From a bacterium (GTDB lineage Bacteria > Joyebacterota > Joyebacteria > Joyebacterales > Joyebacteraceae), in the NCBI GenBank assembly GCA_025774245.1, contig JALGWI010000016.1, positions 1-49,612 of the forward strand: a DNA stretch of 49,612 nt, in the 5' to 3' direction. This document shows positions 1 through 49,612 of this stretch, in pieces; the stretch's first letter is position 1; each line of letters begins with the position of its first letter. The notes under the pieces are model-generated. The model was not told the origin of the DNA. It saw only the letters and a program-made list of their open reading frames with translations, and did no database searches. The position numbers were made by a program, and so were the translations under genes.

Positions 1-190
1 GGCCGAGGCGCGCGATGGCCTCGGCGAGCAGCTGCCTGAGTGCGTCGTCGAACAACGGTGGCTCCCGTGATTCGTCCCGGCCACCGGCCGGGACGCGCCC
101 CGCAATCGACGCGGGGGTCCGTTCGTCTCCCAACGCCGCCCGCGCCGTCGGGACCCCCGGGCCCCGATGGCGCAGAGCGGCCTGCGATCT
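1..190. other. edge region, possible partial gene
   Basis: This is the stretch beyond the FKBP gene at the window edge. On the minus strand one frame is open from about 190 to 1 and ends in a plausible amphipathic peptide (PPLFDDALRQLLAEAIARLG, about 60-1). That could be the N-terminal part of a gene truncated by the window, but there is no ATG or GTG in a convincing place and no clear ribosome binding site; a TTG lies at 131-133. No gene is called. Confidence 0.2.
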
Positions 191-901
191 CTACTCCACG
201 ATCTCGAGAAGCTCGATGTCGAAGATGAGCGCCGCGTTCGGTGGAATCACAGGGGGCGCGCCCCTCTGCCCGTACCCGAGATCGGGCGGAACGAACAGGC
301 GGTACGTGCTCCCGACGCTCATGAGCTGCAGACCCTCACCCCACCCGGGGATCACGCCGTTCAGGGGGAACTCCGCCGGCTGGCCCCGATCGTGCGAGCT
401 GTCGAACTGCGTGCCGTCGACGAGCGTGCCCGTGTAGTGCACCTTGACCTTGGCGGTCGGCCCCGGCTTCGGCCCGCTTCCCTCCGTGAGCACCGTGTAC
501 TGGAGGCCGCTCTCCGTCGTGACCACGCCCTCCTTCGCCTTGTTCTCTTCCATGAAGGCCATAGCTCCCTCGAGATTAGCGACTCCCTCGCTCTCCATCT
601 TCTCCTGCGCCACCGTGCGCATCTGCTCGGAGAACTCCGTCAGGACCGTTCGCATCTCTTCCTGGTTCATGAGAACGGTCTGTCCCTCGAGCGTGTCACG
701 GAACCCCTGCACGAACGCGGCGATGTCGACCTCGGCCCCCGACCTCGTCAGGGAGGACGCGACGTCCAGACCGAGCGCGTAGCTGGCACGCTCCTCGAAT
801 GTGTCGAGCGACGCCTTCCTCGGCAGATCGCCCTCTCCTGCGCAGGAGGCCATCACGAGCGCCAGCGCGGCGACCGCGGCCACTGCAAGAAACTTCTTCA
901 C
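191..901 (-). CDS. FKBP-type peptidyl-prolyl isomerase lipoprotein
   Basis: 236 residues with a GTG start, preceded by a GGAAAGGA ribosome binding site. Residues 1-19 form a lipoprotein signal peptide ending MASC, so Cys20 is the likely lipidated residue and the protein should sit at the periplasmic face of a membrane. Residues about 29-120 resemble the FKBP N-terminal dimerisation domain. Residues about 125-236 are a complete FKBP domain, with VHYTGTLVDGTQFDSS, a VIPGW element and GYG near the end. Known FKBPs of this build (FkpA/Mip type) isomerise Xaa-Pro bonds during folding of exported proteins. It is the last gene of a long same-strand series, with 100 bases between it and the nitroreductase gene. 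Confidence 0.93.
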   Translation of the reverse strand: MKKFLAVAAVAALALVMASCAGEGDLPRKASLDTFEERASYALGLDVASSLTRSGAEVDIAAFVQGFRDTLEGQTVLMNQEEMRTVLTEFSEQMRTVAQEKMESEGVANLEGAMAFMEENKAKEGVVTTESGLQYTVLTEGSGPKPGPTAKVKVHYTGTLVDGTQFDSSHDRGQPAEFPLNGVIPGWGEGLQLMSVGSTYRLFVPPDLGYGQRGAPPVIPPNAALIFDIELLEIVE

Positions 902-1001
902 TCTCTACGTCCTTTCCCTACCCGACGTGACGGCCATGCGGAGGCCGGGGACCGGCCGGAGGCGGCGCTTCCGCCCCTCGTCCGGCAGCATGCGAATCAT
1001 C

Positions 1002-1499
1002 CTACCACTTGTCCCTGTGCACGCGCTCCTCGTCATACTGGGTGCGCGGTTCCTTCTCCTCCGCCGGGTGGCCGATCGACACGACCGCCAGCGGCTCGAT
1101 CTCATGCGGGATGTCCAGAAGCTCGCGCACCGGCCCGACGCGCTCCGGCCTCGGGTGGCAGCCGAGCCAGACCGCTCCGAGTCCCATCATCGATACCGCG
1201 AGCAGGAGGTTCTCGGTCGCGGCCGACGCGTCCTGGACCCAGTAACGCTCCGAGACCACCGGGTCGCCGCACACCACGACGGCAAGCGGCGCCTCCCTGA
1301 GCATCTGCCAGTGCGATCCGTACTCCGCCAGCTGATCGAGCGTCCAGCGGTCGGTGACCGCGACGAAGTGCCACGGCTTCTTGTCGCTCGCCGACGGCGC
1401 GGCCATCGCCGCCTCGAGGATCCGCCGGATCTCGAGGTCGGTGACGGGCTCGTCGGTGTACTTGCGGATGCTCCTTCGCGCCAGAATCGGCTCGATCAT
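1002..1499 (-). CDS. nitroreductase family flavoprotein
   Basis: 165 residues. The ATG at 1499 has a GGGAGGAG ribosome binding site four bases upstream; the open frame extends further but without protein-like sequence. The N-terminus RRSIRKYTDEPV and the following APSASDKKPWHFV are the FMN-binding signature of the nitroreductase superfamily, and GLGAVWLG plus IGHPAE near the C-terminus are also typical. Members reduce nitro compounds, quinones or flavins with NAD(P)H, or take part in dehalogenation or cofactor biosynthesis, so the substrate is not predictable. It lies about 135 bases downstream of rsfS, beyond a strong hairpin, and may be transcribed separately. Confidence 0.9.
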   Translation of the reverse strand: MIEPILARRSIRKYTDEPVTDLEIRRILEAAMAAPSASDKKPWHFVAVTDRWTLDQLAEYGSHWQMLREAPLAVVVCGDPVVSERYWVQDASAATENLLLAVSMMGLGAVWLGCHPRPERVGPVRELLDIPHEIEPLAVVSIGHPAEEKEPRTQYDEERVHRDKW

Positions 1500-1602
1500 G
1501 TCACTCCTCCCGTGGCAGCTTGACGATGAGCTCCCCTGTGTGATCATCGCCGAGCGGGATCGCCACAACGACGCGCCTTCCCCCGTCGAGCCTCCCCGTC
1601 CG

Positions 1603-1623
1603 TCCCGCGGCGCAGCCGCGGGA
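1603..1623 (-). terminator. GC-rich hairpin after rsfS
   Basis: Perfect inverted repeat TCCCGCGGC-gca-GCCGCGGGA directly downstream of the rsfS stop codon on the minus strand. There is no U-run after the stem, so it is a tail-less terminator or an RNA 3'-end stabiliser. Confidence 0.5.
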
Positions 1624-1635
1624 GCACCAAGAGGG

Positions 1636-1989
1636 CTACTCGTCCTCGTACTTCTGAATCTGCGCGTCGCCCCACAACCGCTCGAGCTGGTAGTAGTCTC
1701 GCGTCTCGGGGTCGAACACGTGGACGACAACGTTCACGTAGTCGAGGAGAATCCATCGCTTCCCCTCGGTGCCCTCCACGTGCCACGGCTTCTCGTCCAC
1801 CTCCCTGAGACCGTCCTCGATCGCGTCGGCGATCGCCTTCACGTGCACGTCGGTCGTGCCGTGACAGATCACGAAGAAATCGCACGTCGAGACGAGACCC
1901 CGAAGATCCATCGAGATCACGTCCTCGGCCTTCTTGGTGAGGGCCAGCTTCGCCATCTTGTTCACCAGCCGCTTGGAGCTTTTATACAA
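1636..1989 (-). CDS. rsfS: ribosomal silencing factor RsfS
   Basis: 117 residues, full length for the RsfS/Iojap family. It has the family sequence LRGLVSTCDFFVICHGTTDVHVKAIADAI and a central W-H-V-E-G segment, followed by W-I-L-L-D-Y-V-N-V-V-V-H-V-F. RsfS binds ribosomal protein uL14 and blocks joining of the 50S and 30S subunits when nutrients are short. The start is TTG at 1989, three bases after the upstream stop codon, with GGAGGG placed ideally before it; an ATG eleven codons further in is the alternative. It is tightly coupled to the rseC-like gene upstream, which is not the usual nadD-rsfS context. Confidence 0.93.
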   Translation of the reverse strand: MYKSSKRLVNKMAKLALTKKAEDVISMDLRGLVSTCDFFVICHGTTDVHVKAIADAIEDGLREVDEKPWHVEGTEGKRWILLDYVNVVVHVFDPETRDYYQLERLWGDAQIQKYEDE

Positions 1990-1992
1990 TCG

Positions 1993-2460
1993 TTACCCTC
2001 CGAGCTTCGCGGGCTCAATCTGCTTCCGTCTCGTCCTCGCCTCTTCCTCCGTCAGGATCCTCGTCACGACGGCCTGCCGCCGCTCGACCCTCCGGAGCCG
2101 CATGTCGTACATCCACACCGAGAGAAACGACGCGACCAGGAAGACGACCGCGAGGATGATCGGGAGATTCGCCTCCTCGTCACCTCCGGTGATCGCGCTT
2201 CCGACGAGGAACCCGACGATCGTCAATATGATTGGAACCATGTAGATGATGAACGCCGCGGCGAGCACGCGCCCCGCGCTGATCTCGATCTCGACCGTGT
2301 CACCCGCTCCGGCGCCCGCCGCGTTCTTCGCGAGGAGGAGCACTTCCTTCCCCTCGCCCGCGACGATGCACGCCCCGCACTTCTCGCACTCCGGGGACAT
2401 CGGCATCGCCACGACGACGGCTTCGTCCTTCACCGATACTACGCAACCGATCTCTCTCAC
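1993..2460 (-). CDS. rseC: RseC/SoxR-reducing-type membrane protein
   Basis: 155 residues, GTG start with a strong GGGAGGAG ribosome binding site. The N-terminal cytoplasmic part has Cys6 and the cluster C25-x2-C28-x2-C31, followed by two membrane helices at about 64-86 and 97-116 and a charged C-terminal tail. This layout is that of the RseC/MucC family. In Escherichia coli RseC works with the Rsx (Rnf) complex to reduce SoxR, and homologues are often linked to rnf genes. Here it lies in the same strand block as rnfCDGEAB and apbE, so a role with the Rnf complex is the best inference. Confidence 0.85.
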   Translation of the reverse strand: MREIGCVVSVKDEAVVVAMPMSPECEKCGACIVAGEGKEVLLLAKNAAGAGAGDTVEIEISAGRVLAAAFIIYMVPIILTIVGFLVGSAITGGDEEANLPIILAVVFLVASFLSVWMYDMRLRRVERRQAVVTRILTEEEARTRRKQIEPAKLGG

Positions 2461-2490
2461 CGGCTCTCCTCCCTGGGCGGGGCGGGCACG

Positions 2491-3483
2491 TCAGTCGCAC
2501 CAGAGGAAGTCCGCCGGCCTCCCGCACCGGCCGCACTTCCCGTCCTCGATTCCAACCACCTCGCTCGCGTATCCCGTCCGCCGGACGAGGACGTTCCCGG
2601 CGGTCGGGCAGAGCGTGTCGGACTCCTCAGCGAGCCCGACGTTCCCCAGGTAGACGTAGTGGAGCCTCTCCCGCGCGATCTCGCCTGCCCGCTCGAGCGT
2701 CGCGACGTGCGTCGGCTCGATGTTCATCTTGTACGTCGGGAAGTAGCGCGAGAAGTGGAGCGGTATCGCCGGGTCGATTCCGGCGATGAAGTCCACGAGT
2801 TCCCGCGTCTCCTCCTCCGAGTCGTTGAGCCCCGGGATCACGAGGTTCGTGACCTCTATGAAGCTGGCCTCCGCCCCGAGCCGGATCGTGCGTTTCACGG
2901 CCTCGAGGCCCTCGATGTGGCAGTAGTCCCTGTAGAACTCCGCTCGCATCGACTTCAGGTCGACGTTCATCGCGTCGATGAGCGGCAGGAGTTCCCGGAG
3001 CGGAGCCTCGTTCACGATGCCGTTCGTGACGAGGATGTTCTTGAGCCCCCGCTCGTGCGCCAGTGCTCCGGCCGCCAGCAGGTACTCGAACCAGACCATC
3101 GGCTCGGTGTACGTGTAGGCGATCCCGAACGAGCCGCTTCCGGCCGCAAGATCGACGAGGTCCTCGGGCGAGACCGCCCTGGTCTCGGTCCTCTTCTGCG
3201 AGATCGACCAGTTCTGGCAGAAATCACAGCGGAGGTTGCACCCGTTGCACGCGATCGAGAGAACCTGCCGCCCCGGACAGACGTGGTAGAGCGGCTTCTT
3301 CTCGATCGGGTCCATCGCGACCGAGACGCACTCGCCGAAGTTCTCGGCGTAGAGGGTGCCGCCCCGGTTCACGCGACCGAGGCAGATGCCCGGCTTCCCG
3401 TCGGCGATCGTGCACGCCTGCGGGCAGAGGTCGCATCCGACGCGCCCGTCGTCCAGACCGTGCCAGTGCTTCGCCTCGACCAT
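2491..3483 (-). CDS. amrS: AmrS-type radical SAM protein
   Basis: 330 residues starting at the ATG at 3483; the open frame extends upstream but loses protein character. The radical SAM cluster is C82-x3-C86-x2-C89 (CNLRCDFC), which binds a 4Fe-4S cluster and S-adenosylmethionine. Further cysteines near the N-terminus (C17, C20, C24) and the C-terminus (CGRCG) are typical of the AmmeMemoRadiSam radical SAM family, as are YTYTEP and NVDLKSM. The family is related to pyruvate formate-lyase activase, but the substrate is unknown. The usual partners Memo and AMMECR1 are not in this window. It precedes the rseC-like gene by 30 bases. Confidence 0.9.
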   Translation of the reverse strand: MVEAKHWHGLDDGRVGCDLCPQACTIADGKPGICLGRVNRGGTLYAENFGECVSVAMDPIEKKPLYHVCPGRQVLSIACNGCNLRCDFCQNWSISQKRTETRAVSPEDLVDLAAGSGSFGIAYTYTEPMVWFEYLLAAGALAHERGLKNILVTNGIVNEAPLRELLPLIDAMNVDLKSMRAEFYRDYCHIEGLEAVKRTIRLGAEASFIEVTNLVIPGLNDSEEETRELVDFIAGIDPAIPLHFSRYFPTYKMNIEPTHVATLERAGEIARERLHYVYLGNVGLAEESDTLCPTAGNVLVRRTGYASEVVGIEDGKCGRCGRPADFLWCD

Positions 3484-3547
3484 GGTCCCACCCCGATCGG
3501 CCGTCCGCTCCGGGCCGGCCGCATCGCGGGCGCGTCCCGGGCAACAC

Positions 3548-4642
3548 TCACCGCCCGTCCGGCGCGCCCTCCTCGAACCTGCCCTCGAGGCCGCTCGACA
3601 CGAGGACGTCTCCAACCGTAACCCTGGAGGTCCCGTCGCCGAGCGGCTTCGAGGTCACGATGACCGTCTCGACATCGTCGAGCAACTCGACGAGCGCCAT
3701 GCCCTCCTCGGGACCGAGGACGAAGACCGCGGTCGCCAGGGCGTCGGCGTCGATCGCCTCGGGAGCCGTCACCGTCACGCTCACGGCTCCGCCGGCGGGA
3801 AACCCGGTCGAGGGATCGAAGATGGCGTGGATCATCATCCCACAGACCATGGTGTAGCGTTGATAGTCGCCCGAGGTCGCGACGCTTCCCCCGTCGAGCG
3901 TGAGGACTCCGATGACGCCGTCCTCGCGAGGGTGCTTGATGCCGACCTTCCAGCCGCCGCCCCACGGATCCCGACCGAGGAACCTGACGTCCCCACCGGC
4001 GTCGACGATCGCGATCTCGATGCCCTGGTCTGCGAGCATCTCGACCGCGCGGTCGACGGCGTAGCCCTTCGCGATCGCGTCGAGATCGAGCTTCGACGTC
4101 GGCGGCATCGCGACGCTCGCGGCGGCCGTGTCGAGCGCGACCTGACGATAATCGACCCTGCCTGCGATCTCCTTGATCCTGCGGCTGTCCAGGCTCGGGC
4201 GCCGCAACGGCCACCCGTCGACCGCCCAGTAGTCGATCAGAGGCGCGACCGTCGGATCGAAGGCGCCGCCTGTCATCTCGGCGATCTCGAGTGCCCGGGC
4301 AAGGACGGAGGCCATCTCGCGGTCGACCGCGAACCCCGCTGAAGCCGTCTCACCGGACTCGGCGACGTGGCGGTTGACCCGCGAGATCTCGCTTCCCTCC
4401 GAGTGCCGCGTCGTCAGGGACTCGACCCGCGCGATCTCGGCGAACGCCGCCTCGATCGCCCGCTTCCCGCACTCCTCGTCGCGGTGGAAGACGCTCACCG
4501 AGACGGCCGTGCCCATGAGGAGACGGCTCTCGTCGAACCGCTCGAGCGGCGGTCTCCGCCTGGCCAGAAACGTCAGGACGAGCGCCACGACGACGGCGAA
4601 CCCGACAATCTGGAGGACGATGCGTCTCCGTTCGTCGGTCAC
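3548..4642 (-). CDS. apbE: FAD:protein FMN transferase (ApbE)
   Basis: 364 residues, GTG start with a GGGGAGGA ribosome binding site. A single N-terminal membrane anchor (about 9-26) is followed by the ApbE domain: LMGTAVSVSV, DPTVAPLIDYW, LDLDAIAKGYAVDRAVE and VDAGGDVRFLG are family signatures, and the late D-A-D-A-L-A-T-A segment binds the magnesium. The enzyme transfers FMN from FAD to a threonine in target proteins on the outer side of the membrane. RnfD and RnfG encoded upstream both carry the target threonine motif, so they are the likely substrates. The C-terminus after about residue 345 is short and divergent. Confidence 0.95.
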   Translation of the reverse strand: MTDERRRIVLQIVGFAVVVALVLTFLARRRPPLERFDESRLLMGTAVSVSVFHRDEECGKRAIEAAFAEIARVESLTTRHSEGSEISRVNRHVAESGETASAGFAVDREMASVLARALEIAEMTGGAFDPTVAPLIDYWAVDGWPLRRPSLDSRRIKEIAGRVDYRQVALDTAAASVAMPPTSKLDLDAIAKGYAVDRAVEMLADQGIEIAIVDAGGDVRFLGRDPWGGGWKVGIKHPREDGVIGVLTLDGGSVATSGDYQRYTMVCGMMIHAIFDPSTGFPAGGAVSVTVTAPEAIDADALATAVFVLGPEEGMALVELLDDVETVIVTSKPLGDGTSRVTVGDVLVSSGLEGRFEEGAPDGR

Positions 4643-4766
4643 GGGTCCTCCCCGGAATCACCGCGTCTTGACGCCGATTGGTACGAGTCTCGCAAACTAT
4701 CACAGGATGGTGAGGAAGTCAAACCGGGCGCCGGGGGCCCTCAGGGAGCGCCGCGGGGCGCCCCGG

Positions 4767-6767
4767 CTACTCCCCCCTCACGCGGTAGATGGTGGTCACC
4801 GTCGGGAACCCCTCGAACCGGCCGTCGGCGCGCTGCCGCACGATGCCAACCCGGTGCCACGGATAGGGGTTCTCGGCGGTGTCGTGGACCTTCTCGTAGC
4901 GGGCGGGGAAGTCGTCGAACCAAGTCCTTCGAGGGAGCATCGTGAGCGTTCTCCTGAAGACGTACTCCACGCCCTCGCTTCTCAGGACCGCGTGAGTCGC
5001 CGCCGTGTCGCCGACTGCCACTTCGAGGTCGATCCCGACGTCGCCCACCATGATCACGTCGTTTCCGGGCAGGTCCCCGACGAGCGGGTACCGGAACGTG
5101 CGGTGGTAGCTCTCCCCCCCGACCTGGAGCAGGAGGATCCTCGTGCCAGGAGGAAGCTCGTAGATGAGATCTGGCATGTTGTAGTAGATCGGCTTCGTCG
5201 CCCGCCCAGGGAGCTTGCCGGTGACGAAGTGGCGCGAATCGTGGACGATGCGGAGGCTCTCGAGCGACGAGAAGAGCCCGGCGACCGCGAGGAGGACGAC
5301 GAGCGCGATCTTCCCCTTCCCTGGCACTTCGTCGAACACGAGCGCCACCGGCGCGCAGAGAAGCGCGAGCGTCGGCCACAGGTAGCGCGGCAGGTGGAAC
5401 CCCCCGACCCACCACCCGGCGATGCCGACGGCCGCGAGCGCGAGGAGCACCCGAGATCGCAGGCGGATCGCCTCGCTCCGCCCGCGACGCGCGCGCCACA
5501 CGAGCAGGCCGAGACTCGGGACGAGGAACGTCGCGAACGCCGCCCCGAATCCCACCGAACCGCTGTACGAACCCTCGAAGGCCCGGTCGAACCACGGGAA
5601 CGTGACCCAGGCAGATGCACGCGGGACGTAGATGAACTGCTGGTCGCCGAAGGTCGAGGCCACGTCGAGCCCCTCGAACACCGTCCAGCCGCCGATCCCC
5701 ACGGAGACGGGAGCGAACGGGTTCCCCGCCGCGACCCAGTTCTGCACGAACCAGAACGCGGAGGGCAGAGCGATCGCGAGAACGAAGATCCCCGTCGCCC
5801 GGAACGCCCGTCCCCACGCGCCGGTGCCGGGCGCGCCGCGCGCGTACCGCGGGCGCGCGGCGGCGAGGAGAACGACGGGGACCGTTGCGGCGACGAACGA
5901 GAGGATCGTGTACTTGGTTCCTACGGCCAGTCCGAAGGCCAGTCCCGAGAGGACGAGATCCAGGCGCCGGACGCGGCCCGGGACCCGCGCACCCACGGCG
6001 CGGAGCAGGAGGAACGAACCGGCCAGCACCATCGCGGCCACGAGGAGGTCGTTCTTGGCGATCCCTGACTGGAAGAACACGAACGGCGCCAGGCAGAAGA
6101 CGAGCGCCCCGGCGATCGACGAACGGACGCGTGCGCCGAGCATCCGCGCGATCCCGTAGACCGCAACCGACCCCAGAAGCGCGAACGGAAGCTGCACGAT
6201 CGTCGCGAATCGGTCGCTCCCGGTGAAGAGCGTCGTCAGAAGAAGGACCTCCGCGTTCCCGGGATAGAACGCGGGCGAGAACCCGTAGTGCCCGAGGTTC
6301 CCATGCTGGAGCCACGCGACCGCCCGCGGCAGGTGGTACGTCATGACGTCCCAGCCGCGAGGGGGGCCAGAGAGTCCGAGCACTGCCGCGTTCGCCAGGA
6401 AGCCCCCGCAGACGACAGCGGCGACGGCGGCCGCGGGATCGATCCACCCGCGGGCGGCTGGGACGTCCCCGGCGGCGCGCCCCCCCCCGGCTTCACCGCG
6501 TCTCCGTGCCTCGACGCGACGGACAGCGAGCCCGACGGCGACCGCCAGGGCGCCGACTGCGACCGCAAGCGTCCACGGGCCGATGACCGGGCGACGCGTG
6601 AACGCGGCGATCGTGGCGAGAAGGTGAGCGCCGAGAACGAGCAGCGCGAACGAGACGATGCCGAGCACGGTGAGCCGTGCGGCGCGCCCACGCCAGAGCT
6701 GCGTCGCACGCCACGCGCCCGCGAGGGCGAAGATGACGATCAGAAGGAAGGGAAGCGCTCCGGACAC
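4767..6767 (-). CDS. GT39-like polytopic glycosyltransferase
   Basis: About 666 residues with roughly ten to twelve hydrophobic segments in the first two thirds and a soluble C-terminal part. WDVMTYHLPRAVAWLQHG and SPAFYPGNAEVLLL in the first outer loop resemble the acidic and ligand-binding loop of the GT39/GT83 family (PMT/ArnT/Dpm-dependent enzymes), which move sugars from lipid carriers to acceptors outside the membrane. The acceptor is unknown. The preferred start is GTG at 6767 because GAGGA lies six bases upstream, 20 bases after the stop of the small gene; an alternative GTG at 6806 would overlap that gene and has no ribosome binding site. Upstream neighbours are the small membrane protein and the prenyltransferase gene. 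Confidence 0.75.
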   Translation of the reverse strand: MSGALPFLLIVIFALAGAWRATQLWRGRAARLTVLGIVSFALLVLGAHLLATIAAFTRRPVIGPWTLAVAVGALAVAVGLAVRRVEARRRGEAGGGRAAGDVPAARGWIDPAAAVAAVVCGGFLANAAVLGLSGPPRGWDVMTYHLPRAVAWLQHGNLGHYGFSPAFYPGNAEVLLLTTLFTGSDRFATIVQLPFALLGSVAVYGIARMLGARVRSSIAGALVFCLAPFVFFQSGIAKNDLLVAAMVLAGSFLLLRAVGARVPGRVRRLDLVLSGLAFGLAVGTKYTILSFVAATVPVVLLAAARPRYARGAPGTGAWGRAFRATGIFVLAIALPSAFWFVQNWVAAGNPFAPVSVGIGGWTVFEGLDVASTFGDQQFIYVPRASAWVTFPWFDRAFEGSYSGSVGFGAAFATFLVPSLGLLVWRARRGRSEAIRLRSRVLLALAAVGIAGWWVGGFHLPRYLWPTLALLCAPVALVFDEVPGKGKIALVVLLAVAGLFSSLESLRIVHDSRHFVTGKLPGRATKPIYYNMPDLIYELPPGTRILLLQVGGESYHRTFRYPLVGDLPGNDVIMVGDVGIDLEVAVGDTAATHAVLRSEGVEYVFRRTLTMLPRRTWFDDFPARYEKVHDTAENPYPWHRVGIVRQRADGRFEGFPTVTTIYRVRGE

Positions 6768-6787
6768 GGGGTATCCTCGCAACGAAC

Positions 6788-6907
6788 TCAGCCCACGCCG
6801 AGCCACGTGAGGACCGAGCCAATCTCAGGCCTGTGAATGAGAAGGTAGACGAGAAGGGAGACCGCGGAGCACGCCAGAACCACCACCGTGAGGCTGCGCT
6901 CGGACAT
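6788..6907 (-). CDS. 39-residue single-pass membrane protein
   Basis: A short gene read from ATG at 6907 with a near-perfect GGAGGAG ribosome binding site five bases upstream. The product is 39 residues: MSERSLTVVVLACSAVSLLV and then YLLIHRPEIGSVLTWLGVG. Residues about 6-24 are a membrane helix, and the C-terminal PEIGSVLTWLGVG may be a second, partly inserted segment. It sits between the prenyltransferase gene and the GT39-like gene in the same direction. No family is recognised; a small subunit of an adjacent membrane enzyme is a guess from position. Confidence 0.6.
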   Translation of the reverse strand: MSERSLTVVVLACSAVSLLVYLLIHRPEIGSVLTWLGVG

Positions 6908-6975
6908 CTCGACTCCTCCTGCTCGGGGGTGGGGGTGCGAGGCGAATGCGACTGCCGAGCGCCCGCTCCCCCGGC

Positions 6976-7968
6976 TCAGTTCCCGAGCGCGGCGAGCGCG
7001 GAGGCTGCGATGATGAGCCCGAGGATCAGGTGGAGCTTGATGGCGCTGACCGAGGCCTCCTCGAGCTTCGCGGGCTGACCGTGGTGGTTCCAGCAGTCGG
7101 CCACGACGGTGCGGATGACCCCGAACGCGAGGACGGCCACGAGGGTCAGCGGGATGAGCGCCGCCGTGAAGACGGCCAGGAAGAGCGACCCGAAGATGAG
7201 GAGCGCGAGCGTCAGGACGCCCCCGCGCCCGGCGGTCTCGTGGCCGAGCGCGACGACCATGGTCCTCTTCCCGGAGTCCCTGTCCGGCACGTAGTCCACG
7301 ATCTCGTTCACCCAGAGGACGAGCACAACGGCGAACGTGATCGGCAGCGACGCGCGCACGACCGCCCACGAGACCTCGCCCGTCTGGACGAAGTAGGCGC
7401 CCACGACCGGCAGGACGCCGAACGTCAGGCCGACGGCGATCTCGCCGAGGCCGCGGTACGAGAGCTTCACCGGCGGGGCCGTGTAGAAGTGCGCGATGAC
7501 GATCCCGATCGCGCCGAGCACGAGCACGAGGTTCCCTGGCAGGGTGAAGTTCAGGTGCAGGCCGATCGCAGCGCCCAAGACGAAGAGGACGATCGCGCTC
7601 CGGATGAAGTAGGCCGGCGTGACGATCCCGGCCGCGATGAGGCCGGGCCCGCCGCTCATGACGTTCGGGTTGGGATTCGACGGATCCGCACCGGAGAGGT
7701 GATCGTAGTAGCAGTTCGAGAGGTTCGCGGCAAGGTGGAGGAAGACGACTCCGGCGAGGACCTCCACGAAGTGGAGCCAGCTCCAGGCGAAGCCCGGTGG
7801 ACGGAGCCAGAACGGGAGCGTCGAGCCGACGAGTACAGGGAGGACCGAGACGGTCACGAACGGAACGCGCGCCGCCCGAAGGAAGACGCGGATCGGGTCC
7901 CGGGGAAGCTCGCCCGGCGAGGCGTTCCCGCGTACGGTCTCCTTCCGCTCGTCACCGGCCTTCGTCAC
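6976..7968 (-). CDS. menA: UbiA-family prenyltransferase, MenA-like
   Basis: About 330 residues with eight to nine membrane helices. The two Asp-rich prenyl-diphosphate binding motifs are present: NLSNCYYDHLSGAD and DYVPDRDSGKRT. The sequence PNPNVMSGGPGLIAAG, just after the first motif, is like MenA, the 1,4-dihydroxy-2-naphthoate polyprenyltransferase of menaquinone synthesis. The preferred start is GTG at 7968, because GGGAGGGAG precedes it and it falls one base after the TGA of rnfB; a start at 8001 would overlap rnfB. Coupling to rnfB suggests it supplies quinone or another prenylated lipid to the same membrane redox module. Other UbiA subfamilies cannot be excluded. Confidence 0.85.
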   Translation of the reverse strand: MTKAGDERKETVRGNASPGELPRDPIRVFLRAARVPFVTVSVLPVLVGSTLPFWLRPPGFAWSWLHFVEVLAGVVFLHLAANLSNCYYDHLSGADPSNPNPNVMSGGPGLIAAGIVTPAYFIRSAIVLFVLGAAIGLHLNFTLPGNLVLVLGAIGIVIAHFYTAPPVKLSYRGLGEIAVGLTFGVLPVVGAYFVQTGEVSWAVVRASLPITFAVVLVLWVNEIVDYVPDRDSGKRTMVVALGHETAGRGGVLTLALLIFGSLFLAVFTAALIPLTLVAVLAFGVIRTVVADCWNHHGQPAKLEEASVSAIKLHLILGLIIAASALAALGN

Positions 7969-7969
7969 G

Positions 7970-8977
7970 TCACTCCCTCCCGCGCTGGTGCCCCAGAGCA
8001 CCGACCATGTTGATCGCCTTGTTCGGACACGCCTCCATGCACAGGCCGCACCCGATGCACTTCTCGCGGACGATCTCGTGGCGCTCGCCCGGCTCGCCCT
8101 CGATGGCCTTGACCGGGCAGACCTCCTTGCACTTCCCGATCCCGTCGCACCCGCCGCCGATGACGGCCTTCGGGCGCGCCTTCACCCCGTCGACGATCGT
8201 GTGCGTCGGGCAGACGGCCGCGCAGATCCCGCAGTTCGTGCACTTCGAGTGGTCGAGCACGGCGAGGTTGTCGTCCATGCTGATGGCTCCCTGCGGGCAC
8301 TTCTTGACGCAGAGCTGACACGCGATGCACGCGACTTCGCAGACCTTCTTGGCCGCGGCGCCCTTGTCGTGCGAGGAACACTTGATGTGGACCTTCACGT
8401 CCTCGGGGACGAGGTCGATGATGTTGACCGGACAGGCCTCGACGCAGTTCCCGCAGCCTGTGCACTTGACGCGGTCGATGTGGACGAGCCCCTCCTCGTC
8501 GAGTTCGACCGCGTCGAACGGGCAGACCAGCCGACAGGTCCCGAGACCCAGGCAGCCGAAGATGCACGACTTGGGGCTTCCCCCGACGAGCATCGCGGCC
8601 CGGCAGTCCTCGATGCCCTCGTACTCGAGCCGCTGCACCGAGTTCGAGAGCCCGCCGTTGCAGTGGACGACGGCGATCTTCCGGACCATCTCCCCCGCCT
8701 CGCCGCCGAGCATGTCGGCGATGGCGGCGGCCGCCTCGGCTCCGCCCGGCGGGCACGCGTTCGGCGGCGCGTCGCCCTTGACCATCGCCTCGGCGAGGCC
8801 CTGGCAGCCCGGGAACCCGCAGGCGCCGCAGTTGGCGCCGGGCAAGAGGTCGAGCACCTGCTCGACCCGCGGGTCGCGGTGGACCACGAAGATCCTGGAG
8901 GCGACCGCGAGGATGGCGCCGAAGATGGCGGCCATGCTCGTGAGCGCGATCATGGATCTCGCGACGACCGACTGCAT
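7970..8977 (-). CDS. rnfB: Rnf electron transport complex subunit B
   Basis: 335 residues. An N-terminal membrane helix (about 8-30) is followed by the four-cysteine Fe-S domain (C50, C53, C58 and a cysteine near 75, as GANCGACGFPGC), then several ferredoxin-type clusters: CTGCGNCVEACPVN, CIACQLCVKKCPQ, CTNCGICAAVCP and CIGCGLCMEACPN. The extra ferredoxin modules make it longer than the proteobacterial RnfB (about 190 residues) and like the clostridial or Acetobacterium type. RnfB takes electrons from reduced ferredoxin on the cytoplasmic side. It is the last gene of rnfCDGEAB, overlapped closely by the prenyltransferase gene. Confidence 0.96.
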   Translation of the reverse strand: MQSVVARSMIALTSMAAIFGAILAVASRIFVVHRDPRVEQVLDLLPGANCGACGFPGCQGLAEAMVKGDAPPNACPPGGAEAAAAIADMLGGEAGEMVRKIAVVHCNGGLSNSVQRLEYEGIEDCRAAMLVGGSPKSCIFGCLGLGTCRLVCPFDAVELDEEGLVHIDRVKCTGCGNCVEACPVNIIDLVPEDVKVHIKCSSHDKGAAAKKVCEVACIACQLCVKKCPQGAISMDDNLAVLDHSKCTNCGICAAVCPTHTIVDGVKARPKAVIGGGCDGIGKCKEVCPVKAIEGEPGERHEIVREKCIGCGLCMEACPNKAINMVGALGHQRGRE

Positions 8978-9008
8978 GCGTCTGCCTTTCCTGACGGTGC
9001 GGGTGCGT

Positions 9009-9620
9009 CTATCCGACCTTGAGCCCGGCGAACCCCATGAACGCGATCGCCATGAGTCCCGCGACGATGAACGTGATCGGGATCCCGCGCATCGACTCCG
9101 GCACCTCGCCGAGGTCGAGGCGCTCGCGAATCGCGGCCATGAGGATGAGCGCGAGCGTGAACCCGATCCCGGCCGCGAGACCGTGGACGACCGTGAAGAT
9201 GAAGCTCGCGTTCCGCGGGAGCTCCGTGACCATGAACTCGTTGACGTTCACCACGGCGACGCCGAGCACGGCGCAGTTCGTCGTGATGAGCGGCAGGTAG
9301 ATGCCGAGCGACTTGTGGAGCGCCGGCGACGTCTTCTCGATCACCATCTCCACGAACTGGACGAGGGTCGCGATGACGAGGATGAACGCGATCGTTCTCA
9401 GGTACGTGATCTCGAGGGGCACGAGGACGTAGTTGTAGACGAACCACGTTACGAGCGACGCCATCGTCATCACGAAGATGACGGCCATCCCCATCCCGAG
9501 CGCGGAGTCCGAGTCTTTCGAGACGCCGACGAACGGGCAGAGCCCGAGGAAACGCATGAGAACGAAGTTCGAGATGAAGATCGCGCCGATGACGACCGCG
9601 AAGAGCTGTCCGTAGTCCAT
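9009..9620 (-). CDS. rnfA: Rnf electron transport complex subunit A
   Basis: 203 residues with about six membrane helices. FLGLCPFVGVSK near the N-terminus and LPLITTNCAVLGVAV in the middle carry the two conserved cysteines that bind an intramembrane Fe-S cluster in Rnf/Nqr complexes. ATG at 9620 overlaps the stop of rnfE (TGATG), so the two are translationally coupled. RnfA and RnfE are inverted-topology relatives that pass electrons across the membrane. Confidence 0.97.
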   Translation of the reverse strand: MDYGQLFAVVIGAIFISNFVLMRFLGLCPFVGVSKDSDSALGMGMAVIFVMTMASLVTWFVYNYVLVPLEITYLRTIAFILVIATLVQFVEMVIEKTSPALHKSLGIYLPLITTNCAVLGVAVVNVNEFMVTELPRNASFIFTVVHGLAAGIGFTLALILMAAIRERLDLGEVPESMRGIPITFIVAGLMAIAFMGFAGLKVG

Positions 9621-10252
9621 CAGCGCCCTCCTTCCCCGGCCTTGCGCGCCTCGGCCCTCTTCCTCAGCTTCTCGTCGAGCAGGTTGAAGTACCCCATGAG
9701 GAGCCCCATGGTAATGAACGCCCCCGGAGCGAGGATCATCAGGAGGACCGGCTGGAAGCGCGGCCCGAAGACCATGAAGCCGAAGAGCTTCCCGTCGCCC
9801 ATGACCTCCCGGATCCCGCCGATCAGAACGAGCGCGAACGTGAACCCGATGCCCATTCCGATCCCGTCGAGCATCGCGCGCCCCATGCCGTGCTTCGAGG
9901 CGAACGCCTCGGCGCGGCCGAGGATGATGCAGTTCACGACGATGAGCGGAATGAAGATGCCGAGCGACTTCGCGAGCTCCGGCAGGTACGCGGCCATCAC
10001 GAGCTCGACGATCGTGACGAAGCTCGCGATGACGACGATGAAGCACGGAATCCGGACCTTCGACGGGATCACCTTCCGGAGGAGCGACACCACGATGTTC
10101 GATCCGAGGAGGACGAACGTCGCCGCGGCGCCCATGCCCAGGCCGTTTTCGACCGACGTCGAGACGGCGAGCGCCGGGCAGAGGCCGAGCGCCAGCCGGA
10201 AGACCGGGTTTTCCTTGTAGATGCCCTTGACGAGCTCGCCCATGGCTTTCAT
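9620..10252 (-). CDS. rnfE: Rnf electron transport complex subunit E
   Basis: 210 residues with about six membrane helices. RLALGLCPALAVSTSVENGLG and FIPLIVVNCIILGRAEAFA are the conserved RnfE/NqrD cysteine motifs. It starts at the ATG at 10252, overlapping the stop of rnfG by one base, and ends overlapping rnfA. With RnfA it forms the membrane core of the ferredoxin:NAD+ oxidoreductase, which couples electron flow to sodium or proton translocation. Confidence 0.97.
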   Translation of the reverse strand: MKAMGELVKGIYKENPVFRLALGLCPALAVSTSVENGLGMGAAATFVLLGSNIVVSLLRKVIPSKVRIPCFIVVIASFVTIVELVMAAYLPELAKSLGIFIPLIVVNCIILGRAEAFASKHGMGRAMLDGIGMGIGFTFALVLIGGIREVMGDGKLFGFMVFGPRFQPVLLMILAPGAFITMGLLMGYFNLLDEKLRKRAEARKAGEGGR

Positions 10253-10962
10253 CAGGAGTCCTCCCCCGCGCCGGTCCCTCCGGGCGGCGGATCGGCGGGC
10301 GCACCCGACGATTCGCCCGGGGCGCCCTCGATGCCCACGATCGAGAGGAGCATCGCGAGCCCGTCGCGGATCGAGTTCGTCACCGCGTCGGAGCTGATGG
10401 TCGCTCCGGTGATGGCGAGGATGCCATCGGCGCTCTCGCTCTTCACGACGTGGAGATCGGCGAGAACGCCGCCGTCGAACTGCACCTCGAACCAGGGCTC
10501 GGTGCCCGTTTCGTCCTCGGCGCGCCCCGCGAGGACGTCCCAGAGCGTGTTCTTCGAAGCGACCTCGACGACCTTGGCGCCGAGGCCGGGCGTCTCCTGC
10601 TGGAAGATCGTCTCGGTCGCGCAGATGGTCCCGGTCGCGTCGACCCCGACGATCGTCTCGATCGTGCTCGAGTATCCCTTCCCGTAGGCCTTGAACGTGT
10701 ATCCGAGGACCTCGTCGCTCTCCTCCGAAGCGTAGGCGGCGTAGTAGGCGAACTTCTTGCCCGAGACCACGGAGTCGGTCAGCGTCTCGACGAAGTGCGC
10801 CGTCGGCTCGCAGGCAAGAACCTCGGTCCGCGCCTGCGCCTCCTCCTGGCGCTTGTACTCCTCGGCGATCTCGTGCGTCGCGTTGTAGACGGCCGAGAGG
10901 CCGAAGCTCGCAACGAGCGCGATGGCGGCCAGCGTGCCGACGAGACGGAGGAAGTTACCCAC
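10252..10962 (-). CDS. rnfG: Rnf complex subunit G, covalent flavoprotein
   Basis: 236 residues. One membrane helix at about 7-27 anchors a periplasmic FMN-binding domain. The flavinylation motif is D-G-I-L-A-I-T-G-A-T-I-S-S, in which the Thr of TGAT is the residue that ApbE modifies. ETPGLGAKV is a further family signature. The last 25 residues are a Gly/Pro-rich tail that is not typical. The gene overlaps rnfD by eight bases and rnfE by one base. The apbE gene lies about 5.6 kb downstream on the same strand. Confidence 0.96.
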   Translation of the reverse strand: MGNFLRLVGTLAAIALVASFGLSAVYNATHEIAEEYKRQEEAQARTEVLACEPTAHFVETLTDSVVSGKKFAYYAAYASEESDEVLGYTFKAYGKGYSSTIETIVGVDATGTICATETIFQQETPGLGAKVVEVASKNTLWDVLAGRAEDETGTEPWFEVQFDGGVLADLHVVKSESADGILAITGATISSDAVTNSIRDGLAMLLSIVGIEGAPGESSGAPADPPPGGTGAGEDS

Positions 10963-12010
10963 TACTCTTCACCTCCCCGAACTTCTTCGGTCGCGTGTGC
11001 CTGTCGATCAGCGGCGTCGCGACGTTCATGAGGAGAATCGAGTAGCTGACCCCCTCGGGGTACCCGCCGATGAGCCGGATGATCGTCGTCAGGACACCGC
11101 ACCCGACACCGAAGATGATGACCCCCCTCGGCGTCACCGGTGAGGTGACCATGTCGGTCGCCATGAAGAAGGCGCCGAGGATGAGACCGCCCGAGAGCAC
11201 GTGGAAGAGCGCGTTGCCGGTGAAGAACCCCGACGGCCCGCCGAAGACCCACGCGAGGACGGCCACCGTCAGGAGGTAGCTCGCCGGGATCCTCACGTCG
11301 ATCCAGTGCCGGTACATGAGGTAGACGGCACCCACGAGCAACAGCAGCACGGACGTCTCGCCGATGCACCCTCCGACCCGGCCGATGAAGAGGTTCACGA
11401 TCGTGTCGGCGGAACCGAGATCGGCCAGGGCCTCTCGGGCCTGGACGACCTGGTGGGTCGTGGAGGACGGGTCGGCGATGATCTCGGAGACCTTCTTGAG
11501 GACGGCCAGCGGCGTCGCCTGCGTGACGGCGTCGATCCCGTGGAGGGCGGTGCCCGAGAGCGTGCCGCCCCGGGCCGGGAGCCACGTCGTCGTCATGTGG
11601 ACGGGCCACGACGCGAGGAGAAACGCGCGGCCGACGAGCGCGGGGTTCAAGGGGTTGTAACCGAGCCCGCCGAAGACCTGCTTCCCGATCGCGATCGCGA
11701 AGATGGAGCCGATCACCGGGATCCACCACGGCACGCCGGGCGGGAGATTGAACGCCAGGAGGATGCCCGTGACGAGAGCGCTGCCGTCCCGGATAGCCAC
11801 GGGAACGCCGCGCGCCTTCTGGATGATCGCCTCCGTCACGAGCGCGGCCACGACGGCGAGGACGGTGAGGTAGAGCGCCCGGTACCCATAGAAGTAGACG
11901 GAGCCGACGATCGCCGGAACGAGGGCGATGACGACACCGTACATGATCTTCTGGACCGAGACGTCCTCCCGGATGTGCGGGGAGGCAGAGACGATCAGAC
12001 GCTCGCGCAT
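10955..12010 (-). CDS. rnfD: Rnf complex subunit D, covalent flavoprotein
   Basis: 351 residues starting at the ATG at 12010, which overlaps the TAA of rnfC. It has eight or more membrane helices and the family motifs SPHIRE, GYNPLNPALVGRAFLL and FFMATDMVTSPVTPRG. The predicted flavinylation site is D-A-V-T-Q-A-T-P-L, where the second Thr aligns with the FMN-carrying residue of RnfD/NqrB; the usual Ser/Thr-Gly-Ala-Thr has Gln instead of Gly here. RnfD carries electrons from the cytoplasmic side to RnfG. Confidence 0.97.
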   Translation of the reverse strand: MRERLIVSASPHIREDVSVQKIMYGVVIALVPAIVGSVYFYGYRALYLTVLAVVAALVTEAIIQKARGVPVAIRDGSALVTGILLAFNLPPGVPWWIPVIGSIFAIAIGKQVFGGLGYNPLNPALVGRAFLLASWPVHMTTTWLPARGGTLSGTALHGIDAVTQATPLAVLKKVSEIIADPSSTTHQVVQAREALADLGSADTIVNLFIGRVGGCIGETSVLLLLVGAVYLMYRHWIDVRIPASYLLTVAVLAWVFGGPSGFFTGNALFHVLSGGLILGAFFMATDMVTSPVTPRGVIIFGVGCGVLTTIIRLIGGYPEGVSYSILLMNVATPLIDRHTRPKKFGEVKSSG

Positions 12011-13365
12011 TACTGCCCCTTCTTCTCCTTCTCGGCCTTCTCTCTCGCCGCCTTTTTCCGCTCCCACGCGAGGTACTTCCCGAACTTGAAGTAGTGGATG
12101 AGCCGCCTTCGCGAGGGGCAGACGTACGAGCACGAACCGCACTCGATGCAGTCGTTGAGCCCCGCGTCGACCGCGCTCTCGATCTGCCCGGCCATCACGT
12201 ACTTCTCAATCGTGGTCGGAAGCAGCTTCATCGGGCACGAGTGGACGCAGTGCCCGCAGCGGATGCACGGGTCGGGCTCCCCGACGTCGATCTCGTCGGG
12301 GCCGAGGAACAGGATACCCGACATGCCCTTGATCACGGGAACGTCGAGCGTGAACTGCGTCATGCCCATCATCGGGCCGCCGGAGACGACCTTCGCGACG
12401 TCGCCGTCGAGCCCACCCGCCTCATCAACGAGGCTTGAGACGAGCGTCCCGATCCGCACCATGAAGTTCGTCGGACGCGACATCGGGTTCCCGGTCAGGG
12501 TCACGACGCGGCGGACGAGCGGCCTGCCGAGGCGGCAGGCGTCGTGAACCGCGAGCGCCGTTCCCACGTTCTGAACGACGACCCCCACGTCCATCGGGAG
12601 CCCGCCGCAGGGCACCTGCCTGCCGAGGAGCGCCCCGATGAGCTGCTTCTCGGCCCCCTGAGGGTACTTGACCTGGAGCGCCGCCACCCGGATCTTCGAG
12701 CCGCCCGGCAGGGCCTTCCGCACCGTCTCGACGGCGTCGAGCTTGTTCGCCTCGATGCCGACGATCCCGCGCTCGCACCCGAGGGCGCGCATGATCAGTG
12801 AGAACCCCTCGAGGATCTCGGCCGGGCTCTCGAGCATGAGCCGGTGATCGGCCGTGAGCCAGGGCTCGCACTCGGCGCCGTTCAGGATCGCGGTGTCGAT
12901 CGGCTTGGATTCGGGGGGTGACAACTTGACGTGGGTGGGGAACGCGGCGCCGCCGAGGCCGACGATGCCGGCCTCGAGGACGATCGACTTGATCTCGTCC
13001 GACGTGAGGGCGTCGACGTTGTCGCGGGGCCGGACCGAGTCGTCCCACGCCTCGCTCCCGTCGCCCTCGATGACGATCGCCTCCTGCTCGCCGCCCAGCG
13101 GGTGCGGGAAGCGCCCTACGGCGGCGACCTTGCCCGCGATCGACGCATGGACGGGCACCGAAACGAACCCGTTCGCCTCGCCGATCTTCTGGCCGAGGCG
13201 CACCTCGTCCCCGACCTTGACGGTGGGCTCGGCCGGCGCACCCAGCGCCTGCCGGAGCGGGATCACAACACGCTCTGGCAGCGTCGCCTCGGTGATCCCG
13301 ACGTCCTTGCTCTGTTCTTTCGAGGTCGGCGGATGCACCCCGCCGGAGAACGTCCTGAGTCTCAG
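12010..13365 (-). CDS. rnfC: Rnf electron transport complex subunit C
   Basis: About 451 residues. TFSGGVHPP at the N-terminus, GLGGAAFPTHVKL (NADH/FMN-binding), NGAECEPWLTAD and two ferredoxin clusters (CIRCGHCVHSCP and CIECGSCSYVCP) define RnfC, the NAD(H)-interacting cytoplasmic subunit. No ATG, GTG or TTG lies in frame between the upstream gene and the first conserved residues. A CTG at 13365, six bases after GCGGGAG, gives the normal family start M-R-L-R-T-F, so it is chosen. It is the first gene of rnfCDGEAB. The C-terminus is a short Lys/Glu-rich tail. Confidence 0.93.
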   Translation of the reverse strand: MRLRTFSGGVHPPTSKEQSKDVGITEATLPERVVIPLRQALGAPAEPTVKVGDEVRLGQKIGEANGFVSVPVHASIAGKVAAVGRFPHPLGGEQEAIVIEGDGSEAWDDSVRPRDNVDALTSDEIKSIVLEAGIVGLGGAAFPTHVKLSPPESKPIDTAILNGAECEPWLTADHRLMLESPAEILEGFSLIMRALGCERGIVGIEANKLDAVETVRKALPGGSKIRVAALQVKYPQGAEKQLIGALLGRQVPCGGLPMDVGVVVQNVGTALAVHDACRLGRPLVRRVVTLTGNPMSRPTNFMVRIGTLVSSLVDEAGGLDGDVAKVVSGGPMMGMTQFTLDVPVIKGMSGILFLGPDEIDVGEPDPCIRCGHCVHSCPMKLLPTTIEKYVMAGQIESAVDAGLNDCIECGSCSYVCPSRRRLIHYFKFGKYLAWERKKAAREKAEKEKKGQ

Positions 13366-13481
13366 TTTCGGCTCCCGCTCTATCCGTCGGAGCCCGCCCG
13401 CGTCCCTTCTCGCCTTCCGGATGCCTCTCCGGTCCCGCGGGCGGTGCGTCTCGTTGCCGAACCTGTCAGCGATCCAGCGAT

Positions 13482-14372
13482 CTAGAGAAGCTCGATCTTC
13501 AGCCTGGCCTGAATGCCCATCTCGACGACGCCCGACGCGGCCGCGCCGGCGACCGATGCTCCCTCGCCCGTCAGCGTCAGCGTCGCCTCGCTCGTGCTGT
13601 AGACGGTCTTGCCGTCCTCGAGCGCCAGGATGATCGCTCCCGTGATCTTGCCGGTGCCCGACATGAGCCACATCTCGCCGGCCTGCTCGGCGCGGCCTTC
13701 GAACTCGAAGTCCGTGACCCGCTCGATCTCGACGCACGGGATCTCGTACTTCTCCTTGAACCCGACGACGGTGTAGACGGTCTCGCCGACGAAGTCACGC
13801 TCGACCGCGCTCGTGATGTCGGGGATCTCGTAGTCGACCTCCCAGGTCGTCCCGATGCTCAGGGGCTCGTCAGGGAGATCGGGAAACACGTCGTAGAGGA
13901 GCATCGCCATCTGACCGGCGCCGGCTTCGAGCGCCTCCTCGCCGGAGAGCCCCGACCAGCCCAGAACCCTGCCGGTGGAATCGAGCTCGAACACGAGCTC
14001 CTTGCCCCGAAGCGCCGAGATGGTCTCGTCGGGCTGCATGTTGTCGCCGACGGTGATGCCGCCCGCCGCGCTGTCGAAGCGCATCGTCATCGTGACCGTG
14101 TCGTCGGTGATCTCTGTGATGGTGTTGGTCGTCTTGAGCTCAGCCTGCGTGGAGATCGACTGCTCGTAGGCGGTCCGCTTGATGCCCGATGAGGTCTCCG
14201 CCTTGAACTTGTACTTCAGAACCTCGCCCTGCTCGAACTGACGGACGACGGGGACCGGCCCCTCCACCGAGATGTCCCTGCCGCCGACGCCTCCCCCGCC
14301 GCACCCCGACGCCAAGAGCCCCGCGGCCAGAACGACCGTGAGCGTCCAGAGCAAACTCCTCCTCGCATTCAT
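13482..14372 (-). CDS. DUF6263-like lipoprotein of unknown function
   Basis: 296 residues from the ATG at 14372, with AGGAGG nine bases upstream. Residues 1-24 form a lipoprotein signal peptide (LLASGC), followed by a glycine-rich linker. The rest is a beta-rich secreted domain with features such as LKYKFKAETS, MRFDSAAGG and SIGTTWEVDYEIP, which are of the type seen in DUF6263-like outer-membrane-associated proteins; I am not certain of that assignment. No catalytic motif is visible. It lies 117 bases upstream of rnfC on the same strand; whether it is co-transcribed is not clear. A TGC-TATACT extended -10 element lies about 75 bases before the start. Confidence 0.8.
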   Translation of the reverse strand: MNARRSLLWTLTVVLAAGLLASGCGGGGVGGRDISVEGPVPVVRQFEQGEVLKYKFKAETSSGIKRTAYEQSISTQAELKTTNTITEITDDTVTMTMRFDSAAGGITVGDNMQPDETISALRGKELVFELDSTGRVLGWSGLSGEEALEAGAGQMAMLLYDVFPDLPDEPLSIGTTWEVDYEIPDITSAVERDFVGETVYTVVGFKEKYEIPCVEIERVTDFEFEGRAEQAGEMWLMSGTGKITGAIILALEDGKTVYSTSEATLTLTGEGASVAGAAASGVVEMGIQARLKIELL

Positions 14373-14446
14373 CCTCTCAAGCCTCCTGTTGGGATGACGA
14401 CGGGCGCGGCAGCGGCCGCGCTCGATCTGCGTGAACCCGAGCCGGG

Positions 14447-14455
14447 AGTATAGCA
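14447..14455 (-). promoter_or_regulatory. extended -10 element before the lipoprotein gene
   Basis: TGCTATACT on the minus strand, an extended -10 sequence about 75 bases before the lipoprotein start. No good -35 hexamer lies upstream, so confidence is modest. Confidence 0.35.
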
Positions 14456-14602
14456 CGCGTCCGGGGGCCTCGCACCAGTTTTTGAGCGTTTTCCGGGGGC
14501 TGCCGGCTGAGACACCGGCCGGGCGGGAGCGACGGCTCCGGGCGGTGAGCCCGGGCGGTAGAACGGGGCTGCGAGCCTGGACCGCGAGCCTAGACCGCGA
14601 GC

Positions 14603-14872
14603 CTAGACCGCGAGCCTCTCCCTGAGCTCCTCCGACGTGGGCGCCCTCTTCGTCCAGCGGGCCACCTCGTCGCCGGCGTCCTCGAGCACGATCGTCGGGA
14701 TGTCCGCGATCTCCCGCATGGAGGCCTCGACGAGGCCGTCCGGGGTCGAGACGCTGAAAGCCTCGGTCTCGATGCTGTCGGTGAGACCCCACTTGTCGAG
14801 GAAGAACGCGATCTTCTCCTTCGCGTTCTCGCAGGCGTCGCAGCCGTCCTTCACGAAGTACACAAGCTTCAT
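14603..14872 (-). CDS. glutaredoxin/thioredoxin-like mini-protein
   Basis: 89 residues from the ATG at 14872. It begins with a beta strand and C11-D-A-C14, the redox-active CxxC of a thioredoxin fold, and has the cis-proline in ADIPTIVL. It follows nrdD by 65 bases on the same strand. In several class III ribonucleotide reductases a small NrdH- or glutaredoxin-like protein supplies electrons instead of formate, so this is the likely reductant of the neighbouring NrdD. The charged C-terminus (EELRERLAV) is ordinary. Confidence 0.85.
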   Translation of the reverse strand: MKLVYFVKDGCDACENAKEKIAFFLDKWGLTDSIETEAFSVSTPDGLVEASMREIADIPTIVLEDAGDEVARWTKRAPTSEELRERLAV

Positions 14873-14937
14873 GCTGATCCGCTCCTGTAACGACCTTCCC
14901 TGTCCGTCGAGGCGGTCCCCCGCGCGCGACCCCGGGA

Positions 14938-17496
14938 TCAGGCGGAGATCTTCGTGAGACCCTCGATCACCGCATTCCCGCAGCGCGGACACTGGTCGAC
15001 CAGACCGCGCGTCACGTGGAAGCACGTGTTGCAGGTCGTGAACTCGGGCGAGAACGCGATCTGCGCGTTCCGCGTGTGATCGAACGTCCGCCGCACGAAG
15101 CTCGCGACGGCCCCCGCGTCCGGACGGCTATCCGCGATCCACACGTGGGAGAGCGCGCCGGCCTCGATCATGTCGTGGAACTTGCCTTCCTTCTTCACGC
15201 GCTCGATCGGGCTCACGGGGTGCGAGACGTTCAGGAAGGTCGAATTCGTGTAGTAGATCTCGCCGATCGCGAGGTTCCCCTTGACGACGCGCTCCGCCTC
15301 CTTGGGGAAGTGCTCGAGATCGAGCTTCGCCAGGCGGTACGCCGCCGACTCCGCGGGCGTCTGCTCGAGCACCAACTTCATGCCCGTCCTCTCCGTGGCC
15401 GCTTCGCACGCGAGCTTCAGGTGCCCGATCACCTTGAGGCCGAGCCGGAACGCCTCCTCGGACTCGTGGAGCTCCTGCCCGGTGTGGCTCTGCACCAGCT
15501 CGTTCAGTCCCAGGAGCCCGATCAGGTACGTCACGCGGTGCATCCTGAGGTACTGCTGCCCGTCGAGGTTCATCGTGAGGAGCGCGAGCGGGCCGCGATC
15601 CCCCATCGACAGGATCTTCTCGATGATCCCCCGCTTCTGCTCGTGGGCGGCCACGGCGAGCTTCAGGAACTCGTCGAGCTTCTCGAAGAGCTTCGCGTCG
15701 TCGCCCTTGGCGTAGTAGGCGGCCCTGGGGAGGTTCAGCGTCACGTTCTGAAGCGCGGAATACCGCATCCTCCACGGCTCCCGGGCGTCGTCCAGATCGG
15801 ACTGCTCGAGTTTGAAGGAGAGGCGGCAGCACTCCGAGATCTTCGCCGTCTCGCCGCGGTCGAAGACGAAGTAGGTGTTCCCCTTGTCGGCGGCCACGTC
15901 GCTGATGTGGTGGAGGAACTCCTCGTGGCCCGGCGTCCGGAAGAACTCGTCGGTGATGTGGACGAGCGGTTTCGGGAAGAAGAACGGCCGACCGGTTCCG
16001 TCACCCTCCTTGTAGATATCGAAGAGCGCCATCGCGAAATGCTGCGACTCCTTCTGGAAGTCGCGGTAGGTCCGCCCGGTCCACGTCGCGCCGGGCCCGA
16101 TCGCCTCGACGTCCGCGAAGTGCTTCGGCGTCTCCCAGTAGATGTTGATGTCGCTGAAGATCGCCTGGCCGCCGCGCGCGACGCTCTGCTGCGAGTACTC
16201 GAAGATGAGCATCTGCGCAAGCTGGTGGACGTCGCGGTCGGAGAGCCCTTCGAGGAACGGCGCGAAGAAGACGTTCACCGCGTCCCACCCGATCGCGCCG
16301 GCGAAGTGGCCCTGGAGCGCGGCCGAGAACTTCACCATGTGCGCGAGCAGGATGTCGGGGTGCTTCGCCGGCTTCGCGATCGAGAGCGAGTTCGGGAGGT
16401 GCAGCCCGAACTTCTTCACGTACTCGAGCGACTGGCCGGAGCAGTACGGTCGGTCGAAGAAACCGAGATCGTGCAGGTGGATGTCGCCGCGCGCGTGCGC
16501 GTCGGCGATGTCCTGGCTGAACACGGCGAGGAGCGCGTACTGCTTCTTCACCGATTCCGCCAGCGTCATGTTCGTCGCTTCGGGGTTGTGCGGGATGTTC
16601 GCGTTCTCTTTGTTCGGAACGAGGATGATCCTCTCGGCGTCGTAGAGCGGAACGCCGAGTCGCGTATGCTTGCGACGCGCGCCTTCGAGTCCGTGCTCGA
16701 CTAGCTTCGCATCGACGAGTTCGCGGATGAGCGGCGCCGTGATCACCTTCGTCTTCGAAAGGACGATCTGGTCCTCGACCTCGCGGCTGATCTTCTCCGC
16801 GACGCGAACCTCGACGTCCGCCTCACGCACGAGCGTCTCGATGATCTTCTCGCGATCCCAGACGATCATGTCGTCGCCCGAGGTGCGCACGAAGAGCGCG
16901 AGGTCGGTCGCGTCGAGGGCGCGCTCCGCCCTCCTCTTCTCGAGACCGGCCAGGTCGGTCGAGAAGTCCTTCCGGCGGACCCTCTTCCTCTTGTCCCTGT
17001 AGAGGATGAAGGCCTTAGCGGTCCTGGCGTGGCCCCGCTCGATCAGGACCTTCTCGATGGCGTCCTGTATCTCCTCGACCTGCGGTAGGTTATCTCCCCG
17101 CTCAGAGTAGAGGTAGAGGAGCACCTCGTCGGTCAGGCGCTCGGCGATCTCCTGGTCCCTGCCCCCCACCTCCTGCGCGGCCTTGAAGATGGCGGTGGTG
17201 ATCTTCTTGCGATCGAACGGGACGATCTTCCCGCTCCTCTTCCTCACGAGGCGGAAGAGCTTGCTCGCCAGCCGCCTGTGGAGTCCGAGGAGTTTGTCCT
17301 CGTCCATGAAGAACTTCAGTCGCGACGTCGGCTCTCCGGCTTCCGTCGTCAGTTCTTCGATCTCGATCGCCGTGCTCTCCTTCTCGATCACCGGGTCGTC
17401 GGTCAACACGTCCTCGACGGTCTCTTCGGTCGCGACGTTCACGTTCGAACGCGACGCGTCGCTGACCGAGTGTCTCTCTTCGTTCATACCCGACAT
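14938..17496 (-). CDS. nrdD: class III-type ribonucleotide reductase without glycyl-radical motif
   Basis: 852 residues. Residues about 83-172 are an ATP-cone regulatory domain, and about 202-275 look like a second, more divergent one. The rest is the class III catalytic barrel, with NKENANIPHNPEATNMTLAES, DIHLHDLGFF, SQQSVARGGQAIFSDINIYW and the cysteine loop ISECCRLSF. A zinc site follows (C822, C825, C836, C839). The protein then ends L-T-K-I-S-A-stop, where the family normally has a sequence like I-T-R-V-T-G-Y with the radical glycine: Ala replaces Gly and the chain stops. No other frame restores the motif and no NrdG activase gene is in the window. It may be inactive, use a glycyl-radical domain in trans, or work differently. 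The start could lie a few codons inside. Confidence 0.9.
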   Translation of the reverse strand: MSGMNEERHSVSDASRSNVNVATEETVEDVLTDDPVIEKESTAIEIEELTTEAGEPTSRLKFFMDEDKLLGLHRRLASKLFRLVRKRSGKIVPFDRKKITTAIFKAAQEVGGRDQEIAERLTDEVLLYLYSERGDNLPQVEEIQDAIEKVLIERGHARTAKAFILYRDKRKRVRRKDFSTDLAGLEKRRAERALDATDLALFVRTSGDDMIVWDREKIIETLVREADVEVRVAEKISREVEDQIVLSKTKVITAPLIRELVDAKLVEHGLEGARRKHTRLGVPLYDAERIILVPNKENANIPHNPEATNMTLAESVKKQYALLAVFSQDIADAHARGDIHLHDLGFFDRPYCSGQSLEYVKKFGLHLPNSLSIAKPAKHPDILLAHMVKFSAALQGHFAGAIGWDAVNVFFAPFLEGLSDRDVHQLAQMLIFEYSQQSVARGGQAIFSDINIYWETPKHFADVEAIGPGATWTGRTYRDFQKESQHFAMALFDIYKEGDGTGRPFFFPKPLVHITDEFFRTPGHEEFLHHISDVAADKGNTYFVFDRGETAKISECCRLSFKLEQSDLDDAREPWRMRYSALQNVTLNLPRAAYYAKGDDAKLFEKLDEFLKLAVAAHEQKRGIIEKILSMGDRGPLALLTMNLDGQQYLRMHRVTYLIGLLGLNELVQSHTGQELHESEEAFRLGLKVIGHLKLACEAATERTGMKLVLEQTPAESAAYRLAKLDLEHFPKEAERVVKGNLAIGEIYYTNSTFLNVSHPVSPIERVKKEGKFHDMIEAGALSHVWIADSRPDAGAVASFVRRTFDHTRNAQIAFSPEFTTCNTCFHVTRGLVDQCPRCGNAVIEGLTKISA

Positions 17497-17911
17497 ACGT
17501 TCGGCTCCGATCCTCTCGTGATCAGAACGACACTTCGGCGAAGCCTCGAGGCCACGTGACGTCGGCCCCAGGCTGTGTGTTCGTCTTCGGCTAGAGGAGT
17601 GTTAGGGATGGTTTCACGGAAGGTGCTCCAGTACCCCACTCATCCGCGAGATGTCGATCGCTAATAGCGAGCGCAGACTAGCAACCCCGCGACGACACTG
17701 TCAAGTGGGAACAATCCTGAGCGAGGCTTTTTTGTCGCCTCGGGGCGGCGACGCTGAGCCGATTCAGGAACGGCGTCGTGGTGCAACCGTCGTAGCCGGA
17801 CACGAGCGCCCGCGAATCGGTGACGGGGCCGGTCAGCGACCGTGCCTGGGGGCTGCCGGCCGTCGGTCGAGGGCCGGGTCGGTCGCATCGGCGGTCGCAT
17901 CGGCGGTCGGG
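17497..17911. other. intergenic region before nrdD
   Basis: 415 bases between the dCMP deaminase gene and nrdD, both on the minus strand. It holds a promoter (17675-17704), a hairpin CGAGGC/GCCTCG around 17722-17742 with a T-rich loop, and two 12-base tandem repeat units at 17881-17904. I see no gene; a 79-residue frame at 17661-17900 is Arg-rich and lacks protein features. No clear NrdR box or riboswitch was found. Confidence 0.5.
17675..17704 (-). promoter_or_regulatory. nrdD promoter
   Basis: Minus-strand TTGACA (17704-17699), 18-base spacer and TAGTCT (17680-17675), the vegetative sigma-factor pattern, about 180 bases before nrdD. Confidence 0.6.
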
Positions 17912-17916
17912 TCAGC
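17881..17916. repeat. 12-base tandem repeat at deaminase 3' end
   Basis: Three adjacent units: GGTCGCATCGGC twice exactly and a third, GGTCGGGTCAGC, that contains the deaminase stop codon. The array may arise from slippage and has probably altered the length of the C-terminal tail. Confidence 0.7.
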
Positions 17917-18433
17917 GGTCTGTGGAGTCGTCGCTCGAGCGCGAGGCGGCCGTGGCGAGAGACGCGTCGCTCGCGACCTCGACGTTGCCGAGCGTGCGCA
18001 CTTCGATCCCGGCGTGATCGAGCATCTCCCCCGCGAGCCCGTCGGGATACGAGTCATCGGTGACGACCGTGACGATCCCGGCGTTGATGATCATCTTCGC
18101 ACAGACCGAACAGGGATGGTGAGTCGTGTAGATGGTGGAACCGCTGATGCCGGTTCCGTAGTTCGCGGATTGAATGATCGCGTTCTGTTCCGCGTGGATG
18201 CCGCGACAGAGTTCGTGTCGTTCGCCCGACGGAATCCGGAGTCGCTCGCGCATGCACCCGGTATCCTCGCAGTGAGGCAGACCGGCGGGCGCGCCGTTGT
18301 ACCCGGTCGCGAGGATGCGACGGTCCTTGACGAGGATCGCGCCGACGCGCCGTCGGAGGCAGGTCGAGCGCCCCGCCACGAGCCGTGTGATGCTCATGAA
18401 GTAGTCGTCCCAGGGAGGCCTGGCCGTCGTCAT
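17912..18433 (-). CDS. dCMP deaminase family protein
   Basis: 173 residues from the ATG at 18433. The zinc-binding motif is H-A-E (GIHAEQNAI) with PCSVCAKM; the first part CLRRRVGAILVKDRRILATGYNGAP is typical of deoxycytidylate deaminase and the ComEB group. The enzyme turns dCMP into dUMP for thymidylate synthesis. It follows glyA by 131 bases, an arrangement common in other bacteria with rpiB and glyA. The last about 25 residues, after GNVEVASDAS, are Ser/Ala-rich and run into a tandem repeat, so the C-terminus is not conserved. Confidence 0.92.
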   Translation of the reverse strand: MTTARPPWDDYFMSITRLVAGRSTCLRRRVGAILVKDRRILATGYNGAPAGLPHCEDTGCMRERLRIPSGERHELCRGIHAEQNAIIQSANYGTGISGSTIYTTHHPCSVCAKMIINAGIVTVVTDDSYPDGLAGEMLDHAGIEVRTLGNVEVASDASLATAASRSSDDSTDR

Positions 18434-18564
18434 CTCCCCTCCTCGGAGAGCGTCCCTCAGGACGCCCGAAGGGGACGCACCGCGGATCCTCGCCCGGGCC
18501 CCGTGGCCTGTGTCCGAGGCCCCGGTGCCCGCCCCCGCTCGTCCCCCTCGCACTGGAAGAGCCT

Positions 18565-19857
18565 CTACACGGGCCTCTTCTCGCCCGTCACGAGCGGGAA
18601 GGCCACGCACAGCTCCTCGATGCCTTTCTTGACTTCCTCGAGAACCTGCTCGTTCTCGAGGTCCGAGAGCGCCCGGTCGATGAGTTCGACGATCCTCTCG
18701 ATCTCGTCCTTCCCCATCCCCCGCGTCGTCAGGGCGGGCGTGCCGACCCGGATGCCGCTCGCGATGAACGGCTTCTGCGGGTCGAACGGGATCGTGTTCT
18801 TGTTGATCGTGATCCCGGCCTTCTCGAGCCCCTTCTCGGCGTCGCGTCCCGTCACGCCCTTCTGCCTGAGGTCGACGAGCATCAGGTGCGTGTCGGTCCC
18901 GTCGGAGACGAGACGGTACCCCTGCCGCTTGAACGCCTCGGCCATGTACTGCGCGTTCTCGATGATCTTCTTCTGGTACTCCTTGAAGGCGGGCGTGCCC
19001 GCCTCCTTGAGGCACACGGCCTTGCCGGCGATGACGTGCATGAGCGGCCCCCCCTGGATGCCGGGGAAGACCATCTTGTCGATCGCGGCGGCGACCGGTT
19101 CTTTCATGAGGACCATCCCACCCCGCGGTCCGCGGAGCGTCTTGTGCGTGGTCGTCGTGACGACGTCCGCGAACGGGACCGGGCTCGGGTGCTCGCCGGC
19201 CGCGACGAGCCCGGCGATGTGGGCCATGTCGACCATGAGGTGCGCGCCGATCTCGTCGGCGATCTCCCGGAACTTCGGGAAGTCGAGCGTCCGCGGGTAG
19301 GCCGACGCGCCGGTGACGATGAGCTTCGGCCTGTGCTCGAGGGCGAGCTTCCGGAGGACGCCGTAGTCGATGACCTCGGTCTTCTGATCGACGCCGTAGT
19401 GGATCACGTTGTAGAAGATCCCGGAGAAACTGATCGGGTGGCCGTGTGTGAGATGGCCACCGTGCGAGAGCTCGAGGCCGAAGTAGGTGTCGCCGACGTC
19501 GAGGAGCGCGAAGTAGACGGCCATGTTGGCCTGGCTCCCGGAGTGCGGCTGGACGTTGGCGTGGTCGGCGCCGAAGAGCGTCTTCGCGCGATCGATCGCC
19601 AGGATCTCCGCCACGTTCACGTACTCGCACCCGCCGTAGTATCTCCCGTGGCGCTCCCAGTTGATCGTTCCGTCCTTCCGGCGGAGGAACGGGTAGCCCT
19701 CGGCATACTTGTTGGTCATGACGGATCCGACTGCCTCCCTCACCGCTTCGCTCGTGAAGTTCTCCGACGCGATGAGCTCGAGCCGATCGGTCTCCCTGTG
19801 GATCTCTCCCTGGACCGCCTCGTAGATCTCCGGATCGACGTCTTTCAGGGACGGCAT
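18565..19857 (-). CDS. glyA: serine hydroxymethyltransferase
   Basis: 430 residues starting at the ATG at 19857, which overlaps the stop of rpiB (TAATG). [44 protein letters not shown] and the pyridoxal phosphate lysine in [16 protein letters not shown] identify GlyA. It interconverts serine and glycine and supplies 5,10-methylene-tetrahydrofolate for thymidylate and purine synthesis. The insertion [16 protein letters not shown] early in the protein differs from the E. coli enzyme (YPGKRYYGG) but occurs in a known subgroup. Confidence 0.97.
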
Positions 19858-20312
19858 TACTCCTCCTCCTGTTGCGTCTCTTCGGTCAGCATGATCTTGT
19901 CGACCCTGCGGCCGTGGCGGCCCCCCTCGAAGTCGGTCGCGAACCACGCGTCGACGATCAGGAGGGCGCGCGGGATCTCGAGGAACCGCGCCGGCAGGCA
20001 CAGGACGTTCGCGTCGTTGTGCTGCCGGGAGAGGCGTGCGATCTCGCAATCCCAGGCGACCGCCGCCCGCACCCCGTGCACCTTGTTGGCCACCATGCAC
20101 ATCCCCTGGCCGGATCCGCAGACGAGGACGCCGCGCTCGGCGTCACCCGCGCCGACGGCGCGCGCGGCGGGCCCGCCGAAGTCGGGGTAGTCGGTCGACT
20201 CCGGGCTTCCCGTCCCAAAGTCCACGACCTCGTGCCCCTTCCCCGTCAGGTGCCGCTTGACCGTCTCCTTGAGTTCGTATCCGGCGTGGTCCGACGCGAG
20301 GCTGATCTTCAC
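19857..20312 (-). CDS. rpiB: ribose-5-phosphate isomerase B
   Basis: 151 residues. [13 protein letters not shown] at the N-terminus, [28 protein letters not shown] and [15 protein letters not shown] are RpiB signatures, with the catalytic cysteine in VCGSG. It interconverts ribose 5-phosphate and ribulose 5-phosphate. It overlaps the phosphatase gene by four bases and glyA by one base. Confidence 0.97.
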
Positions 20313-20785
20313 TTGCTGGCACCCTCCAACATATCGAGGATCTTCGGCAGGGCCTCCTCGAGGTAGTCCTCCATCTTATCGAAGACCGCCTCGTACTCGA
20401 TCTTGATGCCTCCGATCGGGTCGGGGATGTCGTCCTTCACCCCATCCGCGAAGTCCGAGAGAAGGAACGTCCGTTCCTTCGCTTCGGGATCCATCGCGAG
20501 GATGTGATCGACGTGCTGCTCCGTCATGCAGAGGATGAGGTCGGCCAGGTCCAGCTCCCACTCCGAGAGTCCGCTGGAGACGTGCCCGTCGATGTAGATG
20601 TCGTGGTCGGCGCAGACCTCGCGCGCCAGCGGCGTCGCGGGCATTCCGGGGAGGTTGGCCGTCCCGGCGGACACCACGAGAACGGCGTCCTCGTACTTGC
20701 GGGGGATCATCGATTTCAGGATCCCCTCGGCCATCGCGCTGCGGCAGGAATTCCCCGTGCAGACGAACAGGATCGAGAATCTCAT
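20309..20785 (-). CDS. low-molecular-weight protein tyrosine phosphatase family
   Basis: 158 residues. The phosphate loop is C-T-G-N-S-C-R-S (C-x5-R-S) at residues 9-16 and the general acid lies in DDIPDPIG. Family members dephosphorylate tyrosine or arginine (YwlE/ Wzb) or reduce arsenate; the arsenate reductase cysteines are not evident. It is the first gene of the operon with rpiB and glyA, a gene order also found in Firmicutes and other phyla next to sua5 (tsaC), which lies just upstream here. Confidence 0.93.
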   Translation of the reverse strand: MRFSILFVCTGNSCRSAMAEGILKSMIPRKYEDAVLVVSAGTANLPGMPATPLAREVCADHDIYIDGHVSSGLSEWELDLADLILCMTEQHVDHILAMDPEAKERTFLLSDFADGVKDDIPDPIGGIKIEYEAVFDKMEDYLEEALPKILDMLEGASK

Positions 20786-20816
20786 AGGTTCCTCTCGGGT
20801 AGACTGATCCTGAAAT

Positions 20817-20846
20817 AGTCTAGGGCAGGACGCGGCGGCCGGTCAA
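20817..20846 (-). promoter_or_regulatory. promoter of phosphatase-rpiB-glyA operon
   Basis: Minus-strand TTGACC, 18-base spacer, TAGACT about 32 bases before the start of the phosphatase gene. The -35 overlaps the end of the tsaC-like gene. Confidence 0.6.
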
Positions 20847-21487
20847 GAAGCATCGCCCACGACCTTTCCGATCTCGTCCCAGGGGATGGTTCCCTCGCGG
20901 ACGAGCGACGGCTCGTCGCCCGTGAGGTCGATGACCGTGGTCGGGACCGTGGCTCCCGAGGGGTGCCAGCGGACGGCCGCCTCGACCCAGTCGGTGAGGC
21001 CGGGCAGGGCCCGGTCGAGGCTCGTGGGCGGAGGCTGGCCCTCCCGGTTGGCGCTCGGTCCGGTGATCGGCCCGCCGACGAGGCCCAGGAGCTCCTGGAC
21101 GACCTCGTGCCGTTCGACCCTCACGGCGATGGTCCCCGTGCCCCCGGTGAGCTCGGGAGGCACCTGCGGAGACGCCGTCAGGACGTAGCTTATGCCCTTG
21201 CTTCCGAACTTCCACTCGAGGTCCTTGACCAGAGGGGGGATCTCGCGGACCAGTGGGCGCATCATCTCGAATGAATCGACGAGAGCGATGAGCGGCTTGG
21301 AGGGGTCTCGTTTCTTGGCGGCGAAGACGCGCCTCACCGCGGCGGGGTTCATTGCGTCCGCGGCGAGCGCGTAGTACGTCGACGTCGGGACGATGACGAG
21401 GTGGCCGTCTTTGATAGAGCGCGCGGCCGGGCCGAGCAGCTCCCTGGTCGTCTCGTCGCTCCTCGCGGTGAGGTCGATCTCCCTCAT
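20843..21487 (-). CDS. tsaC: L-threonylcarbamoyladenylate synthase (TsaC/Sua5 family)
   Basis: 214 residues. The YrdC domain is complete: VIVPTSTYYALAADAMNPAA, KKRDPSKPLI, TIAVRVERHE and GPSANREGQPPPTS. The enzyme makes threonylcarbamoyl-AMP from threonine, bicarbonate and ATP for the t6A37 modification of ANN-decoding tRNAs. The Sua5 C-terminal domain is missing, so this is the short TsaC form. It lies 46 bases after purD, and the gap contains repeated copies of its own start region. Confidence 0.93.
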   Translation of the reverse strand: MREIDLTARSDETTRELLGPAARSIKDGHLVIVPTSTYYALAADAMNPAAVRRVFAAKKRDPSKPLIALVDSFEMMRPLVREIPPLVKDLEWKFGSKGISYVLTASPQVPPELTGGTGTIAVRVERHEVVQELLGLVGGPITGPSANREGQPPPTSLDRALPGLTDWVEAAVRWHPSGATVPTTVIDLTGDEPSLVREGTIPWDEIGKVVGDAS

Positions 21488-21533
21488 GGCGTGTCGATCC
21501 TCATGGCGTGCCGCGGCGTCCCGGCGGCCCGCC

Positions 21534-22820
21534 TCACGGCGTGCCGCACCTCTTCAGGGCGCGGTGACCGATGTCGGTCCGGTAGCGGGCGCACCCGAAG
21601 TGGATCGCGCGGGCGGCGGCGTAGGTCCTCTCGAGCGCCGTCGAGAGATCCGGGCCGGTTCCGGTCACGCCGAGCACCCTCCCGCCCGACGTCACGATGC
21701 GGCCCTCCTCGGCGGCGGTGCCCGCGTGGAAGACGACGACGCCATCCATGGCGGCGGCCGTCTCGAGGCCCGAGATGACCTTGCCCTTCTCGTACGGGCC
21801 CGGGTAGCCCCCCGAGGCCACGACGACGCAGGCAGCTCCGCCCGCGCGCGACTTGACCGTCGAAGGATCGAGCTGGCCCCGGGCGGTCGCGGTCATGATC
21901 TCCACAAGGTCGCCGTCGAGGAGCGAGAGGACCACCTGCGCCTCCGGGTCGCCGAAGCGGCAGTTGTATTCGAGCACCTTCGGGCCGTCGGCGGTGAACA
22001 TGAGGCCCGCGTAGAGGACGCCGCGGTAGACGGTTCCGTCGAGATCGGCCAGCGCCCGCACGGTCGCTTCGAGGACGTCGGTCCTCACCCTCTCGAGCGC
22101 GCCCGACGTCACGACGGGCGCCGGAGCGTACGCGCCCATCCCGCCCGTGTTCGGGCCGGCGTCGCCGTCGAGGGCGCGCTTGTGATCCTGCGAGGGCGCC
22201 AGGACCGCGACGCGCTGCCCGTCGGTGAACGCCAGGATCGACGCCTCCTCGCCCTCCAGGTACTCCTCCACGAGAACGCTCGCGCCCGAAGACCCGAACC
22301 TGCCCCGGACGATCGCGTCGTCGATCGCCTCGGTCGCCTCGCGCTCGTCCGTGGCGATCACGACGCCCTTCCCGGCGGCAAGACCGTCGGCCTTGATCAC
22401 CACGGGGTAGCCGATCTCCACCGCGCGATCGACGGCCTCGTCCCGGTCCGTGGTCAGCCAGGCGCGGGCGGTCGGCACGCCTGCGCGCGCCATGACGTCC
22501 TTCGCGAACGACTTGCTGCCCTCGAGCCGCGCGGCCGCCCGCGACGGTCCGAAGACCGTCGCTCCCCGTTCGGTCAGACGGTCCGCGAGACCGAGCGTGA
22601 GCGGGATTTCCGGCCCGACGACGGTCAGGTCGCACTCCTCCTCGACGGCGAGCCGCGTGAGGCCCTCGACGTCGTCGGCCCGCACGGCGACGGTCCTCGC
22701 GAGCGTCGCGATGCCGGCGTTCCCCGGCGCGGCGATGATCTCGTCGACGAGCGGGCTCTGCGCGATCTTCCAGACGAGCGCGTGCTCCCGCCCGCCTCCT
22801 CCTACCACGAGGACCTTCAT
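21534..22820 (-). CDS. purD: phosphoribosylamine-glycine ligase
   Basis: 428 residues, the usual PurD length. MKVLVVGGGGREHALVWKI, PEIPLTLGLADRL, the ATP-grasp segment IKADGLAAGKGVV, EEYLEGEEASILAF, and EYNCRFGDPEAQVVL are diagnostic. It makes glycinamide ribonucleotide from phosphoribosylamine, glycine and ATP, the second step of purine synthesis. The glycine could come from GlyA encoded nearby. No other pur genes are in the window. Confidence 0.98.
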   Translation of the reverse strand: MKVLVVGGGGREHALVWKIAQSPLVDEIIAAPGNAGIATLARTVAVRADDVEGLTRLAVEEECDLTVVGPEIPLTLGLADRLTERGATVFGPSRAAARLEGSKSFAKDVMARAGVPTARAWLTTDRDEAVDRAVEIGYPVVIKADGLAAGKGVVIATDEREATEAIDDAIVRGRFGSSGASVLVEEYLEGEEASILAFTDGQRVAVLAPSQDHKRALDGDAGPNTGGMGAYAPAPVVTSGALERVRTDVLEATVRALADLDGTVYRGVLYAGLMFTADGPKVLEYNCRFGDPEAQVVLSLLDGDLVEIMTATARGQLDPSTVKSRAGGAACVVVASGGYPGPYEKGKVISGLETAAAMDGVVVFHAGTAAEEGRIVTSGGRVLGVTGTGPDLSTALERTYAAARAIHFGCARYRTDIGHRALKRCGTP

Positions 22821-23138
22821 GCGCGTTCACCTCGCGTGCGCGGTCCCGCCCCAACGGGAGGTCCGCGTGTCCAGGTGCGTGTCGGTTTCGGTGATCGATG
22901 GAGCGGCGCCGCCGCGATCCGCCCCGGAGGAGTGGCTCGGGCGGCTGCCTCATTGGTAGCACGGCGGGAGTGCGCGCGACAAGAGGAATCCCGGCGGAGA
23001 TCGCGCCGGGATCGCCCGAGGCGGGACGGCCTCGCGCGGAGCCCCACATAGAGAGGAAGGCCACCCGTCAGACGGGTGGCCTTCCCTGTTCGCGGAGCGG
23101 ACGGCCCTCGAGGGGTCGTGGTGCGTCAGCCGCTGCCG
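22821..23138. other. intergenic region upstream of purD
   Basis: 318 bases between the anti-sigma gene and purD, with no gene. It holds a perfect hairpin at 23057-23083 and a weak minus-strand promoter candidate (TTGTCG, 18 bases, TACCAA, around 22955-22990). No riboswitch is recognised. Confidence 0.4.
23057..23083. terminator. perfect hairpin after the anti-sigma gene
   Basis: AAGGCCACCCGTC-a-GACGGGTGGCCTT, a 13-pair perfect stem, downstream of the sigma/anti-sigma operon. The U-run is poor, but the stem is strong enough for a terminator or transcript 3' end. Confidence 0.6.
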
Positions 23139-23744
23139 CTAATCTCGGTACTGCCTCTCGAGGCGCTGCTGCATCTCGGCCTGGCGTTCGGACGTCGCGA
23201 GGAAGACCCGCGGCTCCTCGGGAGCCGGCCTGAAACCCTCCGGCTCGAGCGTGTCGGCCGCGAACGCGTACTCCCCGTGCTCGACGCCGGTCTCGACGAG
23301 GTGCTTCGCCCGCGGCGAGACCAACGGTCCGTCGGAGGCGAGCTGGACGTTGCCGTACGAGGGCGTCCCGCCGGGCACCGAACCCTGCTCGGCGTTCGGG
23401 CGGAACCCGACCCAGAGGCCCACGCCGAAGCAGAGCACCGCGACGGCCACCGGCACGAGCCTCGGCACGAGTCCCTGCCAGCGTCCGACCGCGTCGCCCC
23501 AGCGACCGGCCGGATGGAGCCTCTTCTGAAGGAGCGCGTTGAATCGCGTCCAGTAGAACGGCGACGGCTCGACGTATCCGTCGTCCGCCAAGAGGACACG
23601 CAGACCCTCGATCTCGGCGAGTTCCGCCGCGCAGTCCGAGCACTCTGCAATGTGCTGCCGGACCGCCTCGTGGTCCTCACGGCCGAGATCGCCGTCCGCG
23701 TATTCGATCAGCAGTTCCTGAACCCCGTCACAGTGCGTCTTCAT
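23139..23744 (-). CDS. zinc-finger anti-sigma factor
   Basis: 201 residues. The N-terminus has H31-x3-C35-x2-C38 (HIAECSDC), the ZAS motif that holds a zinc ion and binds ECF sigma factors. A membrane helix lies at about 93-113, followed by an outer domain of 85 residues with no recognised fold. The start overlaps the stop of the sigma gene by 17 bases, so the two proteins are coupled in translation. The likely role is to hold the sigma factor inactive until an envelope signal is sensed; the outer part ends in a Gln/Arg-rich helix. Confidence 0.9.
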   Translation of the reverse strand: MKTHCDGVQELLIEYADGDLGREDHEAVRQHIAECSDCAAELAEIEGLRVLLADDGYVEPSPFYWTRFNALLQKRLHPAGRWGDAVGRWQGLVPRLVPVAVAVLCFGVGLWVGFRPNAEQGSVPGGTPSYGNVQLASDGPLVSPRAKHLVETGVEHGEYAFAADTLEPEGFRPAPEEPRVFLATSERQAEMQQRLERQYRD

Positions 23745-24321
23745 TGAGATCCTCTAAGAGCTTCCTGAGTTTTCTGATCGCGTGGAAGTAGTTGGCCTTC
23801 GACGTTCCCTCGGAGCAGCCCACGACGTTCGCGATCTCCTTGTGACTCATTCCCTCGTGGAACTTGAGTGTGAACACCGTCCTCTGTTTGTCCGGCAGTG
23901 CTGCGACGGCCTTCGAGACCCTCTCCCCGATCTCCGAGCTCTCTGCCATTCGAACGGGATCGGCGCTGGGCCGGCGCTCCCTCCTCGGGAGATCGCCCAG
24001 CGGGAGCATCTGACGGAACCTGTCTCGCTTGAGCTTGTTGAGAGCGATGTTCACGGTGATCCGGTAGATCCAGGTGTAGAGGCTCGATCTCCCTTCAAAC
24101 CTCCCGATGTGCCGGAACACTTTGATGAAGGCTTCCTGCGCGGCGTCCTCAGCACTCTCGTCGTCCCGCAGGATCCTCCACGCGACGCGGAAGACCCGCT
24201 CGCGGTACTCCGTGACGAGTTCCTCGTAGGCCCTCTCATCTCCGGCCTTGAGGCGATCGAGCAGGGCCGTCGACCTTCCGGTCTCCCGACCCCCTTCCGT
24301 CCCGTCAACATGCTCTGACAC
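23728..24321 (-). CDS. RpoE-like ECF sigma factor
   Basis: 197 residues. Region 2 covers about 36-95 (core-binding EDAAQEAFIKVFRHI, then SSLYTWIYRITVN) and region 4 about 135-185, with an HTH in HEGMSHKEIANVVGCSEGTSK. It is followed by its anti-sigma factor. ECF factors with a ZAS partner usually control envelope or secretion stress genes and their own promoter. A standard promoter lies 70 bases upstream. The next gene cluster upstream (secreted starch-binding-like proteins) is a possible but unproven target. Confidence 0.95.
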   Translation of the reverse strand: MSEHVDGTEGGRETGRSTALLDRLKAGDERAYEELVTEYRERVFRVAWRILRDDESAEDAAQEAFIKVFRHIGRFEGRSSLYTWIYRITVNIALNKLKRDRFRQMLPLGDLPRRERRPSADPVRMAESSEIGERVSKAVAALPDKQRTVFTLKFHEGMSHKEIANVVGCSEGTSKANYFHAIRKLRKLLEDLNEDAL

Positions 24322-24391
24322 GAGCCGCCACCCCGAGGTTTAGTGCCGTTCTGCGGGCCTCCTGGGCCGCTTCCGGCGACCCGAGAGCCCC

Positions 24392-24421
24392 ACGCTAAGC
24401 TAACCGGGGGGCGCCTGTCAA
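24392..24421 (-). promoter_or_regulatory. ECF sigma operon promoter
   Basis: Minus-strand TTGACA (24421-24416), 18-base spacer, TAGCGT (24397-24392), about 70 bases before the sigma factor gene. It looks like a vegetative promoter, not an ECF autoregulatory one. Confidence 0.55.
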
Positions 24422-24597
24422 CGACCACTTTCCCGCAATCTGCAAGCAAGAGGCCGGACGGCGGTCGTCCCGTCGCCCGGCCTCGTTCCGATTCGGCCAT
24501 CTCCCGCCCGAACGCCCGCCACCCGATTGGGCGGGCTGCCCGAAGCGGGCACATCCGGCGAACGGCGCTCACGAGCGGCACCGGTGAGATGCCGCCC

Positions 24598-26325
24598 CTA
24601 CTTGTTCCTGTAGAGACCCTTGATCTGACCCCAGGACGTCTCGGCCGTGCCCTCGATGACGGTCTCCAGAGGCTCACACCAATCGTAGAGGTCGAGGACC
24701 TCCATCGGCCCGTCACGGACGGTGACGCAGCCGTTCACGTCGTCGAGCTCGAGGGTCCTGTTCGGGAACTCCGAGCACTCGTAATCCCCGTTGATGAGGT
24801 ACTTGTACTCGAGGTACCGGTACGTCCCCGTCGGGAAGACAACGAGGGTCGAGTAGATCCCGTCGCCGGCCGTGAGGTCGCCACCGATCCCGGCGTCGTT
24901 GAGGGTGATTTCGTCGGGAGCATCCCAGTCGAGCGGGAGTTCGGATCCCCGAATGGAGAGCGTGTCCGTCTCGGCGATCCAGCCCTCGTTCGAGTGGGTC
25001 ACCTGGAACCTGACGCCCACGTCGCACTCGATGAGATCGCCGGGGGCCTGGTCGTCCCACCAGACGTTGACCGTCCGCGACGGCAGGGAGTCGCGTCCGA
25101 GCGTCACGAAGTGCCCGAAGTCGAAGTCGCCCTCCCACGTCGTGCAGTCGACGATGTACTTGTACTTGACGGACTTGTCCTCGGGCCCCAGGTCGCAGTT
25201 GTACGGGACCGAGAAGTACTCGTACACGGTGTAGGTGGAGTCGGCCGTCGCCGCGTCGGGCGGCACGCCGTCGTCCATCGCCTGCGATCCCTCGCAGATG
25301 TCCCAGGTGAGAGGCTCGGTGTCGCCCTGGATGTGCACCGTCGCCGGCATCCCGCTCTCGATGATGTAGAGCTGCATGTTGACTTCGAACGTCACCTCGT
25401 TGGTGTAGAAGCACCAGTTGTCGTGGTCCGGGTCGACGGGGCGACCTTCGAGATCCTCGACGTTCGAGACCGTGACCTCGAAGCTCTCTCCCGCGGGCAG
25501 CGCCGACGGGTTCGTCGTGAGCCGGACGACGCTCGCGTCACCCGTATCGAGCGTGGCTGTCAGGACCGTGTAGACGGTGCGCCCGTCGATGACCGTGTAG
25601 TTCCCGGGCGTCTGGGCCGTCGTCTCGTCGACGTTCTTCGAGAACTTCACCCTGATCGGTCCGTCGCCGCTCTCGGCGGTCGCGAACACGACCGTCGGAG
25701 GAGACTCGGAGAAGACCTCCGTCGTGTTGTCCTGCATGTGGTACCGGATGAGGATCTCGGTGATGCCGTCCGAGTCGAAGAAGTAGTTCTGGGACGGCGG
25801 GTACGTGTCCTGATCCCAGTTGTTGTTGAGCACGATCTTGAACTGGTAGCTTCCGGCGGGGACCACGGACGACCACTCCCAGATGCCGTCCTCGTCGGGA
25901 TCCGACAGGACCGTGGTCGAGGTGTCGGACTGATCCCAGTCCGTGCCTCCGAGCTCGCTCATGAAGTCGCCGCACGCGATCGGGGGGTTCATGCTGTGGA
26001 AGATGTACTCGTCGCCCTCCTTCACGCCGACCGTCGCGCCGAGGTTCGCGTACCACGTCACCGACTGCGGGCTCTCAAACGTGAACGTCTGGTTGTTGGC
26101 GGGGAAATCGAGGCCCCAGATGTCCCCGTCGACGCCCTTGTACAGGTGCGTCGTGTCGCTGAGCGTCTTCGTCAGCTCGTAGACACCGTTCGGCGCCAGC
26201 ACCAGGTCGTACTCCGGGTCGGCGGTGTCCCAGCCCTGCATGCTTCCCACGATGCTCGGGCCGGCGAGCGCCACCGTCGGAACAGCGAAGAGGGCAACCG
26301 CTAAGGCTGCCACGAAGAGCTTCAT
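24598..26325 (-). CDS. secreted starch-binding-like protein, long paralogue
   Basis: 575 residues. Residues 1-21 are a signal peptide (VALA-GPS). Residues about 22-190 resemble pullulanase X25/E-set modules (SIVGSMQGWDTADPEYDL, and a second module ending in the LNNNWDQ segment). Residues about 205-305 look like an SbsA-type Ig-like domain (IRVKFSKNVDETTAQTPGNYTV). Two further beta modules (about 310-440 and 445-545) resemble CBM20/CBM48 sheets, with YKYIVDCTTWEGDFDFG and YKYLINGDYECSEFPNR. The protein ends with SWGQIKGLYRNK, shared with the two paralogues upstream. No catalytic domain is present, so it probably binds alpha-glucan or a related polysaccharide at the cell surface. That function is inference. 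Confidence 0.82.
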   Translation of the reverse strand: MKLFVAALAVALFAVPTVALAGPSIVGSMQGWDTADPEYDLVLAPNGVYELTKTLSDTTHLYKGVDGDIWGLDFPANNQTFTFESPQSVTWYANLGATVGVKEGDEYIFHSMNPPIACGDFMSELGGTDWDQSDTSTTVLSDPDEDGIWEWSSVVPAGSYQFKIVLNNNWDQDTYPPSQNYFFDSDGITEILIRYHMQDNTTEVFSESPPTVVFATAESGDGPIRVKFSKNVDETTAQTPGNYTVIDGRTVYTVLTATLDTGDASVVRLTTNPSALPAGESFEVTVSNVEDLEGRPVDPDHDNWCFYTNEVTFEVNMQLYIIESGMPATVHIQGDTEPLTWDICEGSQAMDDGVPPDAATADSTYTVYEYFSVPYNCDLGPEDKSVKYKYIVDCTTWEGDFDFGHFVTLGRDSLPSRTVNVWWDDQAPGDLIECDVGVRFQVTHSNEGWIAETDTLSIRGSELPLDWDAPDEITLNDAGIGGDLTAGDGIYSTLVVFPTGTYRYLEYKYLINGDYECSEFPNRTLELDDVNGCVTVRDGPMEVLDLYDWCEPLETVIEGTAETSWGQIKGLYRNK

Positions 26326-26471
26326 GTCTACCTCCCCCCTCGCACCGAGGGACAGCGAGCCTGGTCGCTCCGGGCCCTCGCGGGCCCTCTCTCACGCACC
26401 GCTCTATCGGATCGGACCCCGGGGCCCGGCGTCATCGCGCGGCCCCCGGGAGTCCTCGTCATTCTCGTTCC

Positions 26472-26493
26472 GCGCGGCCACTCGCGGCCGCGC
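26472..26493 (-). terminator. hairpin after second paralogue
   Basis: GCGCGGCC-actcgc-GGCCGCGC, eight GC pairs, just past the stop of the gene ending at 26516. No U-run follows. A similar hairpin follows the third paralogue. Confidence 0.4.
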
Positions 26494-26515
26494 TCGTTCG
26501 ATCGCTACCGGATCG

Positions 26516-27526
26516 CTACCGGTAGAGCCCCTTGATCGTGCCCCACGTGGTGTCTTCCACCGGGCTCGAGCACGGCGGGCAGTCCGGCTCGATGTAGTTC
26601 CATCCGTCGACGTCGCGATCCATGGTCGGGCCGGAGTCGTCGATGAGGAAATCGCGATTCCCGCCGCCCTCCCACGTCTGGCAGTCGTCCTTCTTGAACT
26701 TGTACTCCACGAACGGATCGCTGCCGGCCGGGAAGAGAACGTCGACCTCGTAGAGCTTCGGGCTGATCGTCTCGCAGCTCAACGACATCGGCACCCCGTC
26801 GCCCCAGGTCGTGAGGGCGGGCTGGTTCCCGGTCACGCAGACGGCGCCGCTCGTGACGGTGGTGTCGGTGAGGCAGAGGTGGAACGTCACGGTCACGTCC
26901 TGCGTCGTCACGACCTGCGTCGACACGGTCGTCGTGTTGGTCGACATGTCGTAGGCGAACGTGACGGGACTGATGCCGTCCGACGAGAACGAGACGTTGT
27001 CGCCGGTGCTCTGGTCCCAGTTATTGTTCAGGACGACCTTGCCCTGGTAGGGACCCGCCGGCGCGACGACGGCCGTGAACTCCCACACGTCGTCACTGTT
27101 GCCGTCGGTCATGACCGTGTTCACGGTGTCGGTCTGATCCCAGTCCGAGCCCCCGAGCTCGCTCTGGAAGTCGCCCACCATGATCGGAGGATTCGGGCTG
27201 TGGAAGACGAACTCGTCGCCCTCCTTCACGCCGACCGTCCCGCCGAGGTTGACGTACCACGTCACCGGACCGTCGCTCGCGAGCGTGAACGACTGGTTCG
27301 GACCCGGGAAGTCGTTGCCGTCCCAGGCGTCGGTCTCGGTCACCTTGTACTCGTAGAAGCCGGCGACCAGCGTCTTGGTGAGCACCCAGACGCCGTTGCC
27401 GTTGATTGCGAGATCGTACGCGGGATCCGCGGGGTCCCAGCCCTGCATGCTGCCGACGACGCTCGGACCCGCGAGGGCCGCCGTGGCGAACATCAGGAAT
27501 GCCGCCGCTGTCACCAGGAACTTCAT
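26516..27526 (-). CDS. secreted starch-binding-like protein, middle paralogue
   Basis: 336 residues with a signal peptide (residues 1-19, ATAALA-GPS). The first half (about 20-195) is close to the start of the 575-residue paralogue: both have VGSMQGWD, VTWY-NLG-TVGVKEGDE and SELGG-DWDQ. The second half (about 207-310) is a CBM20-like module, VTFHLCL, CVTGNQPALTTWGDGVPMS, FVEYKFKKDDCQTWEGGGNR, with the Trp-Glu and Asn-Arg positions of starch-binding domains. The tail is TTWGTIKGLYR. It is probably a secreted, surface-kept glucan-binding protein; no enzymatic domain is seen. Confidence 0.82.
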   Translation of the reverse strand: MKFLVTAAAFLMFATAALAGPSVVGSMQGWDPADPAYDLAINGNGVWVLTKTLVAGFYEYKVTETDAWDGNDFPGPNQSFTLASDGPVTWYVNLGGTVGVKEGDEFVFHSPNPPIMVGDFQSELGGSDWDQTDTVNTVMTDGNSDDVWEFTAVVAPAGPYQGKVVLNNNWDQSTGDNVSFSSDGISPVTFAYDMSTNTTTVSTQVVTTQDVTVTFHLCLTDTTVTSGAVCVTGNQPALTTWGDGVPMSLSCETISPKLYEVDVLFPAGSDPFVEYKFKKDDCQTWEGGGNRDFLIDDSGPTMDRDVDGWNYIEPDCPPCSSPVEDTTWGTIKGLYR

Positions 27527-27625
27527 CGTGTTCCTCCCCCCTGAGTGTCAGGGAACCTCGGTCCGCTCCGGAAGCTCGTCGAACCGTCGACGGTCCCGGA
27601 CCGGCCCCCTCTCGTGTGCGCGTCA

Positions 27626-27651
27626 GGCCCCGACGACAGGTCGCCGGGGCC
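27626..27651 (-). terminator. hairpin between paralogues
   Basis: GGCCCCGACGA-cagg-TCGCCGGGGCC with one mismatch, downstream of the paralogue that ends at 27691. It has no U-run. Confidence 0.4.
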
Positions 27652-27690
27652 CGACCGCGCGGTATCGATGCATCGATCGACCAGGCCCGG

Positions 27691-28515
27691 CTACCTGTAG
27701 ATGGCCTTGATCGTTCCCCACGTCAGCTCCTCGACGGGACTGGCGCAGTCAGGGCAGTCCGGCTCGAGCCACTCCCAACCGTCGATCGGAAGATCCATGT
27801 CGGGCGCCGAATCGTCGATCAGGAAACTGTGGTTCCCCGTGCCCTCCCACGTCGCGCAGTCGTCCTTCCTGTACTTGTACTCGACGTAGGGATTGCTGCC
27901 GATCGGGAAGGTCACGTCGGCGAAGTAGCGCTTCGGGCTGGCCGCCTCGCACTCGAAGAACATCGGCAGACCGTCGCCCCACTCGGTGAGGACCGGGTGG
28001 CTTCCGGTGACGCAGACGCCGCCCGTGGTCGTCGTCTCGCCCGCGAGGCAGAGGTGGAACCTCACCGTGACGTCCTGCGCGGTGACCTCGGTGATCGGCA
28101 GGAAGAAATTCGGAGGGTTCCCCGCCTGGTCGTTCCCGTAGCACTCGGCGCCGTCGGTGAGATCGACGACTCGGACGAAGTACTCGACCTCGGCGCAGCC
28201 GTGGCCGGCCGGGATGACGCCCTTGTACTGATCGTTGTTGCCCTCGTCGCTGAAGTAGGCCATCTGGATCACGATGAAGTCGGGATCACCGGTGCAGCGG
28301 TAATGGATGTACGCCTCGATGTCGGCCCCCTGCCCCGGCAGGTCGGTGACGCCTTCCTTCCAGACCTGGACGTAGACTTCGACGTCGTCGATCGACGTGT
28401 AGGGGATCCCGTCGTTCGGCCAGATGTTCCCGCACCAGCCGACGGCGCCCATCGCCGTCGATGCAAACGCGGCGATCACGGCGGCGGCCACCAGAGCACT
28501 GACACACTTCCTCAT
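27691..28515 (-). CDS. secreted starch-binding-like protein, short paralogue
   Basis: 274 residues from the ATG at 28515, which has GGGGGAGG upstream. Residues 1-23 are a signal peptide. Residues about 24-145 form a cysteine-containing beta domain not shared with the paralogues (VGWCGNIWPNDGIPYTSIDD, GCAEVEYFVRVVDLTDG). Residues about 155-250 are a CBM20-like module almost identical in layout to that of the middle paralogue (CVTGSHPVLTEWGDGLPM, YVEYKYRKDDCATWEGTGNH). It ends LTWGTIKAIYR. It is the first of the three tandem genes and has the clearest promoter. Confidence 0.82.
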   Translation of the reverse strand: MRKCVSALVAAAVIAAFASTAMGAVGWCGNIWPNDGIPYTSIDDVEVYVQVWKEGVTDLPGQGADIEAYIHYRCTGDPDFIVIQMAYFSDEGNNDQYKGVIPAGHGCAEVEYFVRVVDLTDGAECYGNDQAGNPPNFFLPITEVTAQDVTVRFHLCLAGETTTTGGVCVTGSHPVLTEWGDGLPMFFECEAASPKRYFADVTFPIGSNPYVEYKYRKDDCATWEGTGNHSFLIDDSAPDMDLPIDGWEWLEPDCPDCASPVEELTWGTIKAIYR

Positions 28516-28726
28516 GCTGCCTCCCCCTTTCCCGGACGCCCTCTTTCGGATACGTCCGCAGGAGAACCGGCCGCGAAGCACGGCGTGCCGTCTTCGCGAC
28601 GCGCAATCACCCTTCCAGGTCTCTCGTCGCATGGCACTGCGGCGAATCGAACCCGTGCCGGGCGGCCGTCGACCGGGCGAACCCGCGGCCCGCGCAGTCG
28701 TCGGCCCCATATTCCGATCATTTACC

Positions 28727-28755
28727 ATAATAACACAGAAAGCAGAGTGTGTCAA
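28727..28755 (-). promoter_or_regulatory. promoter of the starch-binding-like cluster
   Basis: Minus-strand TTGACA (28755-28750), 17-base spacer, TATTAT (28732-28727), the best promoter in the window, in an AT-rich pocket. About 200 bases of untranslated leader follow. Confidence 0.75.
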
Positions 28756-28947
28756 TTTGGCAAATCGGACCGCACCTGCGCCTGCTCCACGCTTCTCCCG
28801 CACCGCTCTCCACTTCTTATGATGCATCGGCGGGGCCTAGGTCGTGGCGTCTTGTGGAGAGGGAACGGCGGGGAGCGCGGTGGAGCGTCGACGCGCGGGG
28901 GCGCGACGGGTGGGGCGGCGACGCGCACCCCAAGCCCAAACGAACCG

Positions 28948-28967
28948 CGGCCGCCCGAAGGCGGCCG
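28948..28967 (-). terminator. tRNA operon terminator
   Basis: CGGCCGCC-ttcg-GGCGGCCG on the minus strand, with a stable UUCG tetraloop, shortly after tRNA-Thr. A short T-containing tail (CGGTTCGTTT) follows. Confidence 0.6.
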
Positions 28968-28987
28968 TTTGCGATCCGAGGAAGGTC

Positions 28988-29063
<76 letters not shown>

Positions 29064-29088
29064 TCTCGAGATGTCCCTCGTGCGAAGA

Positions 29089-29164
<76 letters not shown>

Positions 29165-29182
29165 GCGTTCTTGGTATCACGA

Positions 29183-29211
29183 AGTCTAGCAACGCCGATG
29201 GGCCAAGTCAA
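29183..29211 (-). promoter_or_regulatory. tRNA-Phe/tRNA-Thr promoter
   Basis: Minus-strand TTGACT (29211-29206), 17-base spacer, TAGACT (29188-29183), about 20 bases before the tRNA-Phe 5' end. Confidence 0.65.
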
Positions 29212-29311
29212 GCGGGAAGGCCCCCACACCGGCTCCGGCCCTCGCCCGGACCGCGACCCGCGGTCCGACGGCAATCCGCTCTCCCCCCGGGGCTCCCTCC
29301 TCGTCCCGGGG

Positions 29312-30298
29312 TCACTCCGGGTAACCCTCGGGGCAGCGCAGCATCCACTTCCACGCAGCCTCGATCATGTCCCCCAGCTCGGGATGCGCGGGTCGCCACC
29401 CGAGCTCCTTCTCCGCCAGAGACGAGCTCGCGACGAGTCGGGCCGGATCGCCCTCGCGCCTCTCGCCCATGCGCCGGCGGATCTGTTTCCCCGTCACCGA
29501 CTCCGCGGAGTCGATCACGTTCACCACGCTCCAGCCTTCCCCGTTGCCGAGGTTGTAGATGCCCTTCTGCCCGCGATCGAGCGCGTCGAGCGCGGCGATG
29601 TGAGCGTCGCAGAGGTCCCGGACGTCGATGTAGTCGCGGATGCAGGTCCCGTCCGGCGTGTCGTAGTCGTCGCCGAAGACAACGAGCTCCGGCCTCGTTC
29701 CCGCCGCGACCTGGAGGGCGATCGGAATGAGATGCGACTCGGGGCGGTGGTCCTCCCCGAAGTTCTCGGAGGCGCCGGCGGCGTTGAAGTAGCGGAGCGA
29801 TATGTACCTGAGACCGCTCGCCTCCGATCGCCACTCGAGGATCCGCTCGAAGACGAGCTTCGTGTCGCCGTAGACGTTCACGGGCTTCGCCGGATGCGAC
29901 TCCCGGATCGGGACCGACTCCGGCTCGCCGTAGACGCCGGCCGACGAGGAGAACACGATCTTCTCGACGCCGGCGGCGGCCATGGCCTCGAGGAGCTTCG
30001 ATCCGGCGACCACGTTGTTGTCGTAGTACTCCGCGGGCCGCTCCATCGATTCCCCGACGAGGCTCATCGCGGCGAAGTGGATCACGGAGTCGACGGCGTG
30101 CTCACGGAGGACGCGCGAGACGAGCTCGACGTCACCGACGCTGCCGACGACGAGCGGAACGCCCTCGGCGACCGCCGCGCGGTGTCCCTTGCTAAGATCA
30201 TCGAGGACGACGACGCGGCAACCCGCGTTCGCGAGGCGCTCGACGGTGATGCTGCCGATGTAGCCCGCACCTCCGGTGACCAGCACCGATGAGCTCAT
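29312..30298 (-). CDS. galE: UDP-glucose 4-epimerase
   Basis: 328 residues, standard GalE length. The NAD-binding loop is VTGGAGYIGS; the SSSAGVYGEPE segment, the catalytic Y-x3-K in VYGDTKLVFE, and YFNAAGA follow. The enzyme interconverts UDP-glucose and UDP-galactose for surface polysaccharides. It ends 147 bases before tRNA-Phe and starts 56 bases after murJ, in the same direction, so it may be co-transcribed with murJ. NDP-sugar specificity in this family can also be for glucuronate or the N-acetyl sugars. Confidence 0.93.
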   Translation of the reverse strand: MSSSVLVTGGAGYIGSITVERLANAGCRVVVLDDLSKGHRAAVAEGVPLVVGSVGDVELVSRVLREHAVDSVIHFAAMSLVGESMERPAEYYDNNVVAGSKLLEAMAAAGVEKIVFSSSAGVYGEPESVPIRESHPAKPVNVYGDTKLVFERILEWRSEASGLRYISLRYFNAAGASENFGEDHRPESHLIPIALQVAAGTRPELVVFGDDYDTPDGTCIRDYIDVRDLCDAHIAALDALDRGQKGIYNLGNGEGWSVVNVIDSAESVTGKQIRRRMGERREGDPARLVASSSLAEKELGWRPAHPELGDMIEAAWKWMLRCPEGYPE

Positions 30299-30354
30299 GT
30301 CGTTCCCCCTGTCGCGTCACGCGTCCCGCCCCACACGGGCGCGACACGCCGCGA

Positions 30355-32055
30355 CTACACGCGCGGTCGCGTTCCCCCGCGGCCGCGCCGGCCGAGGAGC
30401 CTGCGGACCTCGGACAGCCCGAGCGCGAGCGAGGCGAAGACGTACGCCGCCCCCCCGGCTCCGGCGCCGAGCGCGATCCTCGCGATCCGGTTTCCGAACG
30501 TAACGTCAGCAAGTCGTATGCCAGCCCACCCGTCGACGGCCCACACGGCAGCGAGGAGCGCGGCGCTCGCCAGGGCGACCTTGCCCGCGGTCGGCAGGAG
30601 GTCCCTCGAGCGGAGTGCGGCGCCTTCAGGCGCCGTCCGGTTCAGAATAACGAAGAGGATGATCGCGTGCACCGTCGCTGCCAGCGAGGTCGCGAGAGCC
30701 AGACCGGCGTGCGCGAGCGGCGTTCTCACCAGGAGCAGCTTGAGCACGACGCTCAGAGCGAACGCCACGAGCGACACCTTCACCGGCGTCTTCGTGTTGA
30801 GACGGGAGGCGAAGGCCCGGATGAACAGGAAGACCCCGCCCATGCCAACGAGGCCGACGGCGTAGAGCGCGAAGGCGGACGCCGTCATCGCGAGGTCGGT
30901 CTCGTCGAAGGCTCCCCGCTGGTAGATGATCCCGACGATCGGCCTCGCGTACCAGACCGACAGCAGGACGACGGGGACGAGCGAGACGAGGTTCATCCTG
31001 ATGCCCGAGAGGAGCGCGCTCCTGAACTCGGCGTGGCGCCCGAGCGCGTGGTGCTCCGCGAGGACCGGCGCCACCGCGCGTCCCGCGGCGAGGGCGAGGA
31101 TGGCGTACGGCAGGTGCACGAGCCGGAACGAATAGTAGAGGGATGAGATGCTCCCGGGTACGAGAAACGAAGCGATCGTCCGGTCCACGACGACGCCGAC
31201 CCGCTGGATGCCCGCCGCGAGGACGACCGGCCCCGTGAGCCCGGAGACGCGCGCCAGATCGGCATCTCGGAACCCGGACGGAGCGCGGAAGAGACGCTCG
31301 CCGTCGCGGCGCGCCAGACGCGCGGCGAACGGGACCTGCACGAGAAACTGGAGGAGGCCGCCGACGAGGACGCCGACGCCCAGGCTCACGTAGTCGAGCC
31401 TGCCCGAGAGCGTCAGGACCGACACGATGATCCCGACGTTCAGGAGGATCGGCGCCAGGCTGTAGACGCGGTAGCGACGGAACGCGAGGAGGATCGCTCC
31501 CATGAGGGCGGCCAGCCCGATCAGGAGTCCGAACGGGAACATCAGGCGGGTCATCCGAATCGTCGCGTCCGCGACCTCGCCGGTGAACCCGTGCGCGACG
31601 ATCCGGACGAGGAGAGGCGCCGCCGCGATGCCGATGAGCACCACGATGACGAGCACGATCGCGAGTGCCGCGAGCGCGTTCGTGGCGAGCCGCCACGCGC
31701 GGCGGTGCTCGCCCTGCGCGTGGATGCCCTTGAAGAGAGGCATGAACGCCGACTCGACGGCGGTCTCGCCCAGGGTTCGACAGAGCAGGTTCGGGATCGT
31801 GAAGGCCGCGACGAAGATGTCCATCGAGGTCCCGGCCCCGAAGAACGCGGCGGTCACGACCTCGCGGGCGAAGCCCGAAACCCGCGACACGAGCGTCCCG
31901 GCGCCGATCTGAGCGAAGCCGCGGATGATGCCGCCGCGAGGAGGCTCCGACGACGACTCCGCCGTCGGGGACGACCCCGTCGCCGCGGCCCCCGCCGTCG
32001 GCACTCGCGACGCCGGCGCGTTCCTCTCTCTCTCCTCCGGATCCCGTCCGCTCAT
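30355..32055 (-). CDS. murJ: lipid II flippase MurJ
   Basis: 566 residues from the ATG at 32055, with GGGAG five bases upstream. The longer start at 32118 would lie inside the promoter. Residues 1-40 form a Ser/Pro/Ala-rich cytoplasmic extension, followed by about fourteen membrane helices with the MATE/MviN signature GAGTLVSRVSGFAREVV, GTSMDIFVAAFTIPNL and ESAFMPLFKG. MurJ flips the peptidoglycan precursor lipid II. Length is a little above the usual 510-530 because of the N-terminal extension. Confidence 0.95.
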   Translation of the reverse strand: MSGRDPEERERNAPASRVPTAGAAATGSSPTAESSSEPPRGGIIRGFAQIGAGTLVSRVSGFAREVVTAAFFGAGTSMDIFVAAFTIPNLLCRTLGETAVESAFMPLFKGIHAQGEHRRAWRLATNALAALAIVLVIVVLIGIAAAPLLVRIVAHGFTGEVADATIRMTRLMFPFGLLIGLAALMGAILLAFRRYRVYSLAPILLNVGIIVSVLTLSGRLDYVSLGVGVLVGGLLQFLVQVPFAARLARRDGERLFRAPSGFRDADLARVSGLTGPVVLAAGIQRVGVVVDRTIASFLVPGSISSLYYSFRLVHLPYAILALAAGRAVAPVLAEHHALGRHAEFRSALLSGIRMNLVSLVPVVLLSVWYARPIVGIIYQRGAFDETDLAMTASAFALYAVGLVGMGGVFLFIRAFASRLNTKTPVKVSLVAFALSVVLKLLLVRTPLAHAGLALATSLAATVHAIILFVILNRTAPEGAALRSRDLLPTAGKVALASAALLAAVWAVDGWAGIRLADVTFGNRIARIALGAGAGGAAYVFASLALGLSEVRRLLGRRGRGGTRPRV

Positions 32056-32385
32056 TGCCGCTCCCTCACCTGGTCCCCCGCTCCGTCTGTGCCCGGGCCG
32101 GGCGAGCGTATCAGCCATCCTCGAAACGTGTCAACACAGGCCGCTCCGGATACTGCTGCCGAGCGACGGCTGCCCTCCCGGCCGGCTACCACCGCGCCCG
32201 GGGCGCCGTCACGCGGATCGACTGCGCCGCCGAAGCATTCCTGAACCAATACCCACCTAACCGGCGCCTTCTGTGGCACGCGTCATGCATGACACATGAA
32301 CCAACTCTAGGCAGTGCAGGCAGCATGGGGTTGCCGTTCTGTAACCTGCCGCGGTGGAATGCGTTAACCCGACAGGAGGTGGCCG
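32056..32385. other. intergenic region murJ/barrel gene
   Basis: 330 bases between the divergent murJ and barrel genes. The minus strand holds the murJ promoter (32105-32134). For the plus-strand barrel gene, a GACAGGAGG ribosome binding site is clear but no consensus -35/-10 pair is convincing. No RNA element is seen. Confidence 0.5.
32105..32134 (-). promoter_or_regulatory. murJ promoter
   Basis: Minus-strand TTGACA (32134-32129), 18-base spacer, TACGCT (32110-32105), about 50 bases before the murJ ATG. It rules out the longer murJ reading frame. Confidence 0.6.
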
Positions 32386-33804
32386 ATGAGGCATCTCTCC
32401 CGGATCGTGCTGCTCATTGTTGCAGCTCTCGCGCTTCTTTGCTCGAGCGCCGTCGCCGACGACGGCGCAACGCTGGAGGATTTCTCCGGCGGAACGTTCT
32501 CGGCGAGCGGGTACTTCTCGCTCGGCTTCCTCTATGGAGCCGGCTCCCGCCCCGACGGGCTCGGCACCCCGGTCAGCACCACGCGATCCCAGATCGCCTC
32601 GGTCACCGGGAACCCGGCGGGCCTCGCCTACCTCGACAAGGGCGGCGTCCTGATTGACGTTCTGCCCGGCATCAATGCTTCGCTCGGAAGCTTCATCGAC
32701 CTCGATGAGGCCGCCGCCGATATGGTCGACGACGTCCTCGAGGACATGGCATCACCGACGCTCGACCCGGTCTACCCGTCGGTCGACGCCACGGCGGGTC
32801 AGAAGACCCGGCTCGTGGCCGGCATCGTCGCCGTGAGGCTCGGGCGGGTCGTCATCGGGGCGGCCATCGAAGAGCCGATGGCGGTCGACTTCAGTCTCGT
32901 CAACACGGGGCTCGAGGCGTTCGCCAAGACGGTTAAGGATGGAGGCGGCTCGCCGATCACGATCGAGCTTCGGGCGATGGCCGACGCGGCCGCCGACCTG
33001 ACGCTCGGGCTCCAGCGCACCACGCTCTCCGCGGGAACGTCCGTCACGCCGTCGGTCGCCGTGGGCGCCTCGCTCGCCCGCTACTCGGGCTCCGCGAGCA
33101 TCGCGGCCGCGGTGCGGGCCGACGGAACCGTGAGGTACGGCGGCCAGGAGTTCTCGTTCAACGACCCGAGCGATCCCTGGCAGAACGATCTCGGCATGTC
33201 GGCGGCCGGCGACTACCAGGGCGACGCCCTCGGCTGGAGCTTCGGGGCGTCGTGGAAGATCTCCGAGCGGTTCGTCGTCGACGCCGCGTACGTGAGTGCG
33301 CCGAAGCTGACGCTGTCCGGCCAGCTCACGACGGTGGAAGACATGCTCCCGGCGCTCTCCGGAGACGGCCTCGAGCTCCTCGACCTCTCCCCCACGCAGC
33401 CGACGCTCACCGAGCACGAGGTCAAGATCGAGGACGCTTCGGTTCACTTCCAGTTCCCCTCGTATCTCGGAACGGCGGTCACGTTCGGATTCGGGCCGTT
33501 CGTCACGACTCTCGAGTACCGGCGCTACACGACCGGCCTCTACTTCGAGTACGAGGAGGACACGGGCGGCGTCGATCTCTCCGACGGTATCGGCGCTCAG
33601 CTCGACCTCGGACCGCTGACGCTCGGCGGAGGGGTCATGCGCGCGACGACGATCGTCGGGTCCGACGGCGAACCCGAGAGCCTCATGATCCCGATGGCCA
33701 ACGTCGGGCTCGGTTTCGGCATCGGCGAGCACCTGAGGCTCGACTCGACGCTCCTTTCCGCGTCGACCGAGGTGCTCCGGATCTCTGCGAGCTACGAGTT
33801 CTAG
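32386..33804 (+). CDS. FadL/PorV-like outer-membrane barrel
   Basis: 472 residues with a clear signal peptide (residues 1-24, SSAVA-DD) and a strong GACAGGAGG ribosome binding site. The stretch VTGNPAGLAYLDKG is the Asn-Pro-Ala motif of FadL/PorV-family barrels. After it, alternating hydrophobic strands run to the C-terminus ending ASYEF, with a terminal Phe as outer-membrane barrels have. A plug-like insertion, with AADMVDDVLEDMASP, lies at about 105-125. The function is unknown; FadL relatives take up hydrophobic compounds, while PorV-type ones shuttle secreted proteins. It precedes the giant repeat protein by 85 bases. Confidence 0.8.
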   Translation: MRHLSRIVLLIVAALALLCSSAVADDGATLEDFSGGTFSASGYFSLGFLYGAGSRPDGLGTPVSTTRSQIASVTGNPAGLAYLDKGGVLIDVLPGINASLGSFIDLDEAAADMVDDVLEDMASPTLDPVYPSVDATAGQKTRLVAGIVAVRLGRVVIGAAIEEPMAVDFSLVNTGLEAFAKTVKDGGGSPITIELRAMADAAADLTLGLQRTTLSAGTSVTPSVAVGASLARYSGSASIAAAVRADGTVRYGGQEFSFNDPSDPWQNDLGMSAAGDYQGDALGWSFGASWKISERFVVDAAYVSAPKLTLSGQLTTVEDMLPALSGDGLELLDLSPTQPTLTEHEVKIEDASVHFQFPSYLGTAVTFGFGPFVTTLEYRRYTTGLYFEYEEDTGGVDLSDGIGAQLDLGPLTLGGGVMRATTIVGSDGEPESLMIPMANVGLGFGIGEHLRLDSTLLSASTEVLRISASYEF

Positions 33805-33889
33805 AACCTGAGTCCCGCGGCACCGCCGCGGGGAGCGGGAGACCCATCGGGATCTCGATCGGGATCCGAACCACGGAAGGAAAGCGAAC

Positions 33890-36800
33890 ATGATGCCGAG
33901 ACACAGTCGACGCGGGAGGCGAGAGAGACGCCCGCAGCGCATTCACGCGCTCGCGCTCTCGCGGCGCCTCACGCTCTTCGCCCTCGCGGCGCTCGGGACG
34001 CTCTTCCTCTGGCCCGCTGAGGTGGGCGCGGAGCCCGGGATCACGCTGATCGATTACCCACAGGAGCTGGTCGGAGAGGAAGAGGACGTAACCGTCACGT
34101 GGGTGGAGCCGCTTCTCTGTCACATGCGCTACGGCCAGGTGCCGGGAAGTTACCCTCACTCGACGACAGCCACCGGGGTGCAGTCGCTCAGCTTCAGGCC
34201 GCTCGACGAAGGCATGACATCGGGGATCTACTACTGCGTCATCGAGAGGGTCTCCACGAGGATCGAGACATCTGAGGAATTCGTGCTCATCGTGGAGTCG
34301 CCGGAGGCGCCGACGCCGGTCGCACCCGGAAACGGCACGGTCATCAACGAGACCACGACGCTGCTCGAGTGGGATCCTGTGGGAGGCGTGCCCTACTACC
34401 ACGTCGTCGTCTCCGATGCGCCGCTCGAGCTCGGCGAGGATGCGAACGGTGACCTCACCGTGCAGGGGGCGAACATCATCTGGCAGGCCATCACGAGCGG
34501 CACGTCGATCCAGTACGGGAGTGTGGATCCATCGGGCCACTTCACCGAGGCGAACGGCTCGAGTCCACCGCTCATGAACCAACTCGAGTACAACTGGATC
34601 GTTCTCAACAACTACGGCAACCACCCGCTCCTCACCTCGCTCGCGGGCGCGGGACTCGCCGGCTTCACGATCAGCGTGCCGGTCGGGGTCGCGAGCCCGA
34701 TCCAGGTGTCGCCGGCCGACGGCGCGCTCGTCGCGAGCGACGATCTCACCTTCGAATGGACTGCCGTGCCGGACGCCGTGGGCTACCATCTCTACATCTA
34801 CCACGTGCGTGAGTTCGCCGGGAGCGACGCGGGCTACCCGATCTGGGACGGCGGAACGAACGGCGTCGACCTGCAGGTCGCCCTCTCCATCGTCTTCGTC
34901 ACCGGCGACTACCGATGGCGGGTCGTCGCCTTCGACGATCAGGGCCGCGGCGCCCCGTCCGATCTTCGCACCTTCACGTACGACACATCGATCGGCACCG
35001 CCGTCATCACGACGGAGACGAGCGAAGGCAACGTGCTCCCGTGGGTTCAGATCGACATCGAGTACCTCGCGGGCGGGGTCACCCTCCCCCCCTCGCTGAC
35101 AGACGGCGAGGGGAAGTGCGACCGGAAGCTCCCTCCCGGCACGTACCTGTTCACCGCGACGAAGAACTACTACGGGACGGGCATCGCGGAGGCCACGATC
35201 GGCCCCGGCCAGGACACGAGCGTTCTCTTCCAGCTGACCAGAGCACCGGCCAAGATACGTGGCGTCGTGGAGGACGAGCTGGGCCAGCCGGTCTTCAACG
35301 CCGACGTGGCCGCCGTGGGACCGCAGGGCGAAGTGTGGGAGATCAGCGACCAGAACGGGAACTTCCAGGTTAACCTGGGCGCGGGAACGTGGGAGGTCTA
35401 CGCCAAGAAGGGCGGGTACGTCCACTCGGCGTCGCAGTTCGTCGACGTGGCCTCGTACGAGACCGTCGACCTCGAAGGGCCCCTCGTGCTCACCGGCGAG
35501 CCGGGGACGCTCACCGGGAACGTGCTGAACGCGGCGGGGAGCCCGATCGCGGGAGCGACCGTCTGGGCCGACGGCCCGAACGAGTCGTTCGCCGCTACCA
35601 CAACTTCGAGCGGGCACTTCTCGATCGAACTCGCTCCCGGCCCGTGGATGATCTGGGCAGAGAAGAGCGGTTTCCAGCCGAGCTCGCCTCGCGAGGTCGA
35701 GATGCCGGCCGGAGAAGCTGTCACGCTCGCTCCGCCGATCGTCCTCTCGCCGGTCGCGGCCACAATCGCAGGCACGGTCACCGACGGTGAGGAAAACTAC
35801 GCGGGCGCGCTCGTCGTCGCCATCCCGCCAACGGGAGCCGTGGAGACGACATACACCGACAGCTACGGCCAGTTCACCCTCATACCGTCGGCGTCGATCT
35901 ACTTCCTCAAGGCGTTCGTCGAAGGGATCGGCTCGTCGCAGGCTCACCAGGTGACGGTCGATGCCGGCGAGTCGGTCACGGGCCTCGCGCTCGTGATCGA
36001 GCCGCGCGACGGCCTCATCACGGGCTTCGTCACCGACGGCAACGACCCGGTCGAGGGAGCCGTCGTGACCGACGGCGAGGCCGACGTGCTCACGGGTCCC
36101 GATGGCTGGTTCTCGCTGGCCGTCAAGAGGGGGCTCCACGAGCTCGTCGCCACGAAGAACGGGTACTTCCCGGAGGAGCCGCTCGTCATCGCCACGGCCC
36201 CCGGCCAGCTCATCGACAGCCTCGCCATCAGGATCACCCCCGGCGCCGGATCGATCTCGGGTGCGGTGACGCACGACGGGGCTCAGGTTCCCTACGCCCG
36301 GGTGACGGCGGCCACCAACGGCCAGGCCGTTTCCACGTGGGCCGATCAGGCGGGTGGCTACGCTCTCTCCGTCGACGCGGGCGAGTGGTCCGTGACGGCG
36401 ATCAAGGAGCCGCTCGGAGCGTCCGAGTCCGCGACCGTCCTCCTCGGCCCCGGGCAGTCCGCCGGCGGCGTCGACCTTGAGGTCATCTCGACCTGGGCAA
36501 CGGTCGAGGGCACCGTCACCGATGGGCGTGCCGACGTGCGGCAGGCCGAGATCCTGATCTTCCGCGAGGGAGAGACCCGACCGGCCTACAGAACGATCTC
36601 GAGTGCGAACGGAACCTACAGGGTCCATGTCGCGTCCGGGGAGGCGTACACGCTCGAGGCGCGCGCCGACGATCACGGGTGCGCGAGCGTGTCCGTTGAG
36701 CCGCTCGACGTCGGTGGCCTCCTCACCGAGCACGTGACGCTCGAGGAGTACACCGCCTCCCTCGAGGGCGACGTCGCGGACGGGAGCGGCAATCCCGTCG

Positions 36801-38998
36801 ACGACGTCCTGGTCGTCTCGTCGTGGGGAGACAGCGCCTGGGTCAGGACGGGCAGGACCGGCAAGTCGGGCTGGTACAAGCTCCCGACCGAGGTCGGCCA
36901 GAGCGACGTCCGGTTCACCCTCCCGGGATACGAGACGGCGACGATTCCCGCCGTTCAGGTGAACCCGGATGAGGTCACCACACTGAACGTCCAGCTGAAC
37001 GAGCTCTTCGCATCGCTCGAGGGGACCATTCGCGACTCGGTCACCGGCGAGGCGCTGGAGAACGCGGTCATCACGATCGAGTCACAGGGTAGGGCGGCCT
37101 CCTACGCCACCGGGAAGAGCGGCTGGTACGACGTCGACGAGATCGTGCCGGGCGTCGCGGACGTCCGGATCACCCTCTCCGGCTACAAGTCGGGGTGGAT
37201 GAACGTCGAACTCGGCGAGCTGGAGAACCAGCTTCTCGATATCGATCTCATCCCGCTCATGGGGACGATCGCAGGGAGGGTCTCCGATCCTCTCGCAGCA
37301 GGGATCGAGGGCGCGTCGGTCAGGGCGAAGTTGGACGAGTCTGTTGTCTCGTCCGCCACGACCGACGAGGACGGCGATTACGTTCTCCTGGGGCTCGATG
37401 CGGAGGAGCTCTACGACATCTCCGCCTCGAAGGAGGGCTACTTCTCCGCGTCCACGAACCCGCTCGAGGACGTCCCGGCGCTGTCGAGCGGCATCGACTT
37501 CTCCATGGTCCAGGCCGACGGCACGATCACCGGCTACGTGCGCGACGCCGTGAGCGGCGATCCCCTCGTGGGAGCCAGCGTGACGGCGAACGACGGAGCC
37601 GGCCACTTCGGCGAAACCGCGTCCGAGGCAGACGGAGCGTTCTCCCTCGAGAACATGGTTCCGCTTGGCGATTACGACGTCTCGGCCACGTTCGACGGCT
37701 ACTTCCTCGCTGCGGTCGAGGACGTCGCGATCGGCACGACGGATCTCATCCTGAATCTCCCGCGGAACTTCGCGCGCGTCGCGGGGACCGTGACACTGAT
37801 CGGGCTCGGGATCGCGATGGAGGAGATCGAGGTCGTGGCGACGAGCACCGCGTACGCGGGTGACACCAAGACGGCGACGCCGGACGAGACGGGCGGCTAC
37901 GAGATCACCGACGTCAGACCCGGAACCTACGTGCTCTCCGTCTCGGCGGATCGTTGTCTGTCGACGCCGACGCAGATCTCGCTCGTGCTCGAGGACGGCG
38001 AGAGCGTCACGGATCAGAACTTCCTCGTGGAGCGCGCGATGATCGATCACATCGAGATCGAGGGCTCGACACTCGTGCAGACCGGCATGCAGGCGACGTT
38101 CACGGGCAACGCGATCGCGCAGGGCGATCGGCTCGTCGACGTCGACCTCGAGTGGTGGATCTCGCCCCGCATGGCCGGAACGATCGACAGCGAGACGGGG
38201 ACCTTCACGTGCGAGCCGGACTACTTCGGCGAGCTCACGATCGCGGCACGCGAGCCGGAATCCGGTGTGATCGGGAGGCTCGAGTCGGGGGTCTTCACCA
38301 TCATCGACGAGACCACGCAGGCGACGTTCTCGGATTCGTGTGGCATGACGCTCACGATCGAGCCCGGTGCCGTTCAGGAACAGCAGTTGATCATGCTGAC
38401 CCACGAGGAGGTACCAGACGTGAAGCGGTACGCGCGGGAATTCCATGTCCGCGGCATGAGCTTCCATCTCAAGCCGGACGCGCTCGAGTTCTCGAGCGAG
38501 TCGCCGCCGATCATGACGCTTCCGACGCCCGACTCGGCGGACGAAGTCGCGCGCTGGAACGCGGATCAACTGGAGTGGGAGCCGACCGACAGCGAGACGG
38601 TGCCCGCCGGGCTCGCGGCAGCGGTCGAGGTGCTGGGCGAGTACGTAACGGTGACCGAGGACAGGGCGCTCGCGATCTCCGACATCCGCGTCGAGCCGAA
38701 CCCGTTCTCGCCCGATCTGCGATCGGTCACGATCTCGTACGAGCTCACCTCCAACGACGCGCGGATGCCGTTCGTGAGCGTTCGCGTCTACAACATGGCG
38801 GCGCAGCTCGTGCGCGAGATCGTCTCGAACGAGCCGCAGGGGAAGGGACGTTCGGAGGTGCAGTGGGACGGGATGACCGGCTCGGGCAGCGGCAGGTCGC
38901 TCACGACCGCCAGGAACGGCCGGTACGTCATCGAGATCGAAGTGAAGGACTCGACCGGCAAGCAGTCGGCGCTGGCGACCGTCGTGCTTGTGAAGTAG
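33890..38998 (+). CDS. giant secreted repeat protein with FlgD-like C-terminal domain
   Basis: 1702 residues with a long signal peptide (about 1-47, LFLWPAEVGA). Fibronectin-like domains occur near 140-260 and 267-365. Eleven carboxypeptidase-regulatory-like beta repeats of about 83 residues start near 455, 540, 623, 707, 786, 870, 956, 1041, 1124, 1211 and 1295, each opening with a G-x-V-T/x-D-G pattern. A BIG2/ZU5-like part (about 1384-1585) leads to a FlgD-type Ig domain (about 1593-1702, RVEPNPFSPD, YNMAAQLVREI, NGRYVIEIE). This C-terminal domain is the usual secretion or sorting module of FCB-group proteins. It is probably an adhesin or surface-layer protein. Two neighbouring barrel genes point to a type IX-like pathway. 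Confidence 0.87.
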   Translation: MMPRHSRRGRRERRPQRIHALALSRRLTLFALAALGTLFLWPAEVGAEPGITLIDYPQELVGEEEDVTVTWVEPLLCHMRYGQVPGSYPHSTTATGVQSLSFRPLDEGMTSGIYYCVIERVSTRIETSEEFVLIVESPEAPTPVAPGNGTVINETTTLLEWDPVGGVPYYHVVVSDAPLELGEDANGDLTVQGANIIWQAITSGTSIQYGSVDPSGHFTEANGSSPPLMNQLEYNWIVLNNYGNHPLLTSLAGAGLAGFTISVPVGVASPIQVSPADGALVASDDLTFEWTAVPDAVGYHLYIYHVREFAGSDAGYPIWDGGTNGVDLQVALSIVFVTGDYRWRVVAFDDQGRGAPSDLRTFTYDTSIGTAVITTETSEGNVLPWVQIDIEYLAGGVTLPPSLTDGEGKCDRKLPPGTYLFTATKNYYGTGIAEATIGPGQDTSVLFQLTRAPAKIRGVVEDELGQPVFNADVAAVGPQGEVWEISDQNGNFQVNLGAGTWEVYAKKGGYVHSASQFVDVASYETVDLEGPLVLTGEPGTLTGNVLNAAGSPIAGATVWADGPNESFAATTTSSGHFSIELAPGPWMIWAEKSGFQPSSPREVEMPAGEAVTLAPPIVLSPVAATIAGTVTDGEENYAGALVVAIPPTGAVETTYTDSYGQFTLIPSASIYFLKAFVEGIGSSQAHQVTVDAGESVTGLALVIEPRDGLITGFVTDGNDPVEGAVVTDGEADVLTGPDGWFSLAVKRGLHELVATKNGYFPEEPLVIATAPGQLIDSLAIRITPGAGSISGAVTHDGAQVPYARVTAATNGQAVSTWADQAGGYALSVDAGEWSVTAIKEPLGASESATVLLGPGQSAGGVDLEVISTWATVEGTVTDGRADVRQAEILIFREGETRPAYRTISSANGTYRVHVASGEAYTLEARADDHGCASVSVEPLDVGGLLTEHVTLEEYTASLEGDVADGSGNPVDDVLVVSSWGDSAWVRTGRTGKSGWYKLPTEVGQSDVRFTLPGYETATIPAVQVNPDEVTTLNVQLNELFASLEGTIRDSVTGEALENAVITIESQGRAASYATGKSGWYDVDEIVPGVADVRITLSGYKSGWMNVELGELENQLLDIDLIPLMGTIAGRVSDPLAAGIEGASVRAKLDESVVSSATTDEDGDYVLLGLDAEELYDISASKEGYFSASTNPLEDVPALSSGIDFSMVQADGTITGYVRDAVSGDPLVGASVTANDGAGHFGETASEADGAFSLENMVPLGDYDVSATFDGYFLAAVEDVAIGTTDLILNLPRNFARVAGTVTLIGLGIAMEEIEVVATSTAYAGDTKTATPDETGGYEITDVRPGTYVLSVSADRCLSTPTQISLVLEDGESVTDQNFLVERAMIDHIEIEGSTLVQTGMQATFTGNAIAQGDRLVDVDLEWWISPRMAGTIDSETGTFTCEPDYFGELTIAAREPESGVIGRLESGVFTIIDETTQATFSDSCGMTLTIEPGAVQEQQLIMLTHEEVPDVKRYAREFHVRGMSFHLKPDALEFSSESPPIMTLPTPDSADEVARWNADQLEWEPTDSETVPAGLAAAVEVLGEYVTVTEDRALAISDIRVEPNPFSPDLRSVTISYELTSNDARMPFVSVRVYNMAAQLVREIVSNEPQGKGRSEVQWDGMTGSGSGRSLTTARNGRYVIEIEVKDSTGKQSALATVVLVK

Positions 38999-39074
38999 CA
39001 AACGTACCTCGCGCTGCGGGCGGGACCCGACCAGGGCCCCGTCCCGCGGGGGGCCAACTCGAGGCAGGGACGAC

Positions 39075-40043
39075 ATGATGAGAAGCTCGCAGGAACACAG
39101 GCGCGGGAACGCGGTCCGGCAGATCGTCGGCGCGCTCCTGTTCGTGCTCGTCGCCGCGGGAGCCGCGGGAGCGGAGGACCTCTCGGGGATCCCGGGCGCG
39201 TTCGTCGACGTCGGCATCGGAGCCGCCCAGATGGGCATGGGCGGCGCGGTCGCCGCCAGCGTCGAGGGGCCGGGGTCGATCTACTGGAACCCGGCGGGGC
39301 TCGCGGGAGCGAGCGAGCCGATGGGAGCGGTCGTCGACTACGCGGACGTCATGGGGCTCGTTCCCTACACGGCCGCGACGGGCCTCTACCGGCTCGGCGA
39401 CCGCAACACGATCGGCGCCGGCGTGCTTTACTCCGGCGACGACGTGCTCTCCGAGATGACGCTCCTGGTGGCGGGAGCGCGCACGTTCAGTCCTCCCCCG
39501 TGGGACCGCGATCGCCGGATCCGGGCGGGCGCCACGGTGAAGACGCGCTGGGCATCGTTCGGCAACAACGAGAGCACCGAGGGCCAGGTCACGGGCAGCG
39601 CTCTCGGATTCGGTCTCGACGCGGGCGTGACCGTGCCCGTGCCGGGCGACGCGACCGTCGGGCTCGTCTGGCGGGACATCGTGAGCAGCCTCAACTGGGA
39701 CAGCTCGGCCGCGGGATCGTACGGGGAGAGTGTGCCCGGCGACATTCTGCTCGGCCTTGCGGTCAGACCACGGGAGAACGTGATCCTCGAGGTCGACCTG
39801 GATGCCGGGCTTCACGAGACCAGCCGGGACCTCATCGCTGCCGGAACCGAGATCAGGCTCTTCCGGGTCGCAGCTATCAGGGGAGGCTACCGGTGGGAGC
39901 TCTCGCCCGGAGAGCTCGAGGAGTTCTCGATCGGCGCGGGAGCGAACGTCACGGCCGGTCGCACCGACATCGCGCTCGACCTGGCGTACCTCTGGGGATT
40001 CCTGGACAACACGCTCAGACTCTCGCTCGGGTTCCGGATGTGA
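39075..40043 (+). CDS. PorV/PorQ-like outer-membrane protein
   Basis: 322 residues with a signal peptide (about 1-35, AAGAAGA). The start of the mature part, FVDVGIGAAQMGMGGAVAASVEGPGSIYWNPAGLAG, is close to the UPF0164/PorV/PorQ family. Beta strands continue to a C-terminus in LRLSLGFRM. In Bacteroidetes PorV carries type IX cargo from the translocon to the attachment complex, and PorQ is related. The gene follows the giant FlgD-domain protein by 76 bases, so the barrel may serve its export. Other T9SS genes are not in this window. Confidence 0.83.
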   Translation: MMRSSQEHRRGNAVRQIVGALLFVLVAAGAAGAEDLSGIPGAFVDVGIGAAQMGMGGAVAASVEGPGSIYWNPAGLAGASEPMGAVVDYADVMGLVPYTAATGLYRLGDRNTIGAGVLYSGDDVLSEMTLLVAGARTFSPPPWDRDRRIRAGATVKTRWASFGNNESTEGQVTGSALGFGLDAGVTVPVPGDATVGLVWRDIVSSLNWDSSAAGSYGESVPGDILLGLAVRPRENVILEVDLDAGLHETSRDLIAAGTEIRLFRVAAIRGGYRWELSPGELEEFSIGAGANVTAGRTDIALDLAYLWGFLDNTLRLSLGFRM

Positions 40044-40131
40044 TCGCCTTCCGTCGGACACGCGCGCACGAAGCGCCTCGGGCATGAGCCCCTGCCGACG
40101 CGAACAATCACCGGAGACACCGAACGAAAGA

Positions 40132-40160
40132 CGAACGGGGCGGCAGAGCCGCCCCGTTCG
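40132..40160. terminator. convergent terminator
   Basis: CGAACGGGGCGGC-aga-GCCGCCCCGTTCG, 13 perfect pairs between the convergent barrel gene and the XRE regulator gene. It has no U-run but would stop transcription from both sides. Confidence 0.7.
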
Positions 40161-40229
40161 CTATCCCCGTCAGCGACGTTCACCGAAGCGCCCGTCGCCG
40201 TTGTGTGACAGCAGTTCACCAGCAGTGTG

Positions 40230-40799
40230 CTACCAGCGGATCGCTCCCGGGGACACCAGCACCTGGAGCGCCCTGGTCCTGCCGTCACCGCTGAAGTGGA
40301 TCGTGTGCTCCGTTCCTGCCGAGAAGTGCAGGCAGTCCCCGGAGTTGACCACAAACTTGTCTCCGCCGACGGCGACCGTGACCTGCCCGTTCACAACGAT
40401 CAGGGCTTCCTCGCCGTCGTGGCAATGCTTGATCGTCTTGCGGCCGCCCTCGCCGTCCAGCTGGATGACGTCCACGCGTCCCGCGGGGATACCACTCGTC
40501 AACGCCTTTCCGGTGACAAACGCATCCTCCGCGCCTTCGACGAGGACGACATCACGGTCCTCCTTCTTGATCACGGAGACACGCGGAAGCGGCCTGTCCT
40601 CCACGAAGAACGCGGTCTCCTTCCCCAGCGCCTTCGAGATCTTCCTGAGCGCTCCGATCGTCGGCGATGTCTTGCCGCGTTCGATCTCCGAGATGTGCGT
40701 CGGGGACATGCCCGACGACTCGGCGACCTGCTTCAGGGTCATCCCCTCTTCCTTGCGAACCGACTTCAACCGCTGTCCGACTTCTGCTGCGTTCGGCAT
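40230..40799 (-). CDS. XRE-family regulator with cupin domain
   Basis: 189 residues from the ATG at 40799, with GAGGAG eight bases upstream; a longer frame upstream overlaps the promoter. Residues about 8-63 are a helix-turn-helix XRE domain (LKQVAESSGMSPTHISEIERG). Residues about 110-185 are a cupin (KHCHDGEEALIVVNGQVTVAVG, HFSAGTEHTIHFSG) with metal-binding His and Glu residues. Such PuuR/SutR-like regulators sense small molecules. The target is unknown. Confidence 0.93.
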   Translation of the reverse strand: MPNAAEVGQRLKSVRKEEGMTLKQVAESSGMSPTHISEIERGKTSPTIGALRKISKALGKETAFFVEDRPLPRVSVIKKEDRDVVLVEGAEDAFVTGKALTSGIPAGRVDVIQLDGEGGRKTIKHCHDGEEALIVVNGQVTVAVGGDKFVVNSGDCLHFSAGTEHTIHFSGDGRTRALQVLVSPGAIRW

Positions 40800-40882
40800 G
40801 CGCACAACTCCTCTCGACGGCCCGCTCCCGCGGTGCAGCCGCCTCAGGGTTCCCGGCTTAACCCATGCAGATTCTCCATCAA

Positions 40883-40911
40883 AACGTAACATGGAGAGGG
40901 GGCCGCGTCAA
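40883..40911 (-). promoter_or_regulatory. XRE-cupin regulator promoter
   Basis: Minus-strand TTGACG (40911-40906), 17-base spacer, TACGTT (40888-40883), about 80 bases before the ATG. Confidence 0.65.
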
Positions 40912-40946
40912 GTGGAAACCTCGCCAACTCGCCCGCCCGTCGTTTC

Positions 40947-40975
40947 TTGACAGCGTAGGAGGCCGATGCTAGCAT
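40947..40975 (+). promoter_or_regulatory. small barrel gene promoter
   Basis: TTGACA (40947-40952), 17-base spacer, TAGCAT (40970-40975), about 100 bases before the ATG at 41074. It diverges from the regulator promoter only 36 bases away, so one bound protein could affect both. Confidence 0.7.
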
Positions 40976-41073
40976 GTCGCACGCTGCCCTCCGGGGCGGG
41001 CCCGAGTGGTGTGAACTGAAGGCGGGACAGCCATTTGCGGCTGTCGCCACCCTGAGACCAAAGGAGGACAACC

Positions 41074-41565
41074 ATGAAGTACCGTATCCTGGCGCTCATC
41101 GTCTTGATCGGCGTCGTCGTCCTTCCCTCGACCCTGTTCGCGCAGGGCTACGGCGAGGGGCTGGGCATCGGCGGCGTTCTGCTCCCCGACCGCACCCCCA
41201 CGGTCCTCGTGACGTCGAGGCTCGGGGAGTCGCTCGCCCTCGAGCTGGGCGTCGCCCTGAACGTCGTCGACACCGACCGTCGTGACGAGACGACGTTCGG
41301 TATCGGATTCGGTCTCAGGCGGCACTGGAACGTCGACCAGAAGCTCCAGCCGTACATCGGCGGACGCGCGACCCTCTCGCACCAGTCGATCAAGTTCGGT
41401 GACACCGACACCAGCGACGCGAGGTTCGGACTCATCGGCGTTCTCGGCGGCGAGTACTTCGTCATGAGGAACCTGAGCATCACCGGAGAGATCGGGTTCG
41501 GGATGTACTTCGGTTCGTTCGAGATCGGCACTGGCACGCGTCTCGCCGCGTTCCTCTACCTGTAG
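41074..41565 (+). CDS. small outer-membrane beta-barrel protein
   Basis: 163 residues with a signal peptide (1-23, LPSTLFA-QGY) and a good AAAGGAGG ribosome binding site. The mature part has alternating strand patterns (LALELGVALNVV, TFGIGFGLRRHWN, QPYIGGRATLSH, SITGEIGFGMYFGSF) typical of an eight-stranded OmpA/OmpW-type barrel, and ends AAFLYL. No known family is recognised. The gene is 22 bases before the next lipoprotein gene. Confidence 0.78.
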   Translation: MKYRILALIVLIGVVVLPSTLFAQGYGEGLGIGGVLLPDRTPTVLVTSRLGESLALELGVALNVVDTDRRDETTFGIGFGLRRHWNVDQKLQPYIGGRATLSHQSIKFGDTDTSDARFGLIGVLGGEYFVMRNLSITGEIGFGMYFGSFEIGTGTRLAAFLYL

Positions 41566-41587
41566 CGGCGCTGTCCGGGCGGATCGC

Positions 41588-42256
41588 ATGACGAGGCGCA
41601 CGGCGATCGTCACGAGCGTGGTGTTGCTCGCTCTCGGCCTCCTCTCGTGCACGGGCGGAAGCCCGGAGGAGGAAGGCGGGGAACGCCTGAGCGAAACCGC
41701 CGAGCAGCCACGCGCGGAGCGACCGTCCGCAGAGCGCGCTCAGTCCCCCGTGAACTTCTTCCGGGAGTACGTCACCGTGGAGCCGTCCGAGGGACGGACG
41801 CGCGTCGTCGGCGATTACTACTTCCGGAACGAATCAGGAAGAGCCCTCGACATCGGAATCCACTACCCCTTCCCCGTCGATCGCTTTCATCTGTACCCGT
41901 TCAGGGTCGCGGCGTGGGAGGAGCGCGACGGAGCGTTCCGGCCGATCGGGTTCACGCACACCGCGGACGGCGTCGACTGGAGGATGAGGTTCGACGTCGC
42001 CGAGGAGAGGCTCGTGCGCGTCGAGTACGTGCAGGAGATCAAGCGGAGCCACGCCATTTACATCGTGACGACGACGAAGGAGTGGGGCCGGCCGATCGAG
42101 CTGGCGGAGTTCGAGTTCCGGATCCCGCGGGATCTCGGCGAGGTCGAACTCTCGTTCGTTCCGGACCGCGAGGAGATCAGGGGCGACACCCTCGTCTACT
42201 ACATGGCCCGGACCGAGTTCCTGCCGGACACCGACCTCACGGTGACCTGGGAGTAG
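41588..42256 (+). CDS. lipoprotein of unknown function
   Basis: 222 residues with a lipoprotein signal peptide (LGLLSC, Cys21), then a Glu/Arg/Pro-rich linker of about 30 residues and a beta-rich domain of about 160 residues (VNFFREYVTVEPSEGRTRVV, GYYFRN-type strand, HYPFPVDRFHLYPF). The C-terminal LPDTDLTVTWE resembles the edge of an Ig-like fold. No family is recognised. It follows the barrel gene closely and ends at a bidirectional hairpin. Confidence 0.75.
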   Translation: MTRRTAIVTSVVLLALGLLSCTGGSPEEEGGERLSETAEQPRAERPSAERAQSPVNFFREYVTVEPSEGRTRVVGDYYFRNESGRALDIGIHYPFPVDRFHLYPFRVAAWEERDGAFRPIGFTHTADGVDWRMRFDVAEERLVRVEYVQEIKRSHAIYIVTTTKEWGRPIELAEFEFRIPRDLGEVELSFVPDREEIRGDTLVYYMARTEFLPDTDLTVTWE

Positions 42257-42302
42257 CGCGGCGCCATGGCCGCTGCTCCCCGCCGACCGGCGCACCACGC
42301 GA

Positions 42303-42332
42303 AGGCCCACGGACGGGATCGTCCGTGGGCCT
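42303..42332. terminator. bidirectional hairpin terminator
   Basis: AGGCCCACGGAC-gggatc-GTCCGTGGGCCT, 12 perfect pairs between the convergent lipoprotein gene and the Lys-rich mini-gene, followed on the plus strand by CGCTGTTC. Confidence 0.65.
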
Positions 42333-42357
42333 CGCTGTTCGATGATCGAGCGGCTTC

Positions 42358-42474
42358 TCAGATCAGACCGGTCTTCTTGGTCTGCTGCTTCTCTCGCTTC
42401 TTCTGACGCTTCTCCTTCTTGGAGAGGAGCGGCTTCTTCTTCCCCTGGTGGCCAGGCTTCTCCTTGCGGTACAT
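42358..42474 (-). CDS. 38-residue Lys/Arg-rich microprotein
   Basis: Read from ATG at 42474 with a strong GGGAGGG ribosome binding site (GAGGGAGGGAACC). The product is 38 residues, MYRKEKPGHQGKKKPLLSKK then EKRQKKREKQQTKKTGLI, more than half Lys or Arg, ending in TGA at 42360-42358. It probably binds RNA or DNA, as small basic ribosome-associated proteins do, but no family is assigned. The gene lies 20 bases downstream of the larger lipoprotein gene at 42495 on the same strand. Confidence 0.6.
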   Translation of the reverse strand: MYRKEKPGHQGKKKPLLSKKEKRQKKREKQQTKKTGLI

Positions 42475-42494
42475 GGTTCCCTCCCTCACGTCGC

Positions 42495-43124
42495 TCAGAG
42501 CACCAGATCGGGCTTCGGCCTCCGGACCCCCGTCGGATCTCCGGTGATGTCGAGCTCGTAGACGCGATCTATCAGCATGTTGCCTTCGTCGTCGTAAACG
42601 AGGATCCTCAGCGAATCATAGTGCCCCTCCCCCTCAGCGTACGGGATGAAGGCCCGCACCTCCTGGTCTTTCCGGAAGAGCAGGTGGGTTCCGTCGCGGT
42701 AGTCCGTGGGACCGCTCTCGTCGAACTCCGCGTTCCACGGGTAGCCCCCGCGCACGTCCCCGGTCGCCAGCGTCCTGCTCGCGATCAGGAAGACCCTGCC
42801 TCTGGCGCGCTCGTACCCGCTCTCGGGGTTCTCGAAGACGAGGCGGACGTGGAGCCCCCGCTTCGGTACGAGTCGCCACTCGTAGCTCAGGTCATTGAGG
42901 ACGATCGTGGGGCCGGCGCCTTCTTCGTCGCCGTCTCCCTCGTCGGCCACGCCTCGTGATCTCGCCGCGTCCGAGGTTCCGTCCTCCTCCACCCAGTCGT
43001 CGTACTCCTCGCGCACCTCCGCTTCGGTCTGCGTCGCGTCGTCGCCTTCGGTGCACCCGGCGACCGCGAGCCCGACGGCCAGGAGGAGCGCCAGGAAAAG
43101 CGTTGTCTTGATCATCTCGTTCAC
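42495..43124 (-). CDS. lipoprotein with acidic linker
   Basis: 209 residues, lipoprotein signal peptide with VAGC at residues 21-24, followed by an extremely acidic linker to about residue 72 and a beta-rich domain with LSYEWRLVPKRGLHVRLVFENPESG, SGPTDYRDGTHLLF and ILVYDDEGNMLIDR. The last residues are basic and hydrophobic. The fold may be an Ig-like or FlgD-like sandwich, but no family is recognised. It lies 32 bases downstream of the transglutaminase-like gene and 20 bases upstream of the Lys-rich mini-gene, so the three are probably co-transcribed. Confidence 0.75.
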   Translation of the reverse strand: MNEMIKTTLFLALLLAVGLAVAGCTEGDDATQTEAEVREEYDDWVEEDGTSDAARSRGVADEGDGDEEGAGPTIVLNDLSYEWRLVPKRGLHVRLVFENPESGYERARGRVFLIASRTLATGDVRGGYPWNAEFDESGPTDYRDGTHLLFRKDQEVRAFIPYAEGEGHYDSLRILVYDDEGNMLIDRVYELDITGDPTGVRRPKPDLVL

Positions 43125-43156
43125 CTGTCGGTTTTGAGGTTGCTCTCACCCTTCCG

Positions 43157-44668
43157 TCACGGCGCCGACTGGACGCTCGCGGCACGGAAGGTCTCACCAC
43201 CCACGCTGTATTCGATCACCCGTATCCCGAGTTGGTTGACGACGCCGACGATGCCGAACGCCAACTCGCCCACGACGCCCCCGGCCAGCGAGCTGGCTGT
43301 GAGCTTGATGTGCGTGGCGTCGATGGCGCCTCCGCCCATCGTCGGATCGAGCGCGTGCCAGCCGTCTCCGGTCCAGACCTCGGTCCACATGTGGTAGCCG
43401 AAGATACCGTCGGAGTACACGAGCCCCGCCACGACCCTCGAGGGGATGCCGACCGAGCGCGTCATCGCCGCCATCAGCACGGCGTGCTCGCTGCAGTCAC
43501 CTTCCCTCGTCTCCAGAACCTCCCGCGCGGACGCGAACGCCGTTCCCATGCCCTTCCCCGCGATCGCCCGGTAGACCCAGGCTCCGATCTCGCGGGAGGC
43601 GTCCCAGCTGTCGCCGCCCTCCTTCCCGACCGCGGCGAGCGCAGCGGCCGCCACCCCCGGGCTGTCCGCCGAAAGGACCGGATTCGCCTCGAGGTACTCC
43701 GCCATCCCTCCGCCCTCGATCGGAAACGGCACCGTCGTGCCGGGCTCGGGAGCGACGCTTGCGACCCTGAGGAGGACGCCCAGCTCGGTCCTCTCCTCGA
43801 TCCGCTGCCTCGCGTCCTCGACGACACGATCGGCGATGTCGCCTCGCTCGAGCCAGAGTTCGTAGAGGGCGCTCTCGACGCGGCGCGGATGCCGGAACTC
43901 GACGTTGCTCGGGACGAACGTCGACGTCACGATGTCACCGGCCTCCGCCTCGCGGAGCGCGGTCTCCCTCGTCGTCAGCTCCTGGACGAGGCCGAGCGCC
44001 GGCACCTCCTCACGCCAGATGAGCCCCTGGTCGTCACGCCACTCAAGAACCTCCATGCCGCCGTAGAGATCGAGGGCCACGACGAGCCTGTGGAGCTTCC
44101 TCACCTCACCGAGGATCTCGATCTCCTCGTCGCCCTCCACCCGGACGCGGCAGCGGCCGACGTCCTCGAACTCGGTGTCGAACGAGAAGTACTCGTACTC
44201 GCTGCCGGCCTCGAAGCCTCGATCGACGTGCAGCGCCGTCACCGCGTGCGGGAAGAGAAGTCCGGAACCGATGTCGACGTCGCGGACGATCGAGTCCTCG
44301 CCGATGCTCTTGGTCAACCGCAGGGTCGCTCCGTCCACCGCAGCCGTAATCTCGGTGCTCTCGTTCGACATCCCCATCGTCGAACGGTAGACGACGGGAA
44401 CGCCCGACTCCGTCTCCTCCCACCTCTCCGCCATCTCGATGCGGACGAGATCTCCGAGCCGGCGGACCTCCATGTGCGACGCTGCCTCGGTGACAACGGT
44501 CTCATCGTCGCGAACCTCGACCGTCCGGTGCGCGTGGCCGACGCGCATGGCACCGAGGGTCGACTCGTACCACGAGTCGCTCAGGATCTCCGCGCCTGCC
44601 TGCGACGTCGCGCCGGCAGCCACGAGCACCTCCGCGACGACGACGGCGGCCGCGGACCGCACGCGCAC
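43157..44668 (-). CDS. transglutaminase-like secreted protein
   Basis: About 503 residues. The start is uncertain: GTG at 44668 gives a signal peptide (AAAVVVAEVLVAAGATSQAGA) and lies 62 bases after the upstream gene. The C-terminal third (about 310-480) is a transglutaminase-like cysteine protease-type domain: REGDCSEHAVLMAAMTRSVG contains the Cys, HMWTEVWTGDGWHALDPT the His and Asp. Family members crosslink or hydrolyse proteins or amides; many FCB members of this build are uncharacterised. The N-terminal two thirds is beta-rich. The gene follows the coiled-coil lipoprotein gene. Confidence 0.85.
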   Translation of the reverse strand: MRVRSAAAVVVAEVLVAAGATSQAGAEILSDSWYESTLGAMRVGHAHRTVEVRDDETVVTEAASHMEVRRLGDLVRIEMAERWEETESGVPVVYRSTMGMSNESTEITAAVDGATLRLTKSIGEDSIVRDVDIGSGLLFPHAVTALHVDRGFEAGSEYEYFSFDTEFEDVGRCRVRVEGDEEIEILGEVRKLHRLVVALDLYGGMEVLEWRDDQGLIWREEVPALGLVQELTTRETALREAEAGDIVTSTFVPSNVEFRHPRRVESALYELWLERGDIADRVVEDARQRIEERTELGVLLRVASVAPEPGTTVPFPIEGGGMAEYLEANPVLSADSPGVAAAALAAVGKEGGDSWDASREIGAWVYRAIAGKGMGTAFASAREVLETREGDCSEHAVLMAAMTRSVGIPSRVVAGLVYSDGIFGYHMWTEVWTGDGWHALDPTMGGGAIDATHIKLTASSLAGGVVGELAFGIVGVVNQLGIRVIEYSVGGETFRAASVQSAP

Positions 44669-44730
44669 GGAACTGCCGCGCCGGTTCCCGACGGTGCGCG
44701 ATCGAGTAGGACAGAATGGCGAGACGATCG

Positions 44731-45057
44731 TCAGGGGCTCTCCTGCGTTGTCAGCTCTCGGTACCTCTCCACGAGCGCGGCCCTCTGCGACAGGAGCTGG
44801 TACCTCTCCATCTCGAGGCCCTGGATCCTGCTCCGGAGCTCCGCGCCGTCTTCGATCTGGCGTTCGGCCAGGGCGCCCTTCAGCATCTCCTCGACGTTCG
44901 CGATGTCGGTATCGAGATCGCGGATCTGGCGCTGCATCAGCTCCGGATTGTCGGGGATGTTCCCCCCACTCTCCTGACTGGCGCACCCGGCGAAGAGCAG
45001 CAAGCTCGATGCCACAACGAGCATTACGAGAACGGCACACGTCCGTCGTCTCATCAT
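44731..45057 (-). CDS. small coiled-coil lipoprotein
   Basis: 108 residues with a lipoprotein signal peptide (LLLFAGC, Cys25) and then a helix rich in Glu, Gln and Leu (about 39-102) that scores by eye as a coiled coil (heptads with Leu at MLKGALAERQIEDGAELRSR). It may be a periplasmic spacer or adaptor like those of other envelope complexes. A standard promoter lies about 100 bases upstream; the transglutaminase-like gene follows. Confidence 0.75.
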   Translation of the reverse strand: MMRRRTCAVLVMLVVASSLLLFAGCASQESGGNIPDNPELMQRQIRDLDTDIANVEEMLKGALAERQIEDGAELRSRIQGLEMERYQLLSQRAALVERYRELTTQESP

Positions 45058-45160
45058 CCCTCCCGGTTACCCGGCGCTGCGAAGAGGCGAGTCGTTCATG
45101 AACACACTCGAGATCCCAGCCGAAACACCTCCAACGGGCATGAAACTTGTTAGTGATAGT

Positions 45161-45190
45161 ATTCTAGGGAGCGATGAGAGAGGGTGTCAA
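45161..45190 (-). promoter_or_regulatory. coiled-coil lipoprotein promoter
   Basis: Minus-strand TTGACA (45190-45185), 18-base spacer, TAGAAT (45166-45161), about 100 bases before the ATG of the lipoprotein. Confidence 0.7.
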
Positions 45191-45243
45191 CCCATTTGCT
45201 CGGCCCGGAGAGGCCGCGGATACGCGAGCACGCGGCCCGCTTC

Positions 45244-45272
45244 TTGACACGAGCGATGCCTCATGACACAAT
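45244..45272 (+). promoter_or_regulatory. promoter of the sigma-like regulator
   Basis: TTGACA (45244-45249), 17-base spacer, CACAAT (45267-45272), about 70 bases before the ATG at 45341. It diverges from the minus-strand promoter 54 bases away. Confidence 0.6.
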
Positions 45273-45340
45273 GGAAGCACAGACTCTGAGAACGGCTGTC
45301 GTTGTGAGGCGCGGCAGAAGGAACCCACGGATCACGAATC

Positions 45341-45877
45341 ATGGAGAAGTGGTACGAACTCGAGCCGGAGATCGCGCGTATCGCGGCGAGACTCACTCCC
45401 GATGAGATGCTCCGACAGGATCTCGCGCAGGAGATGAGGATCGATGTCTGGCGGGCTCCCGAGGGGAAGACCAAGGGCTGGTACCTCTCGAGCGCGCGCT
45501 GGCAGGCGGTGAAGTTCATGAGCCGGACGGCGATCGATTGCCCGGACGGCGACATGGGCCGCCAGATGGTCCTCTACGGGGTGCTCGGGGACGTCGATCC
45601 GGAGGTCCTGAGGTACATCCCCACAGAATGGCACGACATCCTGCTCACGACGCCGATCGAGGTCGTGCCGGATGCCTTCGCACTCTCTGTCGAGGTGAAC
45701 GACACCCTGGAGCAGCTCACCCCGCGTCAGCAGCAGATCGTCTACGCGATAGCGCAGGGATTCACGCAAAACGAAGTGGCCGAGGCGCTGGCCATTTCCA
45801 GGCGCACGGTGGCCAACGAACTGGCCAGGATCCGGGCCGCTTTCAAGGACCTCCACGGGGAGCTCCACCCCACGTAG
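45341..45877 (+). CDS. sigma-70 region 4-type regulator
   Basis: 178 residues. The C-terminal about 60 residues form a sigma-70 region 4 or LuxR-type HTH (LTPRQQQIVYAIAQGFTQNEVAEALAISRRTVANELARI). The N-terminal about 110 residues are unlike sigma region 2: they start MEKWYELEPEIARIAARLTP and include DLAQEMRIDVWRAPEGKTKG, similar to the -10 binding part of ECF factors only in one place (QEMRIDVW). It may be a very divergent ECF sigma factor, a phage-type sigma-like protein or a regulator. No anti-sigma gene is adjacent. It is followed by an inverted repeat and a strong terminator. Confidence 0.75.
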   Translation: MEKWYELEPEIARIAARLTPDEMLRQDLAQEMRIDVWRAPEGKTKGWYLSSARWQAVKFMSRTAIDCPDGDMGRQMVLYGVLGDVDPEVLRYIPTEWHDILLTTPIEVVPDAFALSVEVNDTLEQLTPRQQQIVYAIAQGFTQNEVAEALAISRRTVANELARIRAAFKDLHGELHPT

Positions 45878-45896
45878 GCCGGGGAGAGAAAAAGGA

Positions 45897-45936
45897 GATC
45901 CCCCTCAAGAATATGTTGCACAATTCGAGGGGGATC
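45897..45936. repeat. 10-base inverted repeat with AT-rich loop
   Basis: GATCCCCCTC, a 20-base AT-rich loop and GAGGGGGATC, perfectly inverted, between the regulator stop and the terminator. The loop, AAGAATATGTTGCACAATTC, is far more AT-rich than the surroundings. It could be an RNA hairpin, a protein-binding operator or a remnant of an inserted element. Confidence 0.6.
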
Positions 45937-45953
45937 CCGGTATTAACTATATG

Positions 45954-45977
45954 TAGGGGCGAAAGCCCCTCTTTTTG
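45954..45977 (+). terminator. rho-independent terminator
   Basis: AGGGGC-gaaa-GCCCCT with a GNRA tetraloop, followed at once by CTTTTTG. This is the most classical terminator in the window, for the sigma-like regulator transcript. Confidence 0.9.
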
Positions 45978-46049
45978 TTGCCCGGCGGCCCCGAGGGTTC
46001 GCCGGGCCTCTTCGTGCCCTGGAGATGGCTGGGCCGGGCCCCGGCCGGC

Positions 46050-46985
46050 CTAACCGGCGTCGCCCGGGGCGGCGCCGCCGCGCCAGATCTCCGCCAATCC
46101 CGCGCGCTCCTCGTCGCGGAGTTTCGCCGTGCTCGGCCGGTCCTCGTCCTCGGCCAGGAACGGCTCCTCCTCCCTGACGAAGAGCGACACGACCGCGTTC
46201 AGCGCCCGCTCCAGTGACACCCGATCCGAAACGACGATCGGATTCTCACTCTGGTCTCCGGGCAACACGGTGAAGCTGCCGGAGGAGACCGTCACGCGCG
46301 CCAGCGGTCGTCCCCTGAGCGCACAGACGATTGAGTCATCGGCGGTGAGCTGGGAGATGCGGCTGTCGAGCCCGTCGACCCCGGACCGGAAGAGGTCGAG
46401 CAGCATGCGGACGGTGTCCGACTCAACCGTCTCTTCCGTTCTCGTCTCTTCCGGCTTCGTCTCGATCGGCGTCCGCGAGCCGTCGTCCGCGTCGTCGGTC
46501 GGTCGGACGACGACGGTGCCCTCCCGCGTGCCTCCGTCCGGCGTGACGTCTTCGAGGAGCACCTCGCCGGTCCCGTTCACGAGGACGTAGTCCGCACGCA
46601 CGAGTCTGGCGTCGATCCCCTCCATCGCGCCCACGGCCCGCATCACGCCCGACGGGAAGCCCGCCGCGACGAACACGAAGGCCGGGCTCCCGGTGTTCCG
46701 GACGCCCTCCTCCGCGTACGCCTTGAGGAAGAGCCTCTTGTTGCTTTCGAACCAATCCAAATGGTCGAAGATGAGCGTTGGGACCTCTAGTGGCCTCTCC
46801 AGTACGATGTCAACGAACACGGGCCTGCCGTCGCTGTCGGCGATGATCAGATCGATCCCTGTCGGCCCCTGGGCATCGGCGTCGATGAGCCTCGCTCCCT
46901 GGCAGATCTGGTCGGCTCGCTCTCCGAGTAACTTCCGGAGCACCGCCAAATCAGGGAGCGACGAACGTTCGATGCGCGTCTTCAT
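46050..46985 (-). CDS. possible PD-(D/E)XK-type protein of the ParA cluster
   Basis: 311 residues. The N-terminal part (about 1-140) has the pattern of a nuclease-fold core, GIDLIIADSDGRPVFVDIVLE: an Asp (G-I-D) and then F-V-D-I-V, where an E/D-x-K would be expected in active PD-(D/E)XK enzymes but Val replaces Lys. A helix with FDHLDWFESNKRLFLKAYAEE follows. An acidic linker (about 150-180) joins a C-terminal domain (about 185-290) of unknown type. It is the last gene of the three-gene operon with two ParA/MinD-type ATPases, 46 bases from its neighbour. No function is assigned. Confidence 0.75.
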   Translation of the reverse strand: MKTRIERSSLPDLAVLRKLLGERADQICQGARLIDADAQGPTGIDLIIADSDGRPVFVDIVLERPLEVPTLIFDHLDWFESNKRLFLKAYAEEGVRNTGSPAFVFVAAGFPSGVMRAVGAMEGIDARLVRADYVLVNGTGEVLLEDVTPDGGTREGTVVVRPTDDADDGSRTPIETKPEETRTEETVESDTVRMLLDLFRSGVDGLDSRISQLTADDSIVCALRGRPLARVTVSSGSFTVLPGDQSENPIVVSDRVSLERALNAVVSLFVREEEPFLAEDEDRPSTAKLRDEERAGLAEIWRGGAAPGDAG

Positions 46986-47031
46986 GGTCGCCCTCCCCTA
47001 CGCCTCATTGCCCGCGCCGAGTCCGCGGGAC

Positions 47032-47955
47032 TCACTGTCCCACCACGATCTCGAGCGCTCTTGACGACACCTCTCGGAGCTGCAACGCGGCCACCGCATC
47101 CGGGCGCGACCGCACGATAGCCCCCCGCTCTCTCTGCTCGCTTCCCAGGCGCGGCTGAAGCACGACCCCGCCGAGGAAACGTACGTCCAGTGACAACAGA
47201 CGCCGCGCGGCCGTCTCGATCTTCTCGGCCGCCTCACCGGCGTCGCTCAAACTCCGAACCATGTTGAGAACGAGCCCGACCCTCTCGATGCCAAGCCCTG
47301 TCCTGAGGGTCGAGAGGGCGGCGTACGTCTCTTCGAAGCCCGCCCGTCCCGCTCTCGCGACCACCACGTAGAGGCCCACCCGTCCGGCCACTGGCGCGAT
47401 CCACGGCGCCCGGGTGACGGGCAGATCGAAGACCAGGTGGTGCAACGGCACCCGGCCGCCGCCCGAGATGTCCACGTACGCCACGCCCCCGGAGCCAACG
47501 AGGTTCCCGGGACCTCCGCCGCCTGCGGCCCGATCCACGACCACGAGCCCCGAGTCCGACAGCGTGTTCGGCGCCGACCTTCCCTCGCCCGTCACGGGCG
47601 AGAGGTAGTGCCAGGACGGGAGTCCGAGATAGAACCGCGCGTTCGGGAGCTTCGGATCGGCGTCGACGATCCCGACCCGGCCCCGCGACATGAGCGCGTG
47701 GGCCAGGTTGATCGCCACCGTCGATTTGCCGGGCGAGCCGTCGGCGCCCGTGACGACGAAGAGCGTCGTCCGGTGCCAACGTCCCGAGTCTTCGCTGGGA
47801 TCAGTCAGAAGGGGTGTGCCCGTGCCGCCCTCGTGCGAGGACGACGACTCGGGCCCTGCCGTCGGGGCGTGCGGCTGCTCTTCACCCCCGGAGAAGAAGA
47901 GGTGGGAGACATCCGCGAGCGTCTTCGGAGACTTCTTGCCGGTGTCTTCGCTCAT
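47032..47955 (-). CDS. MinD/CpaE-like ATPase with deviant Walker A
   Basis: 307 residues. After a Ser/Gly-rich N-terminal tail (about 1-58), a ParA/MinD fold begins: VTGADGSPGKSTVAINLAHAL (residues 69-88) is a Walker A loop in which the signature Lys (KGGxGKST) is replaced by Asp (D-G-S-P-G-K-S-T). The Walker A' is VGIVDADPKLPNA and the switch II strand is HHLVFDLPVT. Similar deviant loops occur in CpaE and BcsQ proteins, which act in localisation or secretion rather than as DNA partition ATPases. A poorly conserved C-terminus follows. It lies between the PD-(D/E)XK-like gene and the ParA-CBM48 gene. Confidence 0.85.
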   Translation of the reverse strand: MSEDTGKKSPKTLADVSHLFFSGGEEQPHAPTAGPESSSSHEGGTGTPLLTDPSEDSGRWHRTTLFVVTGADGSPGKSTVAINLAHALMSRGRVGIVDADPKLPNARFYLGLPSWHYLSPVTGEGRSAPNTLSDSGLVVVDRAAGGGGPGNLVGSGGVAYVDISGGGRVPLHHLVFDLPVTRAPWIAPVAGRVGLYVVVARAGRAGFEETYAALSTLRTGLGIERVGLVLNMVRSLSDAGEAAEKIETAARRLLSLDVRFLGGVVLQPRLGSEQRERGAIVRSRPDAVAALQLREVSSRALEIVVGQ

Positions 47956-48016
47956 GTTGCATGGTCCGAAGAAGTCAGTGTCTGTAGCTGTTCATGGTCG
48001 AGACCCGCGGCCGCAA

Positions 48017-49138
48017 TCAATCGCGGCGGTAGACCTCGACGATGCAGTCCTCGTTCGGGGCTGCTCTGTTCTCGTTGGCGGGATCCGGAACCCAGATCCC
48101 GTCGATCACGAACTTGTAGAGATGCCTGCCGGGACCGATGTCGACCGTGGTGTGCCAGACACCGTTGTCGCTCCTGGTGAGCCTGACCCCGTCCTCGCGC
48201 TTCCAGTCGTTGAAGGTGCCCACGAGCTCCACGTCGTTGGCCTCGGGAGCGACGAGGGAGAACAGGACGCCCCCCTCGACGAAGTGCGGGCCGGGCTGCG
48301 AGAGGATCCACTCGTCCATGCCCGGCTCGAGCCCCACATCCTGGACCTCCACCACCGGCTCGAACTCGCCGGCGGCAAGGCGCTCCTCGTCGGCGATGAC
48401 TTCCCTCGACAGGTCCTTGTAGTCGCGCGCGCCGCCGCAGCTCTTGGCGTAGTGCGAGATCGACACGCCCCAGTTCGCGGCCTCCCGGAACCGGACCGTG
48501 TGACGGATGACGGTGTCGAACATCTCGCGGCCGAAGCGGGTCTGCGCCTCGCGCAGGAACTCCTTCGCGAACCGCGTCCTCCGGTCGAACATTGTAAGGA
48601 CGACCTTCGTGCGCTTCCGCATCCCCAGTTGATCCCGGACCAGGCCGATGGTCTCCACGATCTTGAGGGCGCCGTGGAGCGAGAAGTACGAGGGCTCGAG
48701 CACCACGAAGGCTTCGTCGCACGCCACGAGCGCGTTGAAGGTGAGGAGCCCCACGCTCGGCGGACAGTCGATGAACACGTAGTCGTAGTCGTCGCTCGCG
48801 GCTGCGATCTTCCGCCTGAGCCGATTCTCGCGATCCGGCTGGCCGGAGAGCTGCTGTTCCACGGCCGAGAGGATCACGCTGGAGGGCGCGACGTCGAGCC
48901 GGTCGGTCACCGTGTGCACCACGTCCCTGATCTGCACGACAGGATCCATGAGCACGTCGTACGTGGATCGTTCGAGCTCGTCCGTGTCGATCCCCAGACC
49001 GATCGAGGCGTGCGACTGCGGATCGCAGTCCAACAGCAGCACCCTCTTGCCCGAATCGGCGATGCAGGAAGCGAGGTTCACTGCGGTCGTGGTCTTCCCG
49101 CAGCCCCCCTTCTGGTTCACCAACGCGATCGTCCGCAT
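48017..49138 (-). CDS. ParA-type ATPase fused to CBM48 glycogen-binding domain
   Basis: 373 residues from the ATG at 49138 (GGAGGGG upstream). Residues 1-235 are a full ParA/Soj ATPase: K10-G-G-C-G-K-T-T Walker A, LLLDCDPQ as A' and IDCPPSVGLLTFNALVAC as Walker B; the RAANWGVSISHYAK segment is ParA-like. Residues about 291-373 form an E-set module like CBM48 or the AMPK beta glycogen-binding domain: VLFSLVAPEANDVELVGTFNDW, GVWHTTVDIGPGRHLYKFVIDG and W-V-P-D-P. ParA ATPases distribute cargo such as DNA, carboxysomes or protein clusters on the nucleoid; a sugar-polymer-binding tail suggests that the cargo may be a glucan granule. This is inference. Confidence 0.92.
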   Translation of the reverse strand: MRTIALVNQKGGCGKTTTAVNLASCIADSGKRVLLLDCDPQSHASIGLGIDTDELERSTYDVLMDPVVQIRDVVHTVTDRLDVAPSSVILSAVEQQLSGQPDRENRLRRKIAAASDDYDYVFIDCPPSVGLLTFNALVACDEAFVVLEPSYFSLHGALKIVETIGLVRDQLGMRKRTKVVLTMFDRRTRFAKEFLREAQTRFGREMFDTVIRHTVRFREAANWGVSISHYAKSCGGARDYKDLSREVIADEERLAAGEFEPVVEVQDVGLEPGMDEWILSQPGPHFVEGGVLFSLVAPEANDVELVGTFNDWKREDGVRLTRSDNGVWHTTVDIGPGRHLYKFVIDGIWVPDPANENRAAPNEDCIVEVYRRD

Positions 49139-49284
49139 GACCCCTCCATGATCTGAGCGGGCGTCCACGCTCCGTGGCGCAGCGCAACGGGACAGACCCG
49201 TGCACGACCCGCGACCGGCAGGGACGGCACTGCCAGACCGGCACGTAACGTATTCTACTGAAAGAGTTTCGGCTCGCTCCGCAA

Positions 49285-49313
49285 ACGCTATCCAATCGTT
49301 CAGACCTTGTCAA
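49285..49313 (-). promoter_or_regulatory. promoter of the ParA-CBM48 operon
   Basis: Minus-strand TTGACA (49313-49308), 17-base spacer, TAGCGT (49290-49285), about 145 bases before the ATG at 49138. Confidence 0.65.
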
Positions 49314-49367
49314 GCGACTTCTTGGAGGCGTTGCCGCGCCGGGGTGCCGACCACCCGTCAATGGTAC

Positions 49368-49396
49368 TTGACACGTATGTGGCAGCACGGTAGCCT
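49368..49396 (+). promoter_or_regulatory. promoter of the last gene
   Basis: TTGACA (49368-49373), 17-base spacer, TAGCCT (49391-49396), about 50 bases before the ATG at 49449. It diverges from the ParA promoter. Confidence 0.55.
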
Positions 49397-49448
49397 GCGA
49401 CTGACTCTCAAGATGGAGATTCTTACACCTTGAGGAAGGGAGGGTTCC

Positions 49449-49612
49449 ATGCGCGTGCCAGTGCGGCTCATGCTGCTGACGTCGTGTGTGCTGTTGCTGT
49501 TCCTGGCGGCCTCTCCGGCGGCGGCCACGGACATCGGCGACCAGCTGTCTGCGTACGGCGAGGACAACGCCAAGGGGTACCTGCAGCCACTCGTTGACGC
49601 CATCGGCGTCGA
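49449..49612 (+). CDS. secreted protein, N-terminal part only
   Basis: The first about 54 residues of a gene that runs off the window. The ATG at 49449 has GGGAGGG a few bases upstream. A signal peptide (MRVPVRLMLLTSCVLLLFLA then ASPAAA) precedes a mature start T-D-I-G-D-Q-L-S-A-Y-G-E-D-N-A-K-G-Y-L-Q. This resembles the start of DUF6588-type outer-membrane proteins, but too little is present to be sure. Confidence 0.65.
   Translation, partial: MRVPVRLMLLTSCVLLLFLAASPAAATDIGDQLSAYGEDNAKGYLQPLVDAIGV

Follow-up and report, generated by a model that had tools for sequence, protein, structure and literature searches.

A ParA ATPase fused to an AMPK-beta-like carbohydrate-binding module forms an ancient subfamily with a putative link to alpha-glucan

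ParA systems place chromosomes, plasmids, carboxysomes, chemotaxis clusters and flagella, and in the classical cargo systems of this family the cargo is held by the partner and not by ParA. The locus described here raises the question of what a ParA might do with a carbohydrate-binding module (CBM) in its own chain. The gene, which we refer to as parA-CBM, lies on the minus strand at positions 48017..49138 of the window (the whole 49,612-nucleotide stretch of DNA that was analyzed), in a MAG of a small phylum. Its coding part, 48020-49138, begins with an ATG at 49138, is followed by a stop codon at 48017-48019 and specifies 373 amino acids, a length that is kept in full in 17 family relatives. 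The coordinates of the original prediction were correct, and we add the strand, which it did not give; a plus-strand frame at the same positions is a spurious ORF that overlaps the minus-strand gene. (Note that a divergent gene starts upstream of parA-CBM on the plus strand, at about 49420-49612; its N-terminus looks signal-peptide-like by eye, and the gene is cut by the contig end.)

The original prediction described a complete ParA and a CBM48/AMPK-beta-like module in one chain, and this description holds: the motifs KGGCGKTT, LLLDCDPQ, IDCPPS, VELVGTFNDW and LYKFVIDG are all present, and both domains are matched by Pfam. In particular, residues 1-255 (48374..49138, minus strand), which contain KGGCGKTT, DCDPQ and IDCPPS, form the ParA ATPase domain (AAA_31, 3e-52, residues 1-171; CbiA, 3.3e-21). 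A partly disordered linker, residues 256-283 (48290..48373, minus strand), leads to the CBM48/AMPK-beta-like domain at residues 284-373 (48020..48289, minus strand), which is matched by AMPK1_CBM (3.6e-10, 40.4 bits against a curated cut-off of 26.8, residues 299-356) and by CBM_48 (4.9e-10, 40.0 bits against a curated cut-off of 22.4, residues 283-348). An AlphaFold2 model built with 47 relatives has a mean pLDDT of 90.3 and consists of two folded domains joined by a flexible, low-confidence linker (pLDDT below 50 at residues 263-273).

The fusion recurs far beyond chance. It was found in 18 of 20 genomes of the window's phylum, including all 13 with at least 90% completeness and at most 5% contamination; the 17 family relatives are 72-85% identical to the window's protein, and in distant lineages the fusion is found at 36-45% identity over the full length. 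Among the 285 sampled Omnitrophota genomes, 188 match strongly, and the matches listed include at least 143 that are full length and reach across the CBM; in some further Omnitrophota members the match is broken up by a longer linker. Named genomes were also scanned, and two Planctomycetota, Abyssobacteria SURF_17 and further MAGs proved to have this architecture. The search for the same fusion elsewhere that the original prediction proposed finds it in the window's phylum and in several other lineages. Moreover, when only the ParA domain was used for a maximum-likelihood tree, the 47 fused proteins all fell into one clade, with branch support of 100/98 against a group of 11 canonical ParAs. 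An assembly or annotation artefact is rejected by this single clade together with the recurrence across genomes and lineages, and repeated recent fusions are not favoured by the same tree with its 11 canonical ParAs. The single clade and the wide distribution indicate that the fusion is old and has been retained, and that the fused ParAs are an ancient, distinct subfamily of single origin.

The ATPase half of these proteins retains the features of a ParA. K10 and K15 (the signature and catalytic lysines of KGGxGKT), D37 and D39 (A' Asp) and D124 (the Walker B Asp) are invariant in 47/47 fused proteins, and the ParA part of the model superposes on solved Soj/ParA structures (8ray, 2bek and 9a6n) with a TM score (target) of 0.94-0.95. 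Basic residues predominate across the 47 fusions at positions 187 (R in 45/47), 216 (R/K in 42/47) and 218 (R/K in 44/47), which may correspond to the DNA-binding arginines of Soj. A role in defence was rejected, as ParA-CBM matched the PADLOC models weakly and only through the ATP loop (best 2.1e-6), and the two genes that follow it gave no match.

Turning to the CBM, its nearest solved relatives by sequence are AMPK beta-1/2 (4yef, 3.8e-7; 1z0m, 4.3e-7), and the likeness is based on sequence alignment together with the secondary structure of the whole-protein model. W312 (48203-48205), K342 (48113-48115) and W349 (48092-48094, all minus strand) align with W100, K126 and W133 of AMPK-beta, mutation of any of which impairs glycogen binding (PMC2642990, PMC6274970); the glucan-binding Trp and Lys whose loss the original prediction had named as telling against it are present. 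Across the 47 fusions both Trp are found in 47/47, and the K342 position is K in 24, R in 20 and Q in 3. Trp conservation does not by itself prove glucan binding, however, because the pair is a general hallmark of this CBM family: in 162 other CBM hits, a control set that was itself retrieved with a pattern derived from the domain of ParA-CBM, the W312 position is Trp in 100% and the W349 position in 97%. Moreover, the AMPK-beta L146/T148 loop is shortened by about 4 residues and replaced in the window's family.

The original prediction spoke of an operon, and there is indeed one of three genes, which starts with parA-CBM and is conserved across lineages. In the window's phylum parA-CBM is followed in conserved order by gene 2 and gene 3, and all three are also found at seven loci of some Omnitrophota and of other lineages (L073, L076, L077, L079, L080, L083 and L084). 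Gene 2 (47032..47955, minus strand) encodes a ParA-like protein of 307 amino acids, the presumed partner of ParA-CBM. Pfam gives only CbiA/ParA-like matches for it (CbiA, 4.9e-9) and no ParB domain. It is homologous to gene 2 elsewhere, with the N-terminal motif included in the alignment (window's phylum against other lineages, hhalign prob 98.2, E 2.9e-14), and it is related to the ParA-CBM profile (prob 85, E 6e-6); outside the window's phylum its Walker A motif is lost, and it is often a pseudo-ATPase. Gene 3 (46050..46985, minus strand; 311 amino acids) has a NucS/EndoMS-like N-terminal fold. It is homologous to gene 3 of other lineages (hhalign prob 97.9, E 4.4e-13), a model with a pLDDT of only 68 matches 5gke (Foldseek E 6e-4), and the homologue in L079 matches Pfam NucS_C at 0.015. 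We rejected an active nuclease, since gene 3 has a conserved D45...D59-I-V without the E/D-x-K catalytic pair; going by the sequence and this moderate model, it is apparently a degenerate nuclease-like protein that has lost its catalytic residues. (Note that a small ECF-like sigma factor gene at 45341-45877, plus strand, converges on the operon (Sigma70_r4_2, 2.6e-9; NCBIfam sigma70-ECF); another 13 loci in the window's phylum have it in the same place, at 62-84% identity.)

Near its N-terminus the gene 2 product carries a ParB-like motif, KKLGRGLEDISHLFLS. The general form of this N-terminus is (K/R)K-LG[RK]GLEDISHLFLS, and the form in the window's phylum is SPKTLADVSHLFFS (residues 9-22; 47890..47931, minus strand), a presumed ParA-docking peptide. 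When the 20 genomes of the window's phylum were searched with degenerate DNA, 15 had the motif at the parA-CBM loci, once per genome and in gene 2 only, save for one genome with an extra copy at a contig end; a reversed control pattern gave no matches in the same 20 genomes. In other lineages the motif is not confined to gene 2. In three Omnitrophota loci it recurs, as LKRLGKGLKDISHLFLS and close variants, in a DUF4912 protein encoded next to a GH57 branching enzyme (L079 5384-6919, L076 4209-5891 and L077 13185-14723); the L079 protein matches DUF4912 at 1.2e-36 and has a glucodextranase-B-like tail, and a literature search on DUF4912 found nothing related. In two more loci, as FEDISHYFLS (L085 10742-11440) and FKDISHYFLS (L051 5841-6578), it heads otherwise unrelated cysteine-containing proteins next to ParA-CBM, which are presumably a third kind of partner. 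Charged N-terminal peptides give ParA/MinD (A/D) ATPases their partner specificity and are the usual partner interface (PMC10241942), and the N-terminal motif of ParB suffices to bind and stimulate ParA (PMC12462528). A short motif that has moved between different bodies, always beside one ATPase, behaves like a docking peptide, and by this analogy we infer that it docks on ParA-CBM.

The core of the motif, LG[RK]GL, resembles the ParB-type N-terminus LGKGLGALIP, and together with a ParA fold closest to Soj this resemblance is what would be expected if ParA-CBM were a second ParA for chromosome or plasmid segregation, with the CBM a vestigial or structural add-on. We regard this as highly improbable. 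That ParB-type N-terminus itself (MNRKALGKGLGALIP) begins the neighbour of a separate, canonical ParA in the window's genome (G000:C61). Because the genome thus has another ParA adjoining a ParB-like gene and gene 2 has no ParB domain, canonical ParABS was rejected for the operon; moreover, the fused proteins stand in a clade apart from canonical ParA, and the CBM has been retained with both Trp throughout.

Gene 2 is absent from most of the Omnitrophota loci that were fetched, and many have instead a predicted membrane protein immediately upstream of parA-CBM (L195 1713-2288, L217 8294-8869 and about 20 other Omnitrophota loci). No Pfam family matched this protein. Its N-terminal tail is basic (IYEHLAKIYLD...KKKK), its C-terminal part is beta-rich, and one TM segment is apparent. 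Thus the partner varies by lineage, and the cargo may vary too. A changing partner beside a constant CBM is also compatible with ParA-CBM being a sensor that moves nothing, in which the CBM would read the alpha-glucan level and gate dimerization or ATPase activity of ParA, and so control another process such as division, sigma-factor-driven expression or envelope work. The CBM is on the ATPase itself and not on the partner, the operon of the window's phylum is faced by a conserved gene for an ECF-like sigma factor, and there is a precedent in AMPK, where glycogen and oligosaccharides act as an allosteric signal through the AMPK-beta domain (PMC2642990). We nevertheless think this account rather unlikely, given that no regulatory target was identified and that cargo adaptors would account at least equally well for the ParB-like motif that gene 2 shares with a DUF4912 protein encoded beside a branching enzyme.

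Genes for alpha-glucan enzymes recur near parA-CBM in three arrangements. In a first group of Omnitrophota, two genes lie downstream on the same strand: one, 5-9 kb from parA-CBM, for a GH57 whose C-terminal domain is of the branching-enzyme type (BE_C, 3.6e-38), and one for a DUF4912 protein that has a glucodextranase-B-like domain. In a second, a different GH57 (5e-60) lies about 2.2 kb upstream; at L217 the order is GH57, membrane protein, ParA-CBM, with gaps of 35 and 11 nt. In the window's phylum, seven loci have, upstream of parA-CBM (about 6 kb away in the window's genus), a GH13 amylase that carries a CBM of its own, with the metalloprotease pair TldD and PmbA in between (L042 6383-9226 and equivalents); the amylase was not found at L043 and L047, and its expected position lies beyond the end of the window's contig. 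A GH57 neighbour was seen in 16 of 37 fetched Omnitrophota loci, on the same strand in 16/16, and no GH57 was found nearby in the other 21, some of which have short flanks. Omnitrophota genomes with this neighbour have only 2-4 GH57 copies each, and a GH57 lies within about 9 kb of parA-CBM in 10 of 13 Omnitrophota genomes, some of which were chosen after the neighbour had been seen. Loci of one group are related to each other and so are not independent counts; the fact that three unrelated alpha-glucan enzymes occur in three arrangements argues for a functional link. Glycogen synthase is present in the window's genome and in 257 of 285 Omnitrophota genomes, where its co-occurrence with the fusion is uninformative because it is near universal.

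The claim of the original prediction that the domain could tether glycogen or another alpha-glucan therefore stands in part. The domain reading and the GH57 and GH13 neighbours speak for it, and the neighbours support it independently of the CBM sequence; the lost L146/T148 loop, an R or Q at the K342 position in 23 of the 47 fusions and the generality of the Trp pair speak against it. These neighbours also bear on whether the system might instead serve the envelope or an extracellular polysaccharide, organizing an inner-membrane or export machine, with a CBM that would bind some other glycan or a protein surface. In the window's phylum the GH13 amylase is apparently secreted, to judge by eye from its hydrophobic N-terminus, and so would not obviously pair with an ATPase of the cytoplasm, later neighbours in L075, L078 and L082 resemble polysaccharide-biosynthesis genes by eye, and the membrane protein directly upstream in many Omnitrophota combines a basic, cytoplasmic-type N-terminus with a beta-rich C-terminal part. 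By contrast, no signal peptide is evident by eye in the GH57 enzymes encoded nearby, and one of them has the branching-enzyme domain, which points to internal alpha-glucan, and we consider a role in the envelope quite improbable.

Taken at the level of sequence and gene context, it seems to us somewhat probable that ParA-CBM belongs to a spatial or switch system of the ParA type that is devoted to alpha-glucan, in which the CBM would bind the glucan and a partner would carry the ParB-like peptide. We infer glucan binding, nucleoid binding, activation by the peptide and a biological output in the following scheme. The ATP-bound ParA-CBM dimer would sit on the nucleoid via its basic residues, and its two CBM domains would tether it to alpha-glucan (glycogen or maltodextrin) or to glucan-bound enzymes. 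The gene 2 peptide LG[RK]GLEDISHLFLS would dock on the dimer, trigger ATP hydrolysis and release the dimer; in one group of Omnitrophota the motif of the DUF4912 protein beside the GH57 branching enzyme would dock on it as well. The output might be a ParA switch under the control of the glucan store, or else glycogen particles or glycogen enzymes might be distributed in a way that is coupled to the nucleoid. The more specific reading, a positioning machine, which takes up the suggestion of the original prediction that the operon may position storage granules, we advance tentatively, as a possibility: in the window's phylum and much of Omnitrophota, ParA-CBM would tether glycogen particles or enzymes to the nucleoid and hand them on via a ParB-like peptide common to several partners, for even inheritance of the carbon store at division. 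By analogy with known systems, which put the cargo on the partner, the position of the CBM on ParA itself counts against an alpha-glucan system of this kind.

ParA-CBM resembles chromosomal ParA/Soj of ParABS in its deviant Walker A fold, its motifs and a presumed partner with an LG[RK]GL N-terminal peptide, but differs in its C-terminal CBM, a partner without a ParB domain, its separate clade and its alpha-glucan neighbours. Like McdA-McdB, ParC-CheW and FlhG (PMC10241942), it appears to be an orphan ParA with an adjoining presumed partner that has a basic N-terminal peptide, and its cargo is likewise read from the neighbourhood; unlike them, it carries the putative cargo- or ligand-recognition domain itself. 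BcsQ, the ParA/MinD protein associated with cellulose synthase, is also a ParA-superfamily protein tied to a polysaccharide, and ParA-CBM gives a weak match to its profile (63 bits against an NCBIfam cut-off of 158 bits), whereas BcsQ lacks a CBM and serves cellulose secretion and not alpha-glucan. Glycogen has 0 mentions, and alpha-glucan is not among the cargos discussed, in a treatment of ParA/MinD systems (PMC10241942), and the open-licence literature that we searched contained neither a ParA with a glucan-binding domain nor an active system for glycogen distribution. If alpha-glucan is the ligand, it would be a new class of cargo, or a new input in the form of a sugar store, for the ParA family; DUF4912 and a widespread operon of uncultured bacteria would gain a first functional lead, and bacterial control of glycogen inheritance would become directly testable using just two small pieces, the CBM and the peptide of gene 2. 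ParA-CBM may thus be an unrecognized system that links cell organization to sugar stores.

The AMPK beta-subunit shares the domain family and the equivalents of W100, K126 and W133 with ParA-CBM, and it provides the precedent for such a domain both anchoring a signalling protein on glycogen and sensing the glycogen. The differences are that in ParA-CBM the module is attached to a ParA, that the L146/T148 loop is lost in the window's family and that glucan binding is a prediction. Matches to AMPK1_CBM are not limited to this protein in the window's genome, which has nine (contigs C65, C85, C92, C99 and C102; L001-L008), most of them in non-ParA proteins. Two of the nine flank a GH57 match on contig C92, and the one at C65:1162-1413 contains an internal TGA.
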